Below, in pieces: positions 1 to 64,000 of a DNA stretch of 64,000 bases (position 1 is its first letter; every line of letters begins with the position of its first letter). Below the pieces are notes generated by a model. The model did no database searches. It saw nothing but the letters and a program-made list of their open reading frames with translations, and was not told where the DNA came from. Origin of the DNA: Bacteroidales bacterium (GTDB taxonomy: Bacteria; Bacteroidota; Bacteroidia; Bacteroidales; Marinilabiliaceae); contig JAKSLH010000004.1 in assembly GCA_024401335.1 (NCBI GenBank), positions 120,800 through 184,799 of the forward strand, in the 5' to 3' direction. A program made the translations under genes and the position numbers.

Positions 1-1
1 C

Positions 2-523
2 TCCGTGATGAAGGCTAATCCTCAAAAGGCATTTGGTGTATTGGGCAACAACGACTACGAACGATGCACCGACATCATCAGAGAGAGCATGACACGCAAC
101 AACATCGAGCTACTCGAGAATGATTATAAAGTTATAGAGCTAAACGGCAGCAATATAGCTATAGCAGGTGCCCAAAACACATTTAGCCAGAGAGAAACGA
201 TACCTTCACCTACAATAGGCAGAGACAGCACACTATTCACGATATTACTGACGCATACTCCAGACTACATAGAAGACGTAGATTGTACAAACACCGATCT
301 TGCACTAGCAGGACATCTGCACGGAGGTCAAGTCACGTTATTCCGCCTGTATGCTCCAATCATACCTAGCCATTACGGACAGAAATATCGAACAGGCTTA
401 AAATACAATCCAGCCGGTATCCCAATAATCATATCCAACGGCATCGGCACTTCCAGAAAAAACATACGTTTCGGCGCACCAGCAGAAGTGCAACTAATAG
501 TTTTACATTCAAAGAAACAATAA
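2..523 (+). CDS. Metallophosphoesterase, YkuE-like (C-terminal part; 5' end outside window)
   Basis: This is the C-terminal part of a calcineurin-like metallophosphoesterase; the frame is open to the window edge, so the true start lies upstream. Three metal-site motifs of the family are visible: GNNDYE (the GNH/D block), LTHTPD, and GHLHGGQ (the GHTH block). These bind a dinuclear metal centre that hydrolyses phosphomonoesters or diesters. The order and wording match membrane-anchored YkuE-type enzymes, and a complete paralogue with the same three motifs lies at 46339-47463. The missing N-terminal half should hold the DxH and GD motifs. The gene ends 10 bp before the dipeptidyl peptidase IV gene, so the two are probably cotranscribed. 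The substrate is unknown. The family call is secure. Confidence 0.85.
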   Translation, partial: SVMKANPQKAFGVLGNNDYERCTDIIRESMTRNNIELLENDYKVIELNGSNIAIAGAQNTFSQRETIPSPTIGRDSTLFTILLTHTPDYIEDVDCTNTDLALAGHLHGGQVTLFRLYAPIIPSHYGQKYRTGLKYNPAGIPIIISNGIGTSRKNIRFGAPAEVQLIVLHSKKQ

Positions 524-533
524 TAAAACACAT

Positions 534-2729
534 ATGAAAAGCAAAGTAATCGTGACAGGTCTATTGATGAGCTTATTCTCAATTGCAACGACAGCGCAGA
601 AGAGAGAGATCAGCATGGAAGACCTCAAGGCAAGCTATAAGTTTCAAGGCAAATACATTGCACCAACTGTTTCGCTAGCAGACGGCGAGCACTATGCGAC
701 TATGAGCGAGAAGACAATAAAGATCTTCGCATACAAGACTGGCAAAGAAGAGGGCACCATCATGGACCTTGACAAAATCAAAGACTGTCCTATTGAATCA
801 TTTGATGGTTATGAATTTTCTGCAAACGAGCAGAAGATACTTATATACAACAACACACATAAGATATACAGGCACTCATTCACTGCCGACTATTATGTTT
901 ATGACATCCACTACAACGAACTGAAGCCTATAAGCGAGGGCGGCCAGGAACGCAACGCTATCATCTCTCCCGACGGAACAATGGTGGCATACGTGAAAAA
1001 CAACAACATATACGTAAAGAAATTCAGATACGACACTACTTCGACCATAACAACTGACGGTAAGATCAACGAGATTATCAATGGCGCTCCTGACTGGGTT
1101 TACGAAGAGGAGTTTGCTATGCTCAACGCTATGGCTTGGTCCGCTGATTCAAAAGAGATTGCCTACATCCGATTTGACGAGAGCCAGGTGAAGGAGTACT
1201 CTTTCCCTCTCTACCAGGCTTCATATCCTCAGTACGACGAATATGCTACATACCCTGGCGAATACTCTTATAAATATCCTAAGGCAGGCGAAAAGAACTC
1301 TATCGTGAGCGTGAATGTCTATAACTTGGATAGCAAGAAAACTAAAACAATGGACATCGGTAGCGACAAGCAGCAATATATACCTCGTATCTGCTGGACT
1401 GCCACTCCTGGTCAACTTGCCATTTACCGCCTTAACAGACGCCAGGATAAGCTCGACGTTCTCCTGGCTAACACTGCTTCAACAGTTTGCAAGGAGATGT
1501 TCACCGACAAAAACCAATACTATGTCGACGAATCGGTACTAGACAACTCTATGTTCTTGCCTGACGGACAGACGTTCATATATGTTGGCGAACTGGACGG
1601 CAGAAACCATATACATGTGTATGGCACTAATGGTGTCAAGAAGGCGCAGCTGACAAAGGGCGACTGGGATGTGACAAGTCTGCTGGGCTACGACGATAAG
1701 ACTAAAACGTTGTTCTACGAGGCAGCAAGAACTTCTCCTATGAACCGCGACATTTACTCTATAACACTTGACGGTAAGATAGAAAAGAGACTGAGCAAGG
1801 GAGATGGCACATCAACTGCTGTCATGAGCGCAAACTGCAAATACTATCAGCTTACATATTCTGATGTCAACACACCAAGAATTTACACTATCAACGAGGC
1901 GGCTACAGGTAAGGTCTTGAGAACTATCGAAGATAACATGGCTCTCCGCAAACGTTTAAATGACGAGTATGTCTTCCACAGCAAGGAGTTCTTTAGCTTC
2001 ACAACCGCTGAAGGTATCAAACTTAATGGCTGGATGGTTAAGCCTAGCAACTTCGACGAGAATAAAAAATATCCGGTGCTCATGTACCAATATAGCGGAC
2101 CTAACTCACAGGAGGTTCTCAACAGATGGAGCCTCGACTGGGAACAGGTGCTTGCCGGCGAAGGATATATCATGGTGTGCGTCGATGGACGTGGCACCGG
2201 ATGCAGAGGTGAAGAATTCAAGAAATGCACTTACAGGAGACTCGGACGACTTGAGAGCGACGACCAGATTGCAACTGCTAACTATCTCGGCGGTCTGCCT
2301 TATGTTGACGAACAACGCATCGGAATATGGGGTTGGAGCTTTGGCGGCTTTATGACTAGCTTATGCCTCTGTCGCTCTGACTTGTTCAAGATGGGTATCG
2401 CTGTCGCTCCGGTAACCAACTGGAGATATTACGATAGCATCTACACAGAACGTTTCATGCGTACTCCTGAGGAGAACTCTAGCGGGTATGATAGCAATAG
2501 CCCTGTAGGCCTGGCAGAGAATCTACACGGCAGACTGTTCCTTATCCACGGAACAGCCGACGACAACGTCCATTACCAGAATCAGATGGAGTTCGTTGAT
2601 GCTCTGATAAGAAACGGTAAGCAGTTCGACATGTTCACTTACCCTAACAAGAACCATAGCATCTATGGCGGATCAACACGCCTGCATCTTTACACTATGA
2701 TGCTCAACTACGTGAAGAACAATCTCTAA
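534..2729 (+). CDS. Dipeptidyl peptidase IV (S9B family)
   Basis: A 731-residue exported serine peptidase that removes Xaa-Pro or Xaa-Ala dipeptides from peptide N-termini. Residues 1-21 form a signal peptide ending TTAQ. Residues about 60-480 are the beta-propeller, including the DWVYEEE segment whose glutamates bind the substrate N-terminus in this family. The C-terminal alpha/beta-hydrolase domain has the nucleophile in GWSFGG (Ser602), the acid in HGTADDNVH (Asp676) and the base in KNHSIYG (His708), in the canonical Ser-Asp-His order. Length is typical of DPP IV. It likely acts in the periplasm or at the surface and feeds peptide catabolism, as in other asaccharolytic or mixed-diet Bacteroidales. 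It follows the metallophosphoesterase by 10 bp. No terminator is obvious; topB is convergent downstream. Confidence 0.95.
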   Translation: MKSKVIVTGLLMSLFSIATTAQKREISMEDLKASYKFQGKYIAPTVSLADGEHYATMSEKTIKIFAYKTGKEEGTIMDLDKIKDCPIESFDGYEFSANEQKILIYNNTHKIYRHSFTADYYVYDIHYNELKPISEGGQERNAIISPDGTMVAYVKNNNIYVKKFRYDTTSTITTDGKINEIINGAPDWVYEEEFAMLNAMAWSADSKEIAYIRFDESQVKEYSFPLYQASYPQYDEYATYPGEYSYKYPKAGEKNSIVSVNVYNLDSKKTKTMDIGSDKQQYIPRICWTATPGQLAIYRLNRRQDKLDVLLANTASTVCKEMFTDKNQYYVDESVLDNSMFLPDGQTFIYVGELDGRNHIHVYGTNGVKKAQLTKGDWDVTSLLGYDDKTKTLFYEAARTSPMNRDIYSITLDGKIEKRLSKGDGTSTAVMSANCKYYQLTYSDVNTPRIYTINEAATGKVLRTIEDNMALRKRLNDEYVFHSKEFFSFTTAEGIKLNGWMVKPSNFDENKKYPVLMYQYSGPNSQEVLNRWSLDWEQVLAGEGYIMVCVDGRGTGCRGEEFKKCTYRRLGRLESDDQIATANYLGGLPYVDEQRIGIWGWSFGGFMTSLCLCRSDLFKMGIAVAPVTNWRYYDSIYTERFMRTPEENSSGYDSNSPVGLAENLHGRLFLIHGTADDNVHYQNQMEFVDALIRNGKQFDMFTYPNKNHSIYGGSTRLHLYTMMLNYVKNNL

Positions 2730-2817
2730 CAAAGAGCCGCCCCCAAATCACCATAAAAACCACAATAGAGAATTCAATAAAGAAAAAGTGCCGAAGAGAT
2801 TCTCCTCGGCACTTATT

Positions 2818-4962
2818 TTATTCCGCAAGTCCTATGCTTCCATTATCAGCCACCACTAACCTACCCGACTTTTTGACGCCAAACTCATCTACAAAGCCAT
2901 TGACAACACCTGTCTGCTTCTTCTTACACAACACCGAGAGATGAGTAAGGGTCAGTTTCTTATGCATGAACTCAAATGGCACACGGAACTGGCACCCGCT
3001 CTGATAACCTGAGCATCCCCATGCCGCACGTCCCTCCAACATCTGCCTGCCACACATAGGACACGTCAAATCCTCCAAACGGACTGGCTCCACACTCTTG
3101 GACTTGCGAGTCTTCTTGGGCTTGTCCTCCGCTGCCGGCTTCCTGGCTGCCTCGGACTCTTCCGACACTCCTGAACCAATAACCATGCTGGTGCGGTCAT
3201 CATGCACAAGATCAACTACCTGGCAGACGAGCTGACGCATCTCCTCAAGGAACTCTTTTGTCTGATACTCGCCCTTCTCTATCATACGAAGCTTCTTCTC
3301 CCACAATCCAGTCAACTCAACACTCTTGAGCAGCTCTATACGAATAGTCTGAATGAGTTTTATTCCTGTCTCAGTAGGCACTAGATTCTTCTTGCGTTTT
3401 TCGATGTATTTACGCTTAAATAACGTCTCAATTATCGCAGCACGTGTCGATGGTCGTCCAATGCCATTATCCTTCATTAAATCGCGCAATTCGTCATCGT
3501 CAACCTGCTTGCCTGCCGTCTCCATAGCGCGGAGCAGAGTGGCTTCGGTATATAGCTTCGGAGGCTGAGTCTGCTTTTCCTGAAGCACTGGCTCATGAGC
3601 ACCTGATTCACCGACAACGAATTCTGGCATTAGCTGGTTATCGTCGCCCTTCGTATCATCATCGTTCTGCACACTGTTGCCATATACCACACGCCATGCG
3701 GGATCCAAAATCTGTTTACCTGAACATTTGAACTGCACTTTGCCTGCCTGCCCCATTACCGTAGTGGTCGAGACCTTGCTGTCTGGATAGAAATTAGCAA
3801 TGAAACGACGGGCTACAAGGTCATAGACTAGCTTCTCATTTCTAGGTAGTGAAGAACTAGGTGATACTCCCGTAGGTATGATGGCGTGGTGATCGGTAAC
3901 TTTCGAATTGTCAAATACCTTTTTACTCTTCTTTATCTTGTTGGCCAAGAGAGGCTGCACGAGATTCATATAAGGCGTCAGCCCTTGAAGTATCTGTGGC
4001 ACCTTAGGATAGATATCATCAGAAAGGTATGTCGTATCTACACGTGGATATGTGGTCAACTTCTTCTCATACAGTGACTGGATGAGCTGAAGGGTCTCCT
4101 CGGCAGAGAAAGCATATTTCTTATTACATTCTACCTGAAGCGAGGTGAGGTCGAATAGACGTGGAGACGCCTCTGTACCTTCCTTTGTCTGGACATCGGT
4201 GATAGTGAACAGCTGCTGACTTATGTCTGACAGGAAGGCTTCTGCCTTTGCCTTGTCAGAAAACTTTCCTTCAACGGCAGAGAACATGACGTCACGATAC
4301 TTCGTTTTAAGCTCCCAATATGTCTCTGGCTTGAAATTATCTATGTCATGCTGTCGCTGCACTATAAGTGCTAGCGTTGGTGTCTGCACACGACCTATTG
4401 ACAACACTTGTCTATTGGTGGCAAAACGCAAAGTAAAAGCTCTCGTTGCATTCATGCCTAGCAGCCAATCGGCCATTGCACGTGCCGCTCCTGCTGCATA
4501 GAGGTTGTCGAAATCGGAACCGGCCTTTAAGCTGGCAAATCCTTCTCTGATGGAGTCTTCGGTAAGTGATGATATCCACAGGCGTTTCATCGGGCATTGT
4601 ATGCCCGCCATCTGATAGACCCATCTTTGTATCAGCTCTCCTTCTTGCCCGGCATCACCGCAATTAATGACTTCTTCTGCCTGCTGAATGAGTTGCCTGA
4701 TAATCTCAAACTGTCTCTTGACGCCTTCGTCGTCGCGGAGCTTAATGCCGAACTTGGGAGGAATAATTGGCATATAGTCAAAGCGCCAACTCTTCCATTC
4801 TGGACGATAATCGTGAGGTTCCTTCAATTCGCAGAGATGTCCGAAGACCCAGGTGACACAATAACCATTACCTTCGAAATAGCCGTTACGACGTACATTA
4901 GCGCCTAAGACATTAGCTATTTCTGAAGCTACAGAAGGTTTCTCTGCGACACAAACTTTCAT
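2818..4962 (-). CDS. topB: DNA topoisomerase III (type IA)
   Basis: A 714-residue type IA topoisomerase that relaxes and decatenates DNA through a 5'-phosphotyrosine intermediate. The N-terminal Toprim domain carries AEKPS (Glu7) and the acidic GDAGQEGE block (103-109), a variant of the usual DxDxxxE signature. The IGRVQTPTLALIV signature lies at about 189-201, and the catalytic Tyr305 lies in TTYPRVDT. The C-terminus has a zinc-ribbon-like region (CPMCG, then C..C at about 640-680) and lysine-rich linkers. In Bacteroidota such TopB proteins occur both on chromosomes and on conjugative elements; nothing else here suggests an integrative element, so a chromosomal role is inferred. Its promoter overlaps the rnpB terminator. 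Start ATG 4962 is supported by a TAnnTTTG box ending 21 bp upstream. Confidence 0.95.
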   Translation of the reverse strand: MKVCVAEKPSVASEIANVLGANVRRNGYFEGNGYCVTWVFGHLCELKEPHDYRPEWKSWRFDYMPIIPPKFGIKLRDDEGVKRQFEIIRQLIQQAEEVINCGDAGQEGELIQRWVYQMAGIQCPMKRLWISSLTEDSIREGFASLKAGSDFDNLYAAGAARAMADWLLGMNATRAFTLRFATNRQVLSIGRVQTPTLALIVQRQHDIDNFKPETYWELKTKYRDVMFSAVEGKFSDKAKAEAFLSDISQQLFTITDVQTKEGTEASPRLFDLTSLQVECNKKYAFSAEETLQLIQSLYEKKLTTYPRVDTTYLSDDIYPKVPQILQGLTPYMNLVQPLLANKIKKSKKVFDNSKVTDHHAIIPTGVSPSSSLPRNEKLVYDLVARRFIANFYPDSKVSTTTVMGQAGKVQFKCSGKQILDPAWRVVYGNSVQNDDDTKGDDNQLMPEFVVGESGAHEPVLQEKQTQPPKLYTEATLLRAMETAGKQVDDDELRDLMKDNGIGRPSTRAAIIETLFKRKYIEKRKKNLVPTETGIKLIQTIRIELLKSVELTGLWEKKLRMIEKGEYQTKEFLEEMRQLVCQVVDLVHDDRTSMVIGSGVSEESEAARKPAAEDKPKKTRKSKSVEPVRLEDLTCPMCGRQMLEGRAAWGCSGYQSGCQFRVPFEFMHKKLTLTHLSVLCKKKQTGVVNGFVDEFGVKKSGRLVVADNGSIGLAE

Positions 4963-4983
4963 CTGACATGGTTTTAATCAATG

Positions 4984-5013
4984 CAAAGATAAAAAAAACC
5001 ACCGGGATAACAA
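4984..5013 (-). promoter_or_regulatory. topB promoter
   Basis: On the minus strand TTG (5013-5011), 19 bp, TATCTTTG (4991-4984) matches the Bacteroidota sigma-ABfr consensus exactly. A transcript would begin near 4977, giving about a 15-nt leader for topB. The -33 element lies in the loop of the rnpB terminator and the -7 box directly abuts its U-tract. Confidence 0.8.
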
Positions 5014-5021
5014 CCCAGTGG
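4991..5021 (-). terminator. Terminator of rnpB
   Basis: On the minus strand CCACTGGG (5021-5014), a 7-nt loop, and CCCGGTGG (5006-4999; one G-U pair) are followed by eight T residues (4998-4991). This is a canonical intrinsic terminator 12 bp after the rnpB 3' end. Confidence 0.9.
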
Positions 5022-5032
5022 TTCTATAGATA

Positions 5033-5395
5033 TCAGCAGACTTATAAGCCGAGTTCTGTACTTAGCGAACTAAGTGTCTATCATTTATCTTGGACATTGG
5101 TCACCCAATGCCTCAATCGACCTACCCCCTCCTGCCAGTTTTCACTACCTCAGCGAGCAACCGAGGTGATTTGCATCACCAGGAGTATACATGGTCTTTC
5201 AATCCATGGGGCGTACAACAATCATGTCACCATGACTTTGGTGAGCTCTTACCTCGCCTTTTCACCCTTACTGCTTGCGCAGCGGTTGTTTTCTGTTACA
5301 CCTACAAACCATCACTGACTTCTTCCCGTTAGGAAGCATGGTGCTCTATATTGCCCGGACTTTCCTCTTTAAAAAGCGATAGACCAGCCTACTGA
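5033..5395 (-). ncRNA. rnpB: RNase P RNA (bacterial class A type)
   Basis: This is the catalytic RNA of RNase P, which trims tRNA 5' leaders. On the minus strand the conserved 5' core GAGGAAAGTCCGGGC (CR-I) lies at 5367-5353, and the 3' signature ACAGAACTCGGCTTAT lies at about 5059-5044. The ends pair as helix P1: TCAGTAGGC (5395-5387) with GTCTGCTGA (5041-5033), which fixes the boundaries to within a few bases (about 363 nt). A strong terminator follows. No good TAnnTTTG box is seen just upstream; the preceding gene ends only 9 bp away, so the promoter lies inside that gene or the RNA is processed from the operon transcript. Open frames crossing this region are not real genes. Confidence 0.95.
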
Positions 5396-5404
5396 AAATA
5401 AGTA

Positions 5405-6025
5405 TTATTCAATCTTATATGGAGAATATCTTTCGTATTCAACAATAAAGGCTTTTGCATATCCCTTGCCCTTCATCTGAGCCAAAAGACTCTCTACTTC
5501 ACTACCCTTCACTGGAGGTGTAGTATATCTGAAGATCTTGTCGTTGAGACGATACTCATACACTTCATCTACACCCTCAAAGAATGTGAGGTAAACAGGG
5601 TAACGGAATGCAGCCAACTGAACTACATAGTCCTCATTTGGATATATCACCTTTGTCTTGTTGTTAACCGACTTGGTTGACTCCTCTAAACTAAAACGCT
5701 TTGTATTGGTAACGAAAGATTCCTTATAGCCATTTGCTCTAACTTCTGCGAGATGCGAATTAGCCTCTTCGTATGTGTTGTATGAACCTACACAATATCT
5801 CACATATCCATCAGAACAAGGATATTCATATACAACATCAAGATTCTGGAAGAATGAGGCATCTGAAGGTGGCAACTTCAACGCTAGAATCTGAATAGAG
5901 TATGAAGACGATTCGTTTTCAACGGTAACAATCTGCTTCGACGTACGAAGGCTAGATAATTTATCTTGTCCGAATAGCGATAGATGAATAAGCATCATCA
6001 CCGCAATAGCATATATTGTTTTCAT
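5405..6025 (-). CDS. Secreted protein with two SPOR-like repeats
   Basis: A 206-residue exported protein. Residues 1-19 form a signal peptide (ending LFGQ). Two similar segments follow, about 43-110 and 132-202, each built as 'Y.VQ(I/L)A(A/L)...FF.....VYEY.....RY...... A..(L/ V)...GY..AFV', which is the layout of SPOR-type peptidoglycan-binding modules, although no close SPOR match can be proven by eye. It is the last gene of the T9SS adhesin operon, 9 bp after the PorE-like gene. The context suggests it helps hold the PorP/PorE assembly at the peptidoglycan, as SPOR proteins often do; that is inference. The gene ends 9 bp before rnpB with no terminator between. Confidence 0.7.
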   Translation of the reverse strand: MKTIYAIAVMMLIHLSLFGQDKLSSLRTSKQIVTVENESSSYSIQILALKLPPSDASFFQNLDVVYEYPCSDGYVRYCVGSYNTYEEANSHLAEVRANGYKESFVTNTKRFSLEESTKSVNNKTKVIYPNEDYVVQLAAFRYPVYLTFFEGVDEVYEYRLNDKIFRYTTPPVKGSEVESLLAQMKGKGYAKAFIVEYERYSPYKIE

Positions 6026-6034
6026 TTGACTGAA

Positions 6035-8149
6035 TTACTTTCTAACGTTCCAAACTACAACTTCAATACGACGGTTCAACATATGTTGAGAACGGTCACA
6101 ATAAACACCTCTATGGCAACGATTCTTCAAATATCTCTCACCATATCCGCGTGGTATAACCTGATCGGAATTAACTCCCTTGGCTATAAGGTATGACTTT
6201 GCCTTCTCAGCCATCTTCTGCGAAACGCCAAGATTGCCATATCTGTTGCCCTTAGCCTCTGTATGACCATTGAGCTTAACAACGATATTTGGATTCTGAA
6301 GCAAGTAAGCAGCGAGCTTATCAAGGGTCTCCTTCGCCTTGTCATCAAGGTCGTTTTCATACTGGATATACATACCTGAGATGTCGTCGAGAACTACATC
6401 ATTGAATATTGGTGTCAACGATATACCATCCTTGCTCAATGTCTCAAGCTCTGCAAGCGAAGCAACAAGTGACTTCTCATTATATCCGTCCTTTGTTACT
6501 ACAACATTGTAATCCTTGTCTTTCGATACCTCATTGCCTGGTATTGAAATCTCAATCTTACCAGAAGCGTTTGTAGTACCAGTAACGATTGTCTTACCAG
6601 TAGCTGCATCAGACACTACCATATTAGCACCCTCTATCTTTGTGCCGTTATATGTACTGATAACTGTTGTCTTGAACAAATAAGCTGCAGGTGTCTCAAT
6701 AACTACTGGCTCAGGTTCAGGAACAACTACTGGCTCTGGCTCAGGAACAACTACTGGTTCTGGCTCAGGTTCTGGAGCAAGTTCTGGTTCTGGCTCTGGA
6801 GTGTACATTGGTGCCATACCCTCATCACCAAACACTAACATATCACCCAATGAAGGAGCCATCTCTACTGGAGATGCAGACTCAACGTATGGACGCACGG
6901 TACAGATCTTATCGGCTGAACCGTCACCCAATCGGTTAGATGATACGAAACCGATACCATCGATATTTGGGTCCATCACATAACAGAAGTCGTCTCGGTT
7001 TGAGTTGAAAGGCTTCATCATATTCTTGACGTTCTGCCACTTGCCATCAATATATTCTGCTGAGAAGATATCGAGACCACCGAAACCATAATGACCCTTA
7101 GAAGAGAAGTAGAGCTTACCGTCACGGTTGATGACAGGATAAACTTCATCTTCGTATGTATTGATTGTCTTACCGAGGTTCTTTACTTTACCGAATGAGT
7201 TTGGACCTTTGCGCTCGCAATAGTAGATATCCTTACCACCGAAACCGCCTTCCATATTCGAAACGAAGTAGAGATACTTGTCGTCGAGTGAGAGCGCTGG
7301 GTGAGCACAGTCATAATCATCACTATTGATTGTCAATTCACGTTCATTGACCCAGTCCTTACCATCGTACTCAACAACGAACAACTTCATCACATCCACA
7401 TCACCAACAATGACTGACTTAGTATAATACATATATTTCTTGTCACTGGTGAACGCGATAGCACCTACGTGATATGGTGAACGAAGATTCTCAGAGAACA
7501 ACTGATATGTGTTATCTACAACGTTACCATCTTTGAGCTGTGAACAGAAGAGATTCAAGAAATCACCACCATTCTTGTCCTTTTGCTTTGACTCAACAGC
7601 AGAAGAATAGATAACCTTGTCATAGAAATACTGAATACCAAATGACTGAGTAGCAGCAAGAAGTTCTACGCATGGGTTTACACGAAGTGAGTTATCGTTT
7701 CGGTCATTCTCATTTGCCCATTTACAATGTTCAATAAGATTATTGACCATCAAAGGATTTGCACCCTCCTTCTTCGCTCTATTATACCAAGTGATTGCAT
7801 CTTCATACGATCCATTGAGATGAAGACATGAAGCATAGAGGAAAACATCTTCACCAGTAAGATTATTCTCCATTTCAAGGTAAACGAACCAAGCATTTTC
7901 CATGTTATGAGAATAATACAAACTGCGAGCATATTTCTTGTTCTCATCTAGGGACAGTTCTGCTCCAAGATCTTTTGCAGTTTGATAACTAATACAAGCA
8001 TTGTAGTAGTCTTCATCTTCATAAAAATTGTTTGCATTCTTAAGAGATTTCTTAATCTTCTTTTGATCCTCTTTCGAGATTTGTGCAAACGATTCAGTTG
8101 ACCAAATGAAAGGACAAAGAATCAAAAATAGTAAACTAAAATATTTCAT
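6035..8149 (-). CDS. PorE-like T9SS protein (TPR, PD40 propeller, CRD, OmpA)
   Basis: A 704-residue exported protein with the four-part architecture of PorE (the P. gingivalis T9SS periplasmic protein). It has a signal peptide (1-23), a TPR-like helical part (about 25-170), PD40/WD40-type propeller repeats (about 220-410; DKKYMYYTKS, DDKYLYFVSN, DGKLYFSSKG), a Pro/Glu/Val-rich linker (about 450-485), a carboxypeptidase-regulatory-like beta domain (about 490-575), and an OmpA-like peptidoglycan-binding domain (about 590-704). It probably tethers the outer-membrane PorP/SprF partner encoded 26 bp upstream to peptidoglycan. No clear lipobox is present, unlike classical PorE. Being next to a giant adhesin it is more likely a dedicated paralogue than the core PorE. 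The domain call is secure; the exact role is inferred. Confidence 0.85.
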   Translation of the reverse strand: MKYFSLLFLILCPFIWSTESFAQISKEDQKKIKKSLKNANNFYEDEDYYNACISYQTAKDLGAELSLDENKKYARSLYYSHNMENAWFVYLEMENNLTGEDVFLYASCLHLNGSYEDAITWYNRAKKEGANPLMVNNLIEHCKWANENDRNDNSLRVNPCVELLAATQSFGIQYFYDKVIYSSAVESKQKDKNGGDFLNLFCSQLKDGNVVDNTYQLFSENLRSPYHVGAIAFTSDKKYMYYTKSVIVGDVDVMKLFVVEYDGKDWVNERELTINSDDYDCAHPALSLDDKYLYFVSNMEGGFGGKDIYYCERKGPNSFGKVKNLGKTINTYEDEVYPVINRDGKLYFSSKGHYGFGGLDIFSAEYIDGKWQNVKNMMKPFNSNRDDFCYVMDPNIDGIGFVSSNRLGDGSADKICTVRPYVESASPVEMAPSLGDMLVFGDEGMAPMYTPEPEPELAPEPEPEPVVVPEPEPVVVPEPEPVVIETPAAYLFKTTVISTYNGTKIEGANMVVSDAATGKTIVTGTTNASGKIEISIPGNEVSKDKDYNVVVTKDGYNEKSLVASLAELETLSKDGISLTPIFNDVVLDDISGMYIQYENDLDDKAKETLDKLAAYLLQNPNIVVKLNGHTEAKGNRYGNLGVSQKMAEKAKSYLIAKGVNSDQVIPRGYGERYLKNRCHRGVYCDRSQHMLNRRIEVVVWNVRK
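6704..6802 (-). repeat. Tandem repeat coding the Pro-Glu-rich linker
   Basis: Near-identical units reading 'GGCTCAGGAACAACTACT' and shorter variants on the plus strand code for EPEPVVVP and EPEPE repeats on the minus strand, inside the PorE-like gene. The linker spans propeller and CRD domains. Such in-frame units can change in number between strains. Confidence 0.8.
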
Positions 8150-8175
8150 AGTGGATGATATAGCTTAACCAATTA

Positions 8176-9156
8176 CTAGAAGTATCGAATAGAACGCATA
8201 CCTGGGCGTTTCTTTGTTTGGAAATCAAACTGGATACCAATCTCATGAGATCCCGCAACAGCGTACTTGCGAATATCGCTGATTGAATAATCAAATGAAT
8301 ATCTGATAGCCCATGTCATAGTCTTTCCTTTCTTACCCTTGGTATTCTTGTCATTGCCACTTGAACCGAACTGGTATTCTACAAGAGCAACAGCCTCAGA
8401 AACAGTACGGTATGACAAACCTACCCAAAGATTCTTTACAAACATAGCCGAGCAAGTAACGTCAATCTCCAAAGGTGCACCCGGAACTATTCTTATCAAT
8501 CCTGTTGGCTTGATCTTGACATCATTGATATCAAAGACATAACCACCATAGAGATATGAGTGCAGATCAGAGAACTTGACTGTATTCTTGATTTCCTGCT
8601 TGTCAGTATTGTATTGATTTACAAAGAAACGAGGAATACTTAAACCTGCAAAATATTTTTCATTATAAAAATAGGCACCGAAACCAAAATTAAAGCCAAA
8701 CTTAGAAACCCTGTCCTGGAAAAGAGGGTCATCAAAATCAACTTTAATGGCTTTAGTAGCATCATAGACAATATTCTTGAAGCCAAGCTGCAAACCGAGA
8801 GCAAGAGTATTCTTCCTATCTACCTGTAAACGATAAGAACCAGCGACAAATACTTCAAACTGATTAGTAAAGCCCAAATGATCCTCAGTAACGACCAAGC
8901 CAGCACCAAGATTCTTAACCTTATCAATAGGTGAATGGACATTAAGAGCTCCAGTAAACGGTGCCCCACTCATACCCGTCCATTGTGAACGTAATACCAT
9001 CAATCCGCTAATGAAGTCGCGTGTGCCGTTGTAGGCAGGATTGAGAATACCCTGGTTTGCTATATAGTTGTTATATACAGCCTGATCCTGCGCTTTCATA
9101 ACATTAAAAGCACTCAAAAAGGCCACTATCACAACATATCTTACAAACTTTCTCAT
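8176..9156 (-). CDS. PorP/SprF family T9SS outer-membrane protein
   Basis: A 326-residue outer-membrane beta-barrel protein. PorP/SprF proteins attach to the T9SS and are needed to export or anchor a specific neighbour, in particular type B C-terminal-domain adhesins. The family hallmarks are all present: a signal peptide ending VMKAQ, then YNNYIANQGILNPAYNGTR, RSQWTG..GAP.T..L.VHSPI, and LGAGLVVTEDHLG. The last residue is aromatic (RYF), typical of barrel proteins. An upstream in-frame ATG (9189) would add 11 residues; ATG 9156 is preferred because it gives a normal signal peptide. It lies 50 bp after the giant adhesin gene and 26 bp before the PorE-like gene in the same operon, which supports the role of dedicated partner for that adhesin. 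Confidence 0.9.
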   Translation of the reverse strand: MRKFVRYVVIVAFLSAFNVMKAQDQAVYNNYIANQGILNPAYNGTRDFISGLMVLRSQWTGMSGAPFTGALNVHSPIDKVKNLGAGLVVTEDHLGFTNQFEVFVAGSYRLQVDRKNTLALGLQLGFKNIVYDATKAIKVDFDDPLFQDRVSKFGFNFGFGAYFYNEKYFAGLSIPRFFVNQYNTDKQEIKNTVKFSDLHSYLYGGYVFDINDVKIKPTGLIRIVPGAPLEIDVTCSAMFVKNLWVGLSYRTVSEAVALVEYQFGSSGNDKNTKGKKGKTMTWAIRYSFDYSISDIRKYAVAGSHEIGIQFDFQTKKRPGMRSIRYF

Positions 9157-9206
9157 ATATGCTATGCGTTTAAAGATCATACAAATCATTCAATAATCCT
9201 AATCAA

Positions 9207-12200
9207 TTACTTTCTCAACTCAACGTAACCACTAAGTTTCTTAGTTCTAATCTCATTATCGATATTGAAGTTGATAGTGAAGATATAGAAGTAAGTACCC
9301 TGAGGCAGCTTTTCGCCAACAGTCAACATATTCGACGTCTTAGAAGTACCATCCCATTCAGGACAGCCGTTTTCACGTCGCTGACTCTCGCTAGAGCCAT
9401 CCTTCCATTCGCCGTACTTAACACCTGAAGATCTATATACTAGAGTACCCCAACGGTTAAATACTTCGAGAGAAGATGTATGGTTGTTCTCGTATGCTTC
9501 TGGAAGCATTACGTAGAATTTATCATTCTTACCGTCGCCATTTGGAGAAATGACATTAGGAATCAAGAATGTAGTTGAATCGCCTGGAACATTCTCATTA
9601 CCACAAAGAATTGTAATGTGAGATATGTTAGAGTAACGAATATTCCTCATTCTAGCATTGTAAGCTCTATAAGGGATAACTTCCTTACCATAGAAGTTAG
9701 CAGCTCTACGATAGACGAATTCGCCTGTCATGCTCTCCCACAAGAGTTCTGATGTACCATCGTAGTCATCGAAGCCACATGAACCGAACATCTTATCCTT
9801 AAGACTTTCTATCTTGTAATAAGTGTAGATTGTGTTCTTCTTCCAGTATGAGTAACCACCGATAGCGATTGAATCGCAACCCTCTTGCCATTCGTCAAGC
9901 TTGAGAGTTCCCTGTGCATTACCATGCTCGTCGAAGATGTACTTGACATACTGGTAGCTTGTAGTTGTGTATGTTGAGTCACAACCTACTTCATACTTGT
10001 CGAGGAATTCTGTAGTCACAACAGAATCTGTCAAGCAACCTGGTTCGTAAGCATCAAGATATGTTACTGATGACTGGTCAAGCAACTCGAATACGATATT
10101 TGCATTTGTGCACAAATCACCACGCAATGAAGAGTAGCCTGTCTGATCACCAAACTTATCGACATTCATATCGCTAGTAACTGTACTTGTACCGTCAGGA
10201 CTTGTAGTAACCTCAGGAGTATAAACCTTATCGATAGTTGCACTCCAGTCGAGGAACTTATGATTGCCCTTATGACCGTATGAAGGTATGAGCTTCTGAC
10301 GTATAGCCGACTGGCTACCATTCATGAAGAGGAATACATCATAAGTAGTAAGTTCCTCGTCAATCATTGTAACTCCTTCGAGCTCTGTCTGACACATTGT
10401 CTCATGAGTCATATCGGTAATTCTGATTGTGTAGTCACCAATACCCATTACATTCACAGTATCAGTAAGCATAACACCGTCTGATTCATAAGTGATCAAC
10501 TCTTTGAGTTCACTTGTAATAGGTCCCATGAATATTGTATCACCCTCTTCAACGTCGTCTATTGTATGGAGTACATAATCTACACCATTTACGACATTGA
10601 GATGAACGAGCTCGTACTTATAGCCCTTGTGAGCATTTTCGAGAACAAGGAAACCTGTATCAACAAGACCAAACTTATCATTCTTGGTGTCAGCACTTAC
10701 ATTATAATGGCCATTGATAAATTCTCCTGCTGCAAAATACATTGAAACAGTATCATTAACGGCACTATAAGGTAGTGGATTCTCTACAACAGTTACTGAG
10801 TCTGTAGAGAAGCGACAATTAGAGTCTGAATCATCAACAACAACATAATAAGTTCCTGCTGCAGCCTTATGTCTGTAATCAGCAGAGTTGAATGCCCAGC
10901 CATTGAACATAAGTGTATCAACCTTCTCCTTAGTGTAGTAATATGGCAACTCCTGGATATCCATAAGTTCATCGAAGAGTTCGTCTTCCTCCTTAACCTT
11001 ATACAATCTGTAAGTTGTGTTCTTATAGCCGTTTGAAAGAGCAAGCTCTACACCAAAGTCGTAACCGCAATATTCGTTAGTGCCGACAGCGAACAATGTA
11101 GTATCTGTGCGCAGAGCTGTCAGATCAAGAACAGATGAACCAAGCTGGAACTCACATTCAGGATTGTTAATATTAACAGCCCATACATCGTAAGTGTAGC
11201 TGCCTGTACCTCTAATCTTCCAAGAGATATCATTACCACTACCCTCCTCAGAATACTGAGGATGATTTCTATCTGAATAGATAAATCCTGGTATTGCGTT
11301 AGAAACGAGTATCTCAGTATATACACAGTTTGGATTAGAAGATACTGACACTATATCCTTGAGTGAAGATCCTACGAAGCTGTCACCAGATACTGTGAAG
11401 ATTACGAAAGGATCACATTCACCAACAATAGCGTAAATAGGAGTTGGAGTTGTTGGTATAGATTCAAGTGTCCACTGAACAACACCTGACTCATTAGGAG
11501 TCATATCAATGTCATTAAATCTATATGTAACACCTGATTCGCAATTAGTAAGGACAACTACGTTATCACCACACAATGTATTAGCAGACAATGTTGCTGT
11601 ACCTGCGTATGGAATAGATGTGAAGTTAATTGTCATAAGCTGAGTGAAGCACTCGCTATTGAATGTAGCCCAAACTGTATATACACCAGATGATGTCAAC
11701 ATAAACTCTGGCTTCTCACCAGTATACTTGCTGAACACCTCACTACCTGTGCTAGGATCATTCTTGCCCTTAACGAGATAGTAGATTGCATCGTTGATGA
11801 ATGCTACGCCATCCCATTCAATCTGATAACCAGGACAAGCATTTACATCCTTAACGATAACTTCACCAGAAGGGTTAAGGTTAGGAATAGTAGCTGCAGA
11901 AACAACTCCTATTTCAACACCGCTACAGCCTTCCTTAGAACCGATAACAGTATATGTCTCATTTCCTACTGTAGAAGCAGCGAATACCCAAGTCAAGTTA
12001 CCATCTTCATCTGCTACACCTTCAACATCGTTGATTGTATAGATTACGCCTGGCTCAGTACCCTGGAGAGTTACTGTCACATTACCATCGCATGAAGGTT
12101 TAGCGACAACAGGGAACTTAGTAAGCGGTGTAACTGTAAAGAGGTATTCCTTGCTGATAGGTGTCAAGCACTTGAATCCGTCATAAGAAGCATAGAACTG

Positions 12201-15200
12201 ATAATGTCCGCTCTCAGATACAAAGAACTGAGGGATAGTAGCACCAACATATCTGACACCACCTGTGAGGGTGACATCCTGACCTTGCTTTGCTAAGTAA
12301 TATGTTGCACCTTCTATCAGTGACTGACCTTCGTTCAAGAACTTGTCAATTGAAACGTAATCAGCCTGACACAGATTATCAATTACAGCATCATCATTAA
12401 GATGAGTGAACTTCTCATTAATAGTAACTTCAAATGAAGGGAGAGTAACATTACCACAGCCTTCGACTGAAGCTACGATATAGTATGCATTGGTGCCCAT
12501 CTCAGAAACAGTCCATTCGATAGGAGCACCTGTACTGAACTTAGAAGAATAAGTTATAGCATCGCTATTAAGTACGTATGTAACTCCATCCTGTGGTGTT
12601 TCAATGACAACCTTAACAGAACCGTTGCATACTTCAGTCTCATCGAGAGTGATAACAACGCTCTCATCGATTGAAGTGCGAACATAATTGATCTTATCAT
12701 ATACAACCTTACACAAGTGCTTAGTTGAATAAGCTGCAATCACGTTATAATCGCCTGTCTCAGTAAGCGTGAACTCTACAGGATCAACACCATTGTATTT
12801 AACTGAATCGATAGCATCTACCAAATCAGAACCTACATTGACAAGATAATAAGTAGCATTATTAGTGAGATTTGTTGTATAAGACAATACCAAATCGCTA
12901 CATACTATCTTAGAGCCACTCATTTCATCATCTTCGAGAGCTGTAATAGGAGCCATCTGCTTAACTACTACCTCACCAAGCATACTAGATGTACACTCTG
13001 TGTATTCATCACGAGCAGCAGCAATATAAGTACCAGCTGGAAGTGTCTTGAAATAGAACTCATCACCTGTACCGTACTTAGTATCTACAAGGAAGAGATC
13101 TTCACCCTTCTTCTCGTAGAGTGCATATTCAACATCGAGTTCGCTACCATCAAGCTTAAGCTGAACACCGAGATCATCGCAATATACATCATCACCTGAA
13201 AGCTTGTAAGATATAGGGAGTGGATGTACTGTGAAGTCGAATTCAGGTATCATTCTGATCTCGCAACCACCAATCTTAGAACCAGTCACATAGTAGTGGC
13301 CAGGATTGATAACCTTATAGCTGAACTTAAAGCTTGCAGTACCAGAAGCGATATGCTCGTCAAGGATATTGTCATTCTCATCGTACAGACGATATACAAC
13401 ACCATCCTCAGCGGCAAGGAGACGTACGTCATTGCCGAGGTCACCCTGACACATATGGTCGATAACTGAAACTTCCTGAACAGTCACGAACTTATCAGAA
13501 GTAATATGTACCTCCTGTGATGCAATAGGATCTTCGCAGAATCCATTGTAAACACCTACACGATAGATACCGTTATTATCCTGGATATCATTGAATCTAT
13601 CATTGTTGATATTACCTGTAGATTCGAAGCTTGACTTATAACTCCAAGTGTCATCAGCATTCTTACGATAGAGTTTGTAAGTGAATGTCAACTCTGTTGA
13701 AGTCTGAGCATTCTCAACAATGATATCAGTACCATAGCAAGGATCAGCAGCACGCTTATCCGCAAGCTCTGAATCAGTAGCCTCACGTACAATTTCGTTC
13801 TCACCATCATCAAGAGGACGGTTTTCTACACGAAGTATTTCAGATGCGGCCATGGTCATAGGACAAGTATTTGTATTAATACCATCTTCTACAACTATAG
13901 TCTTAATAGCTTCGATAGTATATGTATATGAACCCTTGACACCACCACCATTGACATTCTTGAAGATCAATCGAGCAGTACCCTCAGTATCATAGAGCGA
14001 AGTCAGATAATTACCATTTTCGAGGAGTCGATATTCAACATTCTCTTCAGTACCATTGATCTGGACATCAGTGAAGTCGTCACGACATATTGTATTAGCC
14101 AACAACTTCATTGTGATTTCCTTAGGGAGCTTATCCTCATAAACATCTACTGCATCAGTAAGTGTTCTTGTACATCCTGCTTCAACACCAGGGATCTCAA
14201 CAACCATTGTATAATTACCAACAGTAGTAATATTCTCGAAGTCATATGATGGATTACCACTTACTCCAACATGATCAGCTACCAAATTACCATCACAATA
14301 GAGAGCGTAATAGTAGCCTTCTTCCTGACCACCAAGAGTAATTGTCACACCTTCTGAACCTTCACAGAAATGACCATAGTTTGTAACTGTCAAAGTCTGG
14401 TCAGCTGGCTGAGTAACCATCTTAACATCAACAGAGCCATTCATCAGCTGTTCACAACCATTGTAGAAGCACCATACAGTATAGTTGCCCTCATCAGTCA
14501 ACTTACCAAATGTATTAGTTTCGCCTCCAATGATACGACGCTCATGACCTTCGCCATCGAAATACTGGATATTGTCCTTAAAGAGTACGTACTCATAACC
14601 GTTTTCTGTACCGCTGAGCTTAATCTCAACACCATCAGATGTCTCGCAATACAAGCCATCAGTAGGATACTTGAGAACATCGAAGATCTCTGCCTCAGGA
14701 GTGGTTATAGAATAAGTACCGTCCATCTTAGTCTCACACACATAACCACCGTTATATGAAGAGTATGCCTTAGCAGTGTAAACACCACCCGACTTAGCAA
14801 CGAGGAAGTCAAGCTGACCGCCATTACCAGGAACATACTCGAAGCCTGGCATAGGATCATCGTTTCTGAACAAAGTGTAGAACATATTTGTCTCACTTCC
14901 TTCAAGGCTGATCATAAAGCCAACATCGCATCGGTCGTATGACTCGTTATAAGGCAACAGCTTAAATGATGTAGGTGCAGGAACTTCAGTCACATCCAAT
15001 GTATTGGCCATATCGAATACCTCACCAGGAAGTGACTCATGATATGCAGATACTGAATATGTTGAAGTAGTTTCACCCTCAAGTACCTTAACCTTATACC
15101 AAGCAACGGTATTTGTACCATCATAAGTGATTGGCGAGCAAGAAGCACATTCATTCAAACGATATGTAATGCCCTCCTGAGGACCTTCAACTTTAATGGT

Positions 15201-18200
15201 AACACCATCCTGATTGCTACAATAGTAGTCGTAACCTGGATAATCAAATACTACAGGGAGAGAAGCTATACCCTCGAGGGTCTTGATTGTCACAACATCC
15301 TCATCAGTACAGTTATAGTATGTAGTTGCAATAACCTTAACTTCAGCATCCTCAGTCATTGAATACTTGAAGATGTTGTTATCAGTACCAGTCTGAGTTG
15401 CAACAGAAACATCGTTAACGAAGAATTCGTATGTCTCGTAACCTGCAGTAGCTGTATAAGTAACCACATTACCAGTAATAACAAGAGTTGCAGAAGGTGT
15501 CAAAGTCACCTGTGGATTCTTGAATACCTTGAATGACTTAACTACAGCAGCATCATCTTGACAAGTACCAACATGACCTACAACACTAATTACATATTCA
15601 TTGTAATCAGCACGAGTACCAGAGAAGCTACCGCTGTTATCAACGTATGAGTATGTCTTAGTTATAACAGCATCCTTAAACTCATCAGCAGGCATCAACT
15701 CACCGTCACGAGTAACTGTGATTTCATAAGTCTGAGCACCAGTGATTGTGATAGTCATCTCGTTGTCTGAGCAAAGCTCGTCAGCCGAAAGATCTATATT
15801 AGTATGAGGAGCCTGAACAGTCTTAACAATAACCACTCTCGTACAACCACCAATAGTAGCAGATACAACTTGACTCTTAGACTCTGCTCCACCAAGAACC
15901 TGAGAATCAACAGTGATAGAATTAACACCAGCGTCAGCACCATCGAGAAGAAGTGCTACATCACCTGTGTTACCATCCATAGAGAAATCAAGCTTAACCT
16001 GATCACCCTCGCATATCTGAACAAGATCACCAACAAGTTCAGTTGTTGTACCGCCAACAGTCTGCTCAACCGAGATAGGAGCCTGGTAAGCAATAGTTAT
16101 AGTCTTAGTCTCATTTGTACAGTGAGCATCTCCAACTTCAACATAGATAGTGTGAACTTCAGGATATTTAGAGAGATAAGTGAACTTATTACCGCTCTGT
16201 GTCAATCCAACTGAAGAGAGATCTGCCACCTCAGCACCATCAACGAATACCTTATATGTAGTTGCAGAAGAAACTTCAAATGTCAAAGCATCGCCATCAC
16301 ATGGCTCAAACTTGTCTGCAGAAGTCTCTGTATGACTTGTAACAGTGATATCGTTAGATGGGAGGGCATATATAGTGAATGATGTAGTCTTGCTCTTAGA
16401 GCATGCTGACATATCATTATACTTAGCCTCGATAGTCAATGTATATACTCCAGCATCATAAGAAGAGATAGATGAGATAATATACTTTTTATCAGTAGCA
16501 CCAAGAACCTGATCCTTAACGACATCGTTGTTGTCAGTCAAAGTGAAGTCGTATGTAAACATTCCTGAAGCATCGTCTGACTGAATTTCAAAGTCAACAA
16601 CAAATGGATCGACATCTGTATTACCAATACAGAATTCTGTTTCGTTAGCAACTACATTTTCAATAGTAAAGTCACGAACATCAACATTAAATGTATAAGG
16701 GTCCCCAGAACACATCAGCTTATCACCAACATATTCAACAGCATATACTGTCCATTCACCTTCGTTATCAAGTGAAACATTTGGAGTGTAAACTTCAGAA
16801 GCTTCTACCTCTGCGCCACCATTGAATGACCAGTAATACTTATAAGTAGATCCTGCAATAGAATTGCCAAGTGTTGCTGTGAGATTCATACTACCACCCT
16901 TAGAGAGGCAGTAAGTAAGATTATCAACATTTGCAATAACTGGACGCTCACGAACAACAACTGTCAACTTCTGCTGGAGACCAACACAGAACTTATCACT
17001 ATAATCGAGAGTGACATCAATGTGCTTACCAGCTGCAAGAGCAGATGCGTCATAATTGAATGTATCATCGGTAGAAGTAGCTACTACTGAACCATCAACC
17101 TCTGCTGACCAAGAATAGCTAACCATGTCATTATCCTTAGCCTTAAGAGAAAGTGTAGAGCCTTCACAGATGAAATCATCTCCTATGATAGATGTAAGAG
17201 CGTATTTATTTACAGTCACATCAACATTAACAGTTGCCTGACAATGCTTTACATTCTCAATAACTACTTCAAATGTACCATTGTAAGCCTCTGTAACATT
17301 AGCAGCATAAAGATTATCAGAAGTAGACCATACTGTACCATCCTTCTTCCAAGAATAAGTATATGTAGCAGCATCTGAAGGTACGATAGTGATATTCAAC
17401 TCATTATCAACGCATACAGTTGTATTACCATCTACTGTTGTTTCTGGAGCAGTGAATACAGACAACTCAAAAGGACTGTCTTCCAAAGTACAAGCATTCC
17501 AGTCAATTATCTTAACAAAATAGTCATAACCAGACAAAGGAGTAATAGTCTTAGTCACAGGAGACAAATAACCCCAATATCCATGACCCTTAGCATCATC
17601 GCTATAATCAACCGGACTAGTTGTATCACCCTTTAATCGTTTACCGATAAAGATATCTGGGTCAGAAGCATCAGTTGTCAAAGTAAGCTCGATAGACTCA
17701 CCTTCACAAACATCACGCTCAGAAGGAGTTATAGTATATGTAGGAGCAGCATTAACATTAAAGTCAAAGCTTACTGTTTCAGACTTACAAAGAGTCTCAG
17801 TATCCTCTACGTAAACAGTAATTGATATAGGACCTGAAGTAGAAGCCTTATATACTATGTTGTCATTAGCAAGATTTTCTACCTCATCTACTGACCAGTG
17901 ATATTCAAGATTACTACCAGTAGCAGTAACATCGAGGGCTACCTCGTCAAACTGGCAATAAGACATATCTACAAGACCCAATTCAATAGTAGGAGAAGTA
18001 AATATTGTCATTGTAATCATATCAGATTTTTCTGACTGACAGCCTGTAGCATTCTCAGCAACAACATAATAAGAAGTTGTTTCAGAAGGAGTTACTGGCA
18101 TAGTGACAGGAGTTCCATCAGACTTGAACCAATAATATGTCAAACTTGGATCAGGAGATGAAACCAAGAGAGTAACACCTAATTTCGAATCATTGCTACA

Positions 18201-21200
18201 CATAGAAGCAGATGAAGTCTCAATCACAGGCTTAGCAGGATATGCTACAGCAGTAGCAGTAACCGAAGTAATATCAGACTCACAGTCACCCAAGAAAGAC
18301 TTAACGTAATAAACTGTTGAACCAGCAGCAAGAGAAGCCACCTTGTAAGAAGTACCAACAGAAAGCTGATCTGTACAAGCAGCATCAGAATACCACTTAT
18401 AAGTATATGACGAATTAGGTGAAGATACTGTCATTGTAACAGGATCACCATCACATACATCTGCAGGAGTAGCTACAACAGGAGCATCTGGCTTAGTATT
18501 AACAACTACTTTAGCCTTGACCTTGTCTGATTCTGCATTAAAGTCACAAGAACCAGATTCAGCAGTGAACAAGAATGTTGTTGGGTTTTCTGTCCATGTT
18601 CTGTTAACAGTGAAATCAACCTTATTATCAACAACTGCCTTTCTCTCACCTCCAGCAAGTGTAACATACGAAGCGTTTCCGCTAGTGATCGCAACATTGA
18701 TAACAACATCACCAGTAGAACCGTAACATACCTCACGATCAGGAGTAGCAGTAAATGTAGGTTTCTTATTTACCTTTACAGTAACCGAAGCGTCTGAAGT
18801 TGCAGCACATTTCTTGTTATCAGTAACAGATACCTTATATTCAGTATCAACAATAGGTGAAACTGTTGCAGTATTTGTTGACGAAGAAACACCTGTCCAA
18901 GTATAAGTATATACACCAGAACCACCTGCTGCAGAAGCAGTTAAAACAGATGACTGACCTTCGCAAATTGTTTCTGGAGTAGCTGTAAGAGTAACAGAAG
19001 GTAATGGATTGATAACTACAGTTACTGTAGCCTCATTCTCACAATAAGGAGCTGTTGTGCTTTGAACCATAACCTTATAAGTCTTGGTTCCAGCCACTGT
19101 TGGCACATCAGAATTACTTGATGCAGAACCAGACAAACCTTCCCAAGAATATGTAACACCTGTTGCGGTAGCAGTAAGTTTAACAGTTTCACCCAAGCAA
19201 TACTCAGCCTTATCAGCCTTGAGCACAACCTCAGGCAATGGGAACACAGCAACAGATTCTTCAACAGGATCAGAATCACATCCGGCAACCGAAGCTACAA
19301 CAGAATATTTATAAACCTGCTTTGAAGACACCGTCTGATTAACAGTATAAACATTACCAGAAAACGTTCCTGATACAGCACCCGACAATGGTGTAACCAC
19401 ATAAGTCAATCCAGAATAACCAGATTTAGGCTCCATAACCAAAGTAGCATCACCATTTGAACATCCATCATTAGGAGTTATAGTAAATTCTGGCTTTGGC
19501 TTATAAGTAACAGTGAAATTATACTCATTACCTTTATCACATTCCTTACTATCAACTGCATAAACAGTAAAGTCAAATGCTGCACCTGCAGCAGGAATGT
19601 CAATCGAAGGTTTAAACATCAGAGCACCACCGTTCGCATCATCAGATTTAGAGGTAGCATTCTTTGATGCTCCATTTTCTTTCCATGACCAATAGAAAGT
19701 ATAAGGAGCAGCAGTAGAACCACTTATCGATGTAGGCTTAAGTGTTGCAGTTGCATCTTCACACAAAGGAGTTTCGGCACCACTAACATAGTCAATAACA
19801 GGAAGCTGATTTACCTTAACAGTTATTTCAGCAGGAACTTTCGTATCACAACCAGTAATTGTATTAACTGCAGTAACCTTATAAACCTTACCATCATAAT
19901 CACCTGTAACGGTATATATCAAACCGCCATTCTTTGCTACGCCATCTGCAGGAGTCCAAGTAATATTCACATTCTCCTGAGTAGAAGTAACCTTGAGATC
20001 GATTGTCTTACCTTTACAAACCTCAACGACAGGTTCAACAGCGGTAAGAACAGGGCGTTCATACATCGTAACAATAACGTCGTCATAAATATCGCAACCA
20101 TCATTAGAAACGGTCAAACGATATGTACGAGAGCCACTATTGAAAGAAGCTCCTTCATCAACAACACTAAGAGCAGAAGCTGATGTCACATAAGAATCAA
20201 AAGAAGGAGTACAATCAACGCCTGACCACGTACAAGTATAAGTAGCAGAATTAGCACCAGTAACAGTTGCCGTCAACGACACACTACCATCTTCACAAAC
20301 CGAAGCTACTTCAGAAGGGAAAGTAATTTTAGCTCTCTTTTCCTTCACAGTAATAGTAAATGGCTGTTCATATACACATTCACTCTCCGCCCAGTTATAT
20401 GTCTGATCATAGACTACATACTTATATTCATAAGTTGTATTGGCGTTACCAACAATAGGAATATCTTCTGCATATATAGTATATCCTGCATCAAAAAGAT
20501 CAAATGTCTCTACCAATTCATAAGAACCACCCTTCTTTATATACAGTTCAGCAAATCCATCATACAGGAAATCATCATCATCTACTTTCTTGAAAGTTGG
20601 CTCAAGTTCTACATCGTCACCTTCGCAGACCGATTGCGCATATGTAGACTCACCGTTAATATCCAAGAAGGTCGTCACAGGTGCATCATACTGAATTCGA
20701 ATAGCACCCATCTGAGTTCTACAACTCTCACCAACTACAGGACCTGTTTTCGTTCCCTCATGAGCAGTAAAAGTAACATAAGGAGTAAACTTATAGACAT
20801 TTGAAGGACCAGATGTAACCCCTGAAAGAGATACAGACGAGCCGGATGCATAATCTTGAGTAAGACCAGCCGGATCACCTAAGTTCTCATTCAACAAGTC
20901 CCAAGAGTATACAGCCTCATACACATAGCCTAAACCTGTAGGAGATTCTCCATAAGGATACTGACCATTGCCAATAGAAAACTCTATATCATCACCCTCA
21001 CAAACCGCTGCAGAATAAACAGCATTGCCTTCATCATATTCAACACCAACCGCACCGGTAATAACAGGGGCTGAAACTAAATCGAAGTCATAATCAAACT
21101 TATTTGATATAGCACCTAAAGAACTACCATACTCAGCAGTAACTCGTATTGTCTTACCAGCACACGAAACAAGCTCTAACTCACCATCACCATCAGTATC

Positions 21201-21716
21201 CTCCTCCCATACAGGTGTATTGTTCAACCAAACAATCAAATCCTTAACACGGAACACACCATAACCCAAACGATAAGTAGTCGTAGAACCATTCGAAAGA
21301 ATATACTGTACAAAGCTAGCACCAGTAGGACCTATCACATTCGAAGCCTGTGGGTTAGTAAGGCTCCACATTGGATTTCCCGCTTCAACCCAATCTGCCG
21401 ACGCACCCGAGGCGGTCGTCATCGCCGAAGTTTGAACCGCAATCACCCTATCCACATCCATGTTCTCATCAAGAGTAGAAACGGTAATACGCTGCAATCT
21501 CCATGTAGAACCAGTTGTACTATTAACAGAGTGAAGATACGAACCTTTATCATCACCATTACCAACAAGCGTTGTCGCATCTGTCACAGTACCCGTTGCA
21601 CATTGAGGCATGGTATAACTATGATAATGATACGTCTGGGCAAACGCTTCAGACGAGCAAATAACAGAGATGCATGCCAAAGCGAGAAGCATCAATATTT
21701 TAAATCGATTATTCAT
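9207..21716 (-). CDS. Giant Ig-like repeat surface adhesin with type B (gliding-type) T9SS C-terminal domain
   Basis: A 4169-residue protein filling a fifth of the window. Residues 1-27 are a signal peptide (ending EAFAQ). Most of the rest is an array of about 35 beta-sandwich units of 80-120 residues, each opening with a Cys-containing strand such as VCEGDDIEFS, ICEGQSSVLTA, YCLGETVKLTA or FCEGSEGVTITLGG. The first part resembles PKD/SprB-type Ig-like units; the second part uses a different unit (YC...GV.I.L.G.E.GV.Y.LY). The last 90 residues are the gliding motility-associated C-terminal domain: PNVISPNGDGKNDKF, LEVFNRWGTLVYRS, YFYIFTIN and KKLSGYVELRK. The protein is predicted to cross the outer membrane through the T9SS and stay on the surface as a long fibre, with PorP/PorE-like partners downstream. 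ATG 21716 is preferred over TTG 21722. No gliding genes are seen here, so adhesion is the safer guess. Confidence 0.9.
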   Translation of the reverse strand: MNNRFKILMLLALACISVICSSEAFAQTYHYHSYTMPQCATGTVTDATTLVGNGDDKGSYLHSVNSTTGSTWRLQRITVSTLDENMDVDRVIAVQTSAMTTASGASADWVEAGNPMWSLTNPQASNVIGPTGASFVQYILSNGSTTTYRLGYGVFRVKDLIVWLNNTPVWEEDTDGDGELELVSCAGKTIRVTAEYGSSLGAISNKFDYDFDLVSAPVITGAVGVEYDEGNAVYSAAVCEGDDIEFSIGNGQYPYGESPTGLGYVYEAVYSWDLLNENLGDPAGLTQDYASGSSVSLSGVTSGPSNVYKFTPYVTFTAHEGTKTGPVVGESCRTQMGAIRIQYDAPVTTFLDINGESTYAQSVCEGDDVELEPTFKKVDDDDFLYDGFAELYIKKGGSYELVETFDLFDAGYTIYAEDIPIVGNANTTYEYKYVVYDQTYNWAESECVYEQPFTITVKEKRAKITFPSEVASVCEDGSVSLTATVTGANSATYTCTWSGVDCTPSFDSYVTSASALSVVDEGASFNSGSRTYRLTVSNDGCDIYDDVIVTMYERPVLTAVEPVVEVCKGKTIDLKVTSTQENVNITWTPADGVAKNGGLIYTVTGDYDGKVYKVTAVNTITGCDTKVPAEITVKVNQLPVIDYVSGAETPLCEDATATLKPTSISGSTAAPYTFYWSWKENGASKNATSKSDDANGGALMFKPSIDIPAAGAAFDFTVYAVDSKECDKGNEYNFTVTYKPKPEFTITPNDGCSNGDATLVMEPKSGYSGLTYVVTPLSGAVSGTFSGNVYTVNQTVSSKQVYKYSVVASVAGCDSDPVEESVAVFPLPEVVLKADKAEYCLGETVKLTATATGVTYSWEGLSGSASSNSDVPTVAGTKTYKVMVQSTTAPYCENEATVTVVINPLPSVTLTATPETICEGQSSVLTASAAGGSGVYTYTWTGVSSSTNTATVSPIVDTEYKVSVTDNKKCAATSDASVTVKVNKKPTFTATPDREVCYGSTGDVVINVAITSGNASYVTLAGGERKAVVDNKVDFTVNRTWTENPTTFLFTAESGSCDFNAESDKVKAKVVVNTKPDAPVVATPADVCDGDPVTMTVSSPNSSYTYKWYSDAACTDQLSVGTSYKVASLAAGSTVYYVKSFLGDCESDITSVTATAVAYPAKPVIETSSASMCSNDSKLGVTLLVSSPDPSLTYYWFKSDGTPVTMPVTPSETTSYYVVAENATGCQSEKSDMITMTIFTSPTIELGLVDMSYCQFDEVALDVTATGSNLEYHWSVDEVENLANDNIVYKASTSGPISITVYVEDTETLCKSETVSFDFNVNAAPTYTITPSERDVCEGESIELTLTTDASDPDIFIGKRLKGDTTSPVDYSDDAKGHGYWGYLSPVTKTITPLSGYDYFVKIIDWNACTLEDSPFELSVFTAPETTVDGNTTVCVDNELNITIVPSDAATYTYSWKKDGTVWSTSDNLYAANVTEAYNGTFEVVIENVKHCQATVNVDVTVNKYALTSIIGDDFICEGSTLSLKAKDNDMVSYSWSAEVDGSVVATSTDDTFNYDASALAAGKHIDVTLDYSDKFCVGLQQKLTVVVRERPVIANVDNLTYCLSKGGSMNLTATLGNSIAGSTYKYYWSFNGGAEVEASEVYTPNVSLDNEGEWTVYAVEYVGDKLMCSGDPYTFNVDVRDFTIENVVANETEFCIGNTDVDPFVVDFEIQSDDASGMFTYDFTLTDNNDVVKDQVLGATDKKYIISSISSYDAGVYTLTIEAKYNDMSACSKSKTTSFTIYALPSNDITVTSHTETSADKFEPCDGDALTFEVSSATTYKVFVDGAEVADLSSVGLTQSGNKFTYLSKYPEVHTIYVEVGDAHCTNETKTITIAYQAPISVEQTVGGTTTELVGDLVQICEGDQVKLDFSMDGNTGDVALLLDGADAGVNSITVDSQVLGGAESKSQVVSATIGGCTRVVIVKTVQAPHTNIDLSADELCSDNEMTITITGAQTYEITVTRDGELMPADEFKDAVITKTYSYVDNSGSFSGTRADYNEYVISVVGHVGTCQDDAAVVKSFKVFKNPQVTLTPSATLVITGNVVTYTATAGYETYEFFVNDVSVATQTGTDNNIFKYSMTEDAEVKVIATTYYNCTDEDVVTIKTLEGIASLPVVFDYPGYDYYCSNQDGVTIKVEGPQEGITYRLNECASCSPITYDGTNTVAWYKVKVLEGETTSTYSVSAYHESLPGEVFDMANTLDVTEVPAPTSFKLLPYNESYDRCDVGFMISLEGSETNMFYTLFRNDDPMPGFEYVPGNGGQLDFLVAKSGGVYTAKAYSSYNGGYVCETKMDGTYSITTPEAEIFDVLKYPTDGLYCETSDGVEIKLSGTENGYEYVLFKDNIQYFDGEGHERRIIGGETNTFGKLTDEGNYTVWCFYNGCEQLMNGSVDVKMVTQPADQTLTVTNYGHFCEGSEGVTITLGGQEEGYYYALYCDGNLVADHVGVSGNPSYDFENITTVGNYTMVVEIPGVEAGCTRTLTDAVDVYEDKLPKEITMKLLANTICRDDFTDVQINGTEENVEYRLLENGNYLTSLYDTEGTARLIFKNVNGGGVKGSYTYTIEAIKTIVVEDGINTNTCPMTMAASEILRVENRPLDDGENEIVREATDSELADKRAADPCYGTDIIVENAQTSTELTFTYKLYRKNADDTWSYKSSFESTGNINNDRFNDIQDNNGIYRVGVYNGFCEDPIASQEVHITSDKFVTVQEVSVIDHMCQGDLGNDVRLLAAEDGVVYRLYDENDNILDEHIASGTASFKFSYKVINPGHYYVTGSKIGGCEIRMIPEFDFTVHPLPISYKLSGDDVYCDDLGVQLKLDGSELDVEYALYEKKGEDLFLVDTKYGTGDEFYFKTLPAGTYIAAARDEYTECTSSMLGEVVVKQMAPITALEDDEMSGSKIVCSDLVLSYTTNLTNNATYYLVNVGSDLVDAIDSVKYNGVDPVEFTLTETGDYNVIAAYSTKHLCKVVYDKINYVRTSIDESVVITLDETEVCNGSVKVVIETPQDGVTYVLNSDAITYSSKFSTGAPIEWTVSEMGTNAYYIVASVEGCGNVTLPSFEVTINEKFTHLNDDAVIDNLCQADYVSIDKFLNEGQSLIEGATYYLAKQGQDVTLTGGVRYVGATIPQFFVSESGHYQFYASYDGFKCLTPISKEYLFTVTPLTKFPVVAKPSCDGNVTVTLQGTEPGVIYTINDVEGVADEDGNLTWVFAASTVGNETYTVIGSKEGCSGVEIGVVSAATIPNLNPSGEVIVKDVNACPGYQIEWDGVAFINDAIYYLVKGKNDPSTGSEVFSKYTGEKPEFMLTSSGVYTVWATFNSECFTQLMTINFTSIPYAGTATLSANTLCGDNVVVLTNCESGVTYRFNDIDMTPNESGVVQWTLESIPTTPTPIYAIVGECDPFVIFTVSGDSFVGSSLKDIVSVSSNPNCVYTEILVSNAIPGFIYSDRNHPQYSEEGSGNDISWKIRGTGSYTYDVWAVNINNPECEFQLGSSVLDLTALRTDTTLFAVGTNEYCGYDFGVELALSNGYKNTTYRLYKVKEEDELFDELMDIQELPYYYTKEKVDTLMFNGWAFNSADYRHKAAAGTYYVVVDDSDSNCRFSTDSVTVVENPLPYSAVNDTVSMYFAAGEFINGHYNVSADTKNDKFGLVDTGFLVLENAHKGYKYELVHLNVVNGVDYVLHTIDDVEEGDTIFMGPITSELKELITYESDGVMLTDTVNVMGIGDYTIRITDMTHETMCQTELEGVTMIDEELTTYDVFLFMNGSQSAIRQKLIPSYGHKGNHKFLDWSATIDKVYTPEVTTSPDGTSTVTSDMNVDKFGDQTGYSSLRGDLCTNANIVFELLDQSSVTYLDAYEPGCLTDSVVTTEFLDKYEVGCDSTYTTTSYQYVKYIFDEHGNAQGTLKLDEWQEGCDSIAIGGYSYWKKNTIYTYYKIESLKDKMFGSCGFDDYDGTSELLWESMTGEFVYRRAANFYGKEVIPYRAYNARMRNIRYSNISHITILCGNENVPGDSTTFLIPNVISPNGDGKNDKFYVMLPEAYENNHTSSLEVFNRWGTLVYRSSGVKYGEWKDGSSESQRRENGCPEWDGTSKTSNMLTVGEKLPQGTYFYIFTINFNIDNEIRTKKLSGYVELRK

Positions 21717-21754
21717 AACCAATTAATAGACAAATCGTTAACCTTCAAACCTAC

Positions 21755-21785
21755 AGACTTTAGTCTATAGATAGTCGCAAATATA
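21755..21785 (-). promoter_or_regulatory. Promoter region of the giant adhesin operon
   Basis: On the minus strand a -7 box TATATTTG (21785-21778) lies about 60 bp before the ATG. No TTG is seen at the right distance for -33, so the match is half. The leader contains a small dyad, AGACTTTAGTCT (21755-21766), near the predicted 5' end. Confidence 0.5.
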
Positions 21786-22090
21786 CCAAAAAAAAGCCAC
21801 ATTAGGCACATAATAGTACATTTTTATTAACAATAAATACAGTGCACCCCTAACAATGACTGGGAAGGGCAAGTCTGTTTAGTGCTTTTCATAGAAAAAA
21901 AAGAGCAGTTAGACATAAACCAAAACACTACAAAATATGGACACGACAACAAAAAGAGAGCGAATAAACATGTCTATTATAACAAAATGACAACAGAAAA
22001 ACACGAAGAAATTGACATACCAAGAGCCTGTTATGTGTGCCAAAAACAAAATAAAAGGCAAAAAAGACATGATATTCAAAAAAAACTACA

Positions 22091-22098
22091 TATATTTA
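22091..22098 (+). promoter_or_regulatory. Possible -7 box of the small T9SS cargo gene
   Basis: TATATTTA differs from TAnnTTTG at the last base and lies 23 bp before the ATG at 22122. The rest of the 21786-22121 gap is A-rich and holds no gene that I can support. Confidence 0.3.
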
Positions 22099-22121
22099 GC
22101 CAAACATTAAATCGAATAATC

Positions 22122-22850
22122 ATGAAACAAAGTTTACTCACAATTGCAGCCGCTTTATTTTCATTGTCTATAAATGCGAGCGAACTTCAGGCCTGGGAGA
22201 AGGGCGATGCTATAGATTCAGAAGAGCAGAAATTTGACATATGCGTAACAAACTTTAAGATCATAGCAGAATCAACATTAACAATAGAGGAGCAATATAC
22301 TGGCATCACCTACCAAGGAGACCAGATACAATACGCATTCGTACAAGGCTTAGGAAACGGCACGACGTCGGTAATAAGATCCAACGCTGGTCAATATACA
22401 GCGATTGTCATCAACTCCCTTAGACTCACTTTGATTAAGGCTGCATCGTTGGCTGACCTTACTAATGTAACCTCGTTCAGCATCGCAACAACAACGCCAG
22501 CAACAGTAGAAGCCGGAGCCTTCCCTACCTCTTGGGCAACTACCTGTGCACTTACCGTTCCAGAAGCTAGCAAAGAGGCCTACAAGACAGCTTGGGGACA
22601 GTACTTCTACAGCATTAACGGCGAAGTAATAGAACATGGCACTCCTACTGCTATATCAAATGCGAAAACTTCATTCTCTGTTCGCACAGCCGGCAAGACC
22701 ATCATATTGAGCGAAGCTACCGACGTGCAGGTTTATAGCATAACTGGCGCTAACGTGTTCAGCGGAACAACCGACAAGATCGACGTGAAGCAGAACGGCA
22801 TCTATATCGTGAAGACTAGAAACGGCGTACAGAAGGTGTCTGTTAAGTAA
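22122..22850 (+). CDS. Small secreted protein with a type A T9SS sorting domain
   Basis: A 242-residue exported protein of unknown function. Residues 1-20 form a signal peptide (ending INAS). The body (about 21-165) is not a family I recognise; its 'EQYTGITYQGDQIQYAFV' and 'SIATTTPATVEAGAF' parts look beta-rich. The last 70 residues end in the pattern of the Por secretion (type A) sorting domain: VQVYSITGANVFSG, then NGIYIVKTRNGVQKVSVK. Such proteins are exported by the T9SS and often fixed to A-LPS. The frame is open further upstream to 21882, but ATG 22122 gives the signal peptide and the upstream residues are low-complexity. It is divergent from the giant adhesin operon and is followed by a good terminator. 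Confidence 0.8.
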   Translation: MKQSLLTIAAALFSLSINASELQAWEKGDAIDSEEQKFDICVTNFKIIAESTLTIEEQYTGITYQGDQIQYAFVQGLGNGTTSVIRSNAGQYTAIVINSLRLTLIKAASLADLTNVTSFSIATTTPATVEAGAFPTSWATTCALTVPEASKEAYKTAWGQYFYSINGEVIEHGTPTAISNAKTSFSVRTAGKTIILSEATDVQVYSITGANVFSGTTDKIDVKQNGIYIVKTRNGVQKVSVK

Positions 22851-22878
22851 ACACACACATTCCATAAAAGAAACTAAT

Positions 22879-22909
22879 GGCTGGGACTTAATGGCCTCAG
22901 CCTTTTTTT
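22879..22909 (+). terminator. Terminator after the small T9SS cargo gene
   Basis: GGCTGGG (22879-22885) pairs with CTCAGCC (22896-22902; one G-U pair), followed by seven T residues. Confidence 0.85.
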
Positions 22910-22920
22910 ATGACACCCTT

Positions 22921-22981
22921 GCGATACCTAAGCGATAACATAGCGATAACATAGCGATAGCTAAACCATACCGTAACTTTG
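22921..22981 (+). promoter_or_regulatory. Helically phased GCGATA repeats followed by a TAnnTTTG box
   Basis: GCGATA occurs at 22921, 22932, 22943 and 22954, that is every 11 bp; the middle units are perfect copies of AGCGATAACAT. A -7 box TAACTTTG lies at 22974-22981. No TTG is present at the -33 distance, so transcription may depend on a protein that binds the repeats. The nearest downstream gene begins at 23279. Confidence 0.5.
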
Positions 22982-22998
22982 CTACAAATGGAGCTTAA

Positions 22999-23029
22999 GA
23001 CTATACTGAGGTTATAGTGATGTATAGTC
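22999..23029 (+). repeat. Inverted repeat in the long leader
   Basis: GACTATAC (22999-23006) and GTATAGTC (23022-23029) form an 8-bp perfect stem with a 15-nt loop, 18 bp after the TAACTTTG box. The remainder of the 22851-23278 gap is very AT-rich, with one run of eight G (23188-23195), and holds no gene that I can support. Confidence 0.55.
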
Positions 23030-23221
23030 ATCCGTCATCTAACATAACTAACAGTTATAACACAAAAAACATGCATACTATGTAGAGAAAATGACAAATG
23101 AATATTCTAACTATATAATAATTCTATATAATTAATTACTATATATATCCTCTCTCTATTCCATAATATACACAAGAAACTACCCAAGGGGGGGGCACTT
23201 TTTTGTGTTAGTAATGTTATG

Positions 23222-23256
23222 TTTGTTATAAATAAGCCATCTTTTGATTACTTTTG
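23222..23256 (+). promoter_or_regulatory. Possible promoter of the DUF6057 gene
   Basis: TTTG (23222-23225) and TACTTTTG (23249-23256) match both elements, but the spacer is 23 bp instead of 19-21. Initiation near 23263 would give a 16-nt leader and supports ATG 23279 as start. Confidence 0.45.
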
Positions 23257-23278
23257 CTATATATCACTTTGCAATATC

Positions 23279-24721
23279 ATGTCGCGTAGTCAGAAGATAT
23301 CTCTTACAATAGCTGCTGCATTCATTGCCGCAATACTATACTACTTCCAGTTGTACCGATTCTACAGCATATCAGCAGACCACCAGTTTCTGATCGACAA
23401 AGAATGGATCCTTACCCAAATAAAACAACCAGGAGGCACTGCACTGCTGATATCATCTTTCGCAACCCAGTTCTTCACATCCCCTATCATTGGAGTCATT
23501 GTGACGACAATCATATACATGGCAATAGCACTGACCATCACATGCATCATGAGGTGCAGAGATATCATGGCTACAGCCTACCCTATCGCTTTCCTTCCTG
23601 TCATATTCATGTTCCTTTCCATGGAGAATAGCTACTACGGCTTCAGGGGCCACGTAGCACTGCTGATCACCATTGTTGCACTGTTTATCTATGAAAAATT
23701 CATCAAGAGGACTGACACTGCCCAAAGAGCTGCCATAGCAACAGCAACCGCGGCATTGCTATACTTCATGACTGGTTCAACAACAATAATATTCGCCATA
23801 TACATAATAATGGACGAATTGATGAAAAAACGTGTACCATTGACCGGAATCGCCGCATCAGCAGCCTCATTGGCCATCGCATACCTATCGGTACTCCAAT
23901 CATCATTCATCAGTATTGAGGAGGCACTAACACCACAGCAATACTACAACTGGCCATCTTCATATTTCTTCCAGATATACGCATGGGCATCGGTGGTTCT
24001 GACAATGCCACTGGGCCTCCTCATAAGCAAGATATGCGGCAACCACATAAGAGACATAATAATAACCTCACTATTGGCCTTGGCCATATTCGCCACTGGC
24101 ACAAGGTTATTCTCTATAGTACACAATAGCAACAACTATCAGCTGCACCACGAGGAATACCTGGCACAGCACGAAGATTGGGACTCTATAATAGAACTGC
24201 ACAAAGGCAGCAAACAACCTGTATATTTCATCAGCTATCTGAATCTGGCTCTAGCCCAGAAAGGCGTCCTTGTAGAAAGCATGAGCAGATACAACCAGAT
24301 GGACGTGAGCGAGAAACTTGGATGGCAGCCTACATCGAAAGAGGGTTTGCAGCTCAAGAGTACTGTATTCTACCATCTCGGATTCCTCTCCGCAGCACGC
24401 CAGGCGACATTCGAACTAAACATCATGACACCGGGCTCTGCCAACCCCGAAGCGCTCGTCAGACTTGCCTCAATAAGCAAGGCTATGAACTACAGCACCC
24501 TAGCCGACAAATACTTCTATGTGGCCCACAAGGCCTTGCTCTATTGCGACGCACAGCCTCAAGCAATAGAGACACGCACACCCAACGACAACCGTTTCAT
24601 GGGCATTGACGGATTCGAAAAAGACCTCGAGGATATCGTCGAAGCCAACCCTGACAACGACATAGCAATACAGTTTCTGAAGGCATATAGAGTTGTCTGC
24701 AACAAATACCGAAACAAATAG
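23279..24721 (+). CDS. DUF6057-like membrane protein with helical repeats
   Basis: A 480-residue membrane protein. The N-terminal half (to about residue 285) holds eight or so hydrophobic segments; the C-terminal part (about 300-480) is soluble, helical and TPR-like (NLALAQKGVLVESMSRYNQ; HLGFLSAARQATFELN). It resembles the Bacteroidales DUF6057 family, of unknown function. An upstream in-frame start (23219) would add 20 residues and lies before the best promoter, so ATG 23279 is preferred. The next gene, a CxxCH lipoprotein, starts 3 bp after the stop codon, and a LytS/LytTR pair follows; the two products probably work together in the cell envelope. Confidence 0.6.
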   Translation: MSRSQKISLTIAAAFIAAILYYFQLYRFYSISADHQFLIDKEWILTQIKQPGGTALLISSFATQFFTSPIIGVIVTTIIYMAIALTITCIMRCRDIMATAYPIAFLPVIFMFLSMENSYYGFRGHVALLITIVALFIYEKFIKRTDTAQRAAIATATAALLYFMTGSTTIIFAIYIIMDELMKKRVPLTGIAASAASLAIAYLSVLQSSFISIEEALTPQQYYNWPSSYFFQIYAWASVVLTMPLGLLISKICGNHIRDIIITSLLALAIFATGTRLFSIVHNSNNYQLHHEEYLAQHEDWDSIIELHKGSKQPVYFISYLNLALAQKGVLVESMSRYNQMDVSEKLGWQPTSKEGLQLKSTVFYHLGFLSAARQATFELNIMTPGSANPEALVRLASISKAMNYSTLADKYFYVAHKALLYCDAQPQAIETRTPNDNRFMGIDGFEKDLEDIVEANPDNDIAIQFLKAYRVVCNKYRNK

Positions 24722-24724
24722 CAA

Positions 24725-26167
24725 ATGAAGAACAAGCTCTACATAACAGCATATATCGCCTTGCTTCTCACTAGTAGCTGCACGAACCAAATAGACGTGA
24801 AGAGCTACAGCGAGTTCTCTCCGGCAATATATCCCGACTACAAAGACGTAACGATACCCGTCAACATGGCGCCTCTCAACTTCTTCGTATGCGACACTAC
24901 GGTTGACAGAGCGATACTGACTGCGGGACACGACAATATATACGTAAAGGTCAGCGACAATAAGGTCGATATACCAGAAGGCAAATGGCACGACATGCTG
25001 TCAAACAATGCTGGCGACACATTATCAATCACACTATGCCACAAGACTGCCCAGGGCTACGAGGCATACAAGCCTTTCCACATCGCCATATCACAGGATA
25101 GCATCGACCCTGTCATCGTCTATCGACTCATACCTCCAGGATATGCTCTATGGAACCGCATGGGTATCTACCAGAGGCGTCTCGAGTCGTTCGAAGAGAA
25201 ATGCATCTACAACAACAGATATGGCAAAGGCAACTGCGTCAACTGCCACAGCTTTCACCAGGGCAACCCGTCGGAGATGATGTTTCATCTGAGAAAACGC
25301 CATGCTGGCACATATATCTATATGGACGGTGAAATGCACAAGATAAACGCCGACATGAGTCAACAGCTCTCTAACCCCGTTTATCCCTATTGGCATCCGA
25401 GCGGACGATATATAGCCTTCTCTACTAACAAGACTTTCCAGATGTTCCATAGCACTGACCCTAACATCATAGAGGTCGGCGACGACGCTTCCGATATCAT
25501 TATATACGACATTGAGAAGGATCAGATCATAACAACAAAGAGCCTCTCGAGCCCAGACGCTTTCGAGACGTTCCCATGCTTTTCGCCTGACGGCAGCACG
25601 CTCTACTTCTGTTCTGCACAAGCCGTCGATTCCGTTGAAAGAAACTACAAAGAGGTGAAATACAGCCTATGCAGCATCTCTTTCGACCCTGCCAATAGGT
25701 CTTTCGGCTCTGAGGTTGATACAATATATAACGCTAGCGAAGGCCGAAGCGCTACCTTCCCTCGCGTGTCACCCGACGGCAAATATCTCACATACACCAT
25801 CAGCGACTATGGCACATTCCCTATATGGCATAAAGATGCCGATCTCTCTACCATCGACATCGCGACAAGAGAAGCCATGCCTATGAACGCCATAAACTCC
25901 AACGATGTCGAGAGCTATCACTCATGGAGCAGCAACTCAAGGTGGATAGTGTTCAGCAGCCGACGCGACGATGGTCTATACACTAGGCCTTACTTCTCCC
26001 ACATCAACGAAGACGGCACACCTGACAAGCCTTTCATGCTGCCTCAGAGGGACCCGATGAACCACTACCTGATGCAGGGCTTTTCCTACAACATACCTGA
26101 GCTGATAAAGGGCGAAGTGGATCTCGACGAACATACGACAGCGAGCAAATTATCACCTATCTGGTGA
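24725..26167 (+). CDS. PD40-repeat lipoprotein with a c-type haem motif
   Basis: A 480-residue lipoprotein. The signal ends in a lipobox (LLLTSSC; Cys19). Residues about 35-150 form a beta domain of unknown family. A single CVNCH motif (Cys171, Cys174, His175) is a classical covalent haem c site. From about 205 to the end there are TolB/PD40 propeller repeats (YPYWHPSGRYIAFSTN, FPCFSPDGSTLYFCSA, FPRVSPDGKYLTYTIS, SYHSWSSNSRWIVFSS). The likely site is the periplasmic face of either membrane. The gene follows the DUF6057 gene by 3 bp. Function is unknown; the haem suggests redox or gas sensing, and the signalling pair downstream fits that, but this is inference. Confidence 0.75.
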   Translation: MKNKLYITAYIALLLTSSCTNQIDVKSYSEFSPAIYPDYKDVTIPVNMAPLNFFVCDTTVDRAILTAGHDNIYVKVSDNKVDIPEGKWHDMLSNNAGDTLSITLCHKTAQGYEAYKPFHIAISQDSIDPVIVYRLIPPGYALWNRMGIYQRRLESFEEKCIYNNRYGKGNCVNCHSFHQGNPSEMMFHLRKRHAGTYIYMDGEMHKINADMSQQLSNPVYPYWHPSGRYIAFSTNKTFQMFHSTDPNIIEVGDDASDIIIYDIEKDQIITTKSLSSPDAFETFPCFSPDGSTLYFCSAQAVDSVERNYKEVKYSLCSISFDPANRSFGSEVDTIYNASEGRSATFPRVSPDGKYLTYTISDYGTFPIWHKDADLSTIDIATREAMPMNAINSNDVESYHSWSSNSRWIVFSSRRDDGLYTRPYFSHINEDGTPDKPFMLPQRDPMNHYLMQGFSYNIPELIKGEVDLDEHTTASKLSPIW

Positions 26168-26197
26168 CATAGGTCAACAACAAGTGAAAAAAGATAG

Positions 26198-26205
26198 TAT
26201 ATTTG
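26198..26205 (+). promoter_or_regulatory. -7 box before the LytS-type kinase gene
   Basis: TATATTTG matches TAnnTTTG and lies 21 bp before ATG 26227. No clear -33 TTG. It overlaps the upstream in-frame start at 26203, which argues for the 26227 start. Confidence 0.5.
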
Positions 26206-26226
26206 CATATACCAATCAAAACCACA

Positions 26227-27279
26227 ATGCGAATAAATTCTAACGAGATCTACCTGCACACTATTATCTGTGTCGTACTGATTATCATTCCGCTCATGCT
26301 GCAGATAGAGAGCAGCGCCCTTAACATACACATCATGAGTCGTTTCTGGCTCATGGTATTCGGACTTCTGCTTACCTTCTACTCCAATTACCTCTATGCA
26401 ATAGACCATCTGCTCTACAAGAAGCGCTATATTGCGTTTGTCATCTTCAACCTTGTTCTCCTGGTGCTCAACGATGTCATCGAGACCAATGTTGTTGATC
26501 TGATAAACCCTGAGAGGCCTCACCATCGACGTCCGGGAGTGATACAGACTTTCTTCGTCTACTACCGACTGATATTCACTGCCCTTGGCGTGGGAGCATC
26601 GCTGGCGGTGAGATACTACAAGAAGCTCCTCGACAGTGAGAAGGAACGTAAGCAGCTGGAGAACGAGAAGCTCACATCTGAGATATCGCTGCTGAAATAT
26701 CAGATGCAGCCTCACTTCTTCTTCAATACTCTCAACAACATCTACGCGCTGATTGCCAAGTCGCCCAACGACGCTCAGAAGGCTGTCCATAGCCTGTCTA
26801 AGATGATGCGCTACATCCTCTACGAGAACACCTCGGAAACGATAAGCCTCACAAAGGAGATCGAGTTCATCGACAACTATAGCAAGCTGATGCACCTGAG
26901 GCTCAATGATAAGGTGAAGGTGACCTTCGACATTGCTGAATGCGAAGATGGCATAAAGATACCGCCGCTGTTGCTTATTCCGCTTGTAGAGAATGCCTTC
27001 AAGCATGGCGTATCATATAATGACGAGAGTTTCATAGAATGCCGACTGAAGATCGAAGACGACAATCTGATATTCAATGTGGAAAATAGCATAATAACGT
27101 CAGAGACTGAAGACAGGAGCCATTCGGGCATAGGATTGCAGAACCTCAAGAAGCGACTGGAGATCCTATACGGTGAGGCTGCGTCATTCACAGCTGGCAA
27201 GACTGATAGAAATACGTTTGAGACTCACATGATAGTGCCTCTCTACATACAGCCCAAACAGATAGAAAAGAATGAATAG
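26227..27279 (+). CDS. LytS-type sensor histidine kinase
   Basis: A 350-residue membrane kinase. Four hydrophobic segments lie at about 13-30, 43-60, 69-88 and 108-127. A coiled linker (about 130-155) leads to the His_kinase domain with the phospho-acceptor in LLKYQMQPHFFFNTLNN (His163). The C-terminal HATPase has PPLLLIPLVENAFKHG (N box) and GIGLQNLKKRLE (G box). It should phosphorylate the LytTR regulator encoded next, whose start overlaps its stop by 8 bp. No extracytoplasmic sensor domain is seen, so the signal is sensed in or near the membrane. ATG 26227 is chosen from the promoter position. Confidence 0.9.
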   Translation: MRINSNEIYLHTIICVVLIIIPLMLQIESSALNIHIMSRFWLMVFGLLLTFYSNYLYAIDHLLYKKRYIAFVIFNLVLLVLNDVIETNVVDLINPERPHHRRPGVIQTFFVYYRLIFTALGVGASLAVRYYKKLLDSEKERKQLENEKLTSEISLLKYQMQPHFFFNTLNNIYALIAKSPNDAQKAVHSLSKMMRYILYENTSETISLTKEIEFIDNYSKLMHLRLNDKVKVTFDIAECEDGIKIPPLLLIPLVENAFKHGVSYNDESFIECRLKIEDDNLIFNVENSIITSETEDRSHSGIGLQNLKKRLEILYGEAASFTAGKTDRNTFETHMIVPLYIQPKQIEKNE

Positions 27280-28024
27280 CATAAGGACATTAGTAGTAGA
27301 CGACGAGCCGCTGGCTCTCGACCTGGTTGCCGACTACGTTGCACAGGTGCCATATCTCGAACTTGTAGGCCGCTGCACAAATGCTAAGGACGCTTACGAG
27401 AGGATATCGCAAGGCGACATACAGCTTGTGTTCTGCGACATACAGATGCACGGCATGTCGGGCATAACGCTTATGAAGTCGGTGCAGTCGTCCAACAGAG
27501 ACACTAAGGTGATTTTCACCACGGCATTCCCCGAATATGCCCTTGACGGATTCAAGCTCGACGCTGTAGATTACCTGCTCAAGCCTTTCGACTTCGACGA
27601 GTTCATGAAGGCCGCAGGCAAAGCGAAACGACTCATCGACCTCGAACTGGGAGCCGCCGCTGCTCAGAGCCAGAACAACGCGGAACCGGTGGAAGGCAAA
27701 GACTATTTCTTTGTGAAGAGCGAATACAAGCTCGTGCGCATCGACAAAAAGAAGATTACATACATCGAGGGACTGAAGGACTATATCAAGATTAATCTTG
27801 ACGGCGAAGCAAAGCCTGTATTGACGCTTCTCAGCCTTAAGGAGATGATGAACAAGCTTGATGAGCCCAACTTTGTGAGAGTACACCGCTCGTTTATAAT
27901 CAATGTGGCATTCATCCGTGGAGTTGAACGCAACAACATAACGACTCACACGGGCGACAAGATACCTATAGGCGACCAGTATAAATCACAGTTCAACGAC
28001 ATTATTAACCAGAAGACTATATAA
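27272..28024 (+). CDS. LytTR-family response regulator
   Basis: A 250-residue transcription regulator. The receiver domain (1-120) has the acidic pocket VVDDEP (Asp10, Asp11), the phospho-acceptor in FCDIQM (Asp56), TTA (switch Thr) and the KPF motif (Lys). A short linker rich in Ala and Gln leads to a LytTR DNA-binding domain (about 148-250; FFVKSEYKLVRID..KITYIEGLKDYIKINL and VRVHRSFIIN). The 8-bp overlap with the kinase gene implies translational coupling. Targets are unknown; the adjacent DUF6057 and haem-lipoprotein genes are the obvious candidates. Confidence 0.95.
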   Translation: MNSIRTLVVDDEPLALDLVADYVAQVPYLELVGRCTNAKDAYERISQGDIQLVFCDIQMHGMSGITLMKSVQSSNRDTKVIFTTAFPEYALDGFKLDAVDYLLKPFDFDEFMKAAGKAKRLIDLELGAAAAQSQNNAEPVEGKDYFFVKSEYKLVRIDKKKITYIEGLKDYIKINLDGEAKPVLTLLSLKEMMNKLDEPNFVRVHRSFIINVAFIRGVERNNITTHTGDKIPIGDQYKSQFNDIINQKTI

Positions 28025-28039
28025 CCAAAATTCTACGAC

Positions 28040-29332
28040 ATGACGCCCGAAAAGCTCTTGCACTACATCTGGCAAAACAGGCTATTCTACCCTATCGACA
28101 TGAAGGTCGAAGGCACTGGCGAAAAGATAGAGGTGATAAACACTGGCCAGCACAACACAGATGCGGGACCCGACTTCTTCAATGCACAGGTGAAGATTGG
28201 CGAAATACTTTGGGCGGGGAATGTTGAGATACACACTACAACTGACGACTGGTACGCGCACGGACACGACAAAGATGCGGCCTACGACAACGTGATATTG
28301 CACATCGTGGGATCTTCTACGGGCAAGATGGTCCTGTCGAGCAAAGGGAGAACCATTCCTGAGGTGGCGCTCCGCTATCCATCGTCTATAGAAGAGAGAT
28401 ACAGTGCCTTAACCGGCCACCATACGGGCGATATACATTGCGCCCCATACCTGAAACAGATAAGCAGACTCGAGAGAGACGCGTGGATCGACAGGCTCAT
28501 ACTCGAACGCTTCGAGGAGCGCAACACAAGAGCTGAGAGCGCATTCGAAGCGAGCGGCTGCGACTGGGACCAGACATTTTTTACACTCCTATGCCGCTCT
28601 ATGGGCTTTGTTGTCAACGCTGAACCTATGGAGATGCTGGCTCGTCTGACGCCGGTAAAGATAATGATAAAGCACAACGACCCTATACAGACCGAAGCAC
28701 TCTTGATGGGTCAAGCCGGACTGTTACCTCAGACGGCAACCGACGAATACACAGCAACGCTCAAGAGGGAATATGAGGTGCTGAGGGCTAAGTTCAGCCT
28801 CACACCTATGTCGGGCTCCGAGTGGAAGCTGCTACGCCTCAGACCAAGCAACTTTCCTACAATAAGACTATCACAGCTGGCCGCCATAATAGCGAGAACT
28901 CCAGGAAACTTCGAAAACGCATTCCGCACGCTCAAGGCAGAAGATATATTGGAGCGACTCAATGTGCGAGCCTCAGCTTATTGGGATACACACTATGAGT
29001 TCGGCAAGGAATCGAGCACAGACCGCCCTAAGGGACTCGGCAAAGACTCTCAGCGACTGCTCATCATCAACTCAGCAATACCCTTTATCTTTGCCTTCGC
29101 TAGGCGACAAGGCGACGAGCTGGCGCAACAGAACATCATCAAGATGCTTAGTTTCCTGCCGATTGAGAAGAATAGCCGGCTTGACAGATGGACCGAAGCT
29201 GGCATCAAGGCCCTACACGAAGGAGAGGCGCAGGCACTACTGCTGCTCTATAAGAACTACTGCATGCCTAAGAAATGCCTGCTCTGCAGATGGGGACATG
29301 CCGTAATGGCGAAACATCAACCAACAGAATAG
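28040..29332 (+). CDS. DUF2851 family protein
   Basis: A 430-residue soluble protein of the DUF2851 family, widespread in Bacteroidota and without a known function. Recognisable blocks are EKLLHYIWQNRLF near the N-terminus, NTGQHNTDAGPDFFNAQVKI, WAGNVEIHTTTDDW and YDNVILHIV, whose acidic/His pattern recalls a nuclease-like fold, though no catalytic role is proven. The C-terminus has a CMPKKCLLCRWGH cysteine cluster that could bind metal. It begins 15 bp after the LytTR regulator and may share its transcript. Confidence 0.85.
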   Translation: MTPEKLLHYIWQNRLFYPIDMKVEGTGEKIEVINTGQHNTDAGPDFFNAQVKIGEILWAGNVEIHTTTDDWYAHGHDKDAAYDNVILHIVGSSTGKMVLSSKGRTIPEVALRYPSSIEERYSALTGHHTGDIHCAPYLKQISRLERDAWIDRLILERFEERNTRAESAFEASGCDWDQTFFTLLCRSMGFVVNAEPMEMLARLTPVKIMIKHNDPIQTEALLMGQAGLLPQTATDEYTATLKREYEVLRAKFSLTPMSGSEWKLLRLRPSNFPTIRLSQLAAIIARTPGNFENAFRTLKAEDILERLNVRASAYWDTHYEFGKESSTDRPKGLGKDSQRLLIINSAIPFIFAFARRQGDELAQQNIIKMLSFLPIEKNSRLDRWTEAGIKALHEGEAQALLLLYKNYCMPKKCLLCRWGHAVMAKHQPTE

Positions 29333-29380
29333 ACCACAGTCAAGCTGTCTTTAACTTGTAATTTATAACCCCATACATAC

Positions 29381-29424
29381 AAAAACAAAAACGCCTGAAC
29401 TCTTTCATCAAGAATTCAGGCGTT
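29381..29424 (-). terminator. Terminator of tRNA-Arg
   Basis: On the minus strand ACGCCTGAA pairs with TTCAGGCGT, with further pairing toward the loop, followed by a T-rich tract (TTTTGTTTTT). Hairpin at 29390-29424. Confidence 0.8.
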
Positions 29425-29430
29425 TCGTCG

Positions 29431-29504
29431 TGATACCGGAGGGATTCGAACCCCCAATCTTCTGGGCCGTAACCAGAGGCATTATCCAATTGTGCTACGG
29501 TACC
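29431..29504 (-). tRNA. tRNA-Arg(ACG)
   Basis: The minus strand folds as a full cloverleaf of 74 nt: acceptor stem GGTACCG with CGGTATC (one G-U pair), anticodon stem TCTGG/CCAGA around loop TTACGGC, and T arm GGGGG TTCGAAT CCCTC. The anticodon ACG (read as ICG) decodes CGU/CGC/CGA. No CCA is encoded. It has its own promoter and terminator. Confidence 0.95.
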
Positions 29505-29529
29505 ATCCGTATGTCTTTCAAAGACGATG

Positions 29530-29559
29530 CAAAGATACACGCTTTTTCTTTATCTGCAA
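29530..29559 (-). promoter_or_regulatory. Promoter of tRNA-Arg
   Basis: On the minus strand TTG (29559-29557), 19 bp, TATCTTTG (29537-29530): a full Bacteroidota promoter, 26 bp upstream of the tRNA. Confidence 0.85.
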
Positions 29560-29602
29560 TATCTGCGAGACAATTTTAGCAAAAATTAAATCTATCTCGG
29601 CG

Positions 29603-32600
29603 CTACTCTACTGCCTCCTCATCAACTGGCGTGTTAACAGCCTCCTCACTCTCACCAGCCTCCTCGTCATTATCAAACTGCATTTCAGCCAGAAGCACTG
29701 TCTTGCTGACGAAGTTGGTCAAGAATCGTTTCCTGTTGCTCTCTGGCGAGAGTGTATAGCGTATGCCTCGCGACTTGCTCGAACGGTCGGATGCAGGTAT
29801 GGTCTGAAGCGCTGAGTTAAACTCGCTATCCGATGAGAGTATCTGCAGCCACCCTCGCTTATAGTAGAGGTATATCCAGAAATCATCGCCTGCACTGATC
29901 TGCATACATACTCGCGGACCTGTCTTCTGAGCTATAAACTCGGCCTTGATGCGCACTTTCTTGTTGACACTGCGCGACCTCATCATCATCAGGTTTACTG
30001 TCGTGTCACATACATATGCCTTCTCCTGCGTGAGCCATGTCATGGCTACCTTGTCAAAGGTAAACAACTCACCAAACGATGCCGACAGGAGATTGGTCTT
30101 AGGATCTAGGCCCGATGAACGTTCTCTGAAGATGGCTTTCACCGACGCGGTGTCATAGAGCTCATAAAGACGCTGCGAGAACTTGTCATACAATGAGTCG
30201 CAACTAGGGGCCTGCGACTGCTTGATCTTGTTATAGAGAAGGGTCGCAAGTTCGTCATGGAACATGAAGTCGATGTTCATCAGAACATCCATGGTCTGCA
30301 CATTCCTGTTACGATCGTCTCGTATATTGCCGGCTGTGGTTATATCAAACGGACGTTTCTGCCCCATCATCTCGCTTATGCCTAGCTTGAGCTGTCCGAA
30401 ACCGGCTATGGTATTTTCACTAGGGATGAAGCTCATCAGCGAACCGATGGTGTCCGACTTGGCTATCTTCTCTGGCAATGTTATGTCAAAACGCTCAAAG
30501 AGGTCGTTGTGGTAGAGATAACCCTTGGCGTTGACAATGGATATGTCGGAGGCGTCTTTGCGCACCTCGGCGTATGAGCTATATACATGAACGGAGTCTT
30601 TGCGGATAAAGAAGTCCTTGAATATCTGATGACGCTGCTTGGGGTCGTATTTGTAAACGAGCAGCTTGTCGCCTACAGGTATGCGCACCTTTTCCGGATT
30701 GATGATGGAGGTGAAATAGGAGTAGCCCGTAGGTCCGTTCTTGGCATTGTGTATCATGCGTGCACCGCCGTCCCACTCAAGGAGCTGTCGTCCACATCTG
30801 ATGCGCGCCTCGCCCTTGAAGGCGAAATACTTGTCAAACTTTATCTCATCGGATATATGACCTATGGCATTCGAGACGAAACGGGTCTGTCGTCGGCCAT
30901 CTTCATCTCTATAGTTCTCCTTTGCTGTGGTGATGGAATCCATGAAGATGGTATATTTCACTCTCTCCTTATTGACGAAATCATAGTCACCGATAGCACG
31001 ATAGTCAACGGCGCCATTGATAAACGACTTGGCATTGTATATCTGATGATATGTCGAGTCTGTCTTCAGGTCAATGGTCGACTTCTCGAGCGGATCGATG
31101 CGTATGGTGTTCTTGTTCTGCGTAGAACGTATGGTAAGCAGTCCATCATCGGCCAGATGTATGGTGGCATCGGCACAGTTGACATACTTCACCTCCTCAC
31201 AATGCATCACGTTTGATGTGGCGTTGTAGATGGCATATGGCACATAGAAGGCGAGCGAGTCGTCGGTCTCTTTCTCGTTCTTGGTGCAGACGAAACGCAG
31301 ACCTGGCTGAGCGCCATGCATACCGATGGTCTGCTCGTTACGCTCCATATCCCATGTAAACTCTTTCACTCGGGTGCGGAACTTGATGGTGTTGTAGTGT
31401 TTCTCACCACCGGCTATGTTCTTATACGAGAACTTGCCTATTCGTTCATCAAAGTCGAGCATGGCTACCATACAGCGGTTGCCTACATAGCGCTCCATGT
31501 TGTGATTCTTCTCAAAGAGCTTATAGAACACCTCATTCTCTGTGAGGGCATCATTGGTCTCGTAGGCCTTTTCTACCATGGTGGCCTTTGTCGGACTATA
31601 TTCTCTGTTATACCAGTCTCTCTCGTTCTTTATGAGGTCACGACGCAAGCCGTCGGACACGAGTTCCTGCAGACCGTCCTGGTTGACCATATACTGCGCG
31701 AAATAGGTGGTGTCGGCAATGACGGTATGGTCGGTGAAGTCCATGATGCCAGCCTCTATCTTGGCTCCATGTGGGAGCTGGGCCTCGCCAAGTCCGCGAA
31801 GACCGCTCGGAGTGACAGAGAGACCGCCGTCGAGGATGCAATCGTAGCCTCCGTCAACTTTTTCGTTAGGGAACATGCGGAACTTGCCTACTGTGTTATA
31901 TACATTGAGCTTGTCGCTGAATGGGAAGAACTCCAGCTCTGTAGATCCTGAACGCACACGGCCGGTTCTCTCGTCGGTCGTTGACTGCTCCTTGCCTATC
32001 TGAACACCAGGGAAGGTTGTCATGGCATTAGGCGACTTGGTCACTGTGAAGTTATATGTCTCTCCTAGTGTCAGGTCGGGAAGGAAGGTGAAATCTGCAC
32101 TCGACGACAATGATTTCTGGTACTCTATGTCACCCGCTCCATGAAGTCCTGCATTGGAGAGGTCTATACCGGCATAATAGGTCGCTCTGCCTTCATATAT
32201 AGGATAGCCTTCCTCTGGCGCATTGGTCTGGAAACCTAGTGAGTTGTCTTCACGGCGGATGACTAGCTCCTGACGTATCTCGGGGAATATGTTCGACGTG
32301 AGAGCACCCTCAAAGCGTGTGTTTGAGTAGCGTATGTTGTTGATGTCTGTGAAAACAAACGGATCGACGGTGTAATAGAACTTATCGCGCTTATACTGGC
32401 CGTCCTGTATGTCCTCTGCATCGAAATAGACGTAGGCTTCTTTGGTCGATGACAACTCTGGGAAGCGTGGCTTCTTGCCTCGCAGACCCGACTTGTTGTT
32501 AGGGAAGTCTATCTGCAGCGTACCGGTAAGGTCGCATATCGTATTCTCTACGGGCACTTTCATGCGCTGTCCATACTGGTCAAGCTCGTTCGAGATGACT

Positions 32601-34594
32601 GTCATGTTCATGGCGCTGATGCGCTTAAGGTCGATGTTGAAGTTGTCGTATGAGAAATAGAAGTTGTCGCCTCTGAGGGTGACCATACCTGCCTCGATCT
32701 TGCCATTGAACTCGAAGTCGCGGTTTTTCTTGAGGAACACTCGTCCGCTGTCTGGATAGAAGGCTACATTCTGGAAGTCGGAAATGGAGATGCCGACAAC
32801 GCCATTGAGCTTTATATCATAGTTGCGTAGGTCGATGATGCCATTGGGCTGGAGACCTCTCGACTTCTGGTCATACTCTGTCGTAAGGCTCTCAAACACC
32901 ATGACATCATAATCTACATCGGCAAGACGTGGATTGCGAAGACTTGGGTTGGCTTGCTTGCGTGGATCAACGGCTTCGGCTTCGGCCAGTCGGTTGTCTA
33001 GGTAGTTATAGAGTCGCTGGGTTGGCTTGATGATGTCTGTGTCTTCGTTGTATTCTACAAAGCTGTCGAATGAGAATTGTATCATCATCATGCGCACTTC
33101 GCTGACTGTGGCGCCAATGAATCCGGCGTATGCCTCAGCGGTGAACTCGTCACCGCCGTTGTATCTGGCGAAGTCTTTGATCGACTGGAACGGATGCGAG
33201 AGGGCCATGCCTTGTATCTCGTTGTAGTCTTCCTGTCGATAGTAGTCTATGGACTCAAAGAGGGCCAATCCTCTGCTTGCTCCATCTACCATGCCAAGAT
33301 GCATCTCTTTCTCGCCTAGCCTCCACTTGATCTGCTCTACATCAAAGGTGACCATGTGGTATGTGTCATAGTACTTGCTCTTCTCTGCTCCTTCATCACC
33401 ACGTAGCATGGTTATCTCGCGGTTGCGGTCGGTATAGCGGAAACGCAGACCCGGATGTCGTATCTCGCCATCGTTGAGGATGACATATACCTGTGTGTTG
33501 TTGCTCTCTATACGGTCGGGATAGAGCGCGAAGCTGACTGCCCTGGCGGCAATGAAGAGCGTGTCTTCTCGATAGACAGTGAGCACTGCCGGATTGTCGG
33601 GCGATCCGCTGCCCTGGAATCGCTGACCTATCTGGGCGAAGCCGCCTTCGTAGTCTATGTCCTTGAATATGCCCTTAACTTCACGACGTTCGTCGCTCTT
33701 GGTAAAGAACTTTGGATAGGTCTTGCCGAGTGTGCTCTTGCTCTGAATGACTTTATGCTCCACTCGTCCATAAAGGGGATATGGGAAGTATTCGGTGTTC
33801 ATGAAGCATACGCTGTCGATATTGAAGTAGCTCTTGGTCATGTCAAGGCTATACTCGCCAAATGTTGCATAGGTCTTTGTTGGGTCGAGACCGCAACGCT
33901 GCCATGTCACTCGACCGCTCTCGCCTGTCCACTTGCGCTCGTCAAAGTCAACGACGCCCTCGGTTTCGAGTATCTCTACACTGTCGCCCTGAGCCGCACA
34001 GACGAGTCGCGACTTTGGTATGTCAATATATAGCTTTACGCCTTCATTGCGGAACACGACATTCTGCGCGTCGGTCTTCCAGAGTGCTGAGTTGGAACGG
34101 GCCACTGCTCCCGACTCGAGGTAGGCTGTGGTGGCGTTCAGATAGTTCTGTATCTTCTGAAGGGTGACGTTCTTTGTGCGTAGCTTCTCGCCGAGCACTT
34201 CATGCCACACGTTATAGTTGCTGCCCGCAATGCGTGAGTCGGCTCCATTGATCTGCATCATGGTGGAGATGAGGGCATGGTAGTCTGGGAAAGGACGGGC
34301 TTTTCGCTTCTTGAGCAGGTTACAGTCGTTGATGATATGCTGCTTGCGGTCTTCATTGGCTATAGGTGTCGCCATGAATTGCTTGAGTTCATCTATAAAG
34401 GCCTTTGCCTTCTTCTTGTCAGCTGAGATGCTGAATATGTCGTTCATCTGCGAGACGAACTCCTGTGGGTCGTTGCTGAATTCAGTGGTCTGAGCCACAA
34501 CGGTCTGCGGAGCGCCAACCAAGGATATAACGACCGCGAGGAGTAGCGACACACACGCGGTCACACCGAAAAACCTTGCTACTTTATGCTTCAT
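29603..34594 (-). CDS. Large exported protein of unknown function (1663 residues)
   Basis: I do not recognise a named family. A signal peptide covers about 1-34 (ending VVAQ). The first 170 residues are helical; the rest is beta-rich with many acidic and aromatic residues and no clear transmembrane helix, and the C-terminus is a short acidic tail (NDEEAGESEEAV...). No T9SS sorting domain, lipobox or terminal aromatic barrel signature is seen. Phrases such as GRVTWQRCGLDPTKTYATFG, NNTQVYVILNDGEIRHPG and VYFDAEDIQDGQY suggest a repetitive beta structure. It starts 6 bp after prmA and shares its promoter. The protein is probably periplasmic or surface-exposed and, given the housekeeping partner, conserved in the lineage rather than accessory. 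Confidence 0.75.
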   Translation of the reverse strand: MKHKVARFFGVTACVSLLLAVVISLVGAPQTVVAQTTEFSNDPQEFVSQMNDIFSISADKKKAKAFIDELKQFMATPIANEDRKQHIINDCNLLKKRKARPFPDYHALISTMMQINGADSRIAGSNYNVWHEVLGEKLRTKNVTLQKIQNYLNATTAYLESGAVARSNSALWKTDAQNVVFRNEGVKLYIDIPKSRLVCAAQGDSVEILETEGVVDFDERKWTGESGRVTWQRCGLDPTKTYATFGEYSLDMTKSYFNIDSVCFMNTEYFPYPLYGRVEHKVIQSKSTLGKTYPKFFTKSDERREVKGIFKDIDYEGGFAQIGQRFQGSGSPDNPAVLTVYREDTLFIAARAVSFALYPDRIESNNTQVYVILNDGEIRHPGLRFRYTDRNREITMLRGDEGAEKSKYYDTYHMVTFDVEQIKWRLGEKEMHLGMVDGASRGLALFESIDYYRQEDYNEIQGMALSHPFQSIKDFARYNGGDEFTAEAYAGFIGATVSEVRMMMIQFSFDSFVEYNEDTDIIKPTQRLYNYLDNRLAEAEAVDPRKQANPSLRNPRLADVDYDVMVFESLTTEYDQKSRGLQPNGIIDLRNYDIKLNGVVGISISDFQNVAFYPDSGRVFLKKNRDFEFNGKIEAGMVTLRGDNFYFSYDNFNIDLKRISAMNMTVISNELDQYGQRMKVPVENTICDLTGTLQIDFPNNKSGLRGKKPRFPELSSTKEAYVYFDAEDIQDGQYKRDKFYYTVDPFVFTDINNIRYSNTRFEGALTSNIFPEIRQELVIRREDNSLGFQTNAPEEGYPIYEGRATYYAGIDLSNAGLHGAGDIEYQKSLSSSADFTFLPDLTLGETYNFTVTKSPNAMTTFPGVQIGKEQSTTDERTGRVRSGSTELEFFPFSDKLNVYNTVGKFRMFPNEKVDGGYDCILDGGLSVTPSGLRGLGEAQLPHGAKIEAGIMDFTDHTVIADTTYFAQYMVNQDGLQELVSDGLRRDLIKNERDWYNREYSPTKATMVEKAYETNDALTENEVFYKLFEKNHNMERYVGNRCMVAMLDFDERIGKFSYKNIAGGEKHYNTIKFRTRVKEFTWDMERNEQTIGMHGAQPGLRFVCTKNEKETDDSLAFYVPYAIYNATSNVMHCEEVKYVNCADATIHLADDGLLTIRSTQNKNTIRIDPLEKSTIDLKTDSTYHQIYNAKSFINGAVDYRAIGDYDFVNKERVKYTIFMDSITTAKENYRDEDGRRQTRFVSNAIGHISDEIKFDKYFAFKGEARIRCGRQLLEWDGGARMIHNAKNGPTGYSYFTSIINPEKVRIPVGDKLLVYKYDPKQRHQIFKDFFIRKDSVHVYSSYAEVRKDASDISIVNAKGYLYHNDLFERFDITLPEKIAKSDTIGSLMSFIPSENTIAGFGQLKLGISEMMGQKRPFDITTAGNIRDDRNRNVQTMDVLMNIDFMFHDELATLLYNKIKQSQAPSCDSLYDKFSQRLYELYDTASVKAIFRERSSGLDPKTNLLSASFGELFTFDKVAMTWLTQEKAYVCDTTVNLMMMRSRSVNKKVRIKAEFIAQKTGPRVCMQISAGDDFWIYLYYKRGWLQILSSDSEFNSALQTIPASDRSSKSRGIRYTLSPESNRKRFLTNFVSKTVLLAEMQFDNDEEAGESEEAVNTPVDEEAVE

Positions 34595-34600
34595 TCTTGT

Positions 34601-35440
34601 CTAGTCTTTTTGAAGGAACAACCCATTCCAGTTGTTCATCACCTTCTTTTCTACGAGGCTAAGCCCAAAACGTTGTGCCTCCTTGAGCACTATGTCGGCA
34701 TCTTCAGAATAAAAGCCGCTGAGCATCATCTGCGCTCCTGGCTTGAGTGTCTGCGCATATAGATGCATGTCGCGAGTGAGTATATTGCGGTTGATGTTGG
34801 CTACTACAAGGTCATATTTTGGCTCCTTACCAAGCACTTCGGCGCCTCCAAGTATCGTCGTTATGCCGTTTAGGGAGTTGAGCGAGATGTTCTCTAGCGT
34901 GTTGTTGTAGCACCATTCGTCAATATCTACGCAATCTACTGCCTGCGCTCCGCGCATGATGGCCATGATGCCCAATATGCCTGTGCCACAGCCCATGTCG
35001 AGAACTGACTTGCCTGTGATGTCTTTCTCCATGAGATACTCCATCATCATGGTGGTCGTCTCATGATAGCCTGTGCCAAACGACATCTGCGGATTGATGA
35101 TTATCTCATATTGCATGGATGGGTCTGCTTCATGGAATGGACTGCGTATGCGGCATTTGCCTCCTATGACAATTGGCTTGAAGTAGTTCTCCTCCCACTC
35201 TTTGTTCCAGTCCTGGTCTTCTATGATATCTTCTTCTATCGTCATCGACACTCCTTCTACATAGGTCGAGAGTGTGGCTAGCGTGCCTTCTGTATAGTTG
35301 CTTATCTGTGCATATCCTATGAAACCGCCTTCGGTCTCTTCGAAGCTGTCGAATCCTAGTTCACCCATCTGGGCCATCACGATGTCAGAAGCTGTCTCGT
35401 CGTAGGGTGTTAACACTACAGTAACCTTCTTGTATTGCAT
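34601..35440 (-). CDS. prmA: Ribosomal protein L11 methyltransferase
   Basis: A 279-residue S-adenosylmethionine-dependent methyltransferase that trimethylates ribosomal protein L11. The N-terminal substrate domain (1-90) includes DWNKEWEENYFKP. The Rossmann domain has SFGTGYHETT, the SAM-binding VLDMGCGTGILGI (about 145-157), VDIDEWCYNN, and ANINRNIL in place of the usual NPP-like motif, as normal in PrmA. Length is typical. First gene of an operon with the 1663-residue protein. A full promoter lies about 32 bp upstream. Confidence 0.93.
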   Translation of the reverse strand: MQYKKVTVVLTPYDETASDIVMAQMGELGFDSFEETEGGFIGYAQISNYTEGTLATLSTYVEGVSMTIEEDIIEDQDWNKEWEENYFKPIVIGGKCRIRSPFHEADPSMQYEIIINPQMSFGTGYHETTTMMMEYLMEKDITGKSVLDMGCGTGILGIMAIMRGAQAVDCVDIDEWCYNNTLENISLNSLNGITTILGGAEVLGKEPKYDLVVANINRNILTRDMHLYAQTLKPGAQMMLSGFYSEDADIVLKEAQRFGLSLVEKKVMNNWNGLFLQKD

Positions 35441-35471
35441 GATTCTATCTGTTTTTTATCATTGTGGAACA

Positions 35472-35503
35472 CAAAAATAACAAATTAAAAGCGCTAATGG
35501 CAA
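35472..35503 (-). promoter_or_regulatory. Promoter of prmA
   Basis: On the minus strand TTG (35503-35501), 21 bp, TATTTTTG (35479-35472). Confidence 0.7.
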
Positions 35504-35568
35504 TATTAGTATGACAAAAAAAAGAGCGGTCTGCTCGCTGAGGTGTTTCGCATAAGAGATAATATGAC

Positions 35569-35576
35569 TATCTTTG
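35569..35576 (+). promoter_or_regulatory. -7 box before the membrane LytTR gene
   Basis: TATCTTTG; predicted start of transcription near 35583, so the usable start codon is ATG 35606. The -33 element is degenerate. Confidence 0.6.
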
Positions 35577-35605
35577 CATACAATACGAACACGAAACAAA
35601 CAACA

Positions 35606-36406
35606 ATGAACATCATAAGGGACTTCCTTACCCATCCTATGCAGTTCCGCGACTGCAACATGTGGATTGCGGGTTTGATCTATGCAATAGCTGTCTATCT
35701 GATTCTCGTCATCATGCAGCCGTTTGGCATCTACAACATGGGTAGCCTACGTTTTATCACTATGCTTCCTTTCAGCATCGTGACTCTCATTGGCTGCGTG
35801 GCGCCTTATTATGTGTTGCCTACTATTAAGAAGGACTTTTTCCAGGCCGACCGTTGGACTCGCGGCCGCTATCTTGGCTCTTTGCTGATGACGGTGGGCA
35901 TAATAACACTGGGCATCTTGTGCATCTTTGTCGTTATGCTCAAACTTCCTCTCTCGCTCAACGTGGCTTGGACCGCTCTTTGGCAGACGGTTGTCATCAC
36001 ATTGCTTGTCTTTGGAATAAACATGGTTCTGCCTGAAAGGAAACAAAGGGAACAGAAAAAGTCTGAAAAAGGTGTCTCGTCAGTGGTTATCAGAGGTTCC
36101 GGCAAGAATGAACAGGTGGATATATCACTCGACAAACTTCTCTATGTGGAGTCCGACAGAAACTACTGCAACATCGTGACGACAGATGGCACTACTCAGA
36201 TTCGCTCGACAATGACTGCCATCGAGGAACAGCTCGAAGGTCACCCTCAGATGAAGAAGTGCCACAGGGCATATCTGGTGAACACTGATAACATTTTGAC
36301 TACCGACGGTAGCAGCACAACTGGCTATAAGCTGATTATGCTCGGTGGACTGCATTCGGTGCCTGTAGCCCGCTCCTATGCTAAGGAATTAGATAGCTTT
36401 ATCTGA
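35606..36406 (+). CDS. Membrane protein with a LytTR DNA-binding domain
   Basis: A 266-residue one-protein regulator: four hydrophobic segments (about 18-38, 46-68, 88-112, 118-138) followed by a charged linker and a LytTR DNA-binding domain (about 165-266; LYVESDRNYCNIVT, KKCHRAYLVNTDNI, VPVARSY). It has no receiver domain, so the membrane part is likely the sensor. Bacteroidota carry many of these, mostly without known signal. A start at 35543 is also open but lies upstream of the promoter box. Its last 8 bp overlap the convergent gene 36399-36833. Confidence 0.88.
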   Translation: MNIIRDFLTHPMQFRDCNMWIAGLIYAIAVYLILVIMQPFGIYNMGSLRFITMLPFSIVTLIGCVAPYYVLPTIKKDFFQADRWTRGRYLGSLLMTVGIITLGILCIFVVMLKLPLSLNVAWTALWQTVVITLLVFGINMVLPERKQREQKKSEKGVSSVVIRGSGKNEQVDISLDKLLYVESDRNYCNIVTTDGTTQIRSTMTAIEEQLEGHPQMKKCHRAYLVNTDNILTTDGSSTTGYKLIMLGGLHSVPVARSYAKELDSFI

Positions 36407-36833
36407 TGTAGTCGCTTATGAGATTGACTTCGGGATCTCCCTCTTTATAATATACTTCTACTGGCGTCCCTATCTTTGGGGCTCCGTATCCAGCATCCTG
36501 GCGCACCGCATAACGGCCATAGCCATTGGAGAATCCTTCGTAACGGGCTCCATCAACAACAAATTCATAGTATATCATCTCATGCTTGGGATTAGTCCGT
36601 GTGACGTGTCCTGTTGCGACTTTATATCCTTTCGATAGCTCTACTCTATAGCGGTCGAGCTTGCTGTAGCCATAGGCATAATAGGAATAGACCGGATAGA
36701 CGACTGCAACGAGTATCACTGCGCACAATATCGGCCATGTATATCTCTTCAACCCATTTTTAATCGTGTCCCATACGCCTCTCTTGGCGTTTGCAGTCTC
36801 TTTTGTATAGAAGCGTTTGCTCTTGTTTTTCAT
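36399..36833 (-). CDS. Small membrane-anchored protein, unknown function
   Basis: A 144-residue protein, family not recognised. A basic N-terminus (1-33) and one transmembrane helix (about 34-52) are followed by a beta-rich domain (YRVELSKGYKVATGHVTRTNPKHEMIYYEFVVDGARYEG) with the look of DUF3592-type proteins: a 'voltage/vector' beta sandwich with GTPVEVYYKEGDPEVN near the end. It has its own promoter upstream and runs convergently into the LytTR gene with an 8-bp overlap. Confidence 0.7.
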   Translation of the reverse strand: MKNKSKRFYTKETANAKRGVWDTIKNGLKRYTWPILCAVILVAVVYPVYSYYAYGYSKLDRYRVELSKGYKVATGHVTRTNPKHEMIYYEFVVDGARYEGFSNGYGRYAVRQDAGYGAPKIGTPVEVYYKEGDPEVNLISDYIR

Positions 36834-36874
36834 AGCAGATGTTTTTCGGAGTGAATACCCACTCCCACTAGCGA

Positions 36875-36908
36875 CAAAGGTACAAATATAATGTTATTCC
36901 ATCCCAAA
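36875..36908 (-). promoter_or_regulatory. Promoter of the small membrane protein gene
   Basis: On the minus strand TTTG (36908-36905), 22 bp, TACCTTTG (36882-36875). Confidence 0.6.
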
Positions 36909-36935
36909 ACAGCCTTGCACTTCGTCCCAAAACAG
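36902..36935 (+). repeat. Direct repeat TCCCAAAACAG in the divergent control region
   Basis: TCCCAAAACAG occurs at 36902-36912 and 36925-36935, 23 bp apart. The first copy covers the -33 element of the leftward promoter, so the pair may be a regulator site shared by the divergent genes. Confidence 0.4.
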
Positions 36936-36981
36936 GCCGTTGAGCACAAAAAACGGCCATTTTCTGTCATCTATCCCAATG

Positions 36982-37041
36982 TTTTTGAGGTAAGCTACAA
37001 GGGCTTTTACTTTGCATTCGTCGAAACGATGACGCTTCGAC
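36982..37041 (+). promoter_or_regulatory. Promoter and leader hairpin of the TauE/FeS operon
   Basis: TTTTTG (36982-36987), 19 bp, TTACTTTG (37007-37014; one mismatch to TAnnTTTG). The start of the leader can form GTCGAA (37020-37025) / TTCGAC (37036-37041). Confidence 0.5.
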
Positions 37042-37071
37042 TCAAAACAACAAAATAACGTTAATGTAACA

Positions 37072-37674
37072 ATGACTATCGAAGGTTTAATAATAGGACT
37101 TAGCGTCGGCGCCTCTTGTGTGGCATCATGCGGACCACTTATCATGTCGGTCATCATGAAGAACTCTCCTACCCCATCGGACGCCTATTCTTACCTGGGC
37201 CGTTTCATGGCTGGACGACTGATGGCTTACTTGGCTATAGCGGCTGTTACTGGCCTGATGCGCGGATGCCAGTGGCAGAGCGCAAAGGTGATGGCTGTCA
37301 TGTCGATTGCCGTAGGGGTAATGATGATTGTCAACGCTTTGGTTAAGCTGCCTTCTTATTGCGCAAAGGGTGTGGGCGTGAAGACTTACATACGTAGCCA
37401 TGCTCCGATGATGTACGTGCCTGCTCTGGGCTTCATCTCGAGCATCAACATCTGCCCTCCTGTCATCGCTGCGGCTACGGCTTCCCTCAACGCTCCTTCG
37501 ACGGCACAGGGCATAGGCACTTTCGTGCTGTTCTTCATCGGGTCATCTATCTATATGTTGCCCCTGCCTCTCATCTCGCTCTTTGAAGATAAGGAGGCTA
37601 TAAGGACTATCGGCCGTTTCATGTCGTGGATAATAGGGGTGATGTTCATCGTGAAGGGGTTAATCGGACTATAA
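37072..37674 (+). CDS. TauE/SafE-like (DsbD_2-type) membrane protein
   Basis: A 200-residue protein with about six transmembrane helices, typical of the sulfite exporter TauE/SafE or DsbD_2 type families. Conserved features are GASCVASCGPL in helix 1 (Cys16, Cys20) and INICPP in helix 4; these cysteines are at the positions used for thiol or metal handling in CcdA/DsbD-like proteins. It is the first gene of a three-gene operon with a NapH-like FeS protein and a small membrane-anchored protein. Together they suggest an electron-transfer or metal/sulfur system at the inner membrane. The substrate cannot be told from the sequence. Confidence 0.8.
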   Translation: MTIEGLIIGLSVGASCVASCGPLIMSVIMKNSPTPSDAYSYLGRFMAGRLMAYLAIAAVTGLMRGCQWQSAKVMAVMSIAVGVMMIVNALVKLPSYCAKGVGVKTYIRSHAPMMYVPALGFISSINICPPVIAAATASLNAPSTAQGIGTFVLFFIGSSIYMLPLPLISLFEDKEAIRTIGRFMSWIIGVMFIVKGLIGL

Positions 37675-37711
37675 AGACTAATAAGTATTAAATCAAAAAA
37701 TATCATATAAC

Positions 37712-38839
37712 ATGAAAAACAAGCTTTATTCTACGGGCAACGTGCTCAGAAGCATCTTGCTCACTCTCCCAATGACACTGATATCTATGATGATGCTTAG
37801 CCAGGGCGGACAGGCATTGGGAACATTGGAAGACACTTGCGTATATCTGGCTGCATGTGCAATCTACAACATTGCTTTCTTCTTGATGCTCTACAAGGGT
37901 GAAATCGACAAGTGGCGCGCTGTCGTGTTCGCCACATCGGCCGTGCTCTTCTCTGTTTCGTTCATGAACAACCTCATCGAACTTAGAGGTAGCGTGACCT
38001 ATTCCGATGCCGATGTCCTGTCGTGCGAGATTCCTTTCTGCCATATTGTGACTACTATGGTTGTGATTCCTGCTGCCATAAAGCAGACGATTATCTTCCC
38101 TGGCAGCATCATGACTGGCTTCGCTTCAATATCGGCTATGTTTGTGATTATCTTCGGCTCTAGCATCATTCTTGGCAGGGGCTTCTGCTCATGGGGCTGT
38201 TTCTATGGCGGATGGGACGACGCCTTCAGCCGCGTAGCGAAGAATCCTATCATAAAGAAGGTGAACGTGGCCTACCGTTGGTTCAGCTTCGCTATGCTTA
38301 TCATCATGGCTCTATGGTCGGCTGCCACTCTGGCTCCTGAATACTGCTCTTGGCTGTGCCCGTTCAAGCTCGTGACGGAACGCGACGCCATTGTCGATAC
38401 CGAGACTCTACTCAAGAATGTTGTCATGGTCATTCTTTTCCTGGGTCTTGTGGTGGTGCTTCCGCTGATTACTAAGAAGAGGATACAGTGTGCTACTTTC
38501 TGCCCTATGGGTGCTTTCGAATCGCTGTTCAACAAGATTAGCATCTTCCATGTGAAGAACAACGAGAGCAAATGTATCAAGTGCGGCAAATGCCAGAGAT
38601 CTTGCCCATTGCTGGCCATAGATAGCAAACTGAAGCCTCTCATCAACTGCTCTAAATGCGGCAAGTGCGTCGATGCCTGCCCTACGGGTGCTATGCAGTT
38701 CCATATCAAGGGCACTCCTGTGGGCACTAAGATCACAACGGCTCGTCTGCTGTTCCTCTACCCTGCCTACACGCTGATGGTGACTCTTATCGGTGGTAGC
38801 GTGGTCAATGCAATTAAGATTATTATCAACCTGTTTTAA
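37712..38839 (+). CDS. NapH/MauN-type membrane polyferredoxin
   Basis: A 375-residue protein with about six transmembrane helices and Cys clusters of the NapH/MauN type. Half-cluster motifs CSWGC and CSWLCP and CATFCP lie between helices, and two complete 4Fe-4S motifs CIKCGKCQRSCP and CSKCGKCVDACP lie near the C-terminus (about 288-330). These proteins pass electrons across or along the inner membrane, often from menaquinol; a menaquinone gene is present at 45165. It starts 37 bp after the TauE-like gene and 12 bp before the small third gene. It is not in a nap operon, so the electron acceptor is unknown. Confidence 0.88.
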   Translation: MKNKLYSTGNVLRSILLTLPMTLISMMMLSQGGQALGTLEDTCVYLAACAIYNIAFFLMLYKGEIDKWRAVVFATSAVLFSVSFMNNLIELRGSVTYSDADVLSCEIPFCHIVTTMVVIPAAIKQTIIFPGSIMTGFASISAMFVIIFGSSIILGRGFCSWGCFYGGWDDAFSRVAKNPIIKKVNVAYRWFSFAMLIIMALWSAATLAPEYCSWLCPFKLVTERDAIVDTETLLKNVVMVILFLGLVVVLPLITKKRIQCATFCPMGAFESLFNKISIFHVKNNESKCIKCGKCQRSCPLLAIDSKLKPLINCSKCGKCVDACPTGAMQFHIKGTPVGTKITTARLLFLYPAYTLMVTLIGGSVVNAIKIIINLF

Positions 38840-38851
38840 ATACCAATAGAG

Positions 38852-39235
38852 ATGAAATACATATCATATAGCATAGCGGCTACAATGACAATAATGATGA
38901 TGCTCATTTTTATCAATCTTGACGGATGGATGCAGATGGCGGCTCAGCTGCCTTTCATGAAGATCGACCCTACTATCACGGGCGGCGAAGTGGTCGATAG
39001 CATTGTGAGCGACAACTACAAGCTGTGGATTCACGAGGGTGTCCACCCTGGCCTCTTCGAAGACAAGAGTAGAACGATAACTCAGATCGACATCGAGGGC
39101 GACTACTACGGAAAGGTGACGGTGAACGGCAAACAATACGAACTCAACGCTACATCCCACGACGTAAAGGTTAACGGAGAAGAATACGCCGCTTCTTTCA
39201 AAAGAAAAAACGGATGGACTCTGAGAATCGAATAA
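38852..39235 (+). CDS. Small membrane-anchored protein, third gene of the FeS operon
   Basis: A 127-residue protein, family not recognised. One N-terminal hydrophobic segment (about 6-24) is a signal anchor; the rest is a beta-rich extracytoplasmic domain (DIEGDYYGKVTVNGKQYELNA). It has no cysteine, so it is not itself a redox centre. It sits 12 bp after the polyferredoxin and ends just before a strong terminator, so it is the last gene of that unit and probably an accessory subunit. Confidence 0.65.
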   Translation: MKYISYSIAATMTIMMMLIFINLDGWMQMAAQLPFMKIDPTITGGEVVDSIVSDNYKLWIHEGVHPGLFEDKSRTITQIDIEGDYYGKVTVNGKQYELNATSHDVKVNGEEYAASFKRKNGWTLRIE

Positions 39236-39270
39236 AAAGGTAGGTACCACACAAAATACGCATCTTTTTC

Positions 39271-39312
39271 AAGGCATACCCCACTATAAAAAGGGGGTAT
39301 GCCTTGGTTTTT
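39271..39312 (+). terminator. Strong terminator of the TauE/FeS operon
   Basis: AAGGCATACCCC (39271-39282) pairs with GGGGTATGCCTT (39294-39305), then a T-rich tract. Twelve perfect base pairs. Confidence 0.9.
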
Positions 39313-39341
39313 ATATGATTTTTATCAAACTATCAATTTAT

Positions 39342-39390
39342 AATAGGGGGTATATATGAAATTTTTTATTTTTACATATCAACCCCTATT
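39342..39390 (+). repeat. Second long inverted repeat in the 39.3 kb gap
   Basis: AATAGGGG (39342-39349) pairs with CCCCTATT (39383-39390), extended inside by TATATG with CATATC. It is separate from the terminator just before it. The rest of the 39236-39654 gap is AT-rich with only the promoter below. Confidence 0.6.
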
Positions 39391-39577
39391 TTTGAACCAT
39401 ATACGGCTTTTTACTCTCTAAAATGACTCTCTTGGGGCACAAATCACCCCCTCTTAACGCTCTGAACATCATTTTTACTTCATTATTTAACACTTACAAT
39501 TTAAAAGTTATATACCGCATATACTTTCAATATATTATTTTTATCGTATAATATTTTTATATCTAAAACCTAAATAA

Positions 39578-39610
39578 TATATTTGCATTGTAATTGTAAG
39601 AATAATTACA
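39578..39610 (+). promoter_or_regulatory. Promoter and dyad of the ATP-grasp cluster
   Basis: The -7 box TATATTTG lies at 39578-39585; no clear -33 TTG. TGTAATT (39589-39595) and AATTACA (39604-39610) form a 7-bp dyad with 8-bp spacer right at the predicted start site, where a repressor would block transcription. The leader to ATG 39655 is about 63 nt. Confidence 0.6.
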
Positions 39611-39654
39611 CCAAAAGAACGAATTTATTACTCAAGACCTAAAAACTATCAGAT

Positions 39655-40974
39655 ATGTACACGCGACTATTAACACAAAAAGATGCGGTAAACAAGTGGA
39701 TGGAGAGATATGGCGTCCGCTTTGGAATCTACAAGAACGGGACGTTCAAAGAGCAGATTTTCCCGTTCGATGCAATACCGAGAGTGATAAGCAACAGCGA
39801 CTGGACTGAACTCGAAAAGGGTCTCAAGCAGCGCGTGGATGCTCTTAACGCTTTCTTGCGTGACATATACACCGAAAAGAGGATCATCAAGGACGGTGTT
39901 GTTCCAGAGGACTTTGTCTACTCATCTAAGGGCTACCTTCCTCAGTGCGAGGGCATAACGCCTTCTAAGGGTATCTTCTCCCACATTTCGGGCATCGACC
40001 TGGTGCAGGCTGAAGATGGCACCTGGTATGTCCTCGAAGACAACCTCAGAATACCTTCCGGCGCCTCTTACCCTATGATCGCGAGACAGCTCACCAGAAA
40101 GGCTTCGCCTGAGACATTCGACGGGGCAAAGGTTTTCGACAACCGCGACTACGCTCGTATGATTCGCGAAATGATGGATCATGTGAATGTCGATAACGGT
40201 CTTGAGGTGATACTGACTCCTGGCCGCTACAACTCGGCTTTCTTCGAACACTCCTACCTGGCCGAGAAGGCTGGCGTGGTGCTTGCCTTCCCCGACGATC
40301 TGTTCGTCGATGGCGATAAGGTGTACTACAAGGGTCTTTTCAACGAGAGGGAACGCGTGGGCGCTATCTACCGTAGATTGTCCGACGAATATCTCGACCC
40401 TATGACGTTCGAACGTTCGTCGCTCTTGGGCGTGCCTAACTTGTTCCAGGCTTACGCTAAGGGCAATGTCGCGATTGTCAACGCTCTCGGCAATGGCGTG
40501 GCCGACGATAAGGGTATCTACTACTTCGTGCCTAAGATGGTCGAATACTACCTCAACGAAAAACCTATTCTTAAGAACGCTCCAACTTATCTGCCTTTCT
40601 ACGAGAAGGATAGGAATTATGTACTGGAGAATCTCCATAAGCTCGTGATAAAGGATGTGGCCGAAGCGGGCGGCTATGGCGTGATGTTCGGCAGAGACAT
40701 GGACGAGAAGCGCCTCGAAGAGGTGAAGGAGCTCGTGCGCACTCAGCCTCGACGCTGGATCGCACAGGAGGTGATCAACTTTATCGACCTCGAGATTATG
40801 GAGGGCGACGAGAGGGTGATGAGAAAGGCCGATCTGAGAGCTTTCGTTGTCTCGGGCAAGGAGACGAAGGTGTGGCCTAGCGGCTTGACTCGTTTCACTA
40901 GAGACCCTAAGTCGTTTGTTGTCAACTCCTCACAGGGCGGCGGATTCAAGGATACTTGGGTAATGGCGGAGTAA
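39655..40974 (+). CDS. Circularly permuted ATP-grasp protein (type 2)
   Basis: A 439-residue protein of the circularly permuted ATP-grasp family (formerly DUF404/DUF407). These are predicted to form amide bonds using ATP, by analogy with other ATP-grasp ligases; no substrate is known. Recognisable parts are VLEDNLRIPSGASYP, a Mg-binding-like region (EDN), YNSAFFEHSYLAEKAG, FVDGDKVY, IYRRLSDEYLDP, and near the C-terminus the nucleotide-binding loop VIKDVAEAGGYGVMFG. Length is close to the usual 450-480. It is the first of five genes (alpha-E, transglutaminase, two AspA-like), 38 bp before the alpha-E gene. The family call is firm, the chemistry is inference. Confidence 0.9.
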   Translation: MYTRLLTQKDAVNKWMERYGVRFGIYKNGTFKEQIFPFDAIPRVISNSDWTELEKGLKQRVDALNAFLRDIYTEKRIIKDGVVPEDFVYSSKGYLPQCEGITPSKGIFSHISGIDLVQAEDGTWYVLEDNLRIPSGASYPMIARQLTRKASPETFDGAKVFDNRDYARMIREMMDHVNVDNGLEVILTPGRYNSAFFEHSYLAEKAGVVLAFPDDLFVDGDKVYYKGLFNERERVGAIYRRLSDEYLDPMTFERSSLLGVPNLFQAYAKGNVAIVNALGNGVADDKGIYYFVPKMVEYYLNEKPILKNAPTYLPFYEKDRNYVLENLHKLVIKDVAEAGGYGVMFGRDMDEKRLEEVKELVRTQPRRWIAQEVINFIDLEIMEGDERVMRKADLRAFVVSGKETKVWPSGLTRFTRDPKSFVVNSSQGGGFKDTWVMAE

Positions 40975-41012
40975 TAATCAATACGAATAAAAACATTTAA
41001 ACTTTTACAGAT

Positions 41013-41702
41013 ATGACGACCAAGATGTTTCTTTCAGCTATCTCTCCTGCTAAGGCAGACCGACTCTACTGGCTGGGCAGATATTCAGAACGTGTATGTA
41101 CTGTTCTCCATATACTACGCAAATACTACGATGCGATAATCGACGACGAGCACACTAATTCTCACAAGGTGTTCTGCTCTAAGATGGGCATCCCTTGCGA
41201 AGTGGAGAACTCTCGCGAATTTGTCCATAAATATCTCTACGACGAGACGCTCAACTACTCGGTTATCAATATGCTCGAACGTGTGAAGGACAACGCTATT
41301 CTTCTGAGGGAAGAACTCAAGAGCGAGAGTCTTCAGTATATAGAATTGGCTATCAACTTCATGAAGAGGGCTGGCGAGGAGGATCTTAAGCTCTACGACA
41401 TTCAGTATGTAACCGACGTGATGTATTCGTTCTGGGGCGCTGTCGAGGATAGAATATACAACTCTAAGGTGAGGGACATCATCACTTCTGGTAAATATAT
41501 CGAGAAGCTCGACCTCTATATCCGTTTTGGCTACGAGGCTGAACGCATCGAGGATGTGTTGTCAAGACTGGAAAGGGTCGATGCTTTCGAGGGCGATTTC
41601 TACAACACTACCGACTTCATCAACCTGAAACAGCGCATCGCAATGCCTGGCTTCAGCACTGAAGAGACGCTCAACGTTGTCAACAGTCTCTTCGCCGCAT
41701 AG
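41013..41702 (+). CDS. Alpha-E domain protein
   Basis: A 229-residue, all-helical protein of the alpha-E family (DUF403). The N-terminal signature ADRLYWLGRYSERVCTVLHIL matches the family closely; the remainder is acidic helices with RLERVD near the end. Alpha-E proteins nearly always occur beside, or fused to, the circularly permuted ATP-grasp protein and a transglutaminase-like protein, as here. The biochemical role is not known; a scaffold or substrate-holding partner is a guess. Spacing of 22 bp to the next gene with the GTG start used below. Confidence 0.9.
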   Translation: MTTKMFLSAISPAKADRLYWLGRYSERVCTVLHILRKYYDAIIDDEHTNSHKVFCSKMGIPCEVENSREFVHKYLYDETLNYSVINMLERVKDNAILLREELKSESLQYIELAINFMKRAGEEDLKLYDIQYVTDVMYSFWGAVEDRIYNSKVRDIITSGKYIEKLDLYIRFGYEAERIEDVLSRLERVDAFEGDFYNTTDFINLKQRIAMPGFSTEETLNVVNSLFAA

Positions 41703-41724
41703 AGTAGTAACCAAAGGTACTGGA

Positions 41725-42531
41725 GTGATTCTGAAGTACACATACCGCACGCTTATCACGTTTTCGACGCAGGTGTCTTCGCATACGTTCATGCTGCGAT
41801 GCACTCCCTACGCCAACGAATACCAGCGCCTCATTGAACATAAGACATCGGTCATCCCTAATTGTCTGCTGACAAGGAGCAACGACACTTTCGGCAGCAT
41901 ACTGGAGACTGGCTATGTCGCTGATATGCACGATGCGTTTATGTTCGAATCGACGGGTATCATCGAGATTGGCAACAACCGCAGCATCGAGAAGGTCAAC
42001 CCGCTTTTCCACTACCATTCTGAACTGACGACGCCCGACATGGCTATAAGGGATGCGGCTAGGCTGATCGGCATGGACATGTCTGTGACTGAATGGGTCA
42101 TGAGGTTGTCCGACTACCTGCAGGGCCACTTCCAATATGAGAGCGGTGCGACGAATGTGAAGACTACGGCCTCCGAAGCATTCTCGCTGGGCAAGGGTGT
42201 CTGCCAGGACTATGCCCATATTGCCATTGCAATGTGCAGGGAGGTCGGAATAGCGGCAAGGTATGTCAACGGGTTCATGATTGGTGAAGGGGCCACTCAC
42301 GCATGGATAGAATATCACGACGGAGAGCGGTGGCTGGGCTTCGACCCGACAAACAACAGGCCTGTTGATGATACTTACATCAAGATCGCTCACGGCAGAG
42401 ACTTCAACGACTGCTCCATCAACAGAGGTCGTTTCAACGGCATAGCGGAGCAAAACATTAAAGTGACATTGATGGTCGAACAGCTAAAGAAGCTGCCTAA
42501 AGAACAGACAAAACAAATAAAAAACCAATGA
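41725..42531 (+). CDS. Transglutaminase-like cysteine protease/amidase
   Basis: A 268-residue protein. The N-terminal beta domain (about 1-90; ILKYTYRTLITFSTQVSSHTFMLRC) is the bacterial transglutaminase N-terminal region; the core has a complete Cys-His-Asp triad, in GKGVCQDYAHI (Cys160), ATHAWIEY (His192) and GFDPTNN (Asp207). Such proteins mostly hydrolyse amide bonds; in this cluster type they are thought to cleave or trim the ligase product. There is no ATG at the start; GTG 41725 is preferred because AAAGG precedes it and it fits the family N-terminus. TTG 41677, overlapping the alpha-E gene by 26 bp, is the alternative. It overlaps the next gene by 4 bp (ATGA). Confidence 0.9.
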   Translation: MILKYTYRTLITFSTQVSSHTFMLRCTPYANEYQRLIEHKTSVIPNCLLTRSNDTFGSILETGYVADMHDAFMFESTGIIEIGNNRSIEKVNPLFHYHSELTTPDMAIRDAARLIGMDMSVTEWVMRLSDYLQGHFQYESGATNVKTTASEAFSLGKGVCQDYAHIAIAMCREVGIAARYVNGFMIGEGATHAWIEYHDGERWLGFDPTNNRPVDDTYIKIAHGRDFNDCSINRGRFNGIAEQNIKVTLMVEQLKKLPKEQTKQIKNQ

Positions 42532-43460
42532 TAAAGACAGTTGTTTCAGAAGACTTGCCCGTTCACGAAAGGCTTCTGATATATAAGAACGTCGTTGGAG
42601 CCAAGGGCAAAGACGGTAAGCGTATCTGCATCGTCACAGGCATACACGGCGACGAACTCGAGGGACAATACGTATGCTACGAATTGCTACGTCGCCTCAA
42701 CGAACAGACTAATGAACTACATGGCCAGGTGGAAGTCTACCCTGCTATCAACCCTCTCGGTGTGGACAGCGTGACGCGTGGCATTCCTACATTCGACCTC
42801 GACATGAACAGGATATTCCCTGGCTCACCTAACGGCCACATGGTGGAGAACGTGGCGCACCAGGTGGTCGAGGATCTGAAGGGGGCCGACTTGGTGATCG
42901 ACATCCACTCTTCCAACATATATCTCTACGAGGTGCCACAGGCTCGCATCTCTAACATATACGCCGACAAGCTCTATCCTATGGCGGAGAAGCTCAACCT
43001 CGACTTTATCTGGATTCACGAGGCTGCAACGGTGCTCGAGGCTACAATAGCTCACTCTCTCAACTCGGCCAACACACCGACTATTGTTGTGGAGATGGGC
43101 ATCGGCATGAAGATAACACGCGAATATGGCGACCGTCTTGTTGACGGCATCCTCAACTTGCTTACCGACATGGGTGTGTGGACTGGCAATAAGCCTACTG
43201 AGGTGACTCAGCCTATCGACTCACGCACTGGCGACGTGAGCTTCATCAACGCTTCTCGCTCTGGTGTCATCATAAGCGCACTGCCTCATGGCACAAGGGT
43301 CAAGAAGGGCGACACGATCTGCCAGCTGGTCAACACACTGGATGGCACGGTGCAGGAAGAGGTGAAGAGTCCTGTTGACGGACTGTTGTTTACCGTGCGT
43401 AGCTACCCTATCGTTTATGAGGGTTCGCTCATCGCACGCATATTCAGAGACAAGGAGTAA
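42528..43460 (+). CDS. AspA/AstE-like zinc deacylase (active-site complete)
   Basis: A 310-residue protein of the succinylglutamate desuccinylase/aspartoacylase family (M14-like). All metal and catalytic residues are there: GIHGDELEG (His40, Glu43), VIDIHSS (His127) and IVVEMG (Glu189). The substrate carboxylate-binding DLDMNRIFPG is also kept. The C-terminal beta domain (about 230-310; VKKGDTICQL, VKSPVDGLLF) is usual for the family. The enzyme should remove an acyl or aminoacyl group from an amino-acid amide. The ATGA overlap with the transglutaminase gene links it to the ligase cluster. The natural substrate is unknown. Confidence 0.88.
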   Translation: MIKTVVSEDLPVHERLLIYKNVVGAKGKDGKRICIVTGIHGDELEGQYVCYELLRRLNEQTNELHGQVEVYPAINPLGVDSVTRGIPTFDLDMNRIFPGSPNGHMVENVAHQVVEDLKGADLVIDIHSSNIYLYEVPQARISNIYADKLYPMAEKLNLDFIWIHEAATVLEATIAHSLNSANTPTIVVEMGIGMKITREYGDRLVDGILNLLTDMGVWTGNKPTEVTQPIDSRTGDVSFINASRSGVIISALPHGTRVKKGDTICQLVNTLDGTVQEEVKSPVDGLLFTVRSYPIVYEGSLIARIFRDKE

Positions 43461-43466
43461 GGCTAT

Positions 43467-44393
43467 ATGAAACAGACTAACATATTCACAATGAAGTCGC
43501 CTTTCCGCGACGACTTCGCAATACCAGGATATTACTTCGGCAACGGCGAAAAGACGGTTGCTATAGTAGGATCGATGCGTGGAGACGAGATACAGCAGCT
43601 CTTTGTCGCATCACAGGTGGTAAAGAACCTGACAAGACTTGAAGAGGCCGGAATGATATCTAAGGACCACGGCATTCTCGTTATACCATCAGCCAACCAC
43701 TATTCTATCAACATACATAAGCGTTTCTGGGCCATGGACAATACCGACATCAACCGTATGTTCCCTGGCTACGACCAAGGAGAGACGACACAGCGCGTAG
43801 CGGCCGCTATCTTCGAAGCTGTGAGAGGTTACGAATATGGCATACAGCTCGCCTCATACTACCTGAGCGGCAACTTCGTCCCTCATGTGAGAGTGATGGA
43901 CACTGGCTACCAGGACACCGACGACGCTAAGGCTTTCGGCTTGCCATACGTCTATGTCTATGAGCCTAAGCCTTTCGACACTTGCGTGTTAAACTACAAC
44001 TGGCAGGTGTTCGAGACGAAAGCTTTCTCGGTGTATAGCGGATCAACAGATACAATAGAGAAGGAGATGGCTAAGATGACGTGGCTCTCTATATTGCGAT
44101 TCCTCGACTCTAAGGGGATAATAAAGCACCCTTGCCACGGCGGATATCAGCCCTACATCTTCAACAAATCATCACTCCACACCATTGTGTCGAAGCAGGC
44201 AGGACTCTTCTACGTCCAGTGCAAGGTCGGACAACAGGTGCGACAGGGCGACATACTGGCCAAGATACTCGACCCATACACTGGCGAGACAAAGACGCTC
44301 ATCGAGTCACCTGTCAACGGAACGATATTCTTTGCTCATGTACGTCCTCTGATTCACCAACATTCACAGATGTTCCAGATACTAGAATTCTAG
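43467..44393 (+). CDS. AspA/AstE-like paralogue lacking zinc ligands (probable pseudoenzyme)
   Basis: A 308-residue homologue of the preceding gene, 6 bp downstream. The fold-defining parts are kept, including DINRMFPG (substrate carboxylate site) and the C-terminal beta domain (VRQGDILAKILDPYTG, IESPVNGTIFF). However the first zinc motif reads GSMRGDE, with Arg38 where His is needed; the second reads YGIQLAS, with Gln127 in place of His; and the segment matching the catalytic Glu reads FSVYSG. Zinc hydrolysis is therefore unlikely. It may bind the substrate or form a heterodimer with the active partner. The reading frame is intact and codon use is normal, so it is not a pseudogene. Confidence 0.8.
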   Translation: MKQTNIFTMKSPFRDDFAIPGYYFGNGEKTVAIVGSMRGDEIQQLFVASQVVKNLTRLEEAGMISKDHGILVIPSANHYSINIHKRFWAMDNTDINRMFPGYDQGETTQRVAAAIFEAVRGYEYGIQLASYYLSGNFVPHVRVMDTGYQDTDDAKAFGLPYVYVYEPKPFDTCVLNYNWQVFETKAFSVYSGSTDTIEKEMAKMTWLSILRFLDSKGIIKHPCHGGYQPYIFNKSSLHTIVSKQAGLFYVQCKVGQQVRQGDILAKILDPYTGETKTLIESPVNGTIFFAHVRPLIHQHSQMFQILEF

Positions 44394-44436
44394 AATTGTA
44401 ACCCAAGTTTTTCCCATATAGAGATTCGATTACAAC

Positions 44437-44473
44437 GAGGGGCGACGCATCAATATGCACCGCCCCTCATTTA
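44437..44473 (+). terminator. Terminator of the ATP-grasp cluster
   Basis: GAGGGGCG (44437-44444) pairs with CGCCCCTC (44461-44468), extended inside by GCAT/ATGC, then ATTTAT. Strong stem, weak T-tract. Confidence 0.7.
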
Positions 44474-44494
44474 TAACCTTCCAACATACAAGAA

Positions 44495-44523
44495 ACAAAA
44501 AAAGGAGTTCATTTCTGAACTCC
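44495..44523 (-). terminator. Terminator of tRNA-Pro
   Basis: On the minus strand GGAGTTC (44523-44517) pairs with GAACTCC (44510-44504), then a T-rich run (complement of 44495-44503). Confidence 0.85.
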
Positions 44524-44528
44524 TCTTG

Positions 44529-44603
44529 TCGGGGTACAAGGATTCGAACCTTGGACCCCCTGCTCCCAAAGCAGGTGCGCTAACCGGACTGCGCTACACC
44601 CCG
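44529..44603 (-). tRNA. tRNA-Pro(TGG)
   Basis: A 75-nt cloverleaf on the minus strand: acceptor CGGGGTG with TACCCCG, anticodon stem CCTGC/GCAGG around TTTGGGA (anticodon TGG, reads all or most CCN), and T arm CCAAGGTTCGAATCCTTG. CCA is not encoded. A full promoter lies upstream and a terminator downstream. Confidence 0.95.
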
Positions 44604-44631
44604 AATCGCTCTTCATTTCTGAATTGCGGTG

Positions 44632-44661
44632 CAAAGATATGCACTATTTTTATTTTACCAA
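44632..44661 (-). promoter_or_regulatory. Promoter of tRNA-Pro
   Basis: On the minus strand TTG (44661-44659), 19 bp, TATCTTTG (44639-44632), 28 bp before the tRNA. Confidence 0.85.
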
Positions 44662-44697
44662 AACGTTTCGCTCAAAATATCGCGCGTTTTAGATTTC

Positions 44698-45159
44698 TTA
44701 ACCATTCAAGGCCTCAAATAGCCCTTGACAGGCGTCCTCAAGGATATCTATCACATTAGTGAACCCCGCCGCACCACCATAATAGGGATCTGGCACAACA
44801 TCGGCCTCTACATTGCGACAATACTCCGTCATCAGATGGAGCTCGGCTTTCGCATCATCAGGACGAAGACGACGGAGCTTCGACATGTTGTCGCTGTCCA
44901 TGCCTATGACATAGTCGAATTCATAGAAGTCGGACGTGCGTATAGGTCGCGAGATATGGGTTATATGATAGCCTCGCTGATAGGCGAAATTACGCATGCG
45001 ACTATCTGCCGACTCTCCCTCATGATACGATATGAGACCTGCAGAATCGATATTGTAATCGGTCTCCGCACCATTGGTCTCAACGATATGACGGAACACT
45101 GTCTCTGCCATTGGTGAACGGCATATATTGCCTAGGCAAATGAAGAGAACGCTTTTCAT
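44698..45159 (-). CDS. Low-molecular-weight protein tyrosine phosphatase
   Basis: A 153-residue cytoplasmic phosphatase. The P-loop CLGNICRS sits at residues 8-15 (nucleophile Cys8, Arg14), and the general acid loop is DPYYGG (Asp124). Length and order are standard. Substrates in Bacteroidales are not settled; some members act with capsule kinases, but none is nearby. It begins 5 bp after menB and is likely cotranscribed with it, although no functional link is obvious. Confidence 0.93.
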   Translation of the reverse strand: MKSVLFICLGNICRSPMAETVFRHIVETNGAETDYNIDSAGLISYHEGESADSRMRNFAYQRGYHITHISRPIRTSDFYEFDYVIGMDSDNMSKLRRLRPDDAKAELHLMTEYCRNVEADVVPDPYYGGAAGFTNVIDILEDACQGLFEALNG

Positions 45160-45164
45160 GTCGA

Positions 45165-45980
45165 TTAAGGGAATTTAGGATAATCGTTGAAACGTGGCTT
45201 ACGCTTCTCAAGGAATGCCTTGCCTCCCTCTTGCGCCTCATCGGTCATGTAGTATAGCATTGTGGCATCACCAGCAAGCTCCTGTATGCCTGCCTGACCG
45301 TCAAGCTCGGCATTCAAGCCTGCCTTTATCATACGTAACGCTAGTGGACTGTGCTGCATCATGGTCTCCGCCCACTCTACATATTCATCTTCGAGCTTGT
45401 CTAACGGAACGACTTTATTGACCATACCCATCTCAAGCGCTTCCTGAGCTGTGTACTGACGACAGAGGAACCATATCTCACGAGCTTTCTTCTGCCCTAC
45501 GATGCGTGCGAGATATGACGAACCGAAGCCAGCATCAAACGAACCGACACGAGGACCTGTCTGACCGAATCTCGCATTCTCCGAGGCGATTGTCAAGTCG
45601 CATACTACATGGAGCACATGACCACCACCAATAGCAAAACCGTTGACTGCTGCTATGACTGGCTTAGGCAACGAACGTATCTGCTTCTGCACATCGAGAA
45701 CGTTGAGACGTGGTACTCCGTCACCTCCTACATAACCGCCTCGTCCTTTGACATGCATATCGCCACCTGCACAGAACGCCATGTCTCCTGCACCTGTGAG
45801 CACAACGACATTTATATCGGCACATTCACGGCAATAGAGGAAAGCATCACTCATCTCCTTGACTGTGAGTGGAGTGAAGGCGTTGCGGTAACGTTCACGG
45901 TTTATGGTTATACGTGCTATACCATTGTAATAATCGAAGATGATCTCTTCGTAGTCCTTTATCTTAGTCCATTCTCTCAT
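45165..45980 (-). CDS. menB: 1,4-dihydroxy-2-naphthoyl-CoA synthase
   Basis: A 271-residue crotonase-fold enzyme of menaquinone synthesis that closes the naphthoate ring from o-succinylbenzoyl-CoA. Hallmarks are RYRNAFTP, the oxyanion-hole segments [16 protein letters not shown] and [36 protein letters not shown], and the C-terminal [16 protein letters not shown], which is diagnostic for MenB rather than for general enoyl-CoA hydratases. The bacterium therefore makes menaquinone, the usual quinone for anaerobic respiration in Bacteroidales. First gene of a two-gene unit with the phosphatase; other men genes lie outside the window. Confidence 0.95.
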
Positions 45981-46005
45981 AAATGCATGATTTTTTATTC
46001 TTGCA

Positions 46006-46013
46006 CAAAGTTA
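46006..46013 (-). promoter_or_regulatory. -7 box of menB
   Basis: On the minus strand TAACTTTG, 25 bp before the ATG; the -33 element is not clear. Confidence 0.5.
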
Positions 46014-46134
46014 CACAATAACCAACAATAAAACGTGAGTTCTGCTAATTATCTCAAAACACTTATAGCTCTCGCACCTAGCAGGGCTGAATACTAACAT
46101 GGGTTTTCACCAAAGAAAAATCGGGGTATCTTCG

Positions 46135-46163
46135 TTGATATTAAAAATTAAATGATATTTTTG
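46135..46163 (+). promoter_or_regulatory. Promoter of tRNA-Thr
   Basis: TTG (46135-46137), 18 bp, TATTTTTG (46156-46163), 15 bp before the tRNA. Confidence 0.75.
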
Positions 46164-46178
46164 CACTCGCATTGAGAG

Positions 46179-46251
<73 letters not shown>

Positions 46252-46269
46252 CTAAGGCATAGCAAACGA

Positions 46270-46302
46270 GGTTGGACAGCTTATTGTTGTTCAGCCTTTT
46301 TT
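46270..46302 (+). terminator. Terminator of tRNA-Thr
   Basis: GGTTGGAC (46270-46277) pairs with GTTCAGCC (46289-46296; two G-U pairs), then six T residues. Confidence 0.75.
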
Positions 46303-46312
46303 ATTATCTTTG
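46284..46312 (+). promoter_or_regulatory. Promoter of the metallophosphoesterase gene
   Basis: TTG (46284-46286), 18 bp, TATCTTTG (46305-46312), overlapping the tRNA-Thr terminator; about 20-nt leader. Confidence 0.65.
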
Positions 46313-46338
46313 CGTCCAAATATCAAAGCAACAAGTAA

Positions 46339-47463
46339 ATGCATTTCATTTTCTTCTTCCTTATCCTTGGCTTATACATAGCTTCTTGCGTCTATATCGC
46401 ACGTAGGATGTGCAAGGCGACAAGCAACAAAAAAGCTCGCATAGCAATAATCGTCACTATCTCTCTCCTTACATTGTCTTTCTTCCTCCAGAGGATCATT
46501 GGAGCTAGCGCACCGGAATGGGTGAACCGAGCTATGTATATGGCTAGCACGATGTGGCTCGTCGTGGTGCTCTACACTATGGTAATGCTCCTGGTCTTTG
46601 GCATTGCACGTCTCATAGCTAAGAAGAAGAATGGCGAAGTGCCTCCTGAGACACCTGCATCATGGTGGAGAATAGCTGCCATTGTCGGCATCGTCATCGT
46701 TTCGGGAATCATCAACGCATATACACCTAAGCTTACCCACTATACACTTCACTCTGACAAGATGCCTAATGGCGACACGCTGAGAGTGGCTCTCGTGAGC
46801 GACATTCATCTGGGCTACGCCGTAAGGAAGGGTGACGCAGAACGACTGACTAAGATGGTCAACGCTCAGCATCCTGATCTATGTATCATAGCGGGCGACT
46901 TGCTTGACGGCGACATAAGTACTGTAGTTGCCAACGACCTGGTATCGCCACTCAACGACATAACGGCTACAAGGGGCACTTATGCTGTACTGGGCAACCA
47001 CGAATATATGGCCGACGCTACAAAGGCTGACGAATATCTCAGCAAGCAGAAACTGACTCTGCTTAGGGATTCAGCAGTGACTGTCACAACAAACTCTTTC
47101 AACCTTCCTCCATACATCAGAATCATCGGTCGCGAAGATCTTTCAAAGGAGAGGATGGGCGGACGTAAGCCTCTAAGCGAGATGACTTGCGACACTTGCA
47201 CCTACACTATCGTCATCGACCATCAGCCTGGCGCGATCGACGAGAGCGAAGAGTGTGAGGCCGACCTGCACCTGAGCGGTCATACACATGCCGGACAGGT
47301 GTGGCCTATGAGGATGTTTACTAAGATGACCTACGAGGTTGACTACGGCTATGCACGCAAGGGCAAGACTGACATCATAGTGACTTCGGGCTTTGGTACA
47401 TGGGGCCCTCGCATGAGAATTGGCAACACTCCTGAAGTGGTTGTAATAGACATAACACGATAA
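46339..47463 (+). CDS. Membrane-anchored metallophosphoesterase, YkuE-like
   Basis: A 374-residue protein. Four hydrophobic segments (about 1-20, 31-50, 62-92, 110-130) anchor a C-terminal calcineurin-like domain. The five metal-binding blocks are complete: VSDIHLG, AGDLLDGD, LGNHEYM, VIDHQPG and GHTHAGQ. It probably hydrolyses a phosphoester on the outer or inner face of the inner membrane; some YkuE relatives act on UDP-lipid intermediates, but the substrate here is unknown. It is paralogous to the partial gene at the window's left end. The DEAD-box helicase gene begins 24 bp downstream. Confidence 0.9.
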   Translation: MHFIFFFLILGLYIASCVYIARRMCKATSNKKARIAIIVTISLLTLSFFLQRIIGASAPEWVNRAMYMASTMWLVVVLYTMVMLLVFGIARLIAKKKNGEVPPETPASWWRIAAIVGIVIVSGIINAYTPKLTHYTLHSDKMPNGDTLRVALVSDIHLGYAVRKGDAERLTKMVNAQHPDLCIIAGDLLDGDISTVVANDLVSPLNDITATRGTYAVLGNHEYMADATKADEYLSKQKLTLLRDSAVTVTTNSFNLPPYIRIIGREDLSKERMGGRKPLSEMTCDTCTYTIVIDHQPGAIDESEECEADLHLSGHTHAGQVWPMRMFTKMTYEVDYGYARKGKTDIIVTSGFGTWGPRMRIGNTPEVVVIDITR

Positions 47464-47487
47464 CAAACTGACAATACAGATAATACG

Positions 47488-48819
47488 ATGCTTTTTGAAG
47501 AACTAAATATCAACAAGTCGCTCAAGAGAAACATAGCGGCTATGGGTCTCTCTGAGACAACTCTCATACAGCAGAGGGCCTTCCCTGTTATTATGAGCGG
47601 ACGCGACGTACTTGGCATTGCGCAGACTGGTACCGGTAAGACTATAGCCTACCTCATGCCTTGCATCAACATGTGGCGTTTCATGCCTAACAATCCTCCT
47701 CAGATACTGATTCTCGTGCCTACACGCGAACTCGTTGTGCAGGTTACTGAGGTGGCAAAGAAGCTTACTGAGGGTACTAGCATCATGACTGTCGGAGTGT
47801 TCGGTGGCGTGGGTATGGTTCCTCAGGCTGAAGCTGTAAGGGAGGGCGCCGACATTCTTATCGGTACTCCTGGTCGTCTGCTCGACCTTGTGCTTGATGG
47901 CCATATAACTCTCAAGAATGTCAAGAAGCTTGTCGTTGACGAGGTGGACGAGATGCTCGAGCAGGGTTTCCGCACTCAACTTGGACGTGTATTCGACCTC
48001 CTGCCTAAGAAACGTCAGAACTTGCTGTTCTCGGCTACAGTGACAAAGGATATCGACGTGATGGTTGACACTTATTTCAATGGTCCTGCAAGAGTTGAGG
48101 CGGCTCCTATGGGTACGCCTCTCGAGAATATCGACCAGCACCTCATACATGTGCCTAACTTCAACACTAAGATTAATCTCCTGAAGTATCTCTTGCATAA
48201 GGAGGAGATGACAAGAGTACTGGTCTTCGTCAGCAGCATAGCTTTGGCGGACAAGGTTTTCGACAAGGTGGAAGAGGAGTTCGGCGAAGAAGCCGACTAT
48301 ATACATTCTAAGAGAACACAGAGCCAGCGTTTCAGGGCTGTCAAGGGCTTTGGCGAAGGCGCTATGAGAATACTGATCGCTACCGACGTTGTTGCGCGAG
48401 GTATCGACGTGAGCAACGTGAGCCATGTTATCAACTTCGACCTCCCTGTAGAACCTGAACAATATATCCACAGAATAGGACGTACCGGTCGTGCCGACAA
48501 GCGCGGCGAATCAATAGCTTTCTGCTCGCCTCTAGAGAAGGATAAGCTCGAGGAGATAGAGACGCTTATGAGCAACACTCAGATTCCTGTGGACGAGATG
48601 CCTGAAGATGTGGTCATAAGCAACGTTCTGACCGACGCCGAGATGCCTACCTACAAGATGCGCAACTCATTTATGGAGACTAACGCTAAGCCTGGCAGTG
48701 CATTCCACGAGAAGAGCGAGAAGAATAGCAAGACGAATCATAAGGTGAGCCATGAGACGAAAATGCGCCAGAAATATGGCAAGCATTACGAAGAGCATTG
48801 GCGCAACAAGAACAAATAA
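47488..48819 (+). CDS. DEAD-box RNA helicase (DEVD variant)
   Basis: A 443-residue ATP-dependent RNA helicase. Motifs in order: Q motif (Gln28/29 region), AQTGTGKT (45-52), PTREL, GTPGR, DEVD (151-154, in place of DEAD), SAT (182-184), then in domain 2 RGIDV and HRIGRTGR. The C-terminus is a short basic tail ending NKNK. These proteins help ribosome assembly and RNA turnover, with a role in cold growth in several bacteria. DEVD differs only at the third position and is expected to stay active. It follows the metallophosphoesterase by 24 bp. Confidence 0.93.
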   Translation: MLFEELNINKSLKRNIAAMGLSETTLIQQRAFPVIMSGRDVLGIAQTGTGKTIAYLMPCINMWRFMPNNPPQILILVPTRELVVQVTEVAKKLTEGTSIMTVGVFGGVGMVPQAEAVREGADILIGTPGRLLDLVLDGHITLKNVKKLVVDEVDEMLEQGFRTQLGRVFDLLPKKRQNLLFSATVTKDIDVMVDTYFNGPARVEAAPMGTPLENIDQHLIHVPNFNTKINLLKYLLHKEEMTRVLVFVSSIALADKVFDKVEEEFGEEADYIHSKRTQSQRFRAVKGFGEGAMRILIATDVVARGIDVSNVSHVINFDLPVEPEQYIHRIGRTGRADKRGESIAFCSPLEKDKLEEIETLMSNTQIPVDEMPEDVVISNVLTDAEMPTYKMRNSFMETNAKPGSAFHEKSEKNSKTNHKVSHETKMRQKYGKHYEEHWRNKNK

Positions 48820-48843
48820 TGTTTTCCTCTAACGACTACCCCC

Positions 48844-49314
48844 ATGAATACTGTGCAGAAACTCGACGAGACTGACCTGAAGATATTGCGAATACTGCAG
48901 GCTAATTCTAACCTGACGACAAAGGAGCTGGCTCAGAAGATCAATCTCACCCCTACCCCAACATTCGAGCGCCTGAAGAGACTGGAGCACGATGGTATCA
49001 TAAAGCAATATGTGGCGATCATTGATGCCGACAAGGTGGGATACGGTTTCATGGTGTTCTGCGCTGTCAAACTCAAGTCGCTCAACCAGGAGTTTGTAAA
49101 GCAGTTCACTGGCAAGGTCAAAGAGATCAGAGAGGTGACAGAGTGTTATAATATAAGTGGTGAATATGACTATATGCTCAAGATTATGGCGCCTGACATG
49201 AAGTCATACCAACATTTCCTGCTCAACGAGCTTGGCCCTATGGAATGTCTGAGCTCACTCACATCTATGTTTATCATGGACGAGATAAAGCACAACTACA
49301 GCTTTATGATGTAG
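48844..49314 (+). CDS. Lrp/AsnC-family transcription regulator
   Basis: A 156-residue regulator. The N-terminal winged helix-turn-helix reads LDETDLKILRILQANSNLTTKELAQKINLTPTPTFERLKRLEHDGIIKQY (first 60 residues; residue groups typical of Lrp/AsnC), followed by the RAM/AsnC ligand domain (YGFMVFCAVKLKS ... YDYMLKI). It probably senses an amino acid and controls its metabolism or transport. asnB lies 4 kb away and is not adjacent. It starts 24 bp after the helicase gene and runs convergently into the MFS gene with a 1-bp gap. Confidence 0.93.
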   Translation: MNTVQKLDETDLKILRILQANSNLTTKELAQKINLTPTPTFERLKRLEHDGIIKQYVAIIDADKVGYGFMVFCAVKLKSLNQEFVKQFTGKVKEIREVTECYNISGEYDYMLKIMAPDMKSYQHFLLNELGPMECLSSLTSMFIMDEIKHNYSFMM

Positions 49315-49315
49315 G

Positions 49316-50713
49316 CTATTTGCGTATCTCGGAAGGTAGGTCCATGCCCGATCGCGACAGCGACAAGAGGCACGCAACAGCGGCAACGGCAGCTGCACCC
49401 CCTATGGCATAACGAGGACCATCTGCACCAAAGAGATTGAACATCAACGCTACCAGCATGGCTCCCGTAGTCTGACCTATCAGTCGCGACGTGGCGAGCA
49501 TACCGCTTGCACTTCCTGTTCGGCTCGGCGGAGCTACCGACATGATAATGCTGTTGTTGGGGGACTGGAATAACCCAAAACCTGCGCCACATAACATGAT
49601 CCTTAAGAATATACCTGGCGCCGACGCGTCAGCTGGAACTGTTGCTAGCAGAACGAGTCCTATGATGATGAGAAGCTGACCAAAGCCTCCAAGGATGCCG
49701 GCGTGTATCTTACGCATCAGGAAACCTGAGAGCGGAGCGGTACACATGATAACCAGTGGCCATGCCATAAAGAGTACACCCGCCTCCGAAGGTGTATAGC
49801 CCATCTGATGCTGCAGATAGAATGGCAATGCCGTAATGGTTGTCATCTGAGCTACAAAAGAGGTGATACTTGCTACAACAGATATGCCGAAGACTGGCAC
49901 ACGTATCAAGTCGAATGGCAACAAAGGCGCCTCCTGACGCAGCTGTCTAGGTATGTATATAATGCCAAGAATCAACACCAAAGTAAAGAGGGTAACTGTC
50001 ATCCACATCGGAAACGAATGCGTAACGGCCTCAAAGGAGAGCAGGAAACTGCCGAAGAACAATCCGTTGAGAACGGCATCGAGCTTGGGGAATGCCCTGT
50101 TACGAGCCCTTACGGGGTTCTCTGGCAACGCCCAGACGCCAAACACGACAGCAAGAGCACCTAGCGGCACATTCAAGGCAAAGAGCCATTGCCATGTGGT
50201 GAACGACATGACGGCTGATGCTATGGCCGGCCCGGCAACGGATGAGATGGCGACGAAGGTGGAATTGAGTCCTATACCCTGCCCTAGAAAACGCTTCGGA
50301 TATGTAAGGCGTATGAGCGACATGTTGACCGACACCATGGCCGCAGAACCAAAGCCCTGCAAGATACGGAACCCGATAAGCATCATGAAACTGGTGGAGA
50401 ATGCGCAGAAGAACGACGCCGACGTGAAGATGACTAGCCCCGAAAGAAGCACTTTCTTGTAGCTATAGATCTCGCCTAGAGAAGAGAACGGAAGCAGGAA
50501 GATGAGGGTCGCTATCTGATATACATTGATGATCCAGATGGAATCGGCTTCCGTGATACACAGATTGGCGCCTATGGTCGGGAGTGCGACATTGGCGATT
50601 GTCGAATTCATCATCGACGAGAAAAGACCAAGCGTGATGGCCACTATCGAATAGACGCGGCGTGGCATCGGCAACCCATCGTAATGAGCACTATCTTGAG
50701 ACTCCAGATTCAT
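49316..50713 (-). CDS. MFS multidrug exporter (DHA2 / EmrB-QacA type)
   Basis: A 465-residue inner-membrane transporter with 12-14 predicted helices. Near the N-terminus are NSTIANVALPTIGANL (motif D-like of drug:H+ antiporters), LLPFSSLGEIYSYKKVLLSGLVIFTSAS (motif A), LIGFRILQGFGSAAMVS (motif B) and a motif C-like GPAIASAVMSFTTWQWLFALNVPLG. These are drug:proton antiporter marks; the substrate is not predictable. Its promoter reads leftwards from 50738. It ends 1 bp from the Lrp gene. Confidence 0.9.
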   Translation of the reverse strand: MNLESQDSAHYDGLPMPRRVYSIVAITLGLFSSMMNSTIANVALPTIGANLCITEADSIWIINVYQIATLIFLLPFSSLGEIYSYKKVLLSGLVIFTSASFFCAFSTSFMMLIGFRILQGFGSAAMVSVNMSLIRLTYPKRFLGQGIGLNSTFVAISSVAGPAIASAVMSFTTWQWLFALNVPLGALAVVFGVWALPENPVRARNRAFPKLDAVLNGLFFGSFLLSFEAVTHSFPMWMTVTLFTLVLILGIIYIPRQLRQEAPLLPFDLIRVPVFGISVVASITSFVAQMTTITALPFYLQHQMGYTPSEAGVLFMAWPLVIMCTAPLSGFLMRKIHAGILGGFGQLLIIIGLVLLATVPADASAPGIFLRIMLCGAGFGLFQSPNNSIIMSVAPPSRTGSASGMLATSRLIGQTTGAMLVALMFNLFGADGPRYAIGGAAAVAAVACLLSLSRSGMDLPSEIRK

Positions 50714-50730
50714 TTTTATACAACGATATG

Positions 50731-50738
50731 CAAAAATA
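50731..50738 (-). promoter_or_regulatory. -7 box of the MFS gene
   Basis: On the minus strand TATTTTTG, 17 bp before ATG; no clear -33 element. Confidence 0.5.
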
Positions 50739-50811
50739 TGAAAATTAGCGAAAAGAAGATTGGGATGAAAATAGTAAATTGCAGCACGAATAACAGCAAA
50801 GCGAATTAAAG

Positions 50812-51288
50812 ATGAAATACTACAGGCATTATAAAGGCAACTACTATCGCGTATTGAGCGAGGCGAAACATAGCGAGACGCTCGAGGAGATGGTGGTATA
50901 TCAGGCTATGTATGGCGAACAAGCTATATGGGTGAGACCTAAAGGCATGTTCTATGAACAGGTGAAACTGGCCGACGGCAAGACGACACTGCGCTTTGCA
51001 CCTTGTAGCGAGGACGAAGCTATGGCTTCACTGAGGGAGAAGGATGACGACGGAAGCCTCTCTGCTTTGATCGACGAGCTTTACACTGAGTTCAAGGAGA
51101 AGGGCTATGCTGCCGAAGATTTCATGGGGGGATGCTCGCTCTGCGGCGAAGTGAACGAGTTCGCACAGGACCTCATATTTAGCAAGGTAACAAAAACGCT
51201 GGCTAACCTCAATGATACAGAGGTCGACAAGATAAGCAAGAGGATATACGCTGAGATACACAAGCGTCTGGAGGCCGATGAGCAATAA
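50812..51288 (+). CDS. DUF1653 domain protein
   Basis: A 158-residue soluble protein. The N-terminal 65 residues are a DUF1653 domain (YYRHYKGNYYRVLSEAKHSETLEEMVVYQAMYG and WVRPKGMFYE), a small beta-barrel of unknown role. The remainder is acidic and helical with two cysteines (CSLCGE). It is divergent from the MFS gene and 34 bp before the next secreted protein. Function unknown. Confidence 0.8.
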   Translation: MKYYRHYKGNYYRVLSEAKHSETLEEMVVYQAMYGEQAIWVRPKGMFYEQVKLADGKTTLRFAPCSEDEAMASLREKDDDGSLSALIDELYTEFKEKGYAAEDFMGGCSLCGEVNEFAQDLIFSKVTKTLANLNDTEVDKISKRIYAEIHKRLEADEQ

Positions 51289-51322
51289 GCCCCCCAAGAG
51301 ACAACTGACTTAAAGCAGAAAC

Positions 51323-52087
51323 ATGAAATACGCCATATTAATTATCATGATGATGTGCTGCTTCACACACGCGGCGGCACAGGCTCATGGTGTCAATCCT
51401 ATAGGCTACTCCGATGCCAAGACCGACCAGATAAAGGGTGCTGTGAAGCAATACACAGAGACAACCTATCAGGTTGACTATAGTCGTCATGTCGTCGAGA
51501 ACGGGGCTTTCATAAGTAGTATTGAACGAAGCTACGACAGAAACGGGCAGATCGAGACAGAAAAGACTTACGACAACGACGGACATAAGCTGACGGGCAC
51601 GTTATACCAATATAAGGATAGCATAAAAAGCGTCAGCACAACTCACGACGCTAAGGGTGAACGCACTCTGCAGACTCTCTATCTGTTTACAGCCGACGGT
51701 TTATGCGCCCGTATGCGTTTTACCGACGCGATAGGAGTAACGATAAGCACTACAGAGGTGAGCCACGGAGAAAACTGGTCTTCGGCTACCGAATATTTCA
51801 AAGACGGCGAAACGACGAGAACTACATATCGATACGATAACTACGGAAACATCACGAGCATCGAGATGGACGGCGACTCGAAATCTGAAACATCATATAG
51901 CTACCCTATATTGGGTGATCGCACTAAGCGTCTTCCTGGCAAGGCGACAAAAAAAGAGAACAAAAGCAAGACAATATACGTATTCACGTATGAGACCGAC
52001 AATATGGGCAACTGGACGAAGCGTATTACATACGTTGAAGACATGCCTGTAGAAGTGGCCTACAGAAAAATTGAATACTGGCAGTAA
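51323..52087 (+). CDS. Secreted YD-repeat-like protein, unknown function
   Basis: A 254-residue exported protein. Signal peptide at 1-20 (ending AAAQ). The mature part has several 'Y.YD..G.I....' units (SYDRNGQIETEKTYDNDGHKL; YRYDNYGNITSIEMDGD; YETDNMGNWTKRITY), similar to RHS/YD or beta-hairpin repeats. No lipobox or sorting domain is seen. It lies 34 bp after the DUF1653 gene and 11 bp before an NlpC/P60 lipoprotein, so the three may form one transcript. The function is unknown. Confidence 0.75.
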   Translation: MKYAILIIMMMCCFTHAAAQAHGVNPIGYSDAKTDQIKGAVKQYTETTYQVDYSRHVVENGAFISSIERSYDRNGQIETEKTYDNDGHKLTGTLYQYKDSIKSVSTTHDAKGERTLQTLYLFTADGLCARMRFTDAIGVTISTTEVSHGENWSSATEYFKDGETTRTTYRYDNYGNITSIEMDGDSKSETSYSYPILGDRTKRLPGKATKKENKSKTIYVFTYETDNMGNWTKRITYVEDMPVEVAYRKIEYWQ

Positions 52088-52098
52088 AACTATCATCG

Positions 52099-52710
52099 AT
52101 GCAGAAAAGAGCATACATAGCTATATTGGCGGCGTCACTACTTTGCCTTACCGGCTGTAAGTCGAACACCAATACTATGTCTAGCTCTAAGTTGCCGTCT
52201 AAGACTACATCTAAGAGCGGACAGAGCTCTTTCAAGCAACAGAACCTTACCAAACCTACAGAGACGACAACTGTTTCGAAGAGCGCACACGCCAACAACT
52301 GCAAGAAGCTGGGCGTGTCTCCATCCGACAGCGACAACAAGAAACTCTATAGCGAATGTGCCTCATGGCTTGGAACACCTTATAAATACGGAGGGACATC
52401 TAAGAGCGGAACAGACTGTTCTGGCATGACCTACTCCATTTATAAAGCTGTATATGGCAAAACACTCACGCGACAGTCGGGCGACATGCTGACTAACAAC
52501 TGCAGCAAGATAAACAAGAGCCAGCTGCGCGAGGGCGACCTGGTGTTCTTCAGAACCGACGGCAAGAAATCTAGCACTCCTAACCACGTAGGTATATACC
52601 TCAAGAGCAACAAATTCATACACTCCAGCTCATCAAAGGGTGTTGTCGTCAGTGATCTGACTCAAGACTACTATGTAAAGAACTGGATCTCGGGCGGTAG
52701 AGTCAAATAA
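52099..52710 (+). CDS. NlpC/P60 peptidoglycan endopeptidase lipoprotein
   Basis: A 203-residue lipoprotein. The lipobox LTGC puts the lipid on Cys20. A Ser/Thr/Lys-rich linker (21-80) leads to an NlpC/P60 domain with a full catalytic set: Cys107 in TDCSGM, His163 in PNHVGIYL and His175 in KFIHSS. The enzyme should cleave gamma-glutamyl-diamino acid bonds in peptidoglycan stem peptides. The domain layout (WLGTPYKYGGTSKSGTDCSG) is that of the Spr/YdhO type enzymes. A terminator follows. Confidence 0.93.
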   Translation: MQKRAYIAILAASLLCLTGCKSNTNTMSSSKLPSKTTSKSGQSSFKQQNLTKPTETTTVSKSAHANNCKKLGVSPSDSDNKKLYSECASWLGTPYKYGGTSKSGTDCSGMTYSIYKAVYGKTLTRQSGDMLTNNCSKINKSQLREGDLVFFRTDGKKSSTPNHVGIYLKSNKFIHSSSSKGVVVSDLTQDYYVKNWISGGRVK

Positions 52711-52749
52711 CAATCTGTTATATCAGATATACCCCACCAAAACTTACAG

Positions 52750-52783
52750 GACATCACCAAAACATGGCGATGTCTTTCTTTTT
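52750..52783 (+). terminator. Terminator after the NlpC/P60 gene
   Basis: GACATC (52750-52755) pairs with GATGTC (52769-52774), with partial pairing inside, followed by a T-rich run. Confidence 0.65.
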
Positions 52784-52910
52784 ATACCTAAAACCAACAC
52801 ATTATTTACACTTCAGCATATAACTTAGTTATAAAACACACATAACACAAAATACATAATATTATAATTCGATATATTTTATGTTATTCGACAAATAATT
52901 TGTAATTATA

Positions 52911-52941
52911 TTTGGTATTATAATTATTAACTGTAACTTTG
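52911..52941 (+). promoter_or_regulatory. Promoter of asnB
   Basis: TTTG (52911-52914), 19 bp, TAACTTTG (52934-52941). An exact match to the consensus in a very AT-rich region. Confidence 0.85.
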
Positions 52942-52967
52942 CATCATCAAACAATAAAGAAAGCAAC

Positions 52968-52989
52968 ATGGCGTCCTAGGTGGAGCCAT
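52968..52989 (+). promoter_or_regulatory. Leader hairpin and three-codon ORF before asnB
   Basis: In the about 65-nt leader, ATGGC, TCC, a 5-nt loop, GGA and GCCAT form an 8-bp hairpin with one bulged G. The same bases begin a minimal ORF (ATG GCG TCC TAG). Either could influence translation of asnB. Confidence 0.45.
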
Positions 52990-53013
52990 AAAAACTAACC
53001 AAAATAATACAAC

Positions 53014-54606
53014 ATGTGTGGATTTACCGTTTATACAGGTGGTGTCGCTAAAACAAAGCTCGAAATAGCGCACGAAACATACAGAATTAAGCATCGTGGA
53101 CCTGACAACTCTTATGCAGTGGACTTCCCTCGCGGATGGATGTCATTCCACAGACTAAGCATCATGGATACTTCAGCAGCTGGCAATCAGCCTTTCATCT
53201 ATGAGAATGTTCACCTGACATGTAACGGCGAAATCTATAATAATATCCAGCTTCGCGAGAAGTATTCTGACTTTCCTTTTAAGTCGGGCAGCGACTGCGA
53301 GTCGATTATCCCTCTTTATCTTGCAAAAGGCATAGAAGGCATGGCAAAGGATCTCGACGGAGAGTTTGCCCTTGTAATATACGATAAGAAACTTGACAAA
53401 TTCCTCGCTGCACGTGACCCTATCGGAATTAGAGCCATGTTCTATGGCTATACTGCTGAAGGTGATATCTGCTTCGCCTCTGAGATGAAGTCTCTTCATA
53501 AGTGCTGCAAAAAGGTGATGCCTTTCCCTCCAGGACACTACTATGACGGCGAGACTTTCAAGCCATATATCGACATAGCTGCCGTAGAGAAATATACAGA
53601 CGACTCATACGAGACAATGTATAAGAAGATCAACGAGCTCCTCACAAAGGGCGTTGAGAAGCGCCTTCAGAGCGACGTGCCTGTCGGCTTCCTTCTCTCG
53701 GGTGGTCTCGACTCCTCACTCGTATGCGCCATCGCGGCTCGCTTGCTGAAGAAGCCTATCAAGACATTTGCTATAGGTATCGTCGATGGTCCTATCGATA
53801 CAAAATATGCTAAGATAGTTGCTGACTACCTGCATTCTGACCATACAGAGATACTCTTTACAAAAGACGATATATTCAACTCGCTCCATCACCTCATCTA
53901 CCTCATAGAGACATTCGACATCACAACAATACGTGCATCTATGGGTATGTACCTCATCTGCAAGTATATCCGTGAGAATACCGATGTAAGAGTGCTCCTC
54001 ACTGGCGAGATAAGCGACGAGATGTTCGGATATAAGTACACCGACTTCGCTCCATCTCCAGAGGCATTCCAGGAAGAGGCTGCTAAGCGTGTACGCGAAC
54101 TTTACATGTACGACGTGCTCCGCGCCGACCGATGCATCTCTGGCAACAGCCTCGAGGCTCGCGTTCCATTCGGCGACATTGACTTCGTGAAATATGTGAT
54201 GTCTATCCCACCTGAGCGCAAGATGAACAAGAAGGAGATAACAGGAGGCATGGGTAAATACATACTCCGCAAGGCTTTCGAAGGCGACTATCTCCCAGAA
54301 GAGATCCTTTGGCGCGAAAAGGCTGCATTCTCCGACGCCGTAGGCCACAGCTCGGTAGAATATCTCAAGATGTTTGCTGAGGAGTATTACACAGACGCTG
54401 AATACGAAGAGAAACGTAAGAAATATACACACGTACCACCTATCTCGAAGGAATCACTTCTCTATCGCGAGATCTTCGAGGAACACTTTCCTGGCAGAGC
54501 AGAAACAATCAAGGACTTCTGGATGCCAAACAAGGAATGGGAAAACTGCAACGTCAACGACCCATCGGCACGTGTATTGCCTAACTACGGCAAGAGCGGC
54601 GAATAA
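53014..54606 (+). CDS. asnB: Asparagine synthase, glutamine-hydrolysing
   Basis: A 530-residue enzyme that makes asparagine from aspartate, glutamine and ATP. The N-terminal class II glutamine amidotransferase domain starts with the nucleophile Cys2 (MCGFTVYTGG) and contains RGPDNS and NGEIYNN. The C-terminal synthetase domain has the ATP PP-loop SGGLDSS (229-235), the TGEISDEMFGYKY segment and FGDIDFV. Length is close to the usual 540-555. It has its own promoter with a structured leader, and a strong 13-bp hairpin after the stop acts as its terminator. Asparagine, tRNA charging or an Lrp-type control may be involved, but nothing in the leader proves it. Confidence 0.96.
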   Translation: MCGFTVYTGGVAKTKLEIAHETYRIKHRGPDNSYAVDFPRGWMSFHRLSIMDTSAAGNQPFIYENVHLTCNGEIYNNIQLREKYSDFPFKSGSDCESIIPLYLAKGIEGMAKDLDGEFALVIYDKKLDKFLAARDPIGIRAMFYGYTAEGDICFASEMKSLHKCCKKVMPFPPGHYYDGETFKPYIDIAAVEKYTDDSYETMYKKINELLTKGVEKRLQSDVPVGFLLSGGLDSSLVCAIAARLLKKPIKTFAIGIVDGPIDTKYAKIVADYLHSDHTEILFTKDDIFNSLHHLIYLIETFDITTIRASMGMYLICKYIRENTDVRVLLTGEISDEMFGYKYTDFAPSPEAFQEEAAKRVRELYMYDVLRADRCISGNSLEARVPFGDIDFVKYVMSIPPERKMNKKEITGGMGKYILRKAFEGDYLPEEILWREKAAFSDAVGHSSVEYLKMFAEEYYTDAEYEEKRKKYTHVPPISKESLLYREIFEEHFPGRAETIKDFWMPNKEWENCNVNDPSARVLPNYGKSGE

Positions 54607-54630
54607 TGCCAACATATAATTGAACTATTA

Positions 54631-54677
54631 GATAAAAAGAGAAAGGAGACGAACCATCAAGGCCCGTCTCCTTTCTC
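54631..54677. terminator. Bidirectional terminator between asnB and the HAD gene
   Basis: GAGAAAGGAGACG (54639-54651) pairs with CGTCTCCTTTCTC (54665-54677), 13 perfect pairs. An A-run before it gives a T-tract for the minus-strand HAD gene; on the plus strand the T-tract is weaker. Confidence 0.8.
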
Positions 54678-54695
54678 ATTATGCTACAAAGACAT

Positions 54696-55298
54696 TCACA
54701 TCTTCAAAATCCTCTCCATATCTTCACGATACTGGCGAGCATCGATAAACACAACGGCCTTCATGCCGACCTTGCGGGCTCCGTCGATATTAATAGGCTT
54801 GTCATCGGTAAAGAGACACTCTTCGGGCTTGAGGGAGAACTTGTCACATAAACGCAGATAGATGTTGGCATCAGGCTTGACCATGTGCTCCTCAGAAGAA
54901 ATGACTGCACCGTCGAGTAACCGAAATATATCATACTTGCGCATCACGTCATGAACCTTGCTACACCAGTTGGTCAACCCATAGAGTTTATAACCCCTAC
55001 CCTTCATCTCCTGAAGCAACTGGTACATGCCTGGCACCTCGCCAGTCACAACATCATTAAACCGTTCATAGAAAAGCTGAAAAGGAACAGCTAACGAAGG
55101 ATATTGCTTTTTCATAGATTCTATAAGTTCAATAAAAGGGACATCCTCAGTATCACATTTTCTCATGAAATCATCGGCAATGACAATCTTGATGAATTCT
55201 TCCCTATCTCTGTCGTTGGTAAAAAACTCATTTATCACAAGAGAAAAATTATAATCGACAAGCACCTTGCCGAAATCGAAAATCAAATTCTTTATCAT
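54696..55298 (-). CDS. HAD-family hydrolase, YihX-like
   Basis: A 200-residue HAD-fold phosphatase. Motif 1 reads FDFGKVLVD (nucleophile Asp8), with Gly where many HAD enzymes have a second Asp, as in YihX-type sugar phosphatases. The helical cap follows (about 15-85). Motif 2 is LTNWC, motif 3 Lys in MVKPDANIY and motif 4 FTDDKPINIDGARKVG. The substrate is probably a small phosphorylated sugar, but this is inference. It is transcribed alone and shares a terminator with asnB. Confidence 0.88.
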   Translation of the reverse strand: MIKNLIFDFGKVLVDYNFSLVINEFFTNDRDREEFIKIVIADDFMRKCDTEDVPFIELIESMKKQYPSLAVPFQLFYERFNDVVTGEVPGMYQLLQEMKGRGYKLYGLTNWCSKVHDVMRKYDIFRLLDGAVISSEEHMVKPDANIYLRLCDKFSLKPEECLFTDDKPINIDGARKVGMKAVVFIDARQYREDMERILKM

Positions 55299-55416
55299 TG
55301 GACTAGGCTATTATATATACCGGAAATATATCATCATATAATCAAGACGCAATATAGTGAAAAATCAAGAAACAATAAATCGACAAAGGCCGTAAACAAA
55401 GGAAAACATTATGACT

Positions 55417-56331
55417 ATGAAAAGATTCACACTATACATGATGCTCCTGGCATTCGGATCAGCATACGCACAGGATAAGGTTGTAAAAGCTAGCGGCGAC
55501 ACCATAGACGTGAAAGTCACCAAGATAGATGACACAAGTATCTTCTATAAGTTCGACGGCGAAGACCTTGAATATCAGATAGCCAAAGACAATGTGAGCG
55601 AAATCACGTTTCAGAGCGGACGCAAAGAGACCTATTCATCGACCATAGCCACTAAGAAACAAAGCAACATAGAAGAGAAAGCCGAGGAGACTGTCATCAA
55701 CAATGTCTTTAGTGTAGAGAACCGCGACATGGCTGTTGACAACAAGATTTTCATCTATAATCTCACAGGCAAAGAGCTTCAGATATCGGTGCACGGAACA
55801 AACTACAGGACCGGTTACCCGGACATGATCGACCACACCACATTATCGAATAAGCAAGATAAGAAGAGACTAGCCTCAAAAGTCAAGAGAGGTCATCTCG
55901 ACCACTACACAAGCTTCACATTCACAATAGATAGTGGCAGACAGAAGAAGTTCTTTAGTACTATTGTCGACAACGACCTATTCGTCTATGTATGGGAGGC
56001 TGAATACATTTACGATTTGCCACTTGATGGTATAGCTAATTACGGCATAACTGTAGAGAACACTAGCAAGAGGCCATTGTTCTTCAGAATCAACGCTATA
56101 GACGAAAACGACCATATAATATTGAGCAAAGAGACAAACGGTTTATATCTCATAAATCCAACATGGAACAAGACTTTCCCTATAAAGGGAGAATTTTTCA
56201 AAGTGCAGATCATGACATTCCAGCCATTTGTAATAGAATCGTCAATAGACCCATGGAGTCGATGCAAGATCAAGGCTTGCGACGAGCCTGAAACAAAAGA
56301 AGAAGTGGTAAAAGAAGAACCACAAGAATAG
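55417..56331 (+). CDS. Secreted protein, unknown function
   Basis: A 304-residue exported protein with signal peptide (1-19, ending AYAQ); ATG 55411 would add two residues and is equally possible. The first mature part (about 20-75) follows a pattern common in Bacteroidales exported proteins, 'VVKASGDTIDVKVTKIDDTSIFYKFDGEDLEYQI....V.EI.F..GR'. The rest is beta-rich and without a recognisable family; the C-terminus is an acidic tail (ETKEEVVKEEPQE). It has no T9SS sorting domain. Transcribed alone. A hairpin at 56359-56392 lies 27 bp after the stop. Confidence 0.7.
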   Translation: MKRFTLYMMLLAFGSAYAQDKVVKASGDTIDVKVTKIDDTSIFYKFDGEDLEYQIAKDNVSEITFQSGRKETYSSTIATKKQSNIEEKAEETVINNVFSVENRDMAVDNKIFIYNLTGKELQISVHGTNYRTGYPDMIDHTTLSNKQDKKRLASKVKRGHLDHYTSFTFTIDSGRQKKFFSTIVDNDLFVYVWEAEYIYDLPLDGIANYGITVENTSKRPLFFRINAIDENDHIILSKETNGLYLINPTWNKTFPIKGEFFKVQIMTFQPFVIESSIDPWSRCKIKACDEPETKEEVVKEEPQE

Positions 56332-56358
56332 GCTTCCCTGACATCACAATACATACGA

Positions 56359-56392
56359 AAACGGCTGTCCGACCTTTGTCAGGCAGCCGTTT
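56359..56392. terminator. Putative terminator hairpin
   Basis: AAACGGCTG (56359-56367) pairs with CAGCCGTTT (56384-56392), with further inner pairing. There is no run of T afterwards, so this is a possible rather than a proven terminator. Confidence 0.45.
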
Positions 56393-56485
56393 GGCGCGTT
56401 CCAAAATATTGAAGAGAGGACATCACGTCTCCTGCTCCAAGCAAATAAGATAACGATATATATAAATGAGGTGTCTATTGTTTGA

Positions 56486-56878
56486 TTATATATTTATGAC
56501 ATCGGTTTTCCATAAACCATGTATGTTGCAGTATGCGTAGGCGGCGATTGGCGTCCCTAGACAGCAGAACGTTGCACAAGGCTCTTCTGTCGGCTCAAGG
56601 AAATGAATGCGGCCACCATGCGCGGTCTGCAGATACAAGAATTCAATATGATGGTTCGGCAACGAAGGATGCATCTTGGTACCTACTGCTACCTTGACAT
56701 TATATACATCTACACGGATAACCACTGGGAGATGCGACTCCTGTCCGTTGGCTTCCTCTTGGGTATGAGGTGCCAGCTCCTCCATTGTCCGACCGCAGCA
56801 TGAGGGTGCCACACCGCTATCGACCATCTTCATCACCACATTGCCACATACGGGGCAGAAATAAAATTTTGTAGCCAT
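56486..56878 (-). CDS. dfx: Desulfoferrodoxin (superoxide reductase, class with desulforedoxin domain)
   Basis: A 130-residue protein that reduces superoxide to hydrogen peroxide without making oxygen. The N-terminal desulforedoxin-like domain has Cys8, Cys11, Cys27 and Cys28 (CPVC...CC) for centre I. The catalytic centre II ligands are His49, His70, His76 (or 77), Cys117 and His120 (ESHLPVVI, MHPSLPNHH, YCNIHGLW), which match the pattern of classical desulfoferrodoxin almost position for position. ATG 56878 is chosen because a full promoter lies 27 bp upstream; an in-frame start at 56935 would lie inside that promoter. It helps an anaerobe survive brief oxygen. A LysR-family gene lies just upstream on the same strand. 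Confidence 0.9.
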   Translation of the reverse strand: MATKFYFCPVCGNVVMKMVDSGVAPSCCGRTMEELAPHTQEEANGQESHLPVVIRVDVYNVKVAVGTKMHPSLPNHHIEFLYLQTAHGGRIHFLEPTEEPCATFCCLGTPIAAYAYCNIHGLWKTDVINI

Positions 56879-56904
56879 ATCAGTATCGTTTATTGTTGAT
56901 ATGA

Positions 56905-56935
56905 CAAAGCTACAGCATGACACACGGCATAGCAA
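56905..56935 (-). promoter_or_regulatory. Promoter of dfx
   Basis: On the minus strand TTG (56935-56933), 20 bp, TAGCTTTG (56912-56905); the predicted leader is about 20 nt. Confidence 0.8.
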
Positions 56936-56982
56936 CCGTCTGTCATTAAAGGTTCTGTTGCCTGTTATAAGTAGAAATTATA

Positions 56983-57888
56983 TCAAGGCATAGACAGTAG
57001 CATCTTGGCCTTGGGAACAGCTACGTCACGGAACATCTGCAGGAGCCGTTCTGCCGCACGTTTGCGGTAGGTGTCGCCAGCGAAAAACACATACGACTTT
57101 ATAGGTTGTGCCAGTTCCTTGACGTCAATAGCTTTCAGATGCTGGCGACCGATAATGGACTGGGCTGTCATGACTGATACCATATCGGTGTCCTGGAGCA
57201 GATTGAGTATGGCATTCATATCATTGACCCTGACCGCTACATTGAGCTTGCCTGTATCAACACCTATAAAATGCTCTAAACCATTGCGCTCTTTCACATC
57301 TGGCTCGGGCAAGACGAGCTGCTGCTGACGCAGATCGTCAAACGAGAGTATTGTCCTACTGGCAAGCGGATGCGTAGAACGCATTATAGCGCATAGCTTA
57401 TAATCGAGGAGATATTCGTAGTCAAGACCATCGGCACCGCTCTCTGGCATGACGGAGAAAACCATGTCTAGTTCATGATTGCGAAGCTTGTGAAACAGAT
57501 CATCGATAGTGGAATAGCACACACTGGTCTCTATACCGCCGTTGGCCTTTAGAAACTCAATGCCTGTCTCTCTAATGAATGCCTCATGAGAGGCTGTCAG
57601 CCCGATATTGAGACGGCCACAACGCATGCCATTGATGTCATCCATGCGTGACTTACACTCCTCGAAAGAGACAACGGCACGCCTAGCAATAGGTAGCAGC
57701 TTCTCACCACTTTCCGTGAGAATAACATTATGGGTAGTTCGAACAAAAAGAACTGCGCCTATCTCGTCCTCCAGAGCACGTATCTGTTGCGACAGGGCAC
57801 TCTGCGATAGGTAATGACGACGTGCCGCCTCAGAGAAACTTAATGTCTCTGCAACACTGATAAAGTATCTTAACTGCCTTATATCCAT
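56983..57888 (-). CDS. LysR-family transcription regulator
   Basis: A 301-residue LysR regulator. The winged helix-turn-helix covers MDIRQLRYFISVAETLSFSEAARR and LSQSALSQQIRALEDE at the N-terminus, followed by the linker helix and a two-lobed effector domain (about 90-300; GRLNIGLTAS, DLFHKLRNHELDMVFS). Cysteines at the exact OxyR redox positions are not evident, so a peroxide-sensing role is only suggested by the dfx gene next to it. ATG 57888 is preferred over 57909, which lies in the promoter box. Divergent from the YwqK-like gene region. Confidence 0.9.
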   Translation of the reverse strand: MDIRQLRYFISVAETLSFSEAARRHYLSQSALSQQIRALEDEIGAVLFVRTTHNVILTESGEKLLPIARRAVVSFEECKSRMDDINGMRCGRLNIGLTASHEAFIRETGIEFLKANGGIETSVCYSTIDDLFHKLRNHELDMVFSVMPESGADGLDYEYLLDYKLCAIMRSTHPLASRTILSFDDLRQQQLVLPEPDVKERNGLEHFIGVDTGKLNVAVRVNDMNAILNLLQDTDMVSVMTAQSIIGRQHLKAIDVKELAQPIKSYVFFAGDTYRKRAAERLLQMFRDVAVPKAKMLLSMP

Positions 57889-57908
57889 GACAAAACTGAT
57901 TTTTCTCA

Positions 57909-57916
57909 CAAATATA
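57909..57916 (-). promoter_or_regulatory. -7 box of the LysR gene
   Basis: On the minus strand TATATTTG, 20 bp before the ATG; -33 not clear. Confidence 0.5.
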
Positions 57917-58026
57917 AGAACAAAACATATCCGTTATCTCCTCAATCACAACAAATGCTCGATAACGAAACAATGGATAGAGAATGAGACTCGTCTGATT
58001 TTATATCAGAGTGGCATAGTTTATGC

Positions 58027-58056
58027 TTGGCTTATTGACGTTAATCATTATCTTTG
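58027..58056 (+). promoter_or_regulatory. Promoter of the YwqK-like gene
   Basis: TTG (58027-58029), 19 bp, TATCTTTG (58049-58056), leaving a leader of about 12 nt to ATG 58076. It excludes the longer upstream start at 57887. Confidence 0.8.
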
Positions 58057-58075
58057 CCACATAATTTCAAAAGAG

Positions 58076-58972
58076 ATGAAAAGACTAATTACAATAATAG
58101 CCCTGACGTTATCCGTCAACGCAATGGCACAGCTTGACGTCTTTGGCAATATGGCGCCTAAAGACTTGAAGAGCAAGAAGACAGAGACTGTAAAACCTGC
58201 TGTCAACAAACCCGACAAGCCTAACAAGACCGACGCACAAGGACGCAAGCAGGGCGAATGGGCTAAGAAATACGAGAACGGCCAGTACATATATGTGGCT
58301 ACTTTTAAAGACGACAAGCCAGTAGGCACCGTTACACGCTACAACGAGAACGGCAAGAAGTCGTCGGAACTTACCTATGGAGCGAACGGACGCGTGGATG
58401 CCATATATTACCACGACAATGGACGTATAGCATCAAAGGGTACATATATCAACAAGATACGCGTTGGAGAGTGGAGCTACTACGATGAAGAAAAGAGAAT
58501 AGTGGCTAAAGAGAACTACAAGAACGGAAAGCTCAACGGCACAATATTCACTTACTACGAGAACGGCCAGGTATCTGACGAGTCGAACTATACCGACGGT
58601 GTGCTCAACGGACCATGGATACAGTATTTCCAGAACGGCAGACGACGTCTTGACGCGCGTTATGTCAACGGAGTGCTCAATGGACGATATAGGTTCTGGG
58701 ACGACAGTGGTAGCCTGAGCGTCGACGGCCAGTATAACATGGGTGTACAGATAGGCGACTGGAAGATATACGAAGACGAAGAGGCTAAGACCTACTTTGT
58801 CATGGAGTATGACAATAAAGGTTCACTCCTTAACGAGGAGGAGGTGCAACGAAGAATGTCAAGTAAGCTCGAGATGCACGAGAAGACACGTCAAAACATT
58901 GTCGACCCAGAAGATTTCGTGACACATCCAGAAGACTACAATCCAAACATGCAGAATTTCCTGTATTATTGA
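58076..58972 (+). CDS. Secreted YwqK-like (MORN-type) repeat protein
   Basis: A 298-residue exported protein with signal peptide (1-19, ending AMAQ). From about residue 50 it has seven or so repeats of 20-24 residues with the pattern 'G.W..YY.NG........Y..G..NG.....Y..NG' (EWAKKYENGQYIYVATFKDD; GEWSYYDEEKRIVAKENYKN; GPWIQYFQNGRRRLDARYVN). These are the same repeats as in 'YwqK family antitoxin' annotations, but there is no toxin gene beside it, and the signal peptide argues for an envelope role. Its stop overlaps the convergent xseA gene by 7 bp. Confidence 0.82.
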   Translation: MKRLITIIALTLSVNAMAQLDVFGNMAPKDLKSKKTETVKPAVNKPDKPNKTDAQGRKQGEWAKKYENGQYIYVATFKDDKPVGTVTRYNENGKKSSELTYGANGRVDAIYYHDNGRIASKGTYINKIRVGEWSYYDEEKRIVAKENYKNGKLNGTIFTYYENGQVSDESNYTDGVLNGPWIQYFQNGRRRLDARYVNGVLNGRYRFWDDSGSLSVDGQYNMGVQIGDWKIYEDEEAKTYFVMEYDNKGSLLNEEEVQRRMSSKLEMHEKTRQNIVDPEDFVTHPEDYNPNMQNFLYY

Positions 58973-60192
58973 ACAACAGATACGATCTTACCATCGGATG
59001 TCAGTGTAACGAGCTTAGCTCCACTCTTGGCATCCGATGCTTTTTTCACCCTATGGCCATCGGCAGATGTCAAGGTATAACCTTTCTTTAGTAGGTTTGA
59101 CGGATTAAGAGCCAGAAGTACTTCGTTCAGACGTTCTACTCGTTGCTGCTCCTTGATGACGGCATTTGCAGATATCTGTTTTAACTCGAAGTGCAACTTG
59201 TCAAGATCAAGCGCCAGTCGGTTTATCATCGTCTGTGAGGCCATATTGAGATATGAGGCCAGCTGCTCTATTCGCTGTATATTTGCGTCAACCCTACCAA
59301 CTGACAAGTCAAGTACTTGCTGATTGAGCTGTTCAATAGATGCCAATAAGACGGTGTTATGATCAATGAGGAATCCGGCAACGGCCGTAGGGGTCTTCAT
59401 CTGCGTATGAGCTACAATATCGGCTACCGACGTATCACGGTCGTGGCCGATGCCTGTAACGACGGGCACGGGGAACTGTGCTATGTTGGAAGCCAGATCG
59501 TAATCATCGAAGCAGAGAAGGTCAGCACGGCTGCCACCACCTCGTATGATGACGACAACATCAGGAAGGTCTTCTTCGGCGGCAATCGACTCTAGGGCTG
59601 AGATTATGCTTTGAGGGGCCTCACGTCCTTGTACAAGAGCTGAATAGAGCTTTATGTTATACTTTAAGCCAAACTGGTTGCTGAGGAGCTGATTGCAGAA
59701 GTCACCATAGCCGGCTGCAGTCTCGGATGAGATGACGGCTACATCCTGAATAGCTGTCGGCAATTCGAGCTGTTTGTTCATGTCAATGACACCGTCCTCC
59801 TCAAGTTTCTGTATTGTGGCGCGACGCTGCTTCTCAAGATCACCTAGTGTATAATCAGGATTGATGGCTGTTATAGTGCCGCTCATGCCATAGAGCTCGT
59901 GATAGTTTATCGTGGCATAGACCATGATCTTCATACCGGCAGCAAGTTCATGACCTGTTTCGGCACGGAACTTAGCAAGGACTTCACGAGCTACGTTGGC
60001 CCACATGTTGAATTTGAGTCTTGCTACGATATCACCTGTTATTTCTGACTTCTCGACACATTCGATATAGCAATGCCTGTTGAAACTTACGGAATGTATT
60101 TCGGCCACTACCCACACACGAATATCCGCATCGCTGATAAGATCACGAATATAAGTCGATAGTTGACTGAGTGTCACGGCATCTTGTTGCAT
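58966..60192 (-). CDS. xseA: Exodeoxyribonuclease VII, large subunit
   Basis: A 408-residue nuclease subunit that with XseB degrades single-stranded DNA. The N-terminal OB-fold (1-100; VWVVAEIHSVSFNRHCYIECVE) is followed by the catalytic domain with PTAIQDVAVISSETAAGYGDF, VVIIRGGGSRADLLCFDDYDLA and VVTGIGHDRDTSVADIVAH. A coiled-coil and C-terminal region complete it. ATG 60192 gives the family N-terminus; the frame extends upstream to 60276 but that stretch covers a terminator. The small subunit gene xseB usually sits directly downstream; here the next gene on that side is convergent, so xseB must be elsewhere. Confidence 0.93.
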   Translation of the reverse strand: MQQDAVTLSQLSTYIRDLISDADIRVWVVAEIHSVSFNRHCYIECVEKSEITGDIVARLKFNMWANVAREVLAKFRAETGHELAAGMKIMVYATINYHELYGMSGTITAINPDYTLGDLEKQRRATIQKLEEDGVIDMNKQLELPTAIQDVAVISSETAAGYGDFCNQLLSNQFGLKYNIKLYSALVQGREAPQSIISALESIAAEEDLPDVVVIIRGGGSRADLLCFDDYDLASNIAQFPVPVVTGIGHDRDTSVADIVAHTQMKTPTAVAGFLIDHNTVLLASIEQLNQQVLDLSVGRVDANIQRIEQLASYLNMASQTMINRLALDLDKLHFELKQISANAVIKEQQRVERLNEVLLALNPSNLLKKGYTLTSADGHRVKKASDAKSGAKLVTLTSDGKIVSVVQ

Positions 60193-60234
60193 AACGTAGA
60201 GTTTTATGTGGCTAAAATATCTATTTTTCGTCAG

Positions 60235-60271
60235 AAATAAAAATCCGCCAACTGCAGAAACAATTGGCGGA
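60235..60271 (-). terminator. Terminator of the FadL-like gene
   Basis: On the minus strand TCCGCCAA and TTGGCGGA (60271-60244) form the stem and TTTTTATTT follows. It separates the porin gene from xseA. Confidence 0.85.
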
Positions 60272-60312
60272 CACACACTGCTGAAAAACAGCTATAATAT
60301 ACAGCTATAGTT

Positions 60313-61938
60313 TTAGTCGTTCTTCTTGCGAGTAGGGAACTTGATGTCGAGACCTAAGCCAAACACTCTGTTGGTACGTGTGAAGCTGTCCTTGCCTGCC
60401 AAAGCGCCACTTGCAACCAAGGCATTTGCCATATCAGGACCAGCCATTGTTGTAGCCATGGCCGAGAGATTGTTGTAGTCTTTAGTCTCCTTGTTGTATG
60501 TTCCGTAGTTTGTCTGGAAGTATGCTACATTGAGCTTGAAACGCTCGTTGATAGGAATACCGAAACCGCAACCGATAGTGTACGAACTGACGTTGAAGCT
60601 AATGTCGCTCATATAGTCATCGGTGAACTGGTACTTTGTTCGCTGTACACCGGCAGAAGCCTGAAGGTGGCTGCAGATATCATATTCAGCACCAAACATA
60701 TATTCGAATGTGTTGCCATCAAGCTGCTTCTGATGATCACCATACTGCTTTGCCTGCTTATCGAAGAAGAGATGATAGCCTGCTGTAAAACGCAACTTCT
60801 CAATAGGCTCATACTGAACACCGACTGTGAGCAATGCTGGAGCATCTTCTGCAACAGTCTTGCCATCGGCGAACTTCTGCAATGAGGCGATATTGTCGGC
60901 GCTCTGTGAGTTAGCCGATTTGTTCTTCAAGCGCATACGTGTCTTGAAGTCATATTTAACGGCGAAATTGAACTGACCTATCTTATAGTCGAGACCAATA
61001 ACAGGAGCTACGCCTGCACCTGTCTGGTCGCAGTTGAGGGTGATATCTGCAGTAGCAACAGCCAAAGTACCTGCTGCCTGAGCCGAAGTAGCGTATGTCT
61101 GTGCCATAGTAGCATACTGCTGAGCCTGAGCGGCATAAGTAGCTGCTTCTGTTGCCATGCCAGCTGCTGCATACTGCTCGGCTGCTGCCTTGCATTGTTC
61201 TGCTGCTGCCTTGCATTTGCCTGCGCCCTCAAGAGCCTGAGTGTAAAGATTACCGAAATATTCAGGTGAGTTGACCATCTGACCATCAACCTGCACCTGG
61301 ATGTTGCGGATATATCCGTAGTAGTTGCATGTACCATAGAGGACACGTGCACCAACATAAGCCGAGAGATTCTCACCGAACTTATGAGCCGCACCTACCT
61401 GAGCGCCAAAATAGTACTGACGACCCTTGAGGTAGCTTTCGAAATCATAAGCTGTGATGTTGAGGCCATAGCTCTGAGCTAAGCCTGGAAGAAGAGACAC
61501 GACGCTTTCGAAAGAACCGAGGCCCTTGTCGAAGATCGCCTTACCACCACCACCTGTTATTGAGAAATTGAACTGGAAGCTCCAGTCGTTTTTGTTATAT
61601 GCAGCCTGAATAGAAGGTACGAAAGGTGCGTCAGCTTTACCTTCGAACTTCTTTGTTGCACTCTTGCCGTTATTTGCACCATAGACAAATGAAGGGAAAG
61701 TAGAGGTAACAGTACGAGTCTGATGAGCATTCTGCCAGTTAAGGGAGAGATGAAAGCCCTCTTCAAGGAAAGCTACACCGGCAGGATTAGAGTAAACACC
61801 ATCGATGCCTATAGCGGCGTCACGTGAAGGGTTGCGAAGAAATGCCACATTCTGATTGGTGTTTGTGAGAAGACCACCAGCGAAAGCCGACGAAGATGCC
61901 ATCACAAACAAAGCAGCAATTGCAAGAAAGTTTTTCAT
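60313..61938 (-). CDS. FadL/OmpP1/TodX-like outer-membrane protein with Ala/Gln-rich insert
   Basis: A 541-residue outer-membrane transporter. The signal peptide (1-20, ending AFAG) is followed by a FadL-type N-terminus (GGLLTNTNQNVAFLRNPSRDAAIGIDGVYSNPAGVAFL), in which the NPAG motif is characteristic of the family that brings hydrophobic compounds across the outer membrane. The middle has an unusual Ala/Gln/Tyr-rich coiled segment (about 240-300; KCKAAAEQCKAAAEQYAAAGMATEA...) with near-repeats, not part of the usual FadL barrel. The C-terminal half is typical barrel. The terminal residue is not aromatic. Its promoter lies 30 bp upstream with a dyad further up. Confidence 0.82.
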   Translation of the reverse strand: MKNFLAIAALFVMASSSAFAGGLLTNTNQNVAFLRNPSRDAAIGIDGVYSNPAGVAFLEEGFHLSLNWQNAHQTRTVTSTFPSFVYGANNGKSATKKFEGKADAPFVPSIQAAYNKNDWSFQFNFSITGGGGKAIFDKGLGSFESVVSLLPGLAQSYGLNITAYDFESYLKGRQYYFGAQVGAAHKFGENLSAYVGARVLYGTCNYYGYIRNIQVQVDGQMVNSPEYFGNLYTQALEGAGKCKAAAEQCKAAAEQYAAAGMATEAATYAAQAQQYATMAQTYATSAQAAGTLAVATADITLNCDQTGAGVAPVIGLDYKIGQFNFAVKYDFKTRMRLKNKSANSQSADNIASLQKFADGKTVAEDAPALLTVGVQYEPIEKLRFTAGYHLFFDKQAKQYGDHQKQLDGNTFEYMFGAEYDICSHLQASAGVQRTKYQFTDDYMSDISFNVSSYTIGCGFGIPINERFKLNVAYFQTNYGTYNKETKDYNNLSAMATTMAGPDMANALVASGALAGKDSFTRTNRVFGLGLDIKFPTRKKND

Positions 61939-61969
61939 TATACTTTGAAACTAATAATTATTTACGGCG

Positions 61970-61977
61970 CGAAGTTA
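61970..61977 (-). promoter_or_regulatory. -7 box of the FadL-like gene
   Basis: On the minus strand TAACTTCG (one mismatch to TAnnTTTG), about 31 bp before the ATG. Confidence 0.45.
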
Positions 61978-61994
61978 GTACATTTAGTTTAAAC

Positions 61995-62012
61995 TATACT
62001 ACAAATAGTATA
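61995..62012 (-). repeat. Dyad upstream of the FadL-like promoter
   Basis: TATACTA (61995-62001), CAAA, TAGTATA (62006-62012): a perfect 7+7 dyad at the position of a -33 element, so a possible activator or repressor site. Confidence 0.5.
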
Positions 62013-62118
62013 AATAATTCGGGTTATAAAAGAAAATATACACACTCTGTTAATCTGTACAGGTTGTTTATTCCGGAATTATTGTCAATATTTGCATATC
62101 AGAGTGAGTATACAAAAT

Positions 62119-62241
62119 ATGGCAGACTACATACTGAAACAAATAGATATGATTGGTCAGATGCTTAGGGCTATTGCAAAGAAACTGGACATCGGAAGAG
62201 CCTGGTGTCATCTGCATCTACCCGATGCAGCAACTTCGTAA
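62119..62241 (+). pseudogene. Short chimeric reading frame (N-terminal fragment of an unknown protein)
   Basis: ATG GCA GAC starts a 40-codon frame reading MADYILKQIDMIGQMLRAI (first 19 residues), an amphipathic helix start like those of small conserved Bacteroidales proteins. After AKKLDIGR it runs out of sense (AWCHLHLPDAATS) because it crosses into another gene's frame (62153-62425). It looks like the start of one gene joined to the tail of another by deletion. The identity of the first gene is not known. Confidence 0.4.
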
Positions 62242-62425
62242 CGACTGCCAGATCCGCATTCTCGAAATCTATGCATCGCAGGAAGCATACCAGAGTCACA
62301 TCAAGACCGCACATTTCCAAACCTATAAGCAAGGTACGCTCCACATGGTGAAGAACCTTGACCTCGTGGACATGCGACAGATGGCACCCGAATGTCTGCC
62401 GCAAATTTTCAACAAGGCAAAGTAA
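62153..62425 (+). pseudogene. C-terminal fragment of a putative quinol monooxygenase (ABM fold)
   Basis: The reading frame EEPGVICIYPMQQ ... ILEIYASQEAYQSHIKTAHFQTYKQGTLHMVKNLDLVDM matches the second half of YgiN/ABM-type monooxygenases (DEAAYQSHL-TPHF-KYKQGT pattern). The N-terminal strand and helix of the family are missing, the only start is TTG 62153, and its first 12 residues do not match. The missing part is replaced by the unrelated frame above. Either the gene is dead or a fused product is made. Confidence 0.6.
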
Positions 62426-62437
62426 ATATGCAACATT

Positions 62438-62473
62438 CCCCAATCCACGACGCATCTGAACTCGGGATTGGGG
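62438..62473. repeat. Inverted repeat after the monooxygenase fragment
   Basis: CCCCAATCC (62438-62446) pairs with GGATTGGGG (62465-62473), 9 perfect pairs without a clear T-run. Further on, CGGCTCA (62539-62545) and TGAGCCG (62581-62587) form another, looser inverted repeat. The remainder of the 62426-62645 gap is AT-rich and shows no gene. Confidence 0.5.
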
Positions 62474-62645
62474 ATTGGTGTATTTAAAGTATGTCAAACG
62501 CTAAAAAAATGCAGAGAATCTTATCAAAAGCGCAGAATCGGCTCAAAATAACAATTATTTAATCATTTTTAGGTTCATTGTGAGCCGATAAATCAGAAAT
62601 AATCGTTAATTCTGCACCGATTTATTCTATATAAGCATGGACAAT

Positions 62646-62903
62646 TCAAGAGAAACACTTCGTATGATGAACGAAGTAGTGCTTGCCATGATGTATGACT
62701 TCATAGCTATTGCTCATGCCAGTTTCCATCATCATGCGGATCTTCTCACTTGATTTCGGACTATGACAGTTGTAGAGGTTCTTGCCAATCGCCTCACCAT
62801 CGCGCTGACGTGCAACAGCATTTTGGTATAGCACAATTCCTTCCTTATCGCATACCGTAGCTGCAAAGGCTACATTTTCAAGATAGTCAAATGTCTGCTT
62901 CAT
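62646..62903 (-). CDS. Short PAS-like protein, probably truncated
   Basis: An 85-residue frame with the first two thirds of a PAS fold: FAATVCDKEGIVLYQNAVARQRDGEAIGKNLYNCHSPKSSEKIRMM, then EVIHHGKHYFVHHT. PAS domains normally continue for two more strands; here the frame ends in KCFS right after HHT. This could be a natural short single-domain sensor but looks like a truncation like its neighbours. Its ATG overlaps the stop of the acetyltransferase tail upstream (ATGA), as in an operon. Role unknown. Confidence 0.5.
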   Translation of the reverse strand: MKQTFDYLENVAFAATVCDKEGIVLYQNAVARQRDGEAIGKNLYNCHSPKSSEKIRMMMETGMSNSYEVIHHGKHYFVHHTKCFS

Positions 62904-63013
62904 ACGTTCTTGATAAATTCTGAAGGAACTCCACCGACAACAGTCCTTGGTGCTACATCCTTTATTACAACTGCTCCTGCTGCTACGTAATCTCTGTATT
63001 CTTGTACGGTCAT
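62900..63013 (-). pseudogene. C-terminal fragment of a hexapeptide acetyltransferase
   Basis: A 37-codon frame (ATG at 63013) whose residues VAAGAVVIKDVAPRTVVGGVP.. match the last left-handed beta-helix turn and tail of maltose/galactoside O-acetyltransferases. The preceding residues MTVQEYRDY are not part of that domain. The rest of the enzyme (more than 130 residues) is missing. It is too short to be active. Confidence 0.5.
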
Positions 63014-63028
63014 TGGTGTCTGTTATAA

Positions 63029-63733
63029 TTAATCCGGCTGCTGACCATCATGTGCCTTCCATGCACATTCAGTCAACTGCATATTGGTGAATACAGCCTT
63101 GAAAGATGATTCTTCTGGAGAACAGGCGTAGATACCAAAACTGATTTCGTCCTTTGCTTCATACATGTGGCAGACACGCATCTGGCTCCATTCCTTACCA
63201 TCTGTTGAGCACTCTATGCAGAAGTCATCCTCGCGGCGTGAGAGACGATACCACATGCTCTTCACGTCAGCAGGGATGGCTGTTGTTGCCCAATCGCTGT
63301 AGCCATGGTTTGTTGCTACGCTGCCAAGGTGCTGGAATTGCTCATTCTCGTACTCAATGCTTCCTTTCAGCCAGTTCTCTGAGTCGAGGTACATCACCAC
63401 ACCACACTGGTCAAAACGATGATGACTCTCCGTGAAGTCGGTCTTCACGATGAAACTAAAGAACTTCTCCTTGGTCTTCATCTGGAAGACAGGAGCATTG
63501 TCGTTCTGGAAATGGTAGTAGGTGCGTTGCCAAAGGTCAGTGTGTGGTTTGGTAACAACCTCGATGGTGTCACCGTTGATCACACACGACTCCGGTTCGC
63601 GTGTCCATTGGAAATCCTCTATATTTAGTGTCATAATATTTGTTTCTTCGTTGACGTTTGAGGTCTTTGCCTCCTTGTTGCCACATGCTGCCAGCATAGC
63701 AAGCATGGCGAGTGATAAAAATGTCTTTTTCAT
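63029..63733 (-). CDS. Lipoprotein with a DUF1349-like (concanavalin-like) domain
   Basis: A 234-residue lipoprotein: lipobox LAAC puts the lipid on Cys17. The mature part is a DUF1349-type beta-sandwich (related to yeast regulation-of-enolase protein 1): FQWTREPESCVINGDTIEVVTKPHTDLWQ, FFSFIVKTDFTESHHRFDQCGVVMYLDSENWLKGSIEYEN, and SFGIYACSP near the end. These domains resemble carbohydrate-binding lectins; a role in glycan binding is inferred. ATG 63733 is used because the longer frame (63940) runs over the AbiEi fragment and lacks homology. The gene appears intact, unlike its neighbours. Confidence 0.78.
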   Translation of the reverse strand: MKKTFLSLAMLAMLAACGNKEAKTSNVNEETNIMTLNIEDFQWTREPESCVINGDTIEVVTKPHTDLWQRTYYHFQNDNAPVFQMKTKEKFFSFIVKTDFTESHHRFDQCGVVMYLDSENWLKGSIEYENEQFQHLGSVATNHGYSDWATTAIPADVKSMWYRLSRREDDFCIECSTDGKEWSQMRVCHMYEAKDEISFGIYACSPEESSFKAVFTNMQLTECAWKAHDGQQPD

Positions 63734-63743
63734 TATATAGTTA

Positions 63744-64000
63744 TTAATAGTCGCAAAGTGCTTTCTCTGGCGATGCAATGAGGTACCGCACATCTCCGCT
63801 TCCCTGCATCGAAATACCGATAGGGAAATACTCCGTTGGACAGTTCTGATAGTGATAGTTACCCAGTGGATTGCTGAAATTGCGAGAGTGCTTGGTGGTG
63901 ATGGATTGAACAAGATGGACGCGTTCTGGTATAAGTCCATGATAGCGCAACGCCCAACTCATAGAGACATACGAAGGACCGTAGAGTTGGTTGGCGATAA
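63744..64000 (-). pseudogene. AbiEi-type antitoxin fragment (continues beyond window)
   Basis: The frame is open to the window edge and reads IANQLYGPSYVSMSWALRYHG, then IPERVHLVQSITTKHSRNFSNPLGNYHYQ and RYLIASPEKALCDY before a stop. It matches the middle of AbiEi-family antitoxins of type IV toxin-antitoxin or abortive-infection systems. The family normally goes on for about 100 residues after 'SPEKALCD', so the C-terminus is missing. The stop is followed within 10 bp by the lipoprotein start. No partner toxin (AbiEii) is in this window. The 5' end lies beyond the window, and the N-terminal helix-turn-helix cannot be seen. Confidence 0.7.

What the first reader, a model, noticed from the sequence alone, without database searches (positions are those of the whole stretch)
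39655..44393. ATP-grasp / alpha-E / transglutaminase cluster with a pair of AspA-like proteins
Five genes are packed behind one promoter, with overlaps or very short gaps (ATGA between transglutaminase and the first AspA-like gene, 6 bp between the two AspA-like genes) and one terminator. The core trio (circularly permuted ATP-grasp, alpha-E, transglutaminase) has been predicted from comparative genomics to build and cleave amide bonds, without a known product. The addition of an intact zinc deacylase and a second, active-site-less paralogue suggests a complete make-and-break cycle for an unknown acyl- or aminoacyl-amide. This is the best candidate here for an undescribed system.
Basis: partly seen in the sequence, partly recalled or inferred. 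Interest (0 to 1): 0.85.

Follow-up and report, generated by a model that had tools for sequence, protein, structure and literature searches.

The report
Five-gene amide make-and-break cassette
Five neighbouring genes, three that look able to join and transfer amide bonds and two related to zinc enzymes that cut them (one with its zinc site destroyed), travel together as one unit through several groups of bacteria, many of them from animal guts, and this unit gives a new handle on a bacterial system whose job is unknown.

Summary
The five genes are real and form a self-contained cassette: ATP-grasp, Alpha-E, transglutaminase, Asp1, Asp2. A GTDB scan with Asp2 confirmed 326 relatives; of the best 80 loci, 69 hold all five genes (68 in one order and strand), 8 are cut by contig ends, 1 is split over two contigs, 2 lack the ATP-grasp. 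Titles name five phyla; flanks are not conserved. The ATP-grasp groups apart from that of the known trio operon and keeps its nucleotide-site residues. Asp1 keeps zinc ligands and catalytic Glu in 82 of 82; Asp2 has lost them (H to R 86/86, H to A 81/86, E to Y 82/86) but keeps pocket residues: a conserved pseudo-hydrolase. Anbu, the hydrolase of the known operon, was not found in 6 cassette genomes or in 50 reached through named loci. In 200 Lachnospiraceae genomes dependence is one-sided: 26 of 27 with this ATP-grasp have Asp2, but 24 of 50 with Asp2 lack a strong ATP-grasp match. I read it as an amide or isopeptide make-and-break system whose hydrolytic half can stand alone. Substrate unknown. 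New variant of a known kind.

The parts
39578..39585 (+). TAnnTTTG box, possible Bacteroides-type promoter element (consensus recalled)
   Evidence: weak: 25% of shuffled upstream stretches contain one
39655..40974 (+). circularly permuted ATP-grasp ligase, 439 aa
   Evidence: (3n6x, E 5.9e-106)
41013..41702 (+). short Alpha-E protein, 229 aa, all-helical in the prediction
41725..42531 (+). transglutaminase-like protein, probable GTG start; Cys-His-Asp conserved (C160, H192, D207 of the 268-aa form)
42528..43460 (+). Asp1: AstE/AspA-type zinc amidohydrolase with intact metal site (H40, E43, H127) and catalytic E189 (residue roles recalled for the family)
43467..44393 (+). Asp2: AstE/AspA-fold pseudo-hydrolase (R38, A129, Y190 in place of zinc ligands and catalytic Glu; pocket residues kept)
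44437..44468 (+). strong hairpin after Asp2, possible terminator with a weak U tract

Best explanation
A self-contained make-and-break cassette for an amide or isopeptide of an amino acid or peptide. Step 1 (inferred from family chemistry): the ATP-grasp activates a carboxylate as an acyl phosphate and joins it to an amine, with Alpha-E as a partner of unknown mechanism. Step 2 (inferred): the Cys-His-Asp transglutaminase transfers or releases the acyl part. Step 3 (inferred; conserved catalytic residues shown): Asp1, a zinc amidohydrolase related to DoeB and CphZ, cleaves the product, which should carry a free carboxylate that the conserved Asn-Arg pair can hold. Asp2 (shown: metal and catalytic residues lost, pocket residues kept) is a non-catalytic partner that binds the same kind of group and regulates Asp1 or sets its specificity, probably in a hetero-oligomer (inferred). 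In gene content, and in the two classic loci of the window's own order also in position, Asp1-Asp2 stand where the N-terminal-nucleophile hydrolase Anbu stands. Because the pair also occurs alone, its substrate must also be available without the trio, from food, other microbes or another pathway.
Against: No substrate, product or assay for any of the five. Comparison of the flanks gave no shared transporter, oxidoreductase or other gene of 80 aa or more that would name the product (shorter ORFs were not compared). Replacement of Anbu is an inference: of 20 classic Bacteroidota regions read, only 3 carry Anbu, in two of these Anbu lies between Alpha-E and the transglutaminase rather than after it, and Anbu is rare in this order anyway (2 of 247 genomes have the classic ligase clearly), so 0 of 50 is weak by itself. 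The cassette ATP-grasp sits on a long branch (2.05 changes per column) and may have drifted to another chemistry. In 8 of 86 Asp2 a His stands two residues before the lost ligand position, so a shifted metal site in a minority is not excluded. Alpha-E has no fold match that helps. Gene order and co-inheritance do not prove that the five act on one molecule.
Confidence: 0.42

Rival explanations
1. Peptide-tagging of proteins: the trio attaches an amino acid or peptide to proteins and Asp1-Asp2 removes it, as was proposed for the Anbu operon.
For: Papers on the Anbu operon report this proposal (PMC6376114 and PMC5666114, passages); RimK-RimB is an ATP-grasp/hydrolase precedent (PMC12239564, passages).
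Against: The relatives of Asp1 named in the structure titles act on small molecules (DoeB, CphZ). 24 of 50 Asp2-bearing Lachnospiraceae genomes have no strong match to this ATP-grasp, so there no such tag would be made by this ligase.
Confidence: 0.2
2. Producer and immunity, or producer and consumer: the trio makes an amide compound that leaves the cell; Asp1-Asp2 protects the maker or recovers the compound, and orphan pairs belong to competitors or cross-feeders that degrade it.
For: One-sided co-occurrence (26 of 27 against 26 of 50); orphan pairs with intact signatures scattered among cassette pairs in the tree; in Galacturonibacter the orphan pair follows an ABC importer (PF04392, BPD_transp_2, ABC_tran).
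Against: No conserved flanking gene, so no shared exporter. The importer was identified beside one orphan pair only; the flanks of the ten other orphan pairs were compared by clustering, not annotated, and no cluster holds that importer's binding protein. All five window proteins look cytoplasmic on reading; no signal-sequence predictor was run.
Confidence: 0.12
3. Nitrogen-scavenging by acyl capping: an amine is capped by ATP-dependent ligation, processed by ordinary cell enzymes, and uncapped by Asp1-Asp2, as in the gamma-glutamyl routes for putrescine and other amines (recalled).
For: In Pseudomonas putida a circularly permuted ATP-grasp gene and a 'bacterial proteasome, beta subunit' gene (which I take for Anbu) rise on nitrate versus ammonium (PMC8050072, table passage); two trio genes stand in the table of the Burkholderia NtrC regulon with values -8.2 and -9.4 (PMC5491218, table passage).
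Against: No amine oxidase or dehydrogenase travels with the cassette; no regulatory data in Bacteroidales.
Confidence: 0.18
4. Two unrelated modules that merely share a promoter: trio and Asp pair have separate jobs.
For: The pair occurs without the trio.
Against: The cassette-type ATP-grasp is almost never without the pair (6 of 6 and 26 of 27; the exception, G708, is a truncated remnant in which no Alpha-E was found), order is kept across five phyla, in one Tannerella locus pair and trio are re-arranged yet adjacent (L090), and in one Treponema bin the five are split over two contigs yet all kept (L084 and L274).
Confidence: 0.06

Closest known systems
ATP-grasp / Alpha-E / transglutaminase / Anbu operon (Iyer et al. 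2009 prediction, as reported in PMC5666114 and PMC6376114)
   Same: Same first three families in the same order; catalytic residues kept
   Different: Anbu absent; two AspA-fold proteins follow instead; ATP-grasp groups apart; Alpha-E is about 80-100 residues shorter and aligns only with the first part of the family model
DoeB/EutE N-acetyl-2,4-diaminobutyrate deacetylase (6twl, 6twm; NCBIfam TIGR02994)
   Same: Fold, zinc ligands and length of Asp1; best NCBIfam match
   Different: Asp1 scores 76.2 and Asp2 35.4 bits against an equivalog cut-off of 402.7; second, zinc-less partner
CphZ cyanophycin dipeptide (beta-Asp-Arg) hydrolase (8ein, 8eip)
   Different: Pair instead of single enzyme; circularly permuted ligase with Alpha-E and transglutaminase; genome not searched for cyanophycin synthetase
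RimK-RimB and RloA-B-C operons (PMC12239564, passages)
   Same: ATP-grasp ligase with a dedicated hydrolase; in Rlo also an (inactive) transglutaminase
   Different: Hydrolases are retropepsin-like, not zinc AspA-type; no Alpha-E named

Membership tests
ATP-grasp/Alpha-E/transglutaminase (Anbu-type) operon | circularly permuted ATP-grasp with nucleotide-site residues | tested here: met
   Pfam PF14403/PF04174; 12 positions kept in 69 of 69 (residue roles recalled; a 13th, E372, in 66 of 69)
ATP-grasp/Alpha-E/transglutaminase (Anbu-type) operon | Alpha-E protein next to it | tested here: met
   PF04168 above cut-off (61.5 vs 20.8 bits), but only model positions 6-164; much the same in four other cassette genes
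ATP-grasp/Alpha-E/transglutaminase (Anbu-type) operon | transglutaminase with Cys-His-Asp | tested here: met
   near-invariant in 78 sequences
ATP-grasp/Alpha-E/transglutaminase (Anbu-type) operon | Anbu N-terminal-nucleophile hydrolase in the operon | tested here: not met
   no match in the window's genome, in 5 other cassette genomes or in 50 genomes reached through named loci; same query rang in 5 of 5 controls
AstE/AspA zinc amidohydrolase (Asp1) | H-x-x-E ... H zinc site and catalytic Glu | tested here: met
   82 of 82
AstE/AspA zinc amidohydrolase (Asp2) | H-x-x-E ... H zinc site and catalytic Glu | tested here: not met
   R in 86/86, A in 81/86, Y in 82/86 at three of the four positions; fold kept
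DoeB deacetylase equivalog (TIGR02994) | score above the curated cut-off | tested here: not met
   76.2 and 35.4 bits against 402.7
Cyanophycin pathway (CphZ) | beta-Asp-Arg hydrolysis | not testable with these tools
   only fold and weak sequence similarity

The most novel reading that the evidence does not exclude
The trio makes a so far unknown exchangeable amide metabolite in gut anaerobes, and the Asp1-Asp2 pair (an active zinc hydrolase held to a zinc-less sister that senses the same molecule) is its universal consumer or immunity unit, carried alone by many neighbours. That would also identify the unknown product of the Anbu operon as an amide with a free carboxylate.
Probability: 0.12. 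Interest if true: 0.9.

Novelty: new variant of a known kind. Interest (0 to 1): 0.62.

Why it matters
The ATP-grasp/Alpha-E/transglutaminase operon was predicted in 2009 to make or modify peptides, no product is named in the papers seen here, and purified Anbu showed no activity on the peptide substrates tried (PMC6376114, passages). Here a related trio travels with a zinc hydrolase whose relatives have defined small-molecule chemistry, so a substrate screen becomes feasible: find what Asp1-Asp2 cleaves, then ask whether the trio makes it. The conserved zinc-less partner is a second testable point.

Full report
OBSERVATION. The five ORFs lie where stated and belong to the stated families by Pfam. 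The transglutaminase most likely starts at GTG 41725. The gaps are 38 bp (ATP-grasp to Alpha-E), 22 bp (Alpha-E stop to GTG 41725), a 4 bp overlap and 6 bp. Promoter evidence is weak; a strong hairpin, perhaps a terminator, follows Asp2. tRNA-Pro lies beyond on the other strand.

CONSERVATION IN THE ORDER. In 247 genomes of the window's order, 12 match Asp2; 6 of these, from five families, do so at 52-100% identity and have an adjacent Asp1, and the other 6 have weak matches (21-23% identity). Regions fetched from the five other strong genomes show all five genes in the same order. A search of 247 genomes of the order with the ATP-grasp profile gave 11 matches: strong ones (E below 1e-200) in exactly these 6, the classic type in two further genomes (G490, E 6.9e-82; G536, E 8.6e-134) and weak or fragment matches in three. 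Alpha-E is present once in the window's genome.

CONSERVATION BEYOND. A scan of 84,980 species genomes with the Asp2 profile confirmed 326 relatives, of which the best 80 were kept. Among these 80, 69 hold all five genes: 64 in order on one strand (one of them, L066, with two extra weak transglutaminase hits elsewhere), 4 in order with the ATP-grasp read in two frames, and 1 (L090, Tannerella) with the trio on the opposite strand next to the pair. Of the other 11, eight are cut by a contig end; for one of these, L103, the ATP-grasp was found at the end of another contig. L084 (Treponema bin) is split: transglutaminase-Asp1-Asp2 there, ATP-grasp and Alpha-E in the middle of another contig with no transglutaminase or Asp beside them. 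Two lack the ligase: L136 (Candidatus Galacturonibacter) and L085 (another Treponema bin, transglutaminase in two frames); no ATP-grasp of this type was found in either genome. By record title 64 of the 80 are Bacteroidota, 6 Desulfovibrionaceae, 5 Bacillota, 4 Spirochaetota and 1 Fibrobacterota; most are metagenome bins, and titles can be wrong. Neighbouring genes outside the five are not shared: the commonest cluster of ORFs of 80 aa or more occurs in 6 of 85 loci. Gaps inside are short (medians 54, 27, 13 and 21 bp; nine gaps exceed 300 bp). The trees place Spirochaetota, Fibrobacterota and Desulfovibrionaceae members among Bacteroidota for ATP-grasp and Asp1, and the first two also for Asp2, which suggests horizontal spread of the whole cassette.

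THE LIGASE HALF. The ATP-grasp matches solved 3n6x, named a putative glutathionylspermidine synthase (E 5.9e-106). In a tree of 25 cassette and 19 classic sequences each set lies on one side of a fully supported branch (100/99, in 100% of bootstrap trees), though the program warns that long branches meet there. D115, E128, N130, R132, K333, G339, G340, Y341, G342, Q371, D393 and R395 are kept in 69 of 69 (6 partial or split rows were dropped). That these positions bind ATP and magnesium is recalled family knowledge. The transglutaminase keeps Cys, His and Asp (78 rows, 2 dropped). Alpha-E is predicted as an all-helical protein with good confidence (mean pLDDT 90.8); no informative fold match.

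RELATION TO ANBU. In 20 classic Bacteroidota regions (chosen by me from 18 of the 118 genomes with Alpha-E) the trio or parts of it stand without any Asp pair, and 3 carry Anbu; its identity was confirmed by Pfam (Proteasome) and by solved Anbu chains (E down to 8.5e-30). The Anbu query found nothing in 6 cassette genomes and rang in all 5 controls (three of the controls had been chosen because they carry Anbu, G490 and G536 had not). It found nothing in 50 genomes reached through loci, L136 among them (I gave 50 of the 80 because of the limit). In G490 and G536, which belong to the window's order, Anbu directly follows the transglutaminase, the place that Asp1 has in cassettes; in L176 and L178 it lies between Alpha-E and the transglutaminase, and in L186 no transglutaminase follows. 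So replacement holds for content and partly for position.

ONE-SIDED DEPENDENCE. In 200 genomes of the family of G638 (taken as Lachnospiraceae from the placement of Galacturonibacter, recalled), 50 have a strong Asp2 match (E below 1e-90) and 3 more only weak ones. The ATP-grasp is strong (E below 1e-60) in 27 and fragmentary in 5. The cut-offs were set after seeing the lists. Of the 27, 26 also have Asp2; the other, G708, is a truncated remnant in which no Alpha-E was found. Of the 50, 24 lack a strong ATP-grasp match, and 22 of these lack any match; incomplete bins may account for some. Of 20 regions fetched around Asp2 in this family (mostly the best-scoring), ten hold a pair without the trio beside it; with L136 that makes 11. 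One of the ten, G803, has the trio on another contig that ends just after the transglutaminase, so its state is open. These 11 pairs keep the signatures (Asp1 H40 and E43 in 9 of 9 rows that reach there, H127 and E189 in 11 of 11; Asp2 R38 and Y190 in 11 of 11, position 129 A in 8 and T in 3) and are scattered among cassette pairs in the Asp2 tree (5 changes of state on the best tree, 2 forced by well-supported branches; L085 was counted with the orphans). So the pair persists without the trio but the trio hardly exists without the pair.

MECHANISM. Shown: gene content, order, residues, co-occurrence. Inferred: amide formation by the ATP-grasp, acyl transfer by the transglutaminase, hydrolysis by Asp1, sensing or holding by Asp2. 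I prefer a small-molecule amide or isopeptide over a protein tag because the relatives of Asp1 with named activity act on small molecules and because the pair persists without the ligase. Reports on the classic operon point to nitrogen: in Pseudomonas putida an ATP-grasp gene of this kind and a gene named bacterial proteasome beta subunit rise on nitrate against ammonium (PMC8050072, table passage), two trio genes are in the NtrC table of Burkholderia cenocepacia (PMC5491218, table passage), and trio domains group with urea use in marine metagenomes (PMC3597751, passages). PMC5666114 (passages) also reports no change of expression under various conditions and dispensability without stress. Whether any of this holds in Bacteroidales is untested.

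NOVELTY. The trio, its order and a link to a hydrolase were predicted in 2009 and are described in PMC5666114 and PMC6376114 (passages). The replacement hydrolase pair, its conserved inactive partner, the distinct ATP-grasp group and the one-sided dependence were not seen in what searches listed; the 2009 paper itself could not be read.

Noticed in passing
window 37072-39235 (+): Small cluster upstream: a DsbD_2-domain membrane protein, a NapH/MauN-like polyferredoxin membrane protein (375 aa) and a 127-aa protein with no Pfam or NCBIfam match; perhaps a redox or metal-handling set.
   Followed up: no
L174 1057-3735, L190, L179: In some Bacteroidota the classic ATP-grasp and Alpha-E are fused in one protein of about 850-900 aa (L174, L190; in L179 the Alpha-E match lies in an 859-aa frame), in L179 next to a 1110-aa transglutaminase protein.
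   Followed up: no
L136 3972-6937: In Galacturonibacter the orphan Asp1-Asp2 pair directly follows a PF04392/BPD_transp_2/ABC_tran importer, of a kind linked to aromatic amino acids (the link is recalled); a possible clue to the substrate.
   Followed up: partly
L271: An orphan Asp pair faces a convergent 856-aa protein that matches the transglutaminase profile.
   Followed up: no
L087 5355-5460; L118 2014-2258: TPP riboswitch soon after the cassette in a Spirochaetaceae bin; T-box leader near the cassette, other strand, in a Clostridiales bin.
   Followed up: no
Phylum sample, family f18: 62 of the 86 Alpha-E-bearing genomes outside the window's class belong to one family with genomes of about 1.6-3.3 Mb (genera g49, g54); the one region read (L177) has the trio without Anbu or Asp.
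   Followed up: no
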